A DNA stretch of 41,196 bases, taken from an uncultured Lachnospiraceae bacterium (GTDB lineage: Bacteria; Bacillota; Clostridia; Lachnospirales; Lachnospiraceae). Where the stretch lies: contig CADCDW010000037.1 of assembly GCA_902800325.1 (NCBI GenBank), positions 1 to 41,196 of the forward strand, written 5' to 3'. A model generated the notes under the pieces. It saw nothing but the letters and a program-made list of their open reading frames with translations, searched no databases and had not been told where the DNA came from. Below, piece by piece: positions 1-41,196 of the stretch (the first letter of the stretch is position 1; each line of letters starts with the position of its first letter). The position numbers and the translations under genes were made by a program.

Positions 1-113
1 ATTATTGGGTTTTAAGTTATAAGTTACAGGTTTTAAATTATAATTATTGGGTTTTAAGTTATAAGTTACAGGTTTTAAATTATAATTATTGGGTTTTAAA
101 TTATAAGTTTTAG
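1..113. repeat. 42-bp AT-rich tandem repeat, 2 full copies plus a partial third
   Basis: Copies run 1-42 and 43-84 and are identical. A third, partial copy starts at 85 and decays after about 28 bases. Each unit is itself two diverged 21-bp halves, both containing GGTTTTAA followed by TTATA. The array starts at the window edge, so more copies may lie upstream. It sits in front of the DHHW gene. It has no non-repeat spacers and is not a CRISPR array. Confidence 0.85.
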
Positions 114-182
114 ATTCCAAAATATTAGTTTATGATGTTATATAAATGAGTTTGAAATATTAATTTTTTACCGGAGAGTAAT

Positions 183-1358
183 ATGAGAAATAAAATTATA
201 ACAATTATTTTTATAGTGTATATTCTTGTTTTTACCATAGGTACGATTGTGGCTAAGGATAGACTCTTTTCAGATATGGAAAACCGAAATCTTGCGCAGT
301 TTCCTGCTGTTAGTGTAAAGAGTATTTTTTCAGGTGATTTTTCCGATGGATTTGAAAGCTATATGAGCGACCAGATTATTTTCAAGGATTTTCTTGTTAA
401 GCTTAAGGTTGGTGAAAACAGAGTACTTAATCAAACCTATATCAATCAGACTTATTTTGCTGATGGAAGATATATAAGGGATTATAAGGAAAACTTTATA
501 CAGATAGATAGAAATCTGGGATTTGTTAATGAATTTGCGGAGAATAATCCGGAATTAAATATTACATGGCTTATGGTTCCAAATGCCTGTTATGTATATA
601 ATGATTCTTTGCCTCCATATGCCGATGTGGACGATCAGGCAATGACTATTAAATATATAGAGAAAAATGTATCTGAAAGGATTAATTTTGTGGATGTGTC
701 TGATGAGCTTGTATCGGCAAAAGGTGATTATATATACTATAATACAGACCACCATTGGACTATGAACGGAGCTTATATCGGATATAAGAAATTGTGTAAA
801 GAACTTGGAATAAAAGCTATGTCAAAGGATACTTATGATATAGAGACTGTAAGAGAGGATTTTTACGGAACCCTGTATTCGGATGCACCGGTATTTGGAA
901 CCGAGCCTGACGATATAATTCTTTATAAAAACAATACCGGAAAATACACTGTAAATTATGTGGATGAAGACTTTACCCAAGATAGTTTATATAACTATGA
1001 TAAGCTAAATATAAAGGATAAGTATCAGGTTTATCTAGATGGAAATCATGCAATTATAAGGATTAAGAATAATTCATATTATGACGATAACAGGGTTTTG
1101 GATACTGGAGAGAGAGAGTCGGGAGATGCTGATAAGTCTGCTTCATCTAATCGGGTAATAGTTGTCAAAGATTCCTATGCTCACAGTCTGCTTCCATTGC
1201 TTGCAGATAACTATGAGGAGATTATTGTTGTGGACCTAAGATATTATCATGAAAAATCTGTAAGTGCTCTTGCTAAAGAAGAGGGAATAACTGATATCAT
1301 CATGATCAATAACATAGATTTTTTTAATTCTGATGATAACTTCCTTTGGCTTATGTAG
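183..1358 (+). CDS. DHHW-family / AlgX-like SGNH hydrolase-fold protein
   Basis: This 391-residue protein has an N-terminal hydrophobic anchor (about residues 4-24), so the main domain should face outside the membrane. The DHHW signature is at residues 189-192, within a TDHHWTMNGAY context, and a KDSYAHS motif lies near residues 329-335. These are the paired catalytic-type motifs of the DHHW/AlgX/AlgJ group, which is linked to O-acetylation of extracellular or cell-wall polysaccharides. Such genes usually follow an MBOAT acyltransferase (AlgI/DltB type); any such partner would lie upstream of the window. The start is supported by GGAGAG about 6 bases before ATG. The family is confident from the motifs. 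The substrate is unknown. Confidence 0.8.
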   Translation: MRNKIITIIFIVYILVFTIGTIVAKDRLFSDMENRNLAQFPAVSVKSIFSGDFSDGFESYMSDQIIFKDFLVKLKVGENRVLNQTYINQTYFADGRYIRDYKENFIQIDRNLGFVNEFAENNPELNITWLMVPNACYVYNDSLPPYADVDDQAMTIKYIEKNVSERINFVDVSDELVSAKGDYIYYNTDHHWTMNGAYIGYKKLCKELGIKAMSKDTYDIETVREDFYGTLYSDAPVFGTEPDDIILYKNNTGKYTVNYVDEDFTQDSLYNYDKLNIKDKYQVYLDGNHAIIRIKNNSYYDDNRVLDTGERESGDADKSASSNRVIVVKDSYAHSLLPLLADNYEEIIVVDLRYYHEKSVSALAKEEGITDIIMINNIDFFNSDDNFLWLM

Positions 1359-1490
1359 GGAGATGGGTTTATTCTTACATAGTTAAAACAGGAGAAGCTT
1401 ATATATAGCATATTATGAATTTGCTTTTTAAAAATTACTATGATATTATTAGCGCGTAGTAAGTTTTTTTACATGAATGGAGGGATTTTT

Positions 1491-2492
1491 ATGAGAAAGA
1501 TAATGAAGAGACTTGCAATCTGTTCATGTGCTTTTGTACTTGGCTTATCCATGACAGCATGTGGCAAGAAAGAGTCTGACAAGAAGGATACAACAGAAAT
1601 AACAGAGACGGAAGAGGATACAGAAGATGATACCGAGGAAGAAGTTTCAGGGGAAGAAGAAACAGTAACATGGGGTTTTTATACGATTACTGTTCCTGCC
1701 GGCTGCACATTTGAGGGTGGCGGTTTCATGGATGAAAATGACACAAGATATTTTAAAATAAAGAAATCTGATTTTACTTACTTTGATTTCAAAGCGGAAG
1801 ATTCGGAAGATAACATGATGGGTGCCTATAATTATAATAAGGATACTTATACCAACGAGCAAAAGGATGTAAGTGGTACCTTTGGCGATATTAAATGGAC
1901 CGGATTTCAGTATGGCGACGGCTTTGGTGGAAATGGTTTTGAATTATATGCGACTATAAATGGAAAATATATAAGAATATCTTCAGCAGGATATGCCTTT
2001 GATGATCCTATGGTAGAAAAGGTTCTTGGTTCACTTATTATAAGTGATGGTGGTTCATCTGATGATACTTCGGATGAGGCATCTGCTACAGATGTTAATG
2101 AAGATGAAGCAAATGCAGTTACAGAGGAAGCTATAAATTATATCCAGGTAAATGAAATGAAGGGTGCCAGAGTAGGTATACCTGAAGGATATTCGGTTAT
2201 TAAGGAAAGTACATCACAGGTTGTATCGAAAAATGATGAAACAGGTTACAAAGTTTCATTTTGGACGGGAAGTGACAATGCGACTGAGGCGATAAGAAAA
2301 TCTATCGGTGAAGGCGGATATGACACGGAAGAATGGGATATAGATGGTATTCACTGGTTAGGATATATACCTTATGATGGTGCATATGTAATAGCGACAG
2401 ATACTTCGGAGGGACATTTTTTAATAGATATGGAATATGGAAGTATGGAAGAACTTGAGATGATTATCAGGGGTGTGGAACTCGCTGAATAA
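1491..2492 (+). CDS. Secreted lipoprotein with two related domains, function unknown
   Basis: The start at 1491 is chosen because GGAGGG lies about 6 bases upstream and the reading then begins with a typical signal peptide. An in-frame ATG at 1440 has no ribosome site and would add a polar extension. The 333-residue product has a lipobox ending MTAC with the lipidated cysteine at residue 24. A linker of Glu/Asp/Thr follows (about 25-60), then two domains of roughly 120 residues, one starting with the VTWGFYTITVP stretch and one near GARVGIPEGY, separated by a second acidic Ser/Asp-rich linker. The two domains look like distant copies of each other (a hydrophobic strand, then a Gly-rich turn, then a late 'GSLII' or 'RGVEL' helix end). 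No family is recognised. It is expected on the outer face of the membrane. Confidence 0.75.
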   Translation: MRKIMKRLAICSCAFVLGLSMTACGKKESDKKDTTEITETEEDTEDDTEEEVSGEEETVTWGFYTITVPAGCTFEGGGFMDENDTRYFKIKKSDFTYFDFKAEDSEDNMMGAYNYNKDTYTNEQKDVSGTFGDIKWTGFQYGDGFGGNGFELYATINGKYIRISSAGYAFDDPMVEKVLGSLIISDGGSSDDTSDEASATDVNEDEANAVTEEAINYIQVNEMKGARVGIPEGYSVIKESTSQVVSKNDETGYKVSFWTGSDNATEAIRKSIGEGGYDTEEWDIDGIHWLGYIPYDGAYVIATDTSEGHFLIDMEYGSMEELEMIIRGVELAE

Positions 2493-2579
2493 ATGAAAAG
2501 GTGACGCTTTTTGATAGTCACACGCATGACTTAGAGACAGTTCCGATTTGAAAATCAAGTAGTAGAAAGGAGTTTTAGT

Positions 2580-2720
2580 ATGAAAAAAACCATAACCATA
2601 GAAATAATTGATGGGGATGGTGCTTCACTTGGTGAGGATGGAGCCACTGTTACCGTTACAGGTGTAGTATGGAATGACAAGCATATCTATACTGATATGG
2701 CTCATATTAAAGTAAAATAA
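2580..2720 (+). CDS. 46-residue small protein, unknown
   Basis: This short open frame begins ATG at 2580 with an AAAGGAG site 7 bases upstream and ends TAA at 2720. The peptide starts MKKTITIEIIDGDG and ends THIKVK-like (MAHIKVK). It alternates charged and beta-branched residues, which suggests a small beta-rich domain with no signal peptide or membrane segment. It lies between the lipoprotein and a strong hairpin that starts 4 bases after its stop, so it is the last gene before a terminator. The good ribosome site and the exact abutment to the hairpin support a real gene. No homologue is recognised. Confidence 0.55.
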   Translation: MKKTITIEIIDGDGASLGEDGATVTVTGVVWNDKHIYTDMAHIKVK

Positions 2721-2723
2721 TAT

Positions 2724-2770
2724 GTGACAGGGGTAAAGCCCCTGTCACTGTCATATGTACATATTTTTTT
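2724..2770 (+). terminator. Hairpin terminator, possibly bidirectional
   Basis: A perfect 10-bp stem (GTGACAGGGG at 2724-2733 with CCCCTGTCAC at 2739-2748) closes a 5-base loop. A run of seven T follows at about 2764-2770, some 15 bases away, so the T tract is further off than in a classical intrinsic terminator. The hairpin sits between the convergent 46-residue gene and the DUF1292 gene and may serve both. Confidence 0.6.
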
Positions 2771-3080
2771 ACTCTTCTATGTTGTTGAATTCTTCTTCAT
2801 CAAGAAGCTCGTCAAATGCGTCTGCCACAGCTTCGTATTCTTCATCGCTTTCTATCTGGCCAAGATCGATGTCATCACCTTCAAGCTCTGCGTATCGATA
2901 AAGAAATACTTCGTTTTCATCGAACCCTTCGACCGGTTTGTTTGGTAAAAGTGCGATATAGTCACGTCCGTTTACTGGAAAGATAGCTATTACGTCGCAT
3001 TCAAGCTCTGTTCCGTCTTCAAGGGTCATGGAGATGGTAGGCTCATCAAATTCTTCATTTTCGTTTATGTTTTCGCTCAT
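2769..3080 (-). CDS. DUF1292-family small acidic protein
   Basis: The product is 103 residues from the ATG at 3080. An upstream in-frame ATG at 3104 would give 111, but only the 3080 start has a GAGG site (10 bases away on the minus strand). The sequence contains TLEDGTELECDVIAIF, then YIALLP and EVFLYRY, the pattern of the DUF1292 (YrzB-like) family of Firmicutes. It is very acidic, ending in an Asp/Glu-rich tail. Such genes often sit near housekeeping loci and have no settled function. The product should be cytoplasmic, with no signal or membrane segment. It converges on the small gene at 2580-2720. Confidence 0.85.
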   Translation of the reverse strand: MSENINENEEFDEPTISMTLEDGTELECDVIAIFPVNGRDYIALLPNKPVEGFDENEVFLYRYAELEGDDIDLGQIESDEEYEAVADAFDELLDEEEFNNIEE

Positions 3081-3212
3081 AGTTTCATATCCTCGTTCTT
3101 TCATAAGATGTGTATAGTTTAAATGATATTATTATAATAAGCAACTAAAATTTCAGAAAAAACACTTTCAATGATTAAATAAGTAATATTGAGTCATTTG
3201 AAGTAATCAATC

Positions 3213-3371
3213 TTATATATTTAAAATCAACATAAGAATTACAAAAATGGCTGCAACCGAGAAAAATGATGTTATGAATCTTATAACTCCTATGCTTTTA
3301 CGCTTTTTCATGACTATGTACCAAACTGAAAGTACCGGTATATTGATTATAACAGAAAGAATGCAGGTCAT
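3213..3371 (-). CDS. Possible 52-residue small membrane protein or gene fragment
   Basis: On the minus strand an ATG at 3371 opens 52 codons ending TAA at 3213-3215. The peptide has two hydrophobic stretches (about residues 3-20 and 30-51) split by a basic KKRKS turn, as in a two-pass membrane peptide. No ribosome site is seen before the ATG, and the frame stays open for 14 further codons upstream without a better start. It may therefore be the tail of a decayed membrane gene. It lies in the same degraded intergenic stretch as the receiver remnant at 3451. Confidence 0.25.
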   Translation of the reverse strand: MTCILSVIINIPVLSVWYIVMKKRKSIGVIRFITSFFSVAAIFVILMLILNI

Positions 3372-3450
3372 TGATATATCAAAACATAGTATTGTATATA
3401 GTGTGGAAAAAAATTATAGTTGAATTTTTGAGAAAGTATGAGTGATTGCT

Positions 3451-3612
3451 ATGAATAAAATAAAAGTAATCATTGCTGATGAGTCAAGAATAATAAGAGA
3501 GTGGCTTTGTGACAAGCTGGCATCTGATGATAGCATCAGCATTGTGAATGTTTTTGGAGATTTAAGTAAGTTCGGAAATTGTCCGTTTGTTAAATGGTTT
3601 CGCTTTTTTTGA
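3451..3612 (+). pseudogene. Truncated response-regulator receiver domain
   Basis: Fifty-three codons starting ATG at 3451 encode the first beta strand and helix of a CheY-like receiver: KVIIADESRIIREWL, then CDKLASDDSISIVNVFGD. This matches the start of NarL/CheB-type regulators (KVLIVDDS...). After about residue 38 the similarity stops, and the frame ends at TGA 3612 after unrelated residues. The phosphorylated aspartate, the rest of the receiver and any output domain are missing. No strong ribosome site is visible. It is most simply a gene remnant; the alternative, a deliberate mini-protein, has no support. The surrounding 3105-3739 shows no other gene. Confidence 0.55.
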
Positions 3613-3739
3613 TGTAAAAATTTTGTCCGGTAGGGTAGTGAAACAGAGTGATAAATAAATTAATATTATTATTTGGTGTCAAAATATGTTAATATATGTT
3701 AATATATGAAAAAATACTATAATTTTAAGGAGGTAAAAA

Positions 3740-4243
3740 ATGGTTTTGGCATGGGCATTAATAATAGGCGCAATCGTTGTAGGAACTGTGGTAGGTTTGA
3801 TTATTGCAAATGGTAATAAAAAGTTATTTGAAAGTGGAGTTGCAAATAAAAACAGACCATATGATTTCTATGAGCAGGTACATACATTCAAGACGATAGT
3901 TCCGGATCTTGATACAATGTTAAATGTACTTGACAGAGGAATCTTAAGCCGGGAGGGTATAAGCATAAGTAAGGGAACAAACAGTCTTGTTTTTAAAAAT
4001 TCTGCCGGAACCTTTACTGCATCTATTAAAGCGGCAGGTAACAGTAAAATCGAGGGTGTTCAACTATATAAATTCAGTTTAAATCAGTGGAAAGAAAGAA
4101 ACGGCATTATAGAAATGTCTGCCAGAATGGATTCAAATGTACTTCTTACAGCTATTGAAAAGGCATTTCTTATGCTTGATTTTAATGCTGTTGTTGAAAG
4201 AACCTACGCAACTGACTTAAAGACTAAGTCATCATTTTTTTAA
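3740..4243 (+). CDS. Membrane-anchored protein of unknown function, first gene of the zinc-ribbon cluster
   Basis: A strong AAGGAGG site lies 6 bases before this ATG. The 167-residue product has one N-terminal membrane helix (about residues 3-24, Gly/Val/Ile rich). A soluble domain follows that begins with the NRPYDFYEQVHTFK stretch and ends in a predicted helix (LLTAIEKAFLMLDFN). The short N-terminus and positive residues after the helix (NGNKK) suggest an inside-facing soluble domain. No family is recognised. It heads a run of five plus-strand genes; the next starts 111 bases downstream. A TATAAT box at 3718-3723 lies very close upstream, with no convincing -35, so the promoter is not settled. 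Confidence 0.7.
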   Translation: MVLAWALIIGAIVVGTVVGLIIANGNKKLFESGVANKNRPYDFYEQVHTFKTIVPDLDTMLNVLDRGILSREGISISKGTNSLVFKNSAGTFTASIKAAGNSKIEGVQLYKFSLNQWKERNGIIEMSARMDSNVLLTAIEKAFLMLDFNAVVERTYATDLKTKSSFF

Positions 4244-4354
4244 GATGATTTTATGATGATTATGAATATGATTTATATAATTGGAAAATGCTTCATGGGA
4301 TATGGGGAAATGTGACAAGGTGCCTGGCCCAAAGTCGCAAAAAGGAGGAAAAAT

Positions 4355-5353
4355 ATGTTTTGCACTCAATGTGGAAGTAATATACCTGATGGAAGCAGAT
4401 TTTGTCATGTATGCGGAACCGAGCAAATCAGACCGAATGCAAATTTACAGTCGCTTCAGCAGGAACAACAGGTAGGAGCAATGCAACCCTATGCTGGATA
4501 TAACGATATGAACCCGCAGGTCTATGAGGATAATACACAGTTTGTCGAACTAAAAAAACCGACAGGTGTTGATTTGAATGACAAAAAACAGTATGCTTCC
4601 AAATCAGGAAATAAAGGGCTGATTATAGGTATAAGTATAATTGCGACACTTATTGTTGCAGTAGCAATTGTTTTAATTGTATTAAATCCATTTAAAAAGA
4701 ATGATAAGGATAAAGCTTCCGAAACGAAAACTGATGGGGTAGCTGTTGATATTGAAAATAGTACTGCAGTTGGTAATGATGATAGTAATGATGAGGAATC
4801 TTCCGGTACAGCTGGTACTACAACAGTTCATAATACTGTAGCAATTACAGAAAATACTACAGAATCAGAAATAAAAAAAGATAACGGTGGCTCATTTGGA
4901 GTTGTAAATGGTATACTTACAGTTGACAACAGTCTTTTTGGTATGTCTTATGCTGAATTAAATTCATATTTTAACAATACACTGCCGGCAACGGAGTATT
5001 GGGAATGGTCTGATGTTCCGTTGGATTATCTTAATTATGTGTATTCAGATGGCAATAATTATGTGCTTTATTTTGAGAATAACACCTTAGTCGCTGTAAG
5101 ATACGGATATGAGATAAGTGAAAATGTAATTCCTGACAATTTGCTTAATGATGCTATAAGTAAGTTTGGGGATTACGATATGTACTGGTATTATGAGGAT
5201 ACACTTCAAAATTTTGAATATGACTGGGATTATAAGATAAAAAGCCGCACGGGAGAGTATGCGATATTTTTAAATCCTTATGACGGATTATATCATTTGG
5301 AGCAGCAGTATACTTCTGCGGATTATTCCGGAGAGGCTATTCAAACACATTAA
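4355..5353 (+). CDS. Zinc-ribbon membrane protein with extracellular C-terminal domain
   Basis: The 332-residue protein opens with a zinc ribbon in which Cys3, Cys6, Cys17 and Cys20 form two CxxC knuckles. A polar, Gln/Asn-rich linker follows, then one membrane helix at about 89-111, a Ser/Thr/Asp-rich stalk (about 117-172) and a folded domain of roughly 150 residues rich in Tyr, Trp and Asn. With the ribbon inside, the stalk and C-terminal domain are outside. A GGAGG site lies 6 bases before ATG. The first about 80 bases of this gene and of the next one (5402), including the ribosome site, are nearly the same, so the two arose by tandem duplication of the 5' end. This zinc-ribbon/helix/outer-domain layout is common in Firmicutes, but the ligand or partner is unknown. 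Confidence 0.8.
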   Translation: MFCTQCGSNIPDGSRFCHVCGTEQIRPNANLQSLQQEQQVGAMQPYAGYNDMNPQVYEDNTQFVELKKPTGVDLNDKKQYASKSGNKGLIIGISIIATLIVAVAIVLIVLNPFKKNDKDKASETKTDGVAVDIENSTAVGNDDSNDEESSGTAGTTTVHNTVAITENTTESEIKKDNGGSFGVVNGILTVDNSLFGMSYAELNSYFNNTLPATEYWEWSDVPLDYLNYVYSDGNNYVLYFENNTLVAVRYGYEISENVIPDNLLNDAISKFGDYDMYWYYEDTLQNFEYDWDYKIKSRTGEYAIFLNPYDGLYHLEQQYTSADYSGEAIQTH

Positions 5354-5401
5354 ATGCGGCTTAGGGGTTACATACTTTGTCATATATAAAGGAGGAAAAA
5401 T

Positions 5402-7333
5402 ATGTTTTGTAATGAGTGTGGAGCAAATCTTCCTGATGGAAGTAAATTTTGTAATGTATGTGGAACTAAGCTTATAGTACCGCAGATGGGTGAAGAGAAT
5501 GCACAACCGGACTATGGGCAGCAGTATCAAAATAATGTACAGCCGGATTACAGTCAGCAGAATCAAATAAATGCTCAACCCGACTATGCGAAGCAGTATC
5601 AGCAAAATTATATACCGGAGCCACAACCTTCAAGTGCGGATAATGGTAAGCCCCAAAATACTTCAAAAAAGAAGCTTCCAACCTGGGCTAAGATTTGGAT
5701 TGTTGTATGTGTGCTTGCTGTTATAGGTATAGGTACATTTTTAACCATACATTTTATAAAAGGAAAAAAGAACAGTGGTTCGTATGTTACCATAAATGGT
5801 ACACGTTGCGATATAACCTATGAGGATGGACTATCTAATTTAAGTAAGATTAATGATGGAGTTATATTTAAATCAAATGATATTAATCCTACATATGATT
5901 TTTATAAGGATGGAGAGCTCGTGTCTTCTTCACAGGGAGAAGGAGATAAACAACCGGATGTAGTGGTTACAAGACCGTTGTTTAATTTGGGATCTGATTT
6001 GGTTGAACATAATGGAGCAATCAGTATAATTTTTTATAAAAATGCTAATTTTAAATTTGCTGATGGTACAAGTGCTAAATCTTCACCTGCTGAGCTTGAA
6101 AAAGCAGGCTATTATTGTGATGGTTCAAGTTGCTACAGCAAGCTTTATGATAAAAACGGAGAGATATCTCTTGATGAAGTAGAGTCGGATTATGACAAGT
6201 TTTTACAGGATGGTTTTGAAGGGCTCGATTATCCGGCACGAATAGCATTTCCGGATAGGTTTTATTCGGGTTTTTTTAAAGGAACTAAGGAGGAAAACAA
6301 GCAGGCTTTAAAAGAATTATATAACGATACACCTTTAAAAGCCGGAAATTTTGATGATTTGGTAATGTCAAGACTTTTGTTAGCAAAAGAAATCAGCAAG
6401 CTTACAGGTATGAATAAAGATGGTGAATATGTAGGCAGTACAAATGATTTTCTTGTAAAGGTTGACTATTGGTATTCGAGTAATGGTTATATAAATACAA
6501 CTATTACTATGTATGGCTCAAGGGAATTGCTGAATGGTTATATGACCAAGTGGGGATTACCCGATTCTTTGCTTTTCAAAGTGGAGAGCAGGATGACAAC
6601 TGAGGATTATGATAAGATTCCTAGAGTAACAGATGGTGTTGATGAACCTAATCAAGAGATAGACGATGGCGCTGATATCTTTAATGAAGATGATGTACCG
6701 AAAGAACCATGGGAGATATCCGTATCGGATATACCCGAGTATGATGCGTTAGTACATTTTTTTGATTGTTTGGATATATACAGAGATGGTAATTATGAAC
6801 GTTATTATGACAGCGAGGAAGTATTAAGCGGAGATTTTGATATATTGTATTATCTTATTTCTCCTTTTATCTGCGTTGACAGACAAGGCTTATATCCTTT
6901 ATATGACATTGAAACTGTATGGGGTGAAGTGGAAGATCCTCGTGGATATATATCAGATGAAAATTCACCATGGCACAATATGGGATATAATCATGTATCA
7001 TTAGAAGGACTTAAGTGGGTTGCTGTCAATATTTTTAATGTAAAAGAAGTGGATTATGATGTTCTTTTAAATAAACTTCTGGATGAAAATGAGAGTTATA
7101 TAGAAAATGGACGTTTGTATTTTTCGATTGGCGGAATAGGCTGGATGGGAGACTTGTTTGAAATAGAAACAGTTAAAACGGATGGTACATTTTATTATAT
7201 AACATATAATAAAGTTCCGGATCCTGAGTATGGTTTTGAAGAAGAAATAGAAACATACGAAGCCAAGATGCAACTAAAAAATATAGACGGCGTAAATTAC
7301 TGGTCTATGTATTATAATCATAAGGCAGAATAA
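5402..7333 (+). CDS. Large zinc-ribbon membrane protein with QPDY repeats
   Basis: This 643-residue paralogue of the preceding gene has the same N-terminal ribbon (Cys3, Cys6, Cys17, Cys20). A cytoplasmic low-complexity stretch follows in which a 12-residue unit containing QPDY occurs three times (about residues 33-68). One membrane helix lies at about 96-119, and an outer part of some 520 residues follows. The outer part divides into a region with an SSCYSK cysteine pair (about 235-245), an acidic linker near residues 410-440, and a C-terminal Tyr/Trp-rich domain (about 445-643). No catalytic motif is recognised. It starts 48 bases after the previous gene, with GGAGG before ATG, and the next gene follows 26 bases later. 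That spacing fits one operon. Confidence 0.8.
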   Translation: MFCNECGANLPDGSKFCNVCGTKLIVPQMGEENAQPDYGQQYQNNVQPDYSQQNQINAQPDYAKQYQQNYIPEPQPSSADNGKPQNTSKKKLPTWAKIWIVVCVLAVIGIGTFLTIHFIKGKKNSGSYVTINGTRCDITYEDGLSNLSKINDGVIFKSNDINPTYDFYKDGELVSSSQGEGDKQPDVVVTRPLFNLGSDLVEHNGAISIIFYKNANFKFADGTSAKSSPAELEKAGYYCDGSSCYSKLYDKNGEISLDEVESDYDKFLQDGFEGLDYPARIAFPDRFYSGFFKGTKEENKQALKELYNDTPLKAGNFDDLVMSRLLLAKEISKLTGMNKDGEYVGSTNDFLVKVDYWYSSNGYINTTITMYGSRELLNGYMTKWGLPDSLLFKVESRMTTEDYDKIPRVTDGVDEPNQEIDDGADIFNEDDVPKEPWEISVSDIPEYDALVHFFDCLDIYRDGNYERYYDSEEVLSGDFDILYYLISPFICVDRQGLYPLYDIETVWGEVEDPRGYISDENSPWHNMGYNHVSLEGLKWVAVNIFNVKEVDYDVLLNKLLDENESYIENGRLYFSIGGIGWMGDLFEIETVKTDGTFYYITYNKVPDPEYGFEEEIETYEAKMQLKNIDGVNYWSMYYNHKAE

Positions 7334-7359
7334 TAATCAAATAAAAAAGGAGAAACGAT

Positions 7360-8574
7360 ATGGATCAGGGATTATTAATAATTATTATTGCAGTTGTCTT
7401 TGTTTTTGGAATATATTTTCTAAGATATATTTTGAAAAATTTAATGAATAAAGGTTTTGATGCCATAGAAAATTCGGCACGAAAAAATAAAAATATAAAG
7501 AAAGGTCCGGAGATTATACGTCTTGCAGATATGTATCCTGACCTTGCTGCAAGACATTATCAGGCAGGTACAGCTTATGAAATAAATCCAATACTTTTAA
7601 CTTCGGAAGGTGTAAACATACAGCCTGCCACAAATCCTTATATACAGTCTGATACGTATGAACAGCAGGGAATAACCGCAGAACAGCCCGGTGCAAATCC
7701 TTATGTACAGCCAAATGCCGGTATTCAGAGTAATCCATATATGGCATCGGGTCCATATATGCAGGGAAATCCATATATGGCATCGGGTCCATATATGCAG
7801 GGAAATCCATATATGGCAGCGGGACCGTACGTTCAAGCTAATCCTTATATGGCAGCGGGACCGTACGTTCAGGGCAATCCGTACCTTGATCCTTCCGTAC
7901 AGGAAGAGTATAAGACTATGAAAAGAGAAAGACGTACAAAACGTCTGAAGGTAGCAGCGAAAATTTTTACAATACTCGGAATACTTATAAATATTATACC
8001 GTTTATCGGATTTGTTTTTATGGTGTCGCCAAGATACAGAGATGATACTGATGATTTCCATGGCATTTATGAAAATGGTATATTTAAAATTGTTTTGATT
8101 TTGATAGGTGTTTCTCTTGCGGCATATATAGTGCTCTTAATTTCAAAACGAATCCTTTATACCGCATTTTATCCTGTATTTACTGTATTGCTGAGTGTAC
8201 TGTTCTTAATTATAACAAATAATTTTGTTTCTGCTTATAGAGAAGATAATTTAAAAAGATTTGGATATGAGGGTGTATCGGGATATATAAAGCGTGCGCA
8301 GGATGCATGTGTAATATTGGTTGTACTTTCAATATTGATATTTATATGTATGTTGTTATATAATATCAAAGGATTTAAATGGGTATTGTGGCTTAACCTT
8401 TTATTTGGAGCAGGAGCAGTACTTTTCGGAGCTATAGCTATAGGTCAGATAAGCAATATTGCTGATGGTATGTTATATATGGCCGGCAATTACTTTGGTT
8501 ACAGTCTTTTAGTACTTTTATATGCATTTGCGTATAAAGAAAATAATAAACCTTTGATAAATGGCAGGGCATGA
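7360..8574 (+). CDS. Polytopic membrane protein with four 12-residue NPYM repeats
   Basis: The product is 404 residues. It has an N-terminal helix (about 4-27), a long low-complexity cytoplasmic or outer loop, and then about six membrane helices from residue 205 to the end. The loop carries four exact-period units of the type NPYMASGPYMQG (residues 125-172), preceded by looser NPY units. The C-terminal membrane block has no transporter signature I can name. AAAGGAG precedes the ATG, 26 bases after the previous stop. The architecture (membrane helices plus Tyr/Pro/Met repeats) parallels the next gene, which adds zinc ribbons, so the two may be divergent relatives or partners. The function is unknown. 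Confidence 0.75.
   Translation: MDQGLLIIIIAVVFVFGIYFLRYILKNLMNKGFDAIENSARKNKNIKKGPEIIRLADMYPDLAARHYQAGTAYEINPILLTSEGVNIQPATNPYIQSDTYEQQGITAEQPGANPYVQPNAGIQSNPYMASGPYMQGNPYMASGPYMQGNPYMAAGPYVQANPYMAAGPYVQGNPYLDPSVQEEYKTMKRERRTKRLKVAAKIFTILGILINIIPFIGFVFMVSPRYRDDTDDFHGIYENGIFKIVLILIGVSLAAYIVLLISKRILYTAFYPVFTVLLSVLFLIITNNFVSAYREDNLKRFGYEGVSGYIKRAQDACVILVVLSILIFICMLLYNIKGFKWVLWLNLLFGAGAVLFGAIAIGQISNIADGMLYMAGNYFGYSLLVLLYAFAYKENNKPLINGRA
7732..7875 (+). repeat. Four 36-bp in-frame tandem repeats
   Basis: Units begin at 7732, 7768, 7804 and 7840. Units 1 and 2 are almost identical in DNA, and units 3 and 4 share a second version (ATGGCAGCGGGACCG core). Two successive duplications therefore explain the array. 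Each unit adds 12 residues, so copy-number change would keep the frame. Confidence 0.9.
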
Positions 8575-8637
8575 TGAGGGGTACATCTTATTTTCAAATG
8601 TATTTTTACAGATAAAAAGAGAGGAAGGTAAAGGAAC

Positions 8638-10155
8638 ATGCAACAATCTTATTCAGGAAAGGATATTGTTAAGTTTATAGCGGCAATTTTGTGGCTTGTT
8701 ATGGGCATCATTTATTTAACATATGTATTTGATGCTTTTGATGCAATGGGGGATCTTAAACCACATAAACAATATGGTGGCAGTTATTATAAACAGGCTA
8801 TGGGACTTTATTGGATTATGGCTGCCATATATGCTTTGGCAGCGGTTATAACTATAGCAGCCATGATTTATATGATAAAAGAAGATGTAGATAAATTTGG
8901 TACTGTTATGTATTTATATGCAACAGGATATATACTTGCGGTTGTAATTATACTGGCTTATGCAAATTCTATATCTAACGGTTCACTTTTTGCATCATTT
9001 AAGTATCTTGATGTATCTGTGACAAAATATATTGTTGTTATAAGTCTGGCAGCCATACTTGTCGTGGCATCTATATATGCTGAGGGTATAAATTATAAAA
9101 AGGCAGGCAGAGGAGAACTGATCGCAGGAAAATCTTTTATACCGATTGGAATATATTTATCAAGTTTTATCTGTATCCTGATTTTATCAAGTATGTTAAA
9201 GCATGATCTGGGTGATTATGTAGATGTTTCTGAGCTGTTTGGAAATGCATTCAGATCACAAAGCGGTGGTGGAATAGCCCTTATAATAGGAATTCATGTA
9301 AGCTGTGGGTTATATATATTCTTAAGAGAAAAATATTTTGTCGGTGGTTCTTATGGCAGTATGGGTTATGGCGCCGGAGCCTATGGCATGTCACCTTACG
9401 GAGGAACAGGCTATGGATCAGGTGCTCCGGGTATGCCTCCTTACGGTCAGACTGGATATGGTATGCCTCCTTACGGTCAGACAGGATATGGTATGCCGCC
9501 TTATGGAGGAACAGGCTATGGAGCAGGTGCTCCGGGTATGGCTCCTTATGGTCAGACAGGATATGGTATACCACCTTATGGACAATCACCATATGGTCAG
9601 CCTATGGGAATGATGCCGGGTATGACTCCTATGGGTATGGTTCCTCCACAGACCAAGTCAAAGTTTGAGATGGAAAAGGAACAGAGAGAGAGAGCGTTTA
9701 TATTAAAAAAAGGCGGATGGATATGTCATAATTGTAAGAAAGCCAATTATTCTTATATAGGTTCATGCTCATGCGGTATGACAAGAGATGAATCTGAGAG
9801 ACTTGAAAAAGATGACAGGGATAAGGCGATTTCCGAAATGAGAGAAAGGGTTGCTAAAAGTAAGGAAATGTCAGCTTTGAAAGCTCAAAGTGAATTTAAT
9901 GAAGAGGAAACATTTGACAGAGAGATAAAAGCCGGTAGTGTGCTGGAGGCTTCAGTTTTAAAGAAAGAAAATAAAACATGGGAGTGCCTTGCGTGCCATA
10001 CAGTCAATGATGAGGATGCTCAAAGTTGTAAGAACTGCGGTCAGATAAAAGCTATGGGGTATAAGAATGTTAAAATGATATACTGCCCAAGCTGTGGTAC
10101 TGCGCTTGATGGTGGCTCTAAGTTTTGCTACAAGTGTGGAACAAAGATTAATTAG
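8638..10155 (+). CDS. Six-helix membrane protein with GY-rich repeats and three zinc-ribbon motifs
   Basis: The 505-residue protein has about six membrane helices in residues 10-233. A Gly/Tyr/Pro/Met-rich tandem-repeat tail (about 241-332, units such as GYGMPPYGQT) follows, then a charged helical stretch, then three cysteine motifs. These are CHNC...CSC near 363-380 (RanBP-like spacing), CLAC...CKNC near 449-467, and CPSC...CYKC near 482-501 (a classical double-CxxC zinc ribbon). The ribbons are therefore C-terminal, unlike the N-terminal ribbons of the two genes at 4355 and 5402. Both ribbon types should be cytoplasmic if the helix count is even. AGGAAGG lies 8 bases before ATG. It is the last gene before the terminator at 10165. 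The function is unknown. Confidence 0.8.
   Translation: MQQSYSGKDIVKFIAAILWLVMGIIYLTYVFDAFDAMGDLKPHKQYGGSYYKQAMGLYWIMAAIYALAAVITIAAMIYMIKEDVDKFGTVMYLYATGYILAVVIILAYANSISNGSLFASFKYLDVSVTKYIVVISLAAILVVASIYAEGINYKKAGRGELIAGKSFIPIGIYLSSFICILILSSMLKHDLGDYVDVSELFGNAFRSQSGGGIALIIGIHVSCGLYIFLREKYFVGGSYGSMGYGAGAYGMSPYGGTGYGSGAPGMPPYGQTGYGMPPYGQTGYGMPPYGGTGYGAGAPGMAPYGQTGYGIPPYGQSPYGQPMGMMPGMTPMGMVPPQTKSKFEMEKEQRERAFILKKGGWICHNCKKANYSYIGSCSCGMTRDESERLEKDDRDKAISEMRERVAKSKEMSALKAQSEFNEEETFDREIKAGSVLEASVLKKENKTWECLACHTVNDEDAQSCKNCGQIKAMGYKNVKMIYCPSCGTALDGGSKFCYKCGTKIN
9358..9602 (+). repeat. In-frame GY/PPYGQT-coding tandem repeats
   Basis: Short units encoding GYG followed by MPPYGQT, APYGQT or GAGAPGM recur throughout this stretch. 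A larger block of about 120 bases starting near GGAGGAACAGGCTATGG (about 9399 and again about 9507) is itself repeated. The phase is kept, so the array encodes one uninterrupted low-complexity segment. Confidence 0.8.
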
Positions 10156-10164
10156 AAAATATAT

Positions 10165-10230
10165 ATCCGGGGAAGGTTATCGTATGCACAACTTTTTTGC
10201 AAATGATAATTGTCCCCGGATTTACTTTTT
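10165..10230 (+). terminator. Strong intrinsic terminator ending the zinc-ribbon gene cluster
   Basis: Outer arms ATCCGGGGA (10165-10173) and TCCCCGGAT (10213-10221) pair perfectly. Inside them TATC and TGCA pair with TGCA and GATA. A T-rich tract (TTTACTTTTTT) follows at 10220-10231. The hairpin lies 10 bases after the stop at 10155 and separates the cluster from the ABC transporter promoter. Confidence 0.8.
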
Positions 10231-10234
10231 TGGC

Positions 10235-10262
10235 TTGAAAATAATATAGAATAATGTATAAT
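10235..10262 (+). promoter_or_regulatory. Sigma-A-type promoter for the ABC transporter pair
   Basis: TTGAAA at 10235-10240 and TATAAT at 10257-10262 are separated by 16 bases. The -10 box overlaps the in-frame ATG at 10261, so transcription should begin near 10269 and that ATG cannot be the start codon. This fixes the transporter start at 10306. Confidence 0.8.
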
Positions 10263-10305
10263 GTCGAATGGTAATACTTTAAAAACTAATCATACAGGAT
10301 GTAAA

Positions 10306-12072
10306 ATGAAACGTATACTTTATTATTTTAAAAATTATAAATTAAAATCCGTTCTTGCTCCTTTATTTAAAATGCTTGAAGCAAGCTTTGAGTTGCTGGT
10401 TCCTCTTGTTATGGCCGCAATTATTGATAAGGGTATCAATAACAATGACAAGCTTTATATATATAAGATGGGACTTGTTCTTATTGCGCTTGGTATAATA
10501 GGACTTGTATGTTCAATTACGGCACAGTATTTCTCGGCAAAGGTTGCTATGAGTATCGGAAAGGAACTTCGATTTGATTTATTTAAGCATATTGAAACCT
10601 TATCTTACACCGAGATAGATGAGATAGGTACGTCTACACTTGTAACGAGGATGACAAGTGATATTAATCAGGTTCAAACCGGTGTAAATATGTTTTTGAG
10701 ACTTTTTATGCGTTCGCCATTTATAGTATTTGGTGCGACCATTATGGCATTTACGGTTGATTTTCATGCGGCGCTTGTTTTTCTTATAACTCTGCCGGTT
10801 TTATTTGTCATAGTTTTTGGTATTATGATCATTTCAATTCCACTCTATAAAAAAGTTCAAAAAAAGTTGGACAGGGTTACTTTAAAAACTCGTGAAAATC
10901 TGTCCGGTGTCAGAGTTATAAGAGCATTTAATCAGGAGGTAAATGAAAAAAAAGAATTTAAAGAGGTGACATCAGAACTGACAAAGGGGCAGATTTTTGT
11001 TGGAAAAATAAATTCATTTTTAAATCCGCTTACTTATGTGGTTATAAATCTGTCCATAGCAGCTCTTATATGGAAGGGTGGTGAGCGTGTTGAAGGTGGA
11101 TTCATACTTCAGGGCTCGGTTTATGCACTTGTTAATTATATGTCGCAGATTCTTGTGGAGCTTGTTAAACTCGCAAATCTTATTATAACAGAAACTAAGG
11201 CGGTTGCATGTGCCAAACGTATAGGTGATATATTTGATATAAAGAGTAGTCAGGTATATTTGAGTTCGGAGGATATCGGTAATGACCTGTGGAACAGACA
11301 GGTTGCAGATTTAAAAGGCAATATTGTAGAAAAAACTCCAAAAGTTGAATTTATAAATGCGGGTCTTACTTATAAGCATGCAAAGGAAGCATCTGTAGAA
11401 GGTTTGAACCTGACTGTCAATAAGGGCGAAACTATAGGTATAATCGGTGGTACCGGCTCCGGTAAGTCGTCATTGGTTAGTCTTATACCGAGATTTTATG
11501 ACTGCACAGAGGGTAAGGTGCTTATAGATGGTATAGATGTAAAGGATTATCCTAAAGATAAACTGATTGATAAGATAGGCATTGTGCCTCAAAAGGCAGT
11601 GCTGTTTAGTGGAACTATCGAGGACAATATCAGATGGGGAAAGGCGGATGCAACTAAAGAGGATATAGAGTTTGCTTTGGATATAGCTCAGGCAAAAAGC
11701 TTTGTGGATGAAAAAGAGGGTGGTATATCATTTAAGCTTAATCGCGGAGCAAAAAATCTTTCAGGTGGGCAAAAGCAAAGGCTTACCATAGCAAGAGCAC
11801 TTGTAAAGCGTCCTGAGATATTGATTTTAGACGACAGTTCCTCGGCTCTTGATTATGCAACGGATTCGGCACTTCGCATGGCTATAAAAGAAAAGATAAA
11901 GGATACAACCGTATTTATGGTTTCACAGAGAGCAACATCCATTATGTATGCTGATAAAATAGTAGTACTTGATGACGGAAAAGTTGTAGGACTTGGAACT
12001 CATGAGGAATTGCTTAAATCCTGCGAGGTATATCAGGAGATATATTATTCGCAGAATAAAGAAAAGGCATAG
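10306..12072 (+). CDS. ABC exporter half-transporter, degenerate ATP-site subunit
   Basis: From ATG 10306 (AGGA 7 bases upstream; the upstream ATG lies inside the promoter) the product is 588 residues. An N-terminal six-helix export domain is followed by an ATPase domain. Walker A is GGTGSGKS at about 381-388 and the signature LSGGQ at 485-489. Walker B is ILILDD with Asp510 where catalytic Glu is usual. The switch histidine is Gln541 (SQRATS). These changes mark the degenerate-site partner of a heterodimeric exporter (TM287/288 or BmrCD type). Its partner follows 48 bases later. The substrate could be a drug, lipid or peptide and cannot be told from sequence. The export-domain start FKMLEASFELLVPL fits family N-termini. 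Confidence 0.92.
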   Translation: MKRILYYFKNYKLKSVLAPLFKMLEASFELLVPLVMAAIIDKGINNNDKLYIYKMGLVLIALGIIGLVCSITAQYFSAKVAMSIGKELRFDLFKHIETLSYTEIDEIGTSTLVTRMTSDINQVQTGVNMFLRLFMRSPFIVFGATIMAFTVDFHAALVFLITLPVLFVIVFGIMIISIPLYKKVQKKLDRVTLKTRENLSGVRVIRAFNQEVNEKKEFKEVTSELTKGQIFVGKINSFLNPLTYVVINLSIAALIWKGGERVEGGFILQGSVYALVNYMSQILVELVKLANLIITETKAVACAKRIGDIFDIKSSQVYLSSEDIGNDLWNRQVADLKGNIVEKTPKVEFINAGLTYKHAKEASVEGLNLTVNKGETIGIIGGTGSGKSSLVSLIPRFYDCTEGKVLIDGIDVKDYPKDKLIDKIGIVPQKAVLFSGTIEDNIRWGKADATKEDIEFALDIAQAKSFVDEKEGGISFKLNRGAKNLSGGQKQRLTIARALVKRPEILILDDSSSALDYATDSALRMAIKEKIKDTTVFMVSQRATSIMYADKIVVLDDGKVVGLGTHEELLKSCEVYQEIYYSQNKEKA

Positions 12073-12120
12073 ATGTTTGACGTGATAGGAATTGAGAGAT
12101 TCATTAAAGGATAGTTTGAG

Positions 12121-13863
12121 ATGAAAAAAAATAATTCGTGGATTTTAAAAAGAATTATGCAGCACATAAAAAAGTACACCTTTTGGGTAGTGCTTTCTTT
12201 TGCGTGCGCTTTTATATCCGTTATTGCAACGCTTTATGCTCCGATACTTACAGGTGATGCCATTAATCTGATCATTAAACCGGGAAAGGTTGATTTTGAC
12301 GGAATAAAGGAAATCATAGTTAAGTTTTTGATTGTTGTCGGTATAACGGCACTTTCCCAGTGGGTCATGAGTATAATCAATAACCGTATAACCTATATGG
12401 TTGTTAAGGATATAAGGATTGAGGCCTTTAATCATCTTTCAGATATGCCTCTTTCCTATATAGATTCTCATGCGCATGGAGATATAGTAAGCCGTATAGT
12501 TACGGATATAGACCAGTTTGCTGACGGACTTTTGATGGGCTTTTCACAGCTTTTTACAGGAATCGTTACGATAATCGGAACACTTTGCTTTATGTTATAT
12601 CTTAATGTATCTATTGCCCTTGTGGTCGTAGTACTTACGCCTTTATCTTTGTTTGTGGCTGCATTTATAGCAAAGAGAACCTATAAGCTTTTCAGGGGAC
12701 AGTCAGAGTCAAGAGGCGAACTTACAGAACTCGTAGATGAAATGATAGGGGAGCAAAAGATTGTTCAGGCTTTTGGCTATGAAGATGATGCTTTGAAAAG
12801 GTTTGGAATAATAAATGATAAGCTTGAAAAAGACAGTATGAATGCGACTTTTTACTCATCACTTGTCAATCCTTCGACAAGATTTGTAAATGGACTTGTT
12901 TATGCGGCTGTTGGTATAATCGGAGCGTTTGCGGTGCTTCGAGGTAAACTTAGCGTGGGGCGTCTGACAAGTTTTCTTAGTTATGCAAACCAATATACCA
13001 AGCCGTTTAACGAAATTTCAAATGTCATTACCGAACTTCAAAATGCTATTGCATGTGCAGGAAGGGTGTTTGAACTGATAGACGAACCAAAAGAAGTTAG
13101 TGCTCCGGCTGATGCAAGAGTTCTTGAAAAAGCCAAGGGTGAGATTGTTTTAGAGGATGTATCATTTTCATATACTGAGGATAAAAAACTTATAGAGCAT
13201 CTTAATTTGTTGGTTAAACCGGGTATGAGAATTGCAATCGTAGGTCCTACCGGCTGCGGCAAAAGTACGCTTATAAACCTTTTGATGAGGTTTTATGATG
13301 TAAAAAGCGGCAGTATAAGTGTTGACGGTACCGATATAAGAAGTATTACAAGAGACAGTCTCCGGGATAATTATGGCATGGTGCTTCAGGAGACATGGCT
13401 TAAAACCGGTACCATAAGGGATAATATCACTTATGGCAAGCCGGATGCATCTGACGAAGAGGTTATAGAGGCCGCCAAAAAGGCTCATTCGCATAGTTTT
13501 ATCAAGAAGCTTCCACAGGGATATGATACTATCATAACTGAAGATGGAGGTAATCTTTCACAGGGACAAAAGCAGCTTCTTTGTATAACCAGAGTTATGC
13601 TCCTTATGCCGCCTATGCTTATCCTTGACGAAGCAACTTCCTCTATAGATACCAGAACGGAAATCCGTATCCAAAAAGCTTTTAACAGGATGATGGAAGG
13701 CAGGACGAGCTTTGTTGTTGCGCACAGACTTTCCACTATCAAAGAAGCAGACATTATACTTGTCATGAAGGACGGAAACATTATCGAAAAGGGCTCACAC
13801 AGTGAACTTTTATCCATGAACGGGTTTTACAGCACCCTTTATAATGCACAGTTTGCACATTAA
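12121..13863 (+). CDS. ABC exporter half-transporter, catalytic subunit
   Basis: The 580-residue product has the same export-domain plus ATPase layout. Walker A is GPTGCGKS (about 375-382) and Walker B is MLILDE with Glu504. The switch histidine is His535 (VAHRLST) and the signature is LSQGQ (479-483) instead of LSGGQ. In a heterodimer the altered signature here pairs with the Asp510 site of the upstream subunit, forming one inactive and one active ATP site. The two subunits therefore complement each other exactly as in known heterodimeric exporters. The genes are 48 bases apart and share the promoter at 10235. AAAGGA lies about 12 bases before ATG. No clear terminator follows; the inverted-repeat element begins 8 bases after the stop. 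Confidence 0.92.
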   Translation: MKKNNSWILKRIMQHIKKYTFWVVLSFACAFISVIATLYAPILTGDAINLIIKPGKVDFDGIKEIIVKFLIVVGITALSQWVMSIINNRITYMVVKDIRIEAFNHLSDMPLSYIDSHAHGDIVSRIVTDIDQFADGLLMGFSQLFTGIVTIIGTLCFMLYLNVSIALVVVVLTPLSLFVAAFIAKRTYKLFRGQSESRGELTELVDEMIGEQKIVQAFGYEDDALKRFGIINDKLEKDSMNATFYSSLVNPSTRFVNGLVYAAVGIIGAFAVLRGKLSVGRLTSFLSYANQYTKPFNEISNVITELQNAIACAGRVFELIDEPKEVSAPADARVLEKAKGEIVLEDVSFSYTEDKKLIEHLNLLVKPGMRIAIVGPTGCGKSTLINLLMRFYDVKSGSISVDGTDIRSITRDSLRDNYGMVLQETWLKTGTIRDNITYGKPDASDEEVIEAAKKAHSHSFIKKLPQGYDTIITEDGGNLSQGQKQLLCITRVMLLMPPMLILDEATSSIDTRTEIRIQKAFNRMMEGRTSFVVAHRLSTIKEADIILVMKDGNIIEKGSHSELLSMNGFYSTLYNAQFAH

Positions 13864-13870
13864 TTATCCG

Positions 13871-14335
13871 GTCGGTTGGATAGAATGATATATGTAAGTC
13901 CTTGTATGCTTACAGATACCCGCGTAGCGCGTTTGCACTCATTGAAACTTAGTGCAGCCGTATCCAAATAATTTAACTTTATAACTTGTCTAAATCGCCA
14001 ATTGCTTCGTTGTTCTCACTCGACGTAGCATAAACTACGCCTCGTTCGAGCCGCCTTGCACTTGGCAATTTATACTACGTTAAAAGTTAAATTATCTGAA
14101 AACGGATGCACTAGGAGTACTAAGTATATATATGTTTTCTACTAATGCATATCAAAAAACAAAAATAAAGGATATATCACACTTTTGCAAAAATGCAAGT
14201 GTGATATATCCTTTATTTTTCTCCTTGCTACGCAAGGAGAAAATGTATCTATAAGCTAAGTGCTCACTTGTTTCAAAAGGCTACGCTAAGCATCTGAAGC
14301 ATACAAGGACTTACATACATCTCTATCCAACCGAC
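13871..14335. repeat. 465-bp nested inverted-repeat element without a gene
   Basis: The left end (13871-13911, beginning GTCGGTTGGATAGA) and the right end (14297-14335, reverse complement) match over about 40 bases with few differences, including the shared core TATGTAAGTCCTTGTATGCT. Inside, a second palindrome runs from about 13949 to 14116, with arms containing ATAATTTAACTTT. It is centred on smaller hairpins such as CGTAG-CATAAA-CTACG. A third hairpin is at 14161-14220. A 9-bp hairpin (14334-14354) abuts the right end. No reading frame of note and no clear target-site duplication are seen. It could be a non-autonomous mobile element or a structured RNA. Confidence 0.7.
14161..14220. repeat. 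Long perfect hairpin inside the inverted-repeat element
   Basis: Arms of 24 bases at each end (beginning AAAAATAAAGGATATATCAC) are perfectly complementary. They close over a further TGC/GCA pairing with a two-base bulge. It could act as a bidirectional terminator, being flanked by A and T tracts, but it is longer than terminators usually are. A second hairpin, CTCCTTGC-TAC-GCAAGGAG, follows directly at about 14221-14239. Confidence 0.85.
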
Positions 14336-14405
14336 ATCATGCTTCGCATGATGTGTGGTAAACGTAGGGTTTTGAGATGTTTTTTGTACCAAAGGGTTAA
14401 TTTTT

Positions 14406-14436
14406 TTGACTGGTATATTTTTTTTATTGTGATAAT
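14406..14436 (+). promoter_or_regulatory. Probable promoter for the Rpn-like gene
   Basis: TTGACT at 14406-14411 and an extended -10, TGTGATAAT (box 14431-14436), lie 19 bases apart. The TG dinucleotide before the -10 compensates for the long spacer. The predicted start is about 70 bases before the ATG at 14515. Confidence 0.45.
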
Positions 14437-14514
14437 ATCTCTATTAATCTGGTGCCCCATCTTCAAAGAAATATTATTATTACTGCATTTTTGTGGCAGA
14501 GAAAGAGGTACTTT

Positions 14515-15414
14515 ATGGAAAAAGAAACTCAAAAAGTAAATGTAATAAGAAATTATAAGGATACTGTTTTTCGTATGCTTTTTAATTCAAAAAAAGAATT
14601 GCTTTCACTTTACAATGCCTTAAATAATACAGAATATACTAATGAAGACGAGCTTGAAATTGTTACGCTTGAAAATGCAGTTTATATGACATTTAAAAAT
14701 GATGTATCCTGCCTGCTTGATATGAATCTTCAACTGTATGAGCAACAGGCAAGTGTTAATCCTAATACGCCACTTCGTTTTCTTATGTATATAACAAGAC
14801 AGATTGAAAAGCTTATTGTCAAAAAGAATCTTTATGGCAGTAAGCTTATAGAACTTCCAAATCCAAGATTTTTTGTTTTTTATAACGGAAAAGAAGAACA
14901 ATCGGAAGTGAAAGAATTACATCTTTCGTCATCATTTAAGCATAAAACAGACGATGTAAATCTTCAGTTAAAGGTATTGCAATTAAATATCAATTCGGGC
15001 TATAATGAAGAAGTAAAAAGAAAATGTCCGACATTATTTCAGTATATGCAATTTGTTGAAACAGTAAGAAAGTATTCGGAAGAATATCCGCTTGAAGAGG
15101 CGGTTCGACGGGCGGTTGATTATTGCATAAAGCATGACATATTGAAGGATTTTTTGCTGGCAAATAAAGCAGAGGTGATTTCAATGAGCATATTTGAATT
15201 TGATGAGGAATTATATAAGAAGTCAATTCGTGAAGAGGGCTATGAAGAGGGATATGAAAAGGGAGAAGAAAAAGGAATAGAAAAAGGAATAGAAAAAGGT
15301 TTAGAGCAGGGACGTGCCGAGAGTCGAGCAAAGATAGAGCAAAAGGATGCTGAAATAGAACGAAAGGATGCTGAAATACAACAATTAAGAAAACTTCTTG
15401 CACAGAAAAAATAA
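14515..15414 (+). CDS. Rpn-family recombination-promoting nuclease / PD-(D/E)XK transposase-like protein
   Basis: The 299-residue product starts at 14515 after a GAAAGAGG site; an in-frame ATG at 14452 lacks one. The opening NYKDTVFRMLF, then FKNDVSCLLD (Asp63, Asp69) and LYEQQ (Glu76, Gln78) match the nuclease core of the Rpn family, where E-x-Q stands for the usual E-x-K. The following NPNTPLRFLMYITRQ is also typical of the family. The C-terminus (about 240-299) is a charged, repetitive coiled-coil stretch with EKGIEKGIEKG and KDAEI units, a common and fast-changing tail in this family. Family members cut DNA and promote RecA-independent recombination in E. coli. The gene lies right beside the nested inverted-repeat element. 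It is monocistronic, with its own terminator. Confidence 0.85.
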   Translation: MEKETQKVNVIRNYKDTVFRMLFNSKKELLSLYNALNNTEYTNEDELEIVTLENAVYMTFKNDVSCLLDMNLQLYEQQASVNPNTPLRFLMYITRQIEKLIVKKNLYGSKLIELPNPRFFVFYNGKEEQSEVKELHLSSSFKHKTDDVNLQLKVLQLNINSGYNEEVKRKCPTLFQYMQFVETVRKYSEEYPLEEAVRRAVDYCIKHDILKDFLLANKAEVISMSIFEFDEELYKKSIREEGYEEGYEKGEEKGIEKGIEKGLEQGRAESRAKIEQKDAEIERKDAEIQQLRKLLAQKK

Positions 15415-15420
15415 GGATCG

Positions 15421-15456
15421 AAAGACCATGAAGACAAATTATCATGGTCTTTTTTA
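15421..15456 (+). terminator. Intrinsic terminator of the Rpn-like gene
   Basis: An 11-bp perfect stem (AAAGACCATGA at 15421-15431 with TCATGGTCTTT at 15442-15452) runs directly into a T tract. It starts 7 bases after the stop codon. Confidence 0.9.
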
Positions 15457-15586
15457 TTAAAAAAATATTATGTAACCAAAACAAAATATGGTTTTAATTT
15501 TAGAATGATAGCACAAGATATTGTTGAATATCTCTAAAATGGCATAAAATAACGATTTTTCGGCATAAATTAACATAAAAAAAGTA

Positions 15587-15615
15587 TTGAAAATTCACAA
15601 AAAGTTCGATATTAT
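15587..15615 (+). promoter_or_regulatory. Promoter for the giant adhesin gene
   Basis: TTGAAA at 15587-15592 and TATTAT at 15610-15615 have the ideal 17-base spacing. The untranslated leader would be about 90 bases and ends in an AAGGAGG site before ATG 15713. The rest of 15457-15586 shows only a short direct repeat (CGGCATAAA) and no gene. Confidence 0.7.
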
Positions 15616-15712
15616 GTAAAGTAGGTTAAAAATGTAGTGGGGCAAGTGCGCCCATTTTAGAAATAATTATTTTTTGTTATAGAAAAATATCATCATTCAA
15701 GGAGGAAAAGAT

Positions 15713-17632
15713 ATGAAGGGATTGAAGAAAAATTCTGTAAGAACAAGAAAGAGAGTGATAGCGATATTGCTGTCAGTACTTATGGTGCTGTCTATCGTTA
15801 TCCCAAGCGGTGGAAGTGGAGTGAGATACAATGCTTTCGCTGAAGGGGAGGAGTCTGCCGTAGGAGAGGGTGTAGACCTTACCTCAGAAGAAGGAACTGA
15901 TGAGGAAGAGGTGACTTCGGAAGAAATGATGGAGGAGACATCAGGTGAAACGACCGAGTTGACTGCTGAGGAAACGACAGAACTTCAAAAGGAAGAAATG
16001 ACTGAATCCATACAGGAATCAACAGAGGATGAGAAAAAAGAAATTATAGATTCTAAGAATGATTCTGCAACAGATGCAACAAATTCTTCGACAACAAAAG
16101 ATGAAATGATTAGTGATGAAGCTTTAGCAAATAATGACTCTGAGGATGCGGATGATGATAATGATGATGAAATAATAGAAGAGGAGAATATTTTAGGAGC
16201 GACTCAATCTTCAGATCTGAAAGAATATGTTTCAAATGCTGATGCGCAGACAGGTGTTGTATATGATTCAAGCAACAATTCATGGACAGGTGTTAATCTT
16301 AATAATGAGTATGAATTTACAATTTATTTTACGGAAGATCAGGTAAAACAGTTTATAGAAACAGATGCAGAAATGCATTATGATATTCCGGCCGGAATTA
16401 TAGCAAACAATATAAGTGGAACAACAATTAACCTGATATATAAACAGGGAAATAGTAATGATAAGATTCAGGTATCTAATAATCCTTTTAGAATTGAAAA
16501 TGGAATAATTTACTTTAATTTTAATACCTCTGATCCTAATTTTGGAACTTTAAAAAATTCTGATGATGCCCAGTTTTATCTTACTTTTAAAGGTAAATTT
16601 GATGGTTCTGAACAAAATATAAATTTTGGTAACGGGGTTACCAGAACTATAGATGCTGTTTTGGATAGTGATTTATCAGTTGATAAATCGTCAACCGGAA
16701 GCATATCGGCCGACAATGACAGCATTAATTATTCTGTAAGAGTAAGTTCAAAGGGATATAATAAAGACGTATCACTGAACGATAGTATTGATAATGATAA
16801 CTTTAAAATTGATAGTATAACATATACTGTATATAACAGTTATGGACAGTCTGTTAGTGCTGGAACATCAACTGTAAATGCCGATGGTAAAAGTTTTAGT
16901 CAAAATTTAGGCAATTTACCAAATGGGTATTATGTTGATTTTAATTATAAAGTTAAGATTAAGGATGGTGCTAATTTAGCTACTGCAGATACAGATTCGG
17001 ATGGAAAAGTTGGTTTTAACAACACGGCTAAAGCAACTACTACGAGCGAAGATACCGACCCATCCAATAATATAAAAACAAAATCCAATGATGTAACTTA
17101 TAGTTCGATATCCAATAAATCAGCTACTGTTACAGACGAAGAACATGGAATAGTTACATGGACTATAACAGTAAATCCGGAGAGAATGGTTTCATTAAAC
17201 GGTAAATCTTTATCTGATGTACTTGTTGATAGTGCTGATACAATTAATGATGATCAGGAGTTTTTAGGTGACGTAACGGTAAAAGGATATGCAAATAATT
17301 CTACAGGCTCGGGAAGTGCAGATGTGGAGTATACATTTACACCTTCTGGAAAATCTTTTAATTATACATTTAATGAGTCTGATTCGTCAAAAGCATATTA
17401 TTATGTAATTACATATCAGACACAGGCGCAGGATATTGATAAGCAGATAGCTGATATGAAGTTAAAGAATAAAGCAACATTTTTGAATGTTGATAAGCCT
17501 GCAGAAGCAACCATAGGTATAGATGATGAGTTTGATATTAGGAAAACTGCAACAGAGGTAAACTCTGATTATGTGCTTTGGACTGTTACTGTTGATGTGC
17601 CTGCAAAAGGTCTGGATAAGTACTTTAGATGA
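15713..17632 (+). CDS. Giant wall-anchored adhesin, N-terminal part (frame broken at its end)
   Basis: This 639-codon frame has an AAGGAGG site 6-7 bases before ATG. A long signal peptide has a basic start (residues 1-14), a hydrophobic core (15-31) and a probable cut after AFA at residue 43. An extended Glu/Thr/Ser-rich acidic stalk follows to about residue 165. Several beta-rich adhesin modules then begin near LSVDKSSTGSISADN and near KSATVTDEEHGIVTWTITVNP, as in isopeptide-forming fimbrial proteins. The frame stops at TGA 17630-17632 in the middle of a module (WTVTVDVPAKGLDK). The same module continues without loss in the next frame. It is the 5' part of one gene that is completed by 17571-26645. 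Confidence 0.85.
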   Translation: MKGLKKNSVRTRKRVIAILLSVLMVLSIVIPSGGSGVRYNAFAEGEESAVGEGVDLTSEEGTDEEEVTSEEMMEETSGETTELTAEETTELQKEEMTESIQESTEDEKKEIIDSKNDSATDATNSSTTKDEMISDEALANNDSEDADDDNDDEIIEEENILGATQSSDLKEYVSNADAQTGVVYDSSNNSWTGVNLNNEYEFTIYFTEDQVKQFIETDAEMHYDIPAGIIANNISGTTINLIYKQGNSNDKIQVSNNPFRIENGIIYFNFNTSDPNFGTLKNSDDAQFYLTFKGKFDGSEQNINFGNGVTRTIDAVLDSDLSVDKSSTGSISADNDSINYSVRVSSKGYNKDVSLNDSIDNDNFKIDSITYTVYNSYGQSVSAGTSTVNADGKSFSQNLGNLPNGYYVDFNYKVKIKDGANLATADTDSDGKVGFNNTAKATTTSEDTDPSNNIKTKSNDVTYSSISNKSATVTDEEHGIVTWTITVNPERMVSLNGKSLSDVLVDSADTINDDQEFLGDVTVKGYANNSTGSGSADVEYTFTPSGKSFNYTFNESDSSKAYYYVITYQTQAQDIDKQIADMKLKNKATFLNVDKPAEATIGIDDEFDIRKTATEVNSDYVLWTVTVDVPAKGLDKYFR

Positions 17633-20600
17633 ATCAAGCGTTAGTATCACAGGATTAAAATCGACAGAAAGTATAGTTAAAACATATGATACGCATGGTT
17701 TTACATTTACATTCAAAAAATCAAGCGGAGAAGAAGGCCTTGACGGTACAGGTGAAAGCAGACAGATTGTGATAACATACAAGACGAATGTTGATCAGGA
17801 TTGGCTCGAAAAATCAAAGACAGATACATGGCGTAAGACTCATACCAACAATATCACTGCCAGAGCAAATGATTTAGAAAAGAAGACTCATGCAGATGCA
17901 ACACCGGTTCAGGCTGAGATTGTTAAATCTTTTGTCGGCAAAGGGGTTGCAACGATAGATGGAGTCAATTATCCGTATTATGAGTTTAAGGTTAGAGTTG
18001 CACCTGTTGACAGTGATACAATAACTATTACGGATACCTTGCCGAAAGGCTTTGAAATATATACTGAAACACCTGTAACTGATTGGTCAAAAAAGACAAG
18101 AGTTTATGGTAGTAATTCAGTATGGAATAATGATGTTGATTTGAATAAGACTGTTGAGTCATCGGCACCGGATGCTGATAATAATGTTACATTTACTGTA
18201 CCGATAGTTAAGGATTCAAACACCGGTAATTATTATAGCTATTATTGGCTTGACTATTACATAATTGTAAAAGATAAATCTGCAATGAAAGAACTCGATC
18301 AGGCAGCTTTGGATACGTCTGATGATAAACTTACACTTACCAATACTGCTACATATATGGGGGAGAGTTACCCTGTTGACTTTGTATATGAGCCTAATAA
18401 GACCAACAGCAGTAATCTTACAAAAGAACTTGTTAGCCAGGAAAATGGTGTAGCAAAGTATAAGATTGATGTTAATCCGGATAAGCTTAGATTAAATGAT
18501 GGCTATGATATAACTCTTAAAGATACATTTACAAACTTAAGTATAGATTACTCAACTATTAAGGTTACAGCGGTTAGTCCTGAAGATGCTGAGGTGGTAA
18601 GCTGTGATGTTCGTAGTAATGTGATGACTATCGTTTTAAATGATGAAGCACATTATATAATCGAATATGAGTCAAATATACTTACAAATGGAGAATATAA
18701 AAATGTAGCTGAAGTAAAAGGCTTCACAGCTACAAAATCGGCCAGCTACTCATCATCAGGCGGAGGTGATTATGGAAATCAGTTATCCATCAATATATTT
18801 AAGCAGGAGTATGGCAATGCCCTTAATAAGCTTGAAGGAGTAGAATTCCAACTTTTTATAGATCAAGATGGAGTAGCAGTTCCTGTAAAAGATGAAAGTG
18901 GCAATATTGTAACTGCGACTACTGATGAAAATGGCAAAGCAACTTTTCAGGGAAGTAATTCTGCAGGCTGGAAGATAGTTAAAGGTCAAAAATATTATAT
19001 TAAAGAATTAAATCCGCCTGAAGGTTTCCTTGGAATCGATGGTATGTATAATTTTACAGTAGCGGATGTGTCTGACTGGAATAATTTTGTATATAAGACA
19101 GGCGAGACAATGCGTGTGGATAATGATAAGATTGACCTTAAGGTTACCAAGACATTGGATAATGCGCCTGATGATTTGGATCTTAGCACAATTCAATTTA
19201 CTGTTGTTGTAAGCGAGGGCGAAGGTGATGCGGCCAAAACAAAGACTTACACCAAGACTCTTGCGGAGATAAAAGCGGGGGTGGAATCAAACTCAAAATG
19301 GTATAGCTATGATTCTACTTCAAATACATACACATGGTATTTTACTAATCTGACTACAGGAAGTGAAGCAACAGTAACTGAAACGATAACAGCTACAGAT
19401 GATACTGATAAGCCGAGCTCGATAACATATAGTATATTTAATGATGGTGCCGCTTCATTATCGGATCGAAATTATACAAGTGGAACCAACTTAACTGTTT
19501 CAGGGCTTGGGGCAGATTCTGTTAAGACTGTTGCATTTACAAACAGTTATGCAGGTTCTGTGGATGTTACTCCGGTAGCATTTAAGAAACTTGATAATAA
19601 AATAAAAGGGGCAGGTGCAAGTCAGACTTATCCGTTAGATGGACTTTCATTTGGATTTTCAATATATGCTATGTCTGATAACTTATATCAAAATAATCAT
19701 ATAGGACCTGAAAGTGTGGCGCATCTTACAGATGGAACAAATTGGAACGCAACACCTTTATCATCAACAAGCGCTTCTGACTTAACGCTTGGTAAAGCAA
19801 CATTTGATAAGATAACATATAATTTAGATGGTACAACAGCTTTTCCGTTATATTATTATTATAAGATTGTAGAAAATACTTCAGGATATGCTGAAATTAC
19901 AGATGATACCGGATATGTAATTGTGTCTGTTGTAATAAACAAAGATACTACCAGTGGAGAACTTACAAAGAACGTAACATATACCAAGTATAAAGCTGAC
20001 GGTACTGTTGCTGTTGCGACAACCACAGATCCGAGAGCTACAGCATTTAATAATAGTACTGCAGATACAACACTTTCACTTAAGGCGAATAAGCTTTTAA
20101 ATGAAAACGGAAGAAGTATTACACCGGAAAGTGTATTTAGCTTTAAACTTGAACCTGTTACATTAAATGGTATAACTGATGATCAGACAAATGCAAATCA
20201 GGCTGATGTTACAAATTCAGCCGGAAGCGTTACTTTTGCCAATCTTACATATACAGCTGCTGATTTAAGTGATGACAGTTCAAATCCTACAGTATATAGA
20301 TATAAGATAAGTGAAAATGATGCTCCTGAAGGTTATACAAAAGATTCAAATTATTATTATATAGATGTAACCGTAACACGTGATACCGCAACAGGTGGAA
20401 TTAAGACATCAACCCAAATAACAAAGTATAATGCTTCAGGAACAGTAATTGAAGAAAATGTTGCTGCTTCAAGAGTTAGCTTTACCAATACCAAAGCTGC
20501 TCGAAAAGGTAGTATTTCACTCGCGATTTCAAAATCTGTAGATGGAAGTGTAAACGGTGTAACCGGAAATAATTATGGTAATTTTGATTTCTATTATGGA

Positions 20601-23600
20601 TATATAGGTGAGCAGTCAAATACACTTAAGCCTGATGAGATTTCATCATCTACAGCATGGTCAGCTCCTAAACAGGGAATTTGGTCTGCAGATGCTAATA
20701 GAATCACTTTCCCAGAGATTAACTATAGTACGGAAAATGGTGCAAATACTCAGTTTGGTACAGGTAAACATATTTACAAAATTTACGAGGGCGCCAATGG
20801 TTATAACGGAATTAACAATTCACGTGACTATTATGTTGTTGTAGTATCTGTAACTGATCCGGGAAGCGGAACAGAACTTACAACAGCAATAGATAAGGTT
20901 TATAAATATGAATATGATTCTGAAAACGGAACCTGGGGAAATGCTCAGTTGGTATCAGGAACAGGTACATCAAATGTAATATTTGATAATACTACCAATA
21001 AGGTAAGTGTCCCTATAATTGCTACTAAAACTATATTTGGAGGAGAGTATTCAAAAGCCGGATTTGAATTTACCATAAAAGCAATAGAAAATACAGCATT
21101 TGGTTATAAGGTATATAAAGATGCATCTAATAATGATTATACGGAAACTGTTACTTCGAATGAAAATGGTAACATAACTTTCTCAAATCTTGAATTTACC
21201 AAGGAATCAGATGCAGGACGTTATCAGTTTGAAATATCTGAGAAAACCGGAAATGATAGTTCTATTACTTATGATGCGCATATTTATAGAATTACTGTGC
21301 TTGTAACATATAATACTACAACAAAGACATTAGCAGCTTCAATTGAAACGGTAGAAAGAAAGAATAATTTGACTGATAATTATTCGCCTTTGAGCAATAG
21401 ATCAATTTCTTTTGAAAATACACTTGAGCCACAAAAGGGTTCAATATCATTTAAAGCACAAAAGAAGCTTAAAAAAACAGGCCAAACTACAGCAGGAACT
21501 GAAATTACTGATGTAAACGGAAATCTTAAGGAGTTTTCATTTAAGCTTGAACAGGTTGATCAAAGCGGTACTGCTGTTTCGCCTGCATATATACAGACTA
21601 AGCAAAATACTATAAATGGAAAAATAAGCTTTGACTCGATAATGTATGATAATTCAATGCTTACAGGAGCACCATATTACTATAAGGTTAGTGAGGTTGC
21701 ATCAACTACAAATGATGGTTACAAATATGCTGATGATGTATATTATATAAAAGTTGATTTAAGTGTTGATACTGATACTAATCGTATCATTGCAACCCCG
21801 ACATATTATAATAATGTCAGCATGACTTCATCAGATGTTATAACAGCTGACGAGATGATATTTATTAATGAAGAACTTGAAGCAACTCTTAAGCTTGAGG
21901 CACATAAGGAGCTTGTAGGTGCAAATATTACCGATTATTATGGGGCAGATCATAATGGATTTAAATTTACAGCAACAAGAGACGGAAAGACATATGAAGC
22001 TTATAATGATAACAGCGGAAAAATAGAAATCAACATTAATGAAGTCTTTGGTTTAGCTGATGTTGTGAATACTAATACTACACTAAATGCAAATGCGCAA
22101 CCTTATGTATATACTATAAAAGAGGTTGCAGAAGATGAGAGTGAGTTTAAATTTGATACTGCAACATATACGGCTGAGGTAACATTTAGTATTGACTCAA
22201 CAGGAATAGTTCCAAACATTGTTTATAAAGACAGCAGCAATACAGGAGTTTCAGGTTCGGAAGTTAAGTTTAGGAATACCAAGATTGCATCTGCTGAGAT
22301 TAATATTACAGCGCTTAAGACGTTTGGTACTAATAATGATGCTCCGGATAATAAGATTTTTAGTTTTGGATTATATGATACCAATCCTGCAATATCAGGA
22401 GCAACACCTATTCAGGTAAAGCAAAATAATGCTGAGGGTAATATTATATTTGACAAGATTGTATTTGCACAGGATGAGGTGTTTGAAACCGGAACAACCA
22501 CTAAAACATATTATGTTAAAGAAATAAAGCCGAATCCATTCCCACTTCCAGGATATGAATATGATGAAACGTTTTATACTATAACTGTTAATCTGTCCAG
22601 AAATGCAGGTACAGGAAAAATAGATATAAATTACACTATTAACAGGAGTTCGGATTCAGTAATTCAAAATGGAACAACAGGTGAGATAGGTAAAACAGCA
22701 ACTAATGAAGAATTTATACAGTTTAATAATAAAAATAGTGGAAAGACAGATTGGCCTTTATCTGTAAGAAAGGTTGTAGAGAATAATTCCGGTGTCGAGC
22801 ATCCGTTTACATTTAGGCTTTATAAAACAGATGGTAATTTTAATACCGAAGGTTTAAGCGGAGATAGTAATGTTAAAGAAGTTACATTAGATAATTCGGG
22901 TTATGCAGTTTTTGATGAACCGAATAATATTGGTACTGGTTCAATATTGTATATTACAAACGATTCAACAAATTACTATGTATTAGAAGAAGTTAATACA
23001 GGTGATAGCCTTGTTTCATATGTATCTGACCCGATTAAGCTTGTTGTTACCGCAGATGAAACTGGTAATGTAACAGTTAAAAACAGTGAAACAGATGAAG
23101 TATATACTGAGGCACGTGTTACATTTACCAATTCTATAGAAGTTAAGGTCAAGAAAACCAATGCGGATGGAACAGTAGCATTAACAGGTGCTGAACTTCA
23201 GGTGAAAAATGGTAATGCAGTTGTAAATACAAAGAATGGCAACCAAACAACAGATGGAAATACCGACAATGTTTATTCAGGTATAACTGTAGGACAGGAG
23301 TACACATTAGTAGAAAATAAAGCTCCTGTCGGATATGCATTGGCAGATCCGGTTACTTTCAAAGTTGATTATAATTCTTCTTCCAAGAAGTATGAATTAA
23401 AAGTCGACTATGGTAGCGGATATCAAACTATGTCCGGTTCGGGTGATGAAGCAATTACTGTAGTTATGAAGGATACATCAAACAGCCTTATCATCAATAA
23501 GAAGATATCTGATTCTACTTATCTTGCCGGAGCAACACTTCAGGTTAAGGAAGAATCGGGAGCAGTATTGGGAACTGCTTGGACTACAGATACTTTAGGT

Positions 23601-26600
23601 GGCGATAATCAGAACCATAGTGTTGATTTGAACACACTTACTCCGAATAAGTGGTATACTTTAGAAGAGACATCGGCTCCGTTTGGATATAAGATTGCAA
23701 CACCCGTACAGTTCATGATTGATTCTGATAACAAAGTGTGGACTAAGAAGCAGGGTGAAGCTGACACAGCTAAGATTGAACTTACCGCTGTAGAAGGAAA
23801 GTATACACTTACAATGTTTGATGAACCATTGGAGCTTACGATTACCAAGTTAAATAAAGCTACAGATGATAAGCTTCCGGGAGCTGTATTCTCTATATAT
23901 GCTAAAGACGGAAGTGGACTTATACAGTCAGGTATGGAAGTGGATTCAGTTGGAAAGCTTAAGTTAAATGTTCTTAGTCTTGGACTTGTAGCAGATAAGG
24001 AGTATATACTTGAAGAAACAACTGCTCCTGAGGGATTTGAAATTATAAATCCGATTACATTTATGATTACAAATGATAATACTCTTGTTGTAAATGGTGA
24101 AAACCAGACCGGTATGGAGATAAAGGTATATAATAAGAAAGAGGGAACAATATATATCAGTAAGGTTGATCCTTCTAATCCGGGCGTTGAGCTTAGAGGT
24201 GCTTTGCTTGTTGTAAGTCAGGATGGAACTGAAAAATATAGCTTTACTTCAACTGCAAATGCTTATGAAATCAGAACAGGTTCATTGGAAAAGAACAAGG
24301 TATATATCTTAAAGGAAATTGATGCTCCAAAAGATGCAAATGGAGTTCCTACACATTATCTTGCGGCAGAGATAAAGTTCTATTTAGATAACGATAGTGA
24401 GCTTTATGTACAAAAAGAAGGAGAAGCAGATTTCTCACATAGCTCAGACGGAAAGATTGTTATGGAAGATAAGGCAAGAGATGTTGTCAAGATTAGTAAG
24501 GTTGACCTTGTAACGAGTGATGAACTTCCGGGTGCAAAGCTTAAGATTACAGATGAAAACGGAAGACCGGTTTATGAAAAGAAAGTTGACGAGCATGGAA
24601 GCCTGATTACTACAACCAACAAGCTTGAGCATACTTCAGATGGCACAAAGTGGGAGATTGATTATTCTACATTTGAACTTGATACACCTTATGTTCTTAC
24701 AGAGATAACTGCGCCGGACGGATATGAGGTTGCAGAGGATATCACATTTAAGATTGTCAATGAAGGTGGAGAAAATGTAATTAAGATTAAGCAAACAGAT
24801 GGTTCATGGGAAACAAATACAAATATGACAGTAGTAATGCAGGACGCTCCGATGAATAATGTTTCATTTGTTAAACTTGATAAGTCAAGTGGACAGACAC
24901 TTGCAGGAGCAGGACTTACTATATACGATTCATATGGAGAAATTGCACATAGATTTACTACTACTAAAAATGCTACACAGTTTACAGTTGATGAGTTTAA
25001 TGTAAATGAAGAATATACATTAAAAGAAACAACTGTTCCGGACGGTTTCTATAAAGCTGATGATGTTGTGTTTAGGGTTAGCTTTGTCAACACTCAAAAT
25101 GGCAGAGTGCGTAAGCTCTTTGTAAAGGATACAGATGGAACGTTTAAGGTCAGAGAAACCGGACAGATAGTTATAGAAGATGAGCGTGTCTATAAGGTTA
25201 AGATTTCTAAGGTTGATCTTACATCCGAGGAAGAAGTACCTGGTGCTCACATTCAGATTCTTGATGAAAATGGCGATGTAGTTACAGAATGGGATTCTAC
25301 AGATGCTCCTAAGGAGATAGAAGGCTTACGTCCAAATGTAACTTATACACTTAGAGAAACTGTTGCACCTGAAGGATATAAGATAACTACCGATACAACT
25401 TTTGCACTCAAGGCAGATGCGACTATAGATTACGAAAAGACTTCAACCGCTATATCAAGCGAAGGGGTGCTTCTTGTAAAGGATGATATTACAAGTATTA
25501 ACTTTACAAAGTATGGTCTTGTTAATGAGTCATGTGCACCTGATCCTGCAGCTTATATACCTCTTGAGGGCGTAGAGTTTGAAGCTTACTCAATTGATGA
25601 AGATGGAAATGTATCAGATAACCCTGTTGCGACGGCTAAGTCAGGTAAAAATGGTATAGTGGTATTTAACAAGCTTGCAAAAGGTAAATATCAAATACGT
25701 GAGTCAAAGAGTGTCGATGCTTTTAAGATTTGTGAAGAATACTTCTATGCGACAGTAGATGACAATGATTTTGCCGGACTTACAGATGAAGAAGGAAATA
25801 AGATAGACGGTAACAGGATTATTGATGATCAGTACAGAACAGATATAGTGTTCACAAAGGTTAGTGAAAGAAATAAAGCCAAGAAGCTTGCCGGTTCAAC
25901 ATATGGTTTGTATAGAAAGAATGATTCGGCAGAGGAAACTCTTGTGGCAACGTCTGTATCTGATAAGGAAGGCGTTGTAACATTTAAGGGTGTTCTGACA
26001 AATATCAATTATGTTGTAAGAGAACTTGAATCACCGAAAGGGTATTATATATCTGAAAATCCTATGGAGATGAGCTTTAAGCTTGAAGGTGATAAAGTTG
26101 TTAGAAATGCTTTAAGTGATGGAAAAGGAACTGTAGTACTTGGAGCAAATGGTGAGATAACATGGTTAGAGCCTTCTGTAATAGTAAGTTTCCTTAAGGT
26201 TGATGGTGATAATAATCCTCTTCCGGGTGCGACACTTGCAGTGCTTGATATGAATGGTTCACCTGTAAAAGACGCAGATGGTAAGGAGATTAAGTGGGTT
26301 TCCACAAATGTTGCATACGAGGTTGCTGATGTATTTGAAGATGGTGTAAGTTATCAGCTGGTTGAGCTGGCAGCACCTGAGGGTTATGATGTTGCTGAAC
26401 CTATTGTATTTGAGATTCCGGAGGATAAGGTCGGAACCGGCGAAGATAAGGTGATTACTGTAACGATGATTGACAGAGCAAAAACAACCACAACAGTAAC
26501 TCCTCCTGAAAAAACTACACCTCCTTCGGTTAAGACAGGAGATTCAGCACCGGTTAAGCCGGTAACAGCAATGATGTTTATATCACTGGCAGGTATCGTA

Positions 26601-26645
26601 TTTCTACTTATACTTGGAAGAAGACGCAAGGAATTATTCAAATAA
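17571..26645 (+). CDS. Giant wall-anchored adhesin, main part with pilin-type and SpaA-type repeats
   Basis: The frame is open for 3,024 codons. The first 17 codons (to about 17621) are out-of-frame sequence of the upstream part, and no good ribosome site exists, so translation is expected only through the upstream frame. After two or three fimbrial modules there is one SpaA-type module (about 18775). About eight pilin-type isopeptide repeats of roughly 130-160 residues follow, each ending in FxNT/FTNS (about 19561-23130). Ten more SpaA/Cna-B modules follow (about 23148-26440) with E-T-x-A-P-x-G-Y/F signatures that include the cross-linking Glu. The end is a Pro/Thr linker, SVKTGD, a hydrophobic helix and RRRKELFK, a sortase sorting signal lacking canonical LP. 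The product should be a long, covalently stabilised surface fibre. No sortase gene is in the window. Confidence 0.88.
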   Translation: MCFGLLLLMCLQKVWISTLDESSVSITGLKSTESIVKTYDTHGFTFTFKKSSGEEGLDGTGESRQIVITYKTNVDQDWLEKSKTDTWRKTHTNNITARANDLEKKTHADATPVQAEIVKSFVGKGVATIDGVNYPYYEFKVRVAPVDSDTITITDTLPKGFEIYTETPVTDWSKKTRVYGSNSVWNNDVDLNKTVESSAPDADNNVTFTVPIVKDSNTGNYYSYYWLDYYIIVKDKSAMKELDQAALDTSDDKLTLTNTATYMGESYPVDFVYEPNKTNSSNLTKELVSQENGVAKYKIDVNPDKLRLNDGYDITLKDTFTNLSIDYSTIKVTAVSPEDAEVVSCDVRSNVMTIVLNDEAHYIIEYESNILTNGEYKNVAEVKGFTATKSASYSSSGGGDYGNQLSINIFKQEYGNALNKLEGVEFQLFIDQDGVAVPVKDESGNIVTATTDENGKATFQGSNSAGWKIVKGQKYYIKELNPPEGFLGIDGMYNFTVADVSDWNNFVYKTGETMRVDNDKIDLKVTKTLDNAPDDLDLSTIQFTVVVSEGEGDAAKTKTYTKTLAEIKAGVESNSKWYSYDSTSNTYTWYFTNLTTGSEATVTETITATDDTDKPSSITYSIFNDGAASLSDRNYTSGTNLTVSGLGADSVKTVAFTNSYAGSVDVTPVAFKKLDNKIKGAGASQTYPLDGLSFGFSIYAMSDNLYQNNHIGPESVAHLTDGTNWNATPLSSTSASDLTLGKATFDKITYNLDGTTAFPLYYYYKIVENTSGYAEITDDTGYVIVSVVINKDTTSGELTKNVTYTKYKADGTVAVATTTDPRATAFNNSTADTTLSLKANKLLNENGRSITPESVFSFKLEPVTLNGITDDQTNANQADVTNSAGSVTFANLTYTAADLSDDSSNPTVYRYKISENDAPEGYTKDSNYYYIDVTVTRDTATGGIKTSTQITKYNASGTVIEENVAASRVSFTNTKAARKGSISLAISKSVDGSVNGVTGNNYGNFDFYYGYIGEQSNTLKPDEISSSTAWSAPKQGIWSADANRITFPEINYSTENGANTQFGTGKHIYKIYEGANGYNGINNSRDYYVVVVSVTDPGSGTELTTAIDKVYKYEYDSENGTWGNAQLVSGTGTSNVIFDNTTNKVSVPIIATKTIFGGEYSKAGFEFTIKAIENTAFGYKVYKDASNNDYTETVTSNENGNITFSNLEFTKESDAGRYQFEISEKTGNDSSITYDAHIYRITVLVTYNTTTKTLAASIETVERKNNLTDNYSPLSNRSISFENTLEPQKGSISFKAQKKLKKTGQTTAGTEITDVNGNLKEFSFKLEQVDQSGTAVSPAYIQTKQNTINGKISFDSIMYDNSMLTGAPYYYKVSEVASTTNDGYKYADDVYYIKVDLSVDTDTNRIIATPTYYNNVSMTSSDVITADEMIFINEELEATLKLEAHKELVGANITDYYGADHNGFKFTATRDGKTYEAYNDNSGKIEININEVFGLADVVNTNTTLNANAQPYVYTIKEVAEDESEFKFDTATYTAEVTFSIDSTGIVPNIVYKDSSNTGVSGSEVKFRNTKIASAEINITALKTFGTNNDAPDNKIFSFGLYDTNPAISGATPIQVKQNNAEGNIIFDKIVFAQDEVFETGTTTKTYYVKEIKPNPFPLPGYEYDETFYTITVNLSRNAGTGKIDINYTINRSSDSVIQNGTTGEIGKTATNEEFIQFNNKNSGKTDWPLSVRKVVENNSGVEHPFTFRLYKTDGNFNTEGLSGDSNVKEVTLDNSGYAVFDEPNNIGTGSILYITNDSTNYYVLEEVNTGDSLVSYVSDPIKLVVTADETGNVTVKNSETDEVYTEARVTFTNSIEVKVKKTNADGTVALTGAELQVKNGNAVVNTKNGNQTTDGNTDNVYSGITVGQEYTLVENKAPVGYALADPVTFKVDYNSSSKKYELKVDYGSGYQTMSGSGDEAITVVMKDTSNSLIINKKISDSTYLAGATLQVKEESGAVLGTAWTTDTLGGDNQNHSVDLNTLTPNKWYTLEETSAPFGYKIATPVQFMIDSDNKVWTKKQGEADTAKIELTAVEGKYTLTMFDEPLELTITKLNKATDDKLPGAVFSIYAKDGSGLIQSGMEVDSVGKLKLNVLSLGLVADKEYILEETTAPEGFEIINPITFMITNDNTLVVNGENQTGMEIKVYNKKEGTIYISKVDPSNPGVELRGALLVVSQDGTEKYSFTSTANAYEIRTGSLEKNKVYILKEIDAPKDANGVPTHYLAAEIKFYLDNDSELYVQKEGEADFSHSSDGKIVMEDKARDVVKISKVDLVTSDELPGAKLKITDENGRPVYEKKVDEHGSLITTTNKLEHTSDGTKWEIDYSTFELDTPYVLTEITAPDGYEVAEDITFKIVNEGGENVIKIKQTDGSWETNTNMTVVMQDAPMNNVSFVKLDKSSGQTLAGAGLTIYDSYGEIAHRFTTTKNATQFTVDEFNVNEEYTLKETTVPDGFYKADDVVFRVSFVNTQNGRVRKLFVKDTDGTFKVRETGQIVIEDERVYKVKISKVDLTSEEEVPGAHIQILDENGDVVTEWDSTDAPKEIEGLRPNVTYTLRETVAPEGYKITTDTTFALKADATIDYEKTSTAISSEGVLLVKDDITSINFTKYGLVNESCAPDPAAYIPLEGVEFEAYSIDEDGNVSDNPVATAKSGKNGIVVFNKLAKGKYQIRESKSVDAFKICEEYFYATVDDNDFAGLTDEEGNKIDGNRIIDDQYRTDIVFTKVSERNKAKKLAGSTYGLYRKNDSAEETLVATSVSDKEGVVTFKGVLTNINYVVRELESPKGYYISENPMEMSFKLEGDKVVRNALSDGKGTVVLGANGEITWLEPSVIVSFLKVDGDNNPLPGATLAVLDMNGSPVKDADGKEIKWVSTNVAYEVADVFEDGVSYQLVELAAPEGYDVAEPIVFEIPEDKVGTGEDKVITVTMIDRAKTTTTVTPPEKTTPPSVKTGDSAPVKPVTAMMFISLAGIVFLLILGRRRKELFK

Positions 26646-26666
26646 AAAATAATTAGATGTTTTTTA

Positions 26667-26700
26667 AGAGCGTATCGAATAATAGATACGCTCTATTTTT
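26667..26700 (+). terminator. Intrinsic terminator of the adhesin gene
   Basis: A 10-bp perfect stem (AGAGCGTATC at 26667-26676 with GATACGCTCT at 26685-26694) has an 8-base loop and is followed by ATTTTTTATT. It starts about 20 bases after the adhesin stop. Confidence 0.9.
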
Positions 26701-26750
26701 TATTATGATTAGATATATAAAAAATATATATGATTTACTATAAAAAACTG

Positions 26751-26779
26751 TTGACATCAATCGGATATTTTATTATAAA
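26751..26779 (+). promoter_or_regulatory. Consensus promoter for the EamA exporter gene
   Basis: A perfect TTGACA (26751-26756) is followed after 17 bases by TATAAA (26774-26779). The leader to ATG 26825 is about 40 bases and contains AAGGA. Confidence 0.8.
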
Positions 26780-26824
26780 TACTTTTGGATTTTACGAATA
26801 AAGATTATAAAGGATAAATAGAAA

Positions 26825-27796
26825 ATGGCTAAAAAAGACAATTCATTACGTAATTCATTTTTACTTTTACTTACTGCTATAATTTGGGGCACTTCCTTTG
26901 TAGCTCAGTCGGCAGGTATGGAATATATAGGTCCGTTTACCTTTAGTGTGACAAGATACATACTTGGTGGAACTATACTTATACCTGTTATTCTTGTTAT
27001 GAATAGTCTAAGCAAGAAGAGCAGATTAAAGACTGGTATATCGGAGACTGATATAAAAAAAGAAGATAATGAAGTATTTAAGCGTTCGGTTAAGTATGGT
27101 ATTGTATGCGGTATTATCCTTTGTGCCGCCAGCAATTTTCAACAGATGGCCATGCTTCATGCATCTGCGGGTAAGGCAGGTTTTATAACTGCTTTTTACA
27201 TTATTCTTGTACCGATAGTTGGAATATTTTTAAAGAAAAAAACTTCTCCGATTATATGGCTTTGTGTGCTTTTAGCACTCATTGGACTTTATTTCTTGTG
27301 CATAGGCAGAGGCGGAGAGTATGTATTTGAGATTTCGGATGTACAGCTTCTTATATGTGCACTTATATTTTCGTTTCATATAATATTTGTTGATCATGCC
27401 AATACTAAAAAGGTAAATGGTGTAATTATATCGAGTACACAATTTTATACTGCTGCCATAATAAGCGCATTTTTCTTATATCCGATGGATGGAGTCTTTT
27501 ATGACATGATGCCATCAGTGGATTTGATTATCAAAGCTGCACCTTCAATTTTATATTCGGGTATTATGTCCTGTGGGGTTGCTTATACATTACAGATAAT
27601 CGGTCAAAAGGATGTCAATCCGACTGTAGCATCGCTTATTATGAGTTTAGAATCGGTTGTGTCTGCGATTTCCGGTTTTCTTATCCTCGGACAGAAAATG
27701 TCTGTGGATGAGGTGATCGGATGTGTAATTATGTTTGTGGCGATTATACTTGCTGAACTTCCTGTTGGGAAGAAAGGCGAGAAGAGTGTGAAATGA
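26825..27796 (+). CDS. EamA-type (DMT superfamily) membrane exporter
   Basis: The 323-residue protein has about ten membrane helices in two related halves, the EamA duplication. The first half opens with LLLTAIIWGTSFVAQSAGMEYIGP, shown here only as its characteristic IIWGTSFVAQ core. The second ends with the LIMSLESVVSAISGF helix that is typical of the family. Family members export metabolites, often amino acids or their derivatives. The true substrate is unknown, and the nearby amino-acid genes are only weak context. A charged loop of about 25 residues after the second helix (KKSRLKTG...DNEVFKRS) is cytoplasmic. AAGGA lies 10 bases upstream of ATG. It is transcribed alone from the promoter at 26751. 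Confidence 0.9.
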   Translation: MAKKDNSLRNSFLLLLTAIIWGTSFVAQSAGMEYIGPFTFSVTRYILGGTILIPVILVMNSLSKKSRLKTGISETDIKKEDNEVFKRSVKYGIVCGIILCAASNFQQMAMLHASAGKAGFITAFYIILVPIVGIFLKKKTSPIIWLCVLLALIGLYFLCIGRGGEYVFEISDVQLLICALIFSFHIIFVDHANTKKVNGVIISSTQFYTAAIISAFFLYPMDGVFYDMMPSVDLIIKAAPSILYSGIMSCGVAYTLQIIGQKDVNPTVASLIMSLESVVSAISGFLILGQKMSVDEVIGCVIMFVAIILAELPVGKKGEKSVK

Positions 27797-27950
27797 TTTT
27801 GTTCTTTTGTTAGAATAATGTAAAATAAAGGCATGATTTTAGTTGAGAATATATTAAACGGCTATATACTTTCAGATGGAAAAGTGTTAAAATATTTTTT
27901 AAGAAGGATTTTGACTAAAAATATATCATAGGTAAAAGGGGCGTGAAAGT

Positions 27951-28163
27951 ATGGAATACGTAATAAGAATTGAATGGGATAGTGAAGCAAAGGTGTGGAT
28001 TGCTGAAAATGATTATTTACCTTTGACAATAGAATCGGAATCTTTGGATAATCTTATGGATAGAACAAGAAAACTTATACCTGAACTTGTAGAGTTGAAT
28101 AATCTTCCTAATCCTAAATATTTATATTTCTTCCTCGAAAACAGAGAGGAAGTGGTTGCCTAA
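27951..28163 (+). CDS. HicB-like antitoxin (DUF1902 type)
   Basis: The 70-residue product has the compact HicB fold pattern: YVIRIEWDSEAKVWIAE (two strands), an SLDNLMDRTRKLIPELVEL helix, and a final strand near YLYFFLEN. It matches the DUF1902 group, which pairs with HicA-type toxins. It has no C-terminal DNA-binding domain, unlike E. coli HicB, so self-repression would need another route. Its TAA overlaps the next ATG by one base (TAATG), a sign of translational coupling. A GGGGCG stretch, a weak ribosome site, precedes ATG. An extended -10 (TGTTAAAAT, about 27885-27893) without a good -35 is the best promoter candidate. Confidence 0.8.
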   Translation: MEYVIRIEWDSEAKVWIAENDYLPLTIESESLDNLMDRTRKLIPELVELNNLPNPKYLYFFLENREEVVA

Positions 28164-28357
28164 TGGCAGAATTTGAAAAGAAAGTTAGAGAGATACTTAA
28201 AGATAATAACTGCTGGTTCGTAAGGCGTGGAAAAGGTGATCATGATATTTGGTATAGCTCGATTACAAATAAACATTTTCCTGTTGATTCAAAGATTAAA
28301 TCGCGACATACTGCCAATGGAATTATGAAACAAGCAGGAATAGATTATCATTTTTGA
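28163..28357 (+). CDS. HicA-like mRNA interferase toxin
   Basis: The 64-residue product has the double-stranded-RNA-binding-like HicA fold. An N-terminal helix (FEKKVREILKDN) is followed by a strand, then RRGKGDHDIWY with the conserved His27, then HFPVDSKIKSRHTANGIMKQAG. HicA toxins cleave mRNA using this histidine. The partner antitoxin lies directly upstream with a one-base overlap. The order antitoxin-then-toxin is the reverse of classical hicAB. The last 10 bases overlap the end of the convergent LysR gene. A membrane or export role is excluded by its small basic soluble character. No frame damage is seen, so it looks intact. Confidence 0.82.
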   Translation: MAEFEKKVREILKDNNCWFVRRGKGDHDIWYSSITNKHFPVDSKIKSRHTANGIMKQAGIDYHF

Positions 28358-29340
28358 ATATTATAGGTACAATAATTTATAAACTTTTCAAGAGCCGCAT
28401 GCTTTATCTTTCCTTCCGGATAGATGAAGCCTACGGTTCTTTTTTTGACTTCGTTTTCAAGAGGTAGCTCGACAATTTGTCCGCTTTCAAGATAATCGGT
28501 TGCGAATTCACGAACTACACTTGCAACTCCCATACCTATAGCAGCAAAGTCTATGAGAAGATCCATGTTGTTTATTTCAAGTACCTGATTTGGATATATA
28601 CCTTCCTCAGCCAGATATCTGTCTATATGAGTTCGGGTTATATTGTTAGGTTCTAACAGCATAAGATTTGATTTCTCAAGTATTTCCTTTATGGAAAGTT
28701 TAAAATCACTTTTGTTTTCTTCTTCGTTTATAAATGATGTAAGGTTACCCGCAAAAAAGTATGGACTTTCAACTACATCAGCTTCGTCCTTTTCTCTAAG
28801 ATGAAGATTGTCTATATAGTTGTCCGATGCTACAAATATATCATGTATGTCCTGAAGCTTCTTATATTCGTATCCTTTTGGAATATCCGTTTCACAGATA
28901 AGACCTATATCAATTTTATCTGCCTGTAAGAGTTTGATAGTATTGATAGTAGAGTGACAGTCGATAATTACTTTGATATGAGGATTTTCGGTTATAAATC
29001 CCTTGAGATAATCAAGGAGTATATGTTTGCATAGTGAGGTGCTGACGCCGATTCTCAGCTGACCGATACCAAGCTCGTTTATTTTCTTTATTTCATCTTC
29101 ACCCTTGGTAATGCTTTCAAAGGCAGACTCGATATGTTTATATAAAACTTCGCCCTCCGAGGTTAAAACAACACCTTTTGAAGTCCTGTCAAATAGTTTG
29201 GTGCCAAGGCCGTCCTCAAGTTTGGATAAGGATTTACTGATAGCCGGCTGGCTGATAAAAAGTTTTTCAGCGGCTTTACTAAGACTTCTGTACTTCGCGA
29301 CATTATAAAAAACTTTATAGTTATTTAAATTATCGTACAT
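28348..29340 (-). CDS. LysR-family transcription regulator, probable regulator of leuCD
   Basis: The 330-residue product has a winged helix-turn-helix at residues 1-60 (YRSLSKAAEKLFISQPAISK is the recognition part), a linker helix, and a substrate-binding domain of two alpha/beta lobes (about 90-320). GAGGG lies about 6 bases before ATG 29340 on the minus strand. It is divergent from leuC, with 516 bases between the two genes, and a perfect palindrome of LysR type lies in that gap. By the usual arrangement it controls itself and leuCD. The effector may be a leucine-pathway intermediate, but this is inference. Its 3' end overlaps the hicA-like gene by 10 bases, so the two transcripts converge and interlock. 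Confidence 0.92.
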   Translation of the reverse strand: MYDNLNNYKVFYNVAKYRSLSKAAEKLFISQPAISKSLSKLEDGLGTKLFDRTSKGVVLTSEGEVLYKHIESAFESITKGEDEIKKINELGIGQLRIGVSTSLCKHILLDYLKGFITENPHIKVIIDCHSTINTIKLLQADKIDIGLICETDIPKGYEYKKLQDIHDIFVASDNYIDNLHLREKDEADVVESPYFFAGNLTSFINEEENKSDFKLSIKEILEKSNLMLLEPNNITRTHIDRYLAEEGIYPNQVLEINNMDLLIDFAAIGMGVASVVREFATDYLESGQIVELPLENEVKKRTVGFIYPEGKIKHAALEKFINYCTYNIQK

Positions 29341-29480
29341 AACAAACCCTCACAAATTATCAGAATATAAAAACATAATAATATATCTACGTTAATCTAT
29401 AAAAAACATTAACCCTAATTGGTTTTATTCATAAATAATCATTAAAACATTATAACAGTTTTTTATTATACATCAATATT

Positions 29481-29501
29481 GATATAACTTCAAGTTATAT
29501 C
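29481..29501. promoter_or_regulatory. Probable LysR operator upstream of leuC
   Basis: Arms GATATAACTT and AAGTTATATC flank a single C, a perfect 21-bp palindrome containing T-N11-A (ATAACTT-C-AAGTTAT). A second palindrome, ATCAATATTGAT, lies at 29472-29483. A weak -10 (TACAAT, 29544-29549) with no clear -35 lies downstream. That places the palindrome near -65 of a start at about 29556, the usual activating position for LysR proteins. Confidence 0.65.
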
Positions 29502-29573
29502 ATCTATCAAAATAATTCATTATTAAAATAATAATTATTATGTTACAATATCAATCAGTTTACTAGCGGATTA

Positions 29574-29817
29574 ATTGGCGTGCCGTTAAAAAACTTAAAC
29601 TATAGTTGTACGGATAACAATGTATAAGCAGGTACTCTGAAGACGCCGGTACTTAGCGATTTGTATGCCAATTATAATCAACTTTACGAAGTAAAGAGTT
29701 GATTATAATTGGCATACGAAGAGTTTAGTACCGCTGCGTCTGAGGGTAGCGGGAGCGTGCCTGCGATACATTGATTATCCGTACAACCAGATTCATAAAC
29801 TAAATCGGCACGCCAAT
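29574..29817. repeat. Outer 12-bp inverted repeat enclosing the leuC leader RNA
   Basis: ATTGGCGTGCCG (29574-29585) and its exact reverse complement (29806-29817) bracket the conserved RNA element. They end 27 bases before the leuC ribosome site. Pairing would close a large multi-branch leader. This outer pair has no counterpart around the purC copy. Confidence 0.7.
29605..29787 (+). ncRNA. Conserved structured leader RNA, copy 1 (leuC leader)
   Basis: The outer stem is 29605-29625 with 29766-29787: 21 pairs and one bulged A on the 3' side. After an AA/G internal loop come GCAGGUAC (29628-29635) with GUGCCUGC (29757-29764), then AGACGC (29641-29646) with GCGUCU (29736-29741), then CGGUACU (29647-29653) with AGUACCG (29727-29733). 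Between the 3' strands lies GAGGGUAGCGGGAGC. The tip carries a 61-base insert forming a 21-bp hairpin (29663-29683 with 29697-29717). A U-G pair in the second stem and the position in a leader favour the plus strand. The same core occurs before purC. It is not a T-box, since no UGGNACC motif is present, and I cannot assign a class. Confidence 0.72.
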
Positions 29818-29856
29818 CCCAAAATCCACTAAAAAGAATATATGGAGGAAACCAAT

Positions 29857-31122
29857 ATGGGTATGACAATGACACAGAAAATTCTCGCTGCTCATGCAGG
29901 GTTAGAAAGTGTAAGTGCCGGTCAGCTTATAGAAGCGGATTTGGATTTGGTACTTGCCAATGATGTAACAGCTCCTGTTGCTATACATGAGATGGAGAAA
30001 TTCAACAAAAAGCAGGTTTTCGATAAGGAAAAAGTAGCTCTTGTTATGGACCACTTTACTCCTAACAAGGATATCAAAAGTGCAGAGCATTGCAAATGTG
30101 TAAGAGAGTTTTCAAAGGACTATGATATTACAAACTTCTTTGATGTAGGTGCTATGGGAATCGAACATGCACTTTTACCTGAAAAAGGTCTTATAGTCGC
30201 AGGTGAAACCTGTATAGGTGCTGATTCACATACATGTACATATGGTGCACTTGGTGCATTTTCAACCGGAGTCGGAAGTACTGATATGGCTGCCGGTATG
30301 GTAACAGGAAAGGCATGGTTCAAGGTGCCTTCTGCAATTAAATTTAATATAGTTGGAGAAAAAGCTAAGTGGGTAAGCGGTAAGGATGTTATCCTTCATA
30401 TCATCGGTATGATAGGTGTGGATGGAGCTTTATATCGTTCTATGGAATTTGTTGGTGACGGTATAAAGAATCTTACTATGGATGACAGATTTACAATTGC
30501 CAATATGGCTATAGAGGCCGGTGCAAAAAATGGAATCTTTCCTGTAGATGAGCTTACCGAGGAATATATGAAGGAACACTCAACAAAGACCTATACAAAG
30601 TATGAGGCAGATGCCGATGCAGAGTATGACGAGGAGTACACAATTGACTTGTCCACTCTTAGACCGACAGTAGCATTTCCACATCTTCCGGAAAACACTA
30701 AGACGATTGATGAGGTTGGCGAGATTAAGATAGACCAGGTTGTAATCGGCTCATGTACTAATGGACGTATTTCGGACATGAGAATTGCAGCTGGGATAAT
30801 GAAGGACAGGCATGCGGCAGATGGTGTGAGAGTTATAGTTATACCGGGTACGCAGGACGTATATTTGCAGATGTTAAAGGAAGGACTTACGGAGATATTT
30901 ATTAAAGCCGGAGCTATAGTATCCACTCCAACCTGTGGACCTTGTCTTGGCGGACATATGGGAGTTATGGCTGCCGGAGAAAAAGCAGTCTCAACCACCA
31001 ATCGTAACTTCGTAGGACGTATGGGTCATGTGGACTCGGAGGTTTATCTCGCCAGTCCGGCTGTTGCGGCTGCTTCAGCCATAACAGGAAAGATAAGCTG
31101 TCCATGTGAGCTTGGATTATAA
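29857..31122 (+). CDS. leuC: 3-isopropylmalate dehydratase large subunit
   Basis: The enzyme interconverts 2- and 3-isopropylmalate in leucine synthesis, together with LeuD. The 421-residue product has the aconitase-type cluster ligands Cys300 (GSCTNGR), Cys360 and Cys363 ([11 protein letters not shown]) for a [4Fe-4S] centre, plus substrate-site motifs [14 protein letters not shown] and NFVGRMGH. Its length fits the shorter bacterial/archaeal LeuC type, not the 466-residue enterobacterial type. The start at 29857 has GGAGGA 7 bases upstream. An ATG at 29842 lies just before that site and cannot use it. It is likely controlled by the LysR protein and by the structured leader. leuD follows 59 bases later. 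Confidence 0.96.
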
Positions 31123-31181
31123 TAGTGAAGATAATGGTTATCTGATAAAATATATAGTTTACATAATATGGAGGTAATAAC

Positions 31182-31670
31182 ATGAAAGCATGCGGAACAG
31201 TTCATAAATATGGTGATAACGTAGACACAGACGTTATAATTCCTGCAAGATATCTTAATTCGTCAGATCCGGCTGAATTAGCAAAAAACTGCATGGAAGA
31301 TATAGACAAGGATTTTGTAAAAAGAGTTAAGCCGGGGGACATAATGGTTGCCAACAAGAACTTTGGCTGTGGTTCTTCGAGAGAGCATGCACCGATAGCC
31401 ATAAAGGCATCAGGCATAAGCTGCGTTATAGCCGAAACCTTTGCCAGAATCTTTTACAGAAATGCAATCAATATAGGACTTCCTATTATAGAATGTCCTG
31501 AAGCTGCCAAGGCAATCGAGGCCGGTGATACAGTGGAAATCGATTTTGATTCTGGTATGATATATGATAAGACAAAGGGTTTGGAATTTAAAGGACAGGC
31601 ATTTCCTCCATTTATGCAGGAGATTATAAAAAGCGGCGGTCTTATAGCAAGAATTAATGCTAAAAATTAA
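31182..31670 (+). CDS. leuD: 3-isopropylmalate dehydratase small subunit
   Basis: The 162-residue product is the swivelling domain of isopropylmalate isomerase. It contains the signature [15 protein letters not shown], then [15 protein letters not shown] with the substrate-binding Ser-Ser-Arg, and [17 protein letters not shown]. Its length is normal for the short LeuD group that pairs with 420-residue LeuC proteins. GGAGG lies 8 bases upstream of ATG. It is co-transcribed with leuC. No convincing terminator is seen between its stop and the RNA element at 31752, so read-through into purC is possible. Confidence 0.96.
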
Positions 31671-31751
31671 TTTATAATTATTTAGTTTTTTATTGATTAA
31701 TAACTCATAAAAAAATTATTTAGTATTTATTTTAACTGTTAATATTTAACA

Positions 31752-31891
31752 GGACTTGACAGAATAGAAATAATTCATAAGCAGGTACTTTGAACACTCC
31801 GGTACTTAACGAGCATGCGAGTTTAGTACCGTTGCGTGTGAGAGTAGCGAGAGCGTGCCTGCGATGAATTAATTTCTATTCTGGAAAGTCC
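31752..31891 (+). ncRNA. Conserved structured leader RNA, copy 2 (purC leader)
   Basis: The outer stem is 31752-31778 with 31864-31891: about 25 pairs, a GA/GA internal loop and one bulged A. The AA/G loop and GCAGGUAC (31781-31788) with GUGCCUGC (31855-31862) are as in copy 1. The third stem is ACACUC (31794-31799) with GCGUGU (31834-31839). It keeps five of six pairs and swaps one G-C of copy 1 for C-G. CGGUACU (31800-31806) pairs with AGUACCG (31825-31831). The 15-base 3' strand reads GAGAGUAGCGAGAGC. The tip is only GCAUGC between conserved UAACGA and GAGUUU. The 3' arm ends about 10 bases before the purC ribosome site. Confidence 0.75.
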
Positions 31892-31912
31892 GTAAAGAGA
31901 AAGGAAGAAAAA

Positions 31913-32782
31913 ATGAAAGAATTTAAACCGGTTAAGGAAGGTAAAGTAAGAGAGATATACGATAACGGCGATAATCTTATTATGGTAGCTACAGACAGAA
32001 TAAGCTGTTTTGATGTTATATTAAACAATACAGTAACTAAAAAAGGAACAGTTTTAACACAGATGTCAAAACTCTGGTTTGATATGACAGAGGATATAAT
32101 TCCAAACCATATGATATCCGTAGATGTAAATGATATGCCGGAGTATTTCAGACAGCCACAGTTTGATGGCAATTCAATGATGTGTAAGAAGCTTGAAATG
32201 CTTCCTATCGAGTGTATCGTTCGTGGATATATAACAGGAAGCGGTTGGGAGAGCTACAAGAAGGATGGTACCGTATGTGGTATAAAGCTTCCTGACGGTC
32301 TTAAGGAGTCTGATAAGCTTCCGGAACCTATATACACACCTTCCACAAAGGCTGAGATAGGTGAGCATGATGAAAACATTTCCTATGAGCAGAGTGTGTC
32401 ACATCTTGAAAAGTATTTTCCGGGTAAGGGCGAGGAATACGCTTCAAAGTTAAGAGATTATACAATAGCTCTTTACAAAAAATGTGCAGATTATGCTCTT
32501 TCAAAGGGAATTATAATTGCTGATACAAAATTTGAGTTTGGTCTGGACGAAAACGGCAATATGGTTTTGGGTGATGAAATGCTTACCCCTGATAGCTCAA
32601 GATTCTGGCCGGCAGATGTATATGAGCCGGGACATTCCCAGCCATCCTTTGATAAGCAGTTTGCACGTGACTGGTTAAAGAGCCATGAAGGTCACAACTG
32701 GACACTGCCACAGGACGTAGTTGATAAAACCATAGCAATCTACCTCGAAGGCTATGAGAAGCTTTCGGGTAAGAAGTTATAA
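31913..32782 (+). CDS. purC: Phosphoribosylaminoimidazole-succinocarboxamide synthase
   Basis: The enzyme joins aspartate to CAIR with ATP to form SAICAR in purine synthesis. The 289-residue product shows the family motifs KVREIYDNGDNLIMVATDRIS at the N-terminus (only the core KVREIY is needed), IECIVRGYITGSGW, IIADTKFEFG and DEMLTPDSSRFW. Length and motifs match the 290-300-residue type, longer than the 235-residue E. coli enzyme. AAAGGAAG lies 7 bases upstream of ATG. It stands alone among leucine genes, with no other pur gene nearby. It is preceded by the structured leader and followed by the 74-bp repeat array. Confidence 0.95.
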   Translation: MKEFKPVKEGKVREIYDNGDNLIMVATDRISCFDVILNNTVTKKGTVLTQMSKLWFDMTEDIIPNHMISVDVNDMPEYFRQPQFDGNSMMCKKLEMLPIECIVRGYITGSGWESYKKDGTVCGIKLPDGLKESDKLPEPIYTPSTKAEIGEHDENISYEQSVSHLEKYFPGKGEEYASKLRDYTIALYKKCADYALSKGIIIADTKFEFGLDENGNMVLGDEMLTPDSSRFWPADVYEPGHSQPSFDKQFARDWLKSHEGHNWTLPQDVVDKTIAIYLEGYEKLSGKKL

Positions 32783-32789
32783 AAGAAAG

Positions 32790-33212
32790 TATAAAAACCA
32801 AGATTTGTTACCTGTTTAGGGAAAATTAAAGTAACAAAAGAAGACAAGCCGGTAACAAAAGCTATAAAAAATCAAGATTTGTTACCTGTTTAGGAAAAAT
32901 TAAAGCAACAAAATAAGACAAGCCGATAACAAAAGCTATAAAAAATCAAGATTTGTTACCTGTTTAGGAAAAAATAAAGCAACAAAAGAAGACAAGCCGG
33001 TAACAAAAGCTATAAAAAATCAAGATTTGTTACCGGTTTAGGAAAAATTAAAGCAACAAAAAAGATAAAGCCGGTAACAAAAACTATAAAAAACCAAGAT
33101 TCGTTACCGATTTAGGAAAAAAAGAAGCAACAAAAAAGATAAAGCCGGTAACAAAAGCTATAAAAAATCAAGATTTGTTACCGGTTTAGGAAAAATTAAA
33201 GCAACAAAGTAA
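32790..33212 (+). repeat. 74-bp tandem repeat array, five full copies plus a partial sixth
   Basis: Units begin at 32790, 32863, 32937, 33011, 33085 and 33159; the first is 73 bases. Each contains a TATAAAAAATCAAGATT-type start, GTTACC-(G/T)GTTTAGG and AAGCCGGTAAC. In several copies GUUACCGGUUU pairs with AAGCCGGUAAC across the unit, one pair being U-G on the plus strand. Copies differ by a few bases each. The array fills the whole gap between purC and leuB and carries no gene. Confidence 0.92.
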
Positions 33213-33226
33213 GAAAGGAAAAAATC

Positions 33227-34309
33227 ATGAATTGTAACATTGCAGTTATAAAGGGTGACGGAATCGGCCCCGAGGTCGTAACTGAAGCCATGAAGGTTCT
33301 TGATGCCGTTGGTAAAAAATACGGTCATACATTTAACTATGAGCAACTTCTTATGGGCGGATGTTCGATAGACAAGTATGGAGATCCTCTTACGGATGAA
33401 ACAGTCGCTATAGCAAAGTCAAAAGATGCGGTTTTACTAGGTTCTATCGGCGGAAACACACAGACATCACCATGGTATAAGCTTCCACCGGAAAAAAGGC
33501 CTGAAGCAGGACTTTTAAAAATACGTAAGGAGCTTGGCCTTTTTGCAAATCTTCGTCCGGCTTATCTTTATCCGGAGCTTAAAGAGGCATGTCCGTTAAA
33601 GGAAAGTGTTGCCGAAAGAGGCTTTGATATGATGATAATGCGTGAGCTTACAGGCGGACTTTATTTTGGAGACAGATATACAAAGGAAGTCGACGGGGTG
33701 ATGACAGCCGTAGATACACTTACATATAATGAAAATGAGATAAGAAGGATAGCGATAAAGGGATTTGATATAGCTATGAAAAGAAGAAAAAAGGTTACTC
33801 TTGTTGATAAGGCGAATGTGCTTGATTCATCACGACTTTGGAGAAAAGTAACCGAAGAGGTTGCAAAGGACTATCCTGAAGTGACTTATGAGACAATGCT
33901 TGTGGACAATGCAGCCATGCAGCTTGTAAAAGATCCTGCTCAGTTTGATGTTATGCTTACTGAAAATATGTTTGGTGACATACTTTCAGATGAAGCATCT
34001 ATGATAACAGGTTCTATAGGAATGCTTTCATCAGCATCACTTAATGAAACAAAATTCGGACTTTATGAGCCTTCGGGCGGATCCGCTCCTGATATAGCCG
34101 GACAGAATATTGCAAACCCTATAGCTACTATATTAAGCGCAGTCATGATGTTAAGATACACATTTGATCTTGATAAGGAAGCAGAAGCTATAGAAAATGC
34201 TGTTAAGAAAGTACTGGAAGAAGGATATAGAACCATCGATATCGCTAAACCGGGCGAGCCACAGGTTAAATGCGATGAGATGGGCACCCTTATAGCCGAA
34301 AGAGTGTAA
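33227..34309 (+). CDS. leuB: 3-isopropylmalate dehydrogenase
   Basis: The 360-residue product carries out the NAD-dependent oxidation and decarboxylation of 3-isopropylmalate to 2-ketoisocaproate. Motifs seen are the N-terminal VIKGDGIGPEVV, LLGSIGGN, the substrate-binding arginines in LLKIRKELGLFANLRP, RELTGGLYFG, and the metal-binding MLTENMFGDILSDEAS signature. EPSGGSAPDIAGQNIANP is the NAD-adenine site. Length is normal. GAAAGGA lies about 8 bases upstream of ATG, directly after the last partial 74-bp repeat unit. It follows purC, not leuD, so the leu genes are split by purC and the array. Confidence 0.96.
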   Translation: MNCNIAVIKGDGIGPEVVTEAMKVLDAVGKKYGHTFNYEQLLMGGCSIDKYGDPLTDETVAIAKSKDAVLLGSIGGNTQTSPWYKLPPEKRPEAGLLKIRKELGLFANLRPAYLYPELKEACPLKESVAERGFDMMIMRELTGGLYFGDRYTKEVDGVMTAVDTLTYNENEIRRIAIKGFDIAMKRRKKVTLVDKANVLDSSRLWRKVTEEVAKDYPEVTYETMLVDNAAMQLVKDPAQFDVMLTENMFGDILSDEASMITGSIGMLSSASLNETKFGLYEPSGGSAPDIAGQNIANPIATILSAVMMLRYTFDLDKEAEAIENAVKKVLEEGYRTIDIAKPGEPQVKCDEMGTLIAERV

Positions 34310-34329
34310 TAAGGCGGGAGCTAAATAAA

Positions 34330-34764
34330 ATGGATGAGAATAACAGACAGTATATGAATCAGCAGTATATGAATCAACAAGATATGATTCAACAAGATAT
34401 GAATCAACAGTATATGCAAAATGATGCAAATGTACAAAGTAATTCAAATGTACAGAATAATGCAAATGTACAAGATGATTTGGATAAACCTGAAAATGAA
34501 TGGAAATATGCTATCGGAATAGGTATTGTAGGTGTAATATTGTCGATATTATGCGGTAGCTTCAGAATCAGGGTTATCAGTGCATGGTTGATTATATTGT
34601 TGCTGGCCGGAGTTTACTGTAGTTTTAAGGCCATACAGGGCGGTATAAAGACACGAAAGGCGATATCGTTACTGATGGGAATAATCGCATTGGTAATAAA
34701 CTTAGGTGCAACATTATATTATGGCTGGAGTATGATTTATACTATCATGTCAAAGTTTAATTAA
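34330..34764 (+). CDS. Small membrane protein with Q/N/M-rich repeats
   Basis: The 144-residue product starts with a low-complexity cytoplasmic stretch. Five-residue units of the type QQYMN/QQDMN make up about residues 6-30, then six-residue NANVQ/NSNVQ units follow to about 48. Three membrane helices come next (about 60-78, 84-102 and 112-135). No family is certain. The layout (repeat-rich tail plus helices) resembles the genes at 7360 and 8638 without the zinc ribbon. GGCGGGAG lies about 10 bases upstream of ATG. It is inserted between leuB and ilvD, 20 bases after leuB, so it is probably co-transcribed, but no role in amino-acid synthesis is evident. Confidence 0.7.
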   Translation: MDENNRQYMNQQYMNQQDMIQQDMNQQYMQNDANVQSNSNVQNNANVQDDLDKPENEWKYAIGIGIVGVILSILCGSFRIRVISAWLIILLLAGVYCSFKAIQGGIKTRKAISLLMGIIALVINLGATLYYGWSMIYTIMSKFN

Positions 34765-34825
34765 AATTAATTGCTGAATGTTTTAGGAAAAAATTATAGA
34801 AAAATAATAGAAGGAGATATTAGTT

Positions 34826-36490
34826 ATGACAAGTGATAACATGAAATGCGGTCTTCAACAGGCACCTGCACGTTCGCTTTTGAATGCGCTTGGTTATACT
34901 GCCGAAGAAATCAAAAAACCAATGGTCGGAATCGTATGTTCATACAATGAGATTGTACCCGGACATATGAACCTTGATAAAATTGCCGAAGCTGTAAAGC
35001 TCGGTGTTGCCGAAGCAGGCGGAACACCGGTTATGTTCCCTGCTATCGCAGTATGCGATGGCATAGCAATGGGACATATCGGTATGAAGTACAGTCTTGT
35101 TACAAGAGATCTTATAGCTGACTCGACAGAGTGTATGGCGATTGCACATCAATTTGATGCTCTTGTTATGATCCCTAACTGTGATAAGAATGTTCCGGGA
35201 CTTCTTATGGCGGCTGCAAGAGTAAATGTTCCTACGGTATTTGTATCGGGCGGACCGATGCTTGCAGGACATATTCACGGAAGAAAAAGAAGTCTTTCAT
35301 CCATGTTTGAAGCGGTAGGAGAACGTACTGCAGGAAAGATTACCGATGAAGATGTAACAGAGTTTGAGGAAAAGGTTTGTCCTACCTGTGGTTCCTGTTC
35401 GGGTATGTACACTGCAAACTCTATGAACTGTCTTACTGAGGTACTCGGTATGGGACTTCCGGGCAATGGAACTATTCCTGCCGTATATTCAGAGAGACTT
35501 CGTCTTGCAAAGAAGGCAGGTTATGCGGTAATGGATATGCTTAAGAAAAATATTCGCCCGCGCGATATAATCACTAAGGAAGCAATTTTAAATGCGCTTA
35601 CAGTTGATATGGCACTTGGATGCTCGACCAATTCGATGCTTCATCTTCCGGCTATAGCGCATGAAATCGGATTTGATTTTGATATATCATTTGCCAATCC
35701 GATAAGTGAAAAAACTCCTAATCTTTGTCACCTTGCTCCTGCAGGTCCTACATATATGGAAGACCTTAATGAGGCAGGCGGTGTTTATGCCGTAGTTAAA
35801 GAGCTTTGCGATATAGGACTTATAAATGAAGATTGTATGACTGTAACAGGAAAGACAATCGGTGAGGCAGTTAAGAATTCAGTAAACAGAAATCCTGAAG
35901 TAATACGTCCGGTTGATAATCCGTACAGCAAGACAGGCGGACTTGCGGTACTTAAAGGAAATCTTGCTCCTGATGGTTCGGTTGTCAAGCGTTCGGCTGT
36001 TGTTCCTGAGATGCTTAAGCATGAAGGACCGGCAAGAGTATTTGACTCAGAAGAGGATGCTATCGCAGCAATACTTGGCGGTAAGATTGTAGATGGAGAT
36101 GTTGTGGTTATTAGATATGAAGGACCTAAGGGTGGACCGGGTATGAGAGAGATGCTCAATCCTACATCAGCTATAGCCGGTATGGGACTTGGCTCATCTG
36201 TAGCTCTTATAACTGATGGACGTTTTTCGGGTGCAAGTCGCGGTGCATCCATAGGACATGTATCACCTGAAGCAGCAGTTGGAGGACCTATCGCATTTGT
36301 TGAAGAAGGCGATATAATTGAAATAGATATCGATAATTACTCAATCAACCTCAAGGTTTCAGATGAGGAGCTTGCAAAACGTAAAGCAAACTGGACTCCA
36401 AAGGAGCCTAAGGTAACCACAGGATATCTTGCAAGATATGCCAAGATGGTAACCTCAGGAAACAGAGGCGCGATACTTGAGATTAACTAA
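34826..36490 (+). CDS. ilvD: Dihydroxy-acid dehydratase
   Basis: The 554-residue enzyme dehydrates 2,3-dihydroxy acids to the 2-keto acids of valine, isoleucine and leucine synthesis. It shows the ILVD/EDD signatures: [16 protein letters not shown] and [18 protein letters not shown] supply iron-sulfur ligands, and [27 protein letters not shown] is represented by its GRFSGAS core near the active-site lysine/serine region. [17 protein letters not shown] is also typical. Length is standard. AGAAGGAG lies 10 bases upstream of ATG. ilvB follows after 23 bases, so the two form one unit. Confidence 0.97.
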
Positions 36491-36513
36491 TTTAGAAGAA
36501 AAGGAGAATTCGT

Positions 36514-38202
36514 ATGAAACAATTGACAGGCTCAGAAATTATAATTGAATGTTTAAAAGAGCAGGGCGTTGATACGGTATTCGGATATCCGGGTGGAACA
36601 ATTCTTAATGTATATGATGCACTTTATAAGCATCAGGACGAAATTCATCATATACTTACCTCACATGAGCAGGGTGCTGCACATGCTGCCGACGGATATG
36701 CAAGAGCAACCGGTAAAGTCGGCGTATGTATGGCAACGTCGGGTCCGGGTGCGACAAACCTAGTAACCGGTATTGCAACAGCTTATATGGATTCCATTCC
36801 TCTTGTAGCGATAACGGCAAATGTTAATGTTACCGCTCTTGGTAAGGACAGTTTTCAGGAGATAGATATAGCAGGCGTTGTTATGCCTATAACAAAGCAC
36901 AGCTTTATAGTTAAGGATGTACATCAGCTTGCAGATACTATAAGAAGAGCATTTAAGATTGCCAAGACCGGAAGACCGGGTCCTGTACTTGTAGATATAA
37001 CTAAGGATGTTACGGCAAATGTTGCCGACTTTGAGGCAAAGGCACCGGAAACAATCGAAAGAATTACAAATACAATAAAGGCAGAGGATTTAGAGCAGGC
37101 TGTTAAGCTTATAGATAAATCAGAGAAGCCGTTTATTATTGTCGGCGGTGGTGTAATTGCCGCAGATGCTTCGGCTGAATTAAAGAAGCTCGCTGATAAG
37201 ATAGATGCACCTGTATGTGATACTCTTATGGGTAAGGGTGCATTCGACGGAACAAATGAAAGATATACCGGTATGATCGGTATGCATGGTACAAAGGTTT
37301 CAAACTTTGCTGTAAACAAGGCAGATCTTGTGATTGTAGTAGGTGCAAGATTTTCAGACAGAGTTATCGGAGATGCTAAGAAGTTTGCGGCAAATGCGAA
37401 GATATTACAGCTTGATGTCGATGCGGCAGAGGTAGATAAGAATGTTGTTGTTGATGCAAGCGTTATCGGCGATGCAAAAGAAGTTCTTAAGATGATTTCA
37501 TCAAGAATCAAGACTTCAAAGAAGCCTGAGTGGAATGCTGAGATAGAGGAATTAAAGAAGACATATCCTGATCATGCGGATATGAATGCTTTCTCGGGTC
37601 CGGCTATCATAAACAAGATATATGAAGTTACAAAGGGTAAGGCAACCATCACAACAGATGTAGGACAGCATCAGATGTGGGCTGCACAGTATTATAAATA
37701 TTCAAAACCAAGACAACTTCTTTCATCAGGCGGACTCGGTACTATGGGCTACGGTGTCGGTGCATGTATCGGTGCCAAGGTCGGAGAGCCTGATAATATA
37801 ACAATTAATATTGCCGGTGACGGTTGCTTCAGAATGAATATGAATGAGATTGCAACAGCGGCCAGATATAACATACCTATAATTCAGGTAGTTATCAATA
37901 ATCATGTGCTTGGTATGGTTAGACAGTGGCAGACACTTTTCTATGGTGAGAGATATTCCAATACCGTGCTTGATGACAATGTTGATTTTGTTAAGGTGGC
38001 TGAAGCGCTTGGGGCTACCGGAGTAAGAGCAACCAGTCTTGATGAGTTTGATAAAGCGCTCAAGGACGCAATTAAACTCAATAAGCCTGTTGTTATAGAT
38101 TGTATAATTGACAAAGATGACAAGGTATGGCCGATGGTTCCTGCAGGAGCTCCTCTTGAAACATGCTTTGATCAGCAGGATCTGGATGAAAAAAATAAAT
38201 AA
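36514..38202 (+). CDS. ilvB: Acetolactate synthase, catalytic subunit
   Basis: The 562-residue thiamine-diphosphate enzyme condenses pyruvate with pyruvate or 2-ketobutyrate. Glu52 in SHEQGAAHAADGYAR is the catalytic glutamate, and the cofactor motif starts GDGCFRMN at about residue 435 and ends with NNHVLGMVRQWQ. The FAD-domain stretch VGARFSDRV is present, which supports the anabolic type over the catabolic AlsS. AAAAGGAG lies 8 bases upstream of ATG. The regulatory subunit gene ilvN is not next to it; the next genes are serC and serA. The product may use an IlvN encoded elsewhere. Confidence 0.95.
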   Translation: MKQLTGSEIIIECLKEQGVDTVFGYPGGTILNVYDALYKHQDEIHHILTSHEQGAAHAADGYARATGKVGVCMATSGPGATNLVTGIATAYMDSIPLVAITANVNVTALGKDSFQEIDIAGVVMPITKHSFIVKDVHQLADTIRRAFKIAKTGRPGPVLVDITKDVTANVADFEAKAPETIERITNTIKAEDLEQAVKLIDKSEKPFIIVGGGVIAADASAELKKLADKIDAPVCDTLMGKGAFDGTNERYTGMIGMHGTKVSNFAVNKADLVIVVGARFSDRVIGDAKKFAANAKILQLDVDAAEVDKNVVVDASVIGDAKEVLKMISSRIKTSKKPEWNAEIEELKKTYPDHADMNAFSGPAIINKIYEVTKGKATITTDVGQHQMWAAQYYKYSKPRQLLSSGGLGTMGYGVGACIGAKVGEPDNITINIAGDGCFRMNMNEIATAARYNIPIIQVVINNHVLGMVRQWQTLFYGERYSNTVLDDNVDFVKVAEALGATGVRATSLDEFDKALKDAIKLNKPVVIDCIIDKDDKVWPMVPAGAPLETCFDQQDLDEKNK

Positions 38203-38234
38203 GGATTATAAAAAAGTCTATAGACATAAAAACC

Positions 38235-38263
38235 TTGATAATATAATAAAAAGTGTTTATAAT
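38235..38263 (+). promoter_or_regulatory. Promoter for serC-serA
   Basis: TTGATA (38235-38240) and a perfect TATAAT (38258-38263) are 17 bases apart. The leader to serC ATG 38341 is about 70 bases. This separates the serine genes from the ilv unit. Confidence 0.7.
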
Positions 38264-38340
38264 ATCAGATATTTTTTAAAAAACATTCAATAAGATAGTT
38301 GTTAATATTAAATTAATTTTTAATCAGGAGGATTTATTAA

Positions 38341-39423
38341 ATGGCAAGAGTATTTAACTTTTCAGCAGGACCTTCAGTTTTACCTGAGGTTGTTTTACAG
38401 CAGGCAGCAGATGAGATGATGGATTATAAGGGTTCAGGTATGAGCGTTATGGAGATGAGCCATCGTTCAAAGGTATATGATAACATTATCAAGGAAGCAG
38501 AGAAGGATTTGAGAGACTTACTTGAGATACCTGATAACTACAAAGTGCTTTTCCTTCAGGGCGGAGCTTCACAGCAGTTTGCAGCCATACCTATGAATCT
38601 TATGAAAAATGGTGTTGCTGATTATATAATTACAGGTCAGTGGGCTAAAAAGGCATATGAAGAGGCTAAGAAATATCTTAAGGCAAACGCTATCGCCTCA
38701 TCAGCAGATAAGACTTTCTCTTATATACCTGATTGCTCAGACCTTCCTATATCTGAGGATGCAGATTATGTATATATCTGCCACAACAATACAATTTACG
38801 GAACAGCATATAAGGAACTCCCAAATACAAAGGGAAAGATTCTTGTTGCTGATATGTCATCGGATATACTTTCACAGCCTGTAAATGTAAGTGATTACGG
38901 ATTGATCTACTTCGGTGTTCAGAAAAATGTCGGACCTGCAGGTGTTGTTGTGGTTATCATAAGAGAAGATCTGATCAGAGATGATGTACCTGAATTTTGT
39001 CCTACAATGCTTAAATATAAGACTCAGGCTGATGCTGATTCACTTTATAATACACCTCCATGTTATGGAATTTATATCTGTGGTCTTGTATTTAAATGGG
39101 TTAAGGAAATGGGCGGTCTTACAGCTATGAAGGCTCATAATGAGAAGAAAGCAGCTATCCTTTATGATTTCCTTGATTCTTCCAAGATGTTCAAGGGAAC
39201 AGTTGAAAAGAAAGACCGTTCACTTATGAATGTTCCTTTTGTAACAGGTAATGAAGAACTTGATGCCAAGTTTGTTAAAGAAGCAACAGAAGCAGGCTTC
39301 GTTAATCTAAAGGGACACAGAACAGTTGGCGGTATGCGTGCATCTATCTACAACGCAATGCCGATTGAGGGTGTTGAAAAGCTTGTTGCATTTATGAAGA
39401 AATTTGAAGAAGAGAATTCATAA
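38341..39423 (+). CDS. serC: Phosphoserine aminotransferase
   Basis: The 360-residue PLP enzyme converts 3-phosphohydroxypyruvate and glutamate to phosphoserine in serine synthesis. It shows the N-terminal FSAGPSVLPEVVL signature, EMSHRS and FLQGGASQQFAAIPMNL. The cofactor lysine Lys195 sits in FGVQKNVGPAG. C-terminal GHRTVGGMRASIYNAM binds the substrate phosphate. Length is standard for the family. AGGAGG lies 9 bases upstream of ATG. serA follows 75 bases later, giving the first two pathway steps in one unit. serB is not seen in the window. Confidence 0.97.
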   Translation: MARVFNFSAGPSVLPEVVLQQAADEMMDYKGSGMSVMEMSHRSKVYDNIIKEAEKDLRDLLEIPDNYKVLFLQGGASQQFAAIPMNLMKNGVADYIITGQWAKKAYEEAKKYLKANAIASSADKTFSYIPDCSDLPISEDADYVYICHNNTIYGTAYKELPNTKGKILVADMSSDILSQPVNVSDYGLIYFGVQKNVGPAGVVVVIIREDLIRDDVPEFCPTMLKYKTQADADSLYNTPPCYGIYICGLVFKWVKEMGGLTAMKAHNEKKAAILYDFLDSSKMFKGTVEKKDRSLMNVPFVTGNEELDAKFVKEATEAGFVNLKGHRTVGGMRASIYNAMPIEGVEKLVAFMKKFEEENS

Positions 39424-39498
39424 GAACATATATTTAATGCATTTATATAATAATATATGATTTAATGATGATTGCTATACGTTGAAGGAGAATATAAA

Positions 39499-40662
39499 AT
39501 GATAAAGGTTAATTGCTTAAATCCGATTGCAGACTGTGGTATGGATTTATTTACAGATAATTATGAAAAAACAGATAACTTTGCAGATGCTGATGCTGTA
39601 CTTGTAAGAAGTGCTGCTATGCATGATATGGAGCTTTCAGATAAGCTTCTTTGTGTAGGACGTGCAGGTGCCGGTGTAAACAACATACCTCTTGATAAGT
39701 GCGCTGAAAAAGGTATCGTTGTTTTTAATACTCCGGGTGCAAATGCAAACGGTGTTAAAGAGCTTGTTGTTGCCGGTCTTTTACTTGCTTCAAGAGACCT
39801 TATGGGTGGATACAACTGGGTTAAGGAAAATGCTTCTGATGAAAACATCGGTAAGGCAGTAGAAAAGCAGAAATCAAAGTATGCCGGCAATGAGGTTATG
39901 GGAAAGAAACTTGGTGTAATCGGCCTTGGAGCAATCGGAGCCAAGGTTGCAAATATCGGTTTCAGACTCGGTATGGAAGTTTATGGTTATGATCCTTATG
40001 TATCCGTAGATGCAGCATGGAGACTTTCAAGCCATGTAAAGCATATTACAAATGTTGAGGACATTTACAAAGAGTGTGATTATATCACTATTCATGTTCC
40101 TGCACTTGATTCAACAAAGGGTATGATTAATAAAGACGCATTTGCACTTATGAAGGACGGAGTAAAGATTCTCAACTTCGCAAGAGATATCCTTGTAAAT
40201 GATGATGATATGATAGAGGCTCTTGCATCAGGTAAGGTTTCTAAGTATGTAACAGATTTTCCTAATGCTAAGATTGCAGGAGTGGATAATGTAATTACAT
40301 TACCTCATCTTGGAGCATCGACTGCTGAATCAGAGGATAACTGTGCAGTTATGGCTGTACAGGAGATAATGGAGTTTGTTGAAAATGGTAATATCAAGAA
40401 CTCGGTTAACTATCCTGCAATTGATGCCGGTGTATGTTCAAGTGCTTCAAGAATCACAGTTTGCCACAAAAATATCCCTAATATGCTTACTCAGTTTACA
40501 GGTGCATTTTCATCTAAGGGAATCAACGTAACTGATATGGTAAGTAAGTCAAGAGGAGATTGGGCATATACCATACTTGATGTAGCTGATAAGGCTGACG
40601 CTTCAATCGTAAATACAATAAGTGCGATTGACGGTGTTGTTAAGGTAAGAATAGTAAAGTAA
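39499..40662 (+). CDS. serA: D-3-phosphoglycerate dehydrogenase (ACT-domain type)
   Basis: The start at 39499 is chosen for its GAAGGAG site 9 bases upstream; an in-frame ATG at 39472 has none. The 387-residue product oxidises 3-phosphoglycerate, the first step of serine synthesis. GVIGLGAIGAKVANIGFRLG is the NAD-binding turn. NFARDILVNDD carries the catalytic Arg, with Asp replacing the Gly usually seen after it, and LPHLGASTAESEDNC carries the catalytic His. A C-terminal ACT-like domain (about 315-387) suggests feedback control by serine. It is shorter than the 525-residue type that has an extra domain. Confidence 0.95.
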   Translation: MIKVNCLNPIADCGMDLFTDNYEKTDNFADADAVLVRSAAMHDMELSDKLLCVGRAGAGVNNIPLDKCAEKGIVVFNTPGANANGVKELVVAGLLLASRDLMGGYNWVKENASDENIGKAVEKQKSKYAGNEVMGKKLGVIGLGAIGAKVANIGFRLGMEVYGYDPYVSVDAAWRLSSHVKHITNVEDIYKECDYITIHVPALDSTKGMINKDAFALMKDGVKILNFARDILVNDDDMIEALASGKVSKYVTDFPNAKIAGVDNVITLPHLGASTAESEDNCAVMAVQEIMEFVENGNIKNSVNYPAIDAGVCSSASRITVCHKNIPNMLTQFTGAFSSKGINVTDMVSKSRGDWAYTILDVADKADASIVNTISAIDGVVKVRIVK

Positions 40663-40706
40663 GCGGATATTAAGCTTTGTTGTAAATAAATTTGTAAACA
40701 GGCTCG

Positions 40707-40769
40707 GTATATAAGAAAAGCTTAGTCACGCGTTAAACGATGAGTGTGTGGCGAGTCTTTCTTATATAC
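40707..40769 (+). ncRNA. Hairpin leader upstream of asd, unassigned
   Basis: GTATATAAGAAA (40707-40718) pairs with TTTCTTATATAC (40758-40769). After an internal loop, GUCACGCG (40725-40732) pairs with UGUGUGGC (40745-40752) using three G-U pairs, which exist only on plus-strand RNA. The 12-base loop contains UUAAACGAUGAG. It has no T tract after it and ends 27 bases before the asd start. It lacks the size and motifs of a lysine riboswitch. Confidence 0.5.
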
Positions 40770-40796
40770 AGGGTTGTAGGGAAAGGTGTAATTAAT

Positions 40797-41196
40797 ATGA
40801 GTGAAAAGTTAAAAGTTGGTATCCTTGGCGGTACAGGTATGGTAGGTCAGAGATTTATCTCTCTTTTGGAAAATCATCCTTGGTTTGAGGTCGTTACTAT
40901 AGCTGCCAGTCCAAGAAGTGCCGGCAAGACCTACGAAGAGGCTGTAGGAGGCAGATGGAAGATGGATACTCCTATGCCTGAGGCTGTCAAAAATATAATT
41001 GTTCATAATGTAAATGAAGTTGAGGAAGTTGCTAAGACTGTTGACTTTGTATTTAGTGCCGTAGATATGTCTAAGGATGAGATTAAGGCAATCGAGGAGG
41101 CGTACGCAAAAACTGAGACTCCTGTTGTGTCTAACAACAGTGCTCACAGATGGACTCCTGATGTTCCTATGGTAGTGCCGGAGATTAATCCTGAGC
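40797..41196 (+). CDS. asd: Aspartate-semialdehyde dehydrogenase, 5' part (cut by window end)
   Basis: The first 133 codons are present. The product reduces aspartyl phosphate to aspartate semialdehyde, the branch point to lysine, threonine and methionine. The nucleotide-binding turn GILGGTGMVGQRF is at the N-terminus. VSNNSAHRWTPDVPMVVPEINPE near the cut is characteristic of the archaeal/fungal-type enzyme and differs from the common bacterial type; the catalytic Cys would lie downstream of the cut. A GGAAAGGTG ribosome site precedes ATG. The gene is 134 bases after serA, behind the hairpin leader, so its expression may be set separately from serCA. Confidence 0.93.
   Translation, partial: MSEKLKVGILGGTGMVGQRFISLLENHPWFEVVTIAASPRSAGKTYEEAVGGRWKMDTPMPEAVKNIIVHNVNEVEEVAKTVDFVFSAVDMSKDEIKAIEEAYAKTETPVVSNNSAHRWTPDVPMVVPEINPE

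Follow-up and report, generated by a model that had tools for sequence, protein, structure and literature searches.

A dispersed repeat of Lachnospiraceae, probably a MITE-like mobile element, with a covarying RNA-type core and a copy-specific outer stem

The window analyzed, a contig of 41,196 nt from an uncultured Lachnospiraceae bacterium (CADCDW010000037.1), carries two structured elements with leuC, leuD, purC and leuB as neighbors (NCBIfam). Copy 1 (29605–29787) lies before leuC (29857–31122; TIGR02083, 725 bits), and copy 2 (31752–31891) before purC (31913–32782; NF010568, 408 bits); both genes are outside the element, and all features are given on the plus strand. Direct reading of the two sites bore out the claim of an earlier note on this DNA that they share a structured core. 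Common to both, and all described in the earlier note, are the paired strands GCAGGTAC/GTGCCTGC and CGGTACT/AGTACCG, the strand GAGRGTAGCGRGAGC, an AA/G internal loop and, in the outer stem, a bulged base.

In copy 1 (locus L018), the private outer stem P1 was formed by 29605–29625 and 29766–29787, with 21 Watson-Crick pairs and one bulge on the 3' side. Pairing extended beyond P1 to a far-outer stem, a 12-base perfect inverted repeat between ATTGGCGTGCCG (29574–29585) and CGGCACGCCAAT (29806–29817). After the AA of the internal loop, P2 paired GCAGGTAC (29628–29635) with GTGCCTGC (29757–29764), as seen by direct reading and in the alignment. P3 paired AGACGC (29641–29646) with 29736–29741 and covaried among copies. 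P4 (29647–29733; reading, fold and alignment) was a CGGTACT...AGTACCG hairpin extended by a long variable apical hairpin. The 15-base strand GAGGGTAGCGGGAGC (29742–29756) contained a 2-bp mini-hairpin with the GNRA loop GGGA. The match to the covariance model R1, of which copy 1 is one of the nine building sequences, spanned 29609–29782 (121.2 bits).

Copy 2 had the same layout. The 5' arm of its P1 (31752–31778) consisted of GGACTT, an interruption and CAGAATAGAAATAATTCAT, and the 3' arm lay at 31864–31891. The P2 strands GCAGGTAC and GTGCCTGC were at 31781–31788 and 31855–31862. P4 (31800–31831) was identified by reading and alignment, and the 15-base strand GAGAGTAGCGAGAGC (31840–31854) carried the GNRA loop GAGA. 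R1, with copy 2 also among its building sequences, matched 31762–31880 at 128 bits. In P3, ACACTC (31794–31799) paired with 31834–31839 except for one T·C mismatch, which the earlier note did not mention. The G-C to C-G swap that it did report was located at the second pair of this stem (AGACGC/GCGTCT in copy 1, ACACTC/GCGTGT in copy 2). As also claimed, the outer stems differed in sequence between the copies and were complementary within each. The core segments named there were indeed equal in length; the apical hairpins of P4, on the other hand, were not.

Both copies folded far more stably than their dinucleotide shuffles (z = -17.2 for copy 1 and -10.3 for copy 2). The minimum-energy fold of copy 1 contained the proposed helices. 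That of copy 2 kept P1 and P2 and had neither P3 nor P4; the model fold (-42.6 kcal/mol) was 3.3 kcal/mol less stable than the minimum (-45.9 kcal/mol). Since the minimum-energy fold of copy 2 lacks them, P3 and P4 are drawn from the comparison of copies.

No family of Rfam 15 reached its gathering score in the window, and a search of eight loci elsewhere had no match at E ≤ 0.1, in line with the earlier note, in which no known class was recognized. Below threshold there were ten chance-level matches. Hairpin models of plant microRNAs scored best and matched copy 1 on either strand (E = 0.0006 and 0.0035), which is what a palindrome would give.

The two copies are members of a dispersed family. 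The core pattern GAGNGTAGCGNGAGCGTGCCTGC (23 bases, up to three mismatches) occurred 11 times in the same genome, and its backward control did not occur. Nine of these copies were aligned (A1) as the basis of R1, excluding L010, which is truncated, and L011, which is duplicated in tandem. In A1, 93.3% of the cells paired and 21 of 43 pairs had two-sided changes, a result equaled by none of 500 shuffles. R1 itself found 16 matches in this genome, one of them partial.

The element was then traced through other draft assemblies. Searches of more than 40 genomes used stricter filters and scored few candidates each, so that the counts for genus, family, order and phylum are lower bounds: R1 was positive in all 37 genus (g1) genomes and in 75 of 200 of the family sample, and a broader model, R2, in 23 of 246 genomes of the order sample, all 23 in Lachnospiraceae, and in 5 of 398 of the phylum sample, of which four belong to the family and one, G827 with at least eight copies, lies outside the class. 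The names of the closest leuD relatives likewise pointed to Lachnospiraceae as this family. None of 24 genomes from other families of the same order was positive with R1. In 30 genomes picked as positives, there were from 2 to at least 100 copies per genome (at least 100 in G076, 62 in G120). A covariance-model search of the kind proposed in the earlier note gave many matches in Lachnospiraceae, with covarying stems and at varied genes in either orientation.

An origin from plasmids or phages was considered and rejected, as a search with copy 2 gave no match in plasmid or phage collections. Two exact core patterns were not found in IMG/VR either, a weak test for allowing exact matches only. 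A literature search, weak for being confined to open-licence papers, turned up no description of a repeat of this kind from Lachnospiraceae.

Among close relatives, the lysR–leuC, leuD–purC, purC–leuB and leuB–ilvD gaps were filled or empty in varying combinations. In G016, leuD and purC are spaced by about 14 bases. Some losses, as in G024, are clear deletions: the leuD–purC gap there holds a 3' arm and a few core bases, and the lysR–leuC copy is shrunk to 53 bases. Several 'empty' alleles resemble deletions rather than pre-insertion states, which makes the direction of change uncertain. By eye, three of them carry sequence like the 3' arm only, which deletion also explains; a fourth of this kind is a plain deletion. 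Several divergent (inverted) pairs of copies were also seen.

Copies in two other genera have terminal repeats. The one of G247, GGTAATTGCGAAACT, occurred there 52 + 51 times within two mismatches, compared with 3 + 4 for the backward control, and many units of this genome were about 206 bp long and bounded by TAGG...CCTA. The units of G076 were about 304–348 bp. By rule, a terminal-repeat pair was present in 27 of 43 G247 and G076 loci (three of the 27 being poor and of odd length) and absent in 16. A direct repeat of 8–16 bp, with at most one mismatch, stood at the ends of 17 of these 27 units and was lacking in 10. When flanks of different copies were paired as a control, direct repeats appeared in 26 of 702 pairs, or about one expected per 27. 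In genus g1, terminal ends were seen, by eye, in 2 of 55 copies only (L035 and L038). Outer repeats of at least 10 bp beyond P1 were present there in 6 of 55 copies versus 0.9 expected from mismatched pairs, a real but modest excess. The element appears to be mobile, at least in some genera. Like a MITE, it occurs as many short non-coding copies at different sites, with filled and empty alleles.

No transposase or partner was found in the one 4.2-kb terminal-repeat pair of G247 and the one transposase family (Y1) looked at. The 4.2-kb pair was a candidate for an autonomous transposon with the same ends, and was rejected on enclosing ordinary-looking open frames (by eye). Y1/RAYT was likewise rejected as the general mobilizer: PF01797 was found in 8 of 37 genus genomes and was absent from 29, including high-copy ones and the genome of the window.

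P1 behaved differently from the core. In four genomes with multiple copies (G004, G076, G020 and G827; 3, 12, 11 and 8 copies), the cores were 80–95% alike, while the outer P1 arms were 54–68% identical; random 19-mers gave 54% with the same aligner. In G004, for example, core identity was 0.95, outer-arm identity 0.54–0.56 and own-arm complementarity 0.82. The arms of G076 (67–68%) kept some likeness above random. Across the four genomes, each P1 arm was 72–90% complementary to its own partner, versus 50–61% to that of another copy. Similar cores thus stand on unrelated, self-complementary stems. G247 (six copies) was the exception, its P1 being common to the copies (92–94%). Many P1 stems of G020 were perfect over 25–28 pairs.

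At orthologous sites, 32 site pairs were compared. Two-sided changes between Watson-Crick pairs numbered 51 and those involving G-U 3, against 22 G-U steps, 3 A-C steps and 19 disrupting changes; 33 of the 65 site pairs were skipped with one side failing the pairing filter, and some of the two-sided changes belong to sites that may not hold the same element. At one site, only the outermost P1 pairs were common to G020 and G024. Such stems may have arisen by compensatory drift, by templated correction or by inverted duplication at insertion. Landing of the core in pre-existing palindromes was rejected, as perfect inverted repeats with no core (13 bp or longer) were few and the empty alleles inspected mostly stemless by eye. 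In 177 kb of the same genome there were 16 such core-less repeats versus 8 overlapping cores, and none in one locally shuffled control. The empty alleles that do bear stems, with hairpins in G023 and G008 and a short one in G024, may be remnants.

To examine the pairing over a wider range, R1 matches from 82 loci were aligned (A2; 99 rows, 92 distinct). Over the 92 distinct sequences, two-sided changes occurred in every one of the 43 pairs, and 94.8% of the cells paired. The covariation score was 0.693, versus 0.188 for shuffles and at most 0.110 for slid controls, in an alignment that, being fitted to the model, favors structure and has outer-stem gaps at few positions only. The loop of the mini-hairpin was GNRA in 90 of the 92, in seven different versions and with no GNYA. 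The claim of the earlier note that this is a selected RNA, and more than a shared DNA repeat, is supported by the covariation, the GNRA loop, the lack of an Rfam match and the G-U bias described next.

The mismatches allowed in the stems were strongly biased. Over all pairs of A2 there were 160 G-U, 50 A-C and 153 other unpaired cells, with 36 of the 50 A-C at two positions. In the outer 15 pairs of P1, the ratio of G-U to A-C was 52:2. The copies were also sorted by neighboring genes (six duplicate rows of the 99 being dropped): the 24 that are antisense to both neighbors gave 13:0, the 8 convergent ones 6:1 and the remaining 61 gave 33:1. G-U far above A-C on one strand agrees with the earlier use of G-U pairs as a mark of the plus strand. 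The tolerance is independent of the genes: the bias was not reversed in the antisense copies, which argues against selection acting through host transcripts. It seems, from these sequence comparisons, that the plus strand of the element itself is kept folded as RNA, whichever way the host gene runs.

These ratios bear on the explanation that the element is a plain DNA palindrome of the MITE type, its pairing kept by hairpin-recognizing transposases or by templated correction of quasi-palindromes, with no role for RNA. The terminal and direct repeats would fit, the perfect P1 stems of G020 are as templated correction would give, and long stem-loops are common in bacterial MITEs as described in PMC2229807. 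Upkeep at the DNA level is strand-symmetric, however, and is not expected to produce the G-U excess on one strand of P1. The GNRA rule, held over seven loop sequences, and the conserved asymmetric internal loops also argue against it. We regard this explanation as unlikely; in a variant of it, the folded form may be a single-stranded DNA of one strand.

The genes next to the element were assigned over the 99 rows by a simple ORF rule, related genomes and duplicates included. In g1, 32 placements were co-directional with both neighbors (->,->), 13 were antisense tandem (<-,<-), 10 divergent, 2 convergent and 3 incomplete. In the other genera, the corresponding numbers were 10, 13, 5, 6 and 5. 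The gene to the right was co-directional in 43 of 60 g1 placements, often 0–70 bases away. Downstream genes, identified by eye and with no family search, also included panD-, amt-, mnmG-, rseP- and argJ-like starts; the set, with labels partly by eye, was neither coherent nor conserved between species. When the leuCD loci of 80 relatives were searched with R1, there were two matches, neither of them before leuC, with at least four loci lacking the leuC start.

These placements did not support a special link to leuC and purC: copies are dispersed at many genes in either orientation. They also bear on whether the element is a cis-regulatory leader, a riboswitch or protein-binding leader RNA controlling downstream biosynthetic genes. 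An elaborate, covarying fold with a GNRA loop would suit such a role, as would the co-directional gene on the right of both window copies and of most g1 copies. On the other hand, the downstream genes are unrelated, sense orientation to them is inconsistent and balanced outside g1 (10 co-directional versus 13 antisense tandem), the same strand is folded in antisense and convergent copies, and none of the 80 loci had a copy before leuC. A leader function is very unlikely, and a riboswitch for the leu and pur genes was rejected on the grounds of how the copies are oriented, which genes they accompany and their absence in relatives. The excess of co-directional tandem placements within g1 (32 versus 13) would be expected from a leader function too.

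A strand-specific fold independent of the neighbors would also fit a separately made RNA, that is, a multi-copy family of small-RNA genes spreading as passengers and acting in trans. A promoter scan of both strands around the window copies gave 18 consensus matches, versus 9.4 ± 3.1 in shuffles, and one on the plus strand (31746–31774) overlapped P1 of copy 2. No promoter or terminator conserved in the family was apparent in the flanks read, however, and the P1 arms, being private to each copy, offer no shared stretch for pairing with a target. We consider such small-RNA genes quite unlikely.

Among known repeats, the element differs from Correia/NEMIS, ERIC and RUP in its asymmetric covarying core, its GNRA loop across many genera, its strand-specific selection and its copy-specific stem. 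To our knowledge, none of the three has a conserved asymmetric core, strand-specific selection or a copy-specific stem. It resembles them, as they are described in PMC2229807, in being a short non-coding dispersed repeat, often adjacent to genes, whose transcripts would fold into long stem-loops. The account of bacterial MITEs there lists 5'-TA termini and direct repeats as properties; with their 5'-TA termini and terminal inverted and direct repeats, copies of the G247 and G076 type agree with it (PMC2229807). The g1-type copies, in contrast, mostly have no visible terminal repeats.

The mobile or repeat sequence candidates of PMC11109978, as described there, share with the element many copies per genome, strong covariation, possible relevance as DNA or RNA, and inconsistent orientation, which is taken as a mark of the class. 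One of them, MRSC-65-2, is presented as one long stem that carries a UYCCGG repeat (PMC11109978). The element, in contrast, is built of several helices with asymmetric internal loops and includes a GNRA hairpin. Riboswitches and leader RNAs in Rfam are also structured RNAs, often upstream of biosynthetic genes; the element differs in having no Rfam match, no gene specificity and no fixed orientation. REP/BIME elements, which are associated with RAYT (Y1) transposases, are dispersed palindromes, sometimes in inverted pairs, and are similar in this respect. The element differs from them in the lack of a Y1 transposase in 29 of 37 genus genomes. Y1 chemistry is also not known to generate direct repeats such as those on copies of the terminal-repeat type.

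We interpreted the element as probably a MITE-like, non-autonomous mobile element with a conserved RNA core and a private clamp stem, for which leuC and purC are two of many landing places. Its plus strand would fold as RNA into the clamp P1, the AA/G internal loop, P2, P3, P4 and the mini-hairpin with its GNRA loop. A partner acting in trans, a protein or a larger machinery, may recognize the folded core, and this recognition would keep the family copied or homogenized between sites. P1 may shield the core fold from the surrounding transcript or locus, such that pairing rather than sequence would be selected. Where a copy lies in a 5' leader, as before leuC and purC, it probably changes the stability or translation of that leader, as a by-product of the landing site.

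A further possibility is that the RNA core itself is the mobile or copied unit, either as the bacterial equivalent of a SINE or by converting its own copies with RNA as the template. Each site would then build its own clamp, for instance through an inverted duplication of target DNA at its flanks. Shared cores with near-random and often perfect P1 stems, strand-specific selection and empty alleles with the 3' arm only would fit this reading, which we hold to be improbable.

A widespread RNA structure that is abundant in a major family of gut bacteria and absent from Rfam 15 would give annotation and further study a new subject. The element unites a mobile repeat with a conserved RNA architecture under strand-specific selection, two properties that are usually separate. 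The copy-specific stem poses a mechanistic question, namely how similar cores come to stand on unrelated yet well-paired stems. For the bacteria that carry it, the element places hairpin leaders on metabolic genes, and these differ between close species.

The purC–leuB gap of the window was filled by a tandem array with a 74-bp unit (32786–33208; 5.8 copies, 91% matches). An array comparable by eye occupied this gap in the close relative G008; the remaining close relatives either carried the RNA element there or had a gap of some 20 bases. Elsewhere in the window, an open frame of 3024 aa (17571–26645) resembles, by inspection, a surface adhesin of repetitive make-up whose C terminus is similar to a membrane or sorting segment.

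Among the loci examined, the core carried an internal deletion in L010 and an internal duplication or insertion in L011, L252, L254 and L261. Part of these altered cores were joined at TAGCGAG-like repeats. Hairpins without a core were present in L362 and L375, at sites where genome G020 carries the element. These may be either remnants of the element or alternative hairpins.

In L280, a locus of G020, a 16-bp inverted repeat (length by eye) lay outside P1, the private outer stem, around positions 503–623 of the locus. This outer repeat takes in what are probably the ribosome-binding site and start codon of the gene downstream, so that translation start could be masked by the extended hairpin.

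In L350 (560–950), a 25-bp inverted repeat, perfect by eye, enclosed two divergent copies of the element. Further divergent pairs were present in L216, L218, L243, L351, L353, L354 and L355.

Genome G827, which lies outside the class, contained at least eight copies (L342–L349), with their own version of the core and private stems. This suggests horizontal spread of the element.
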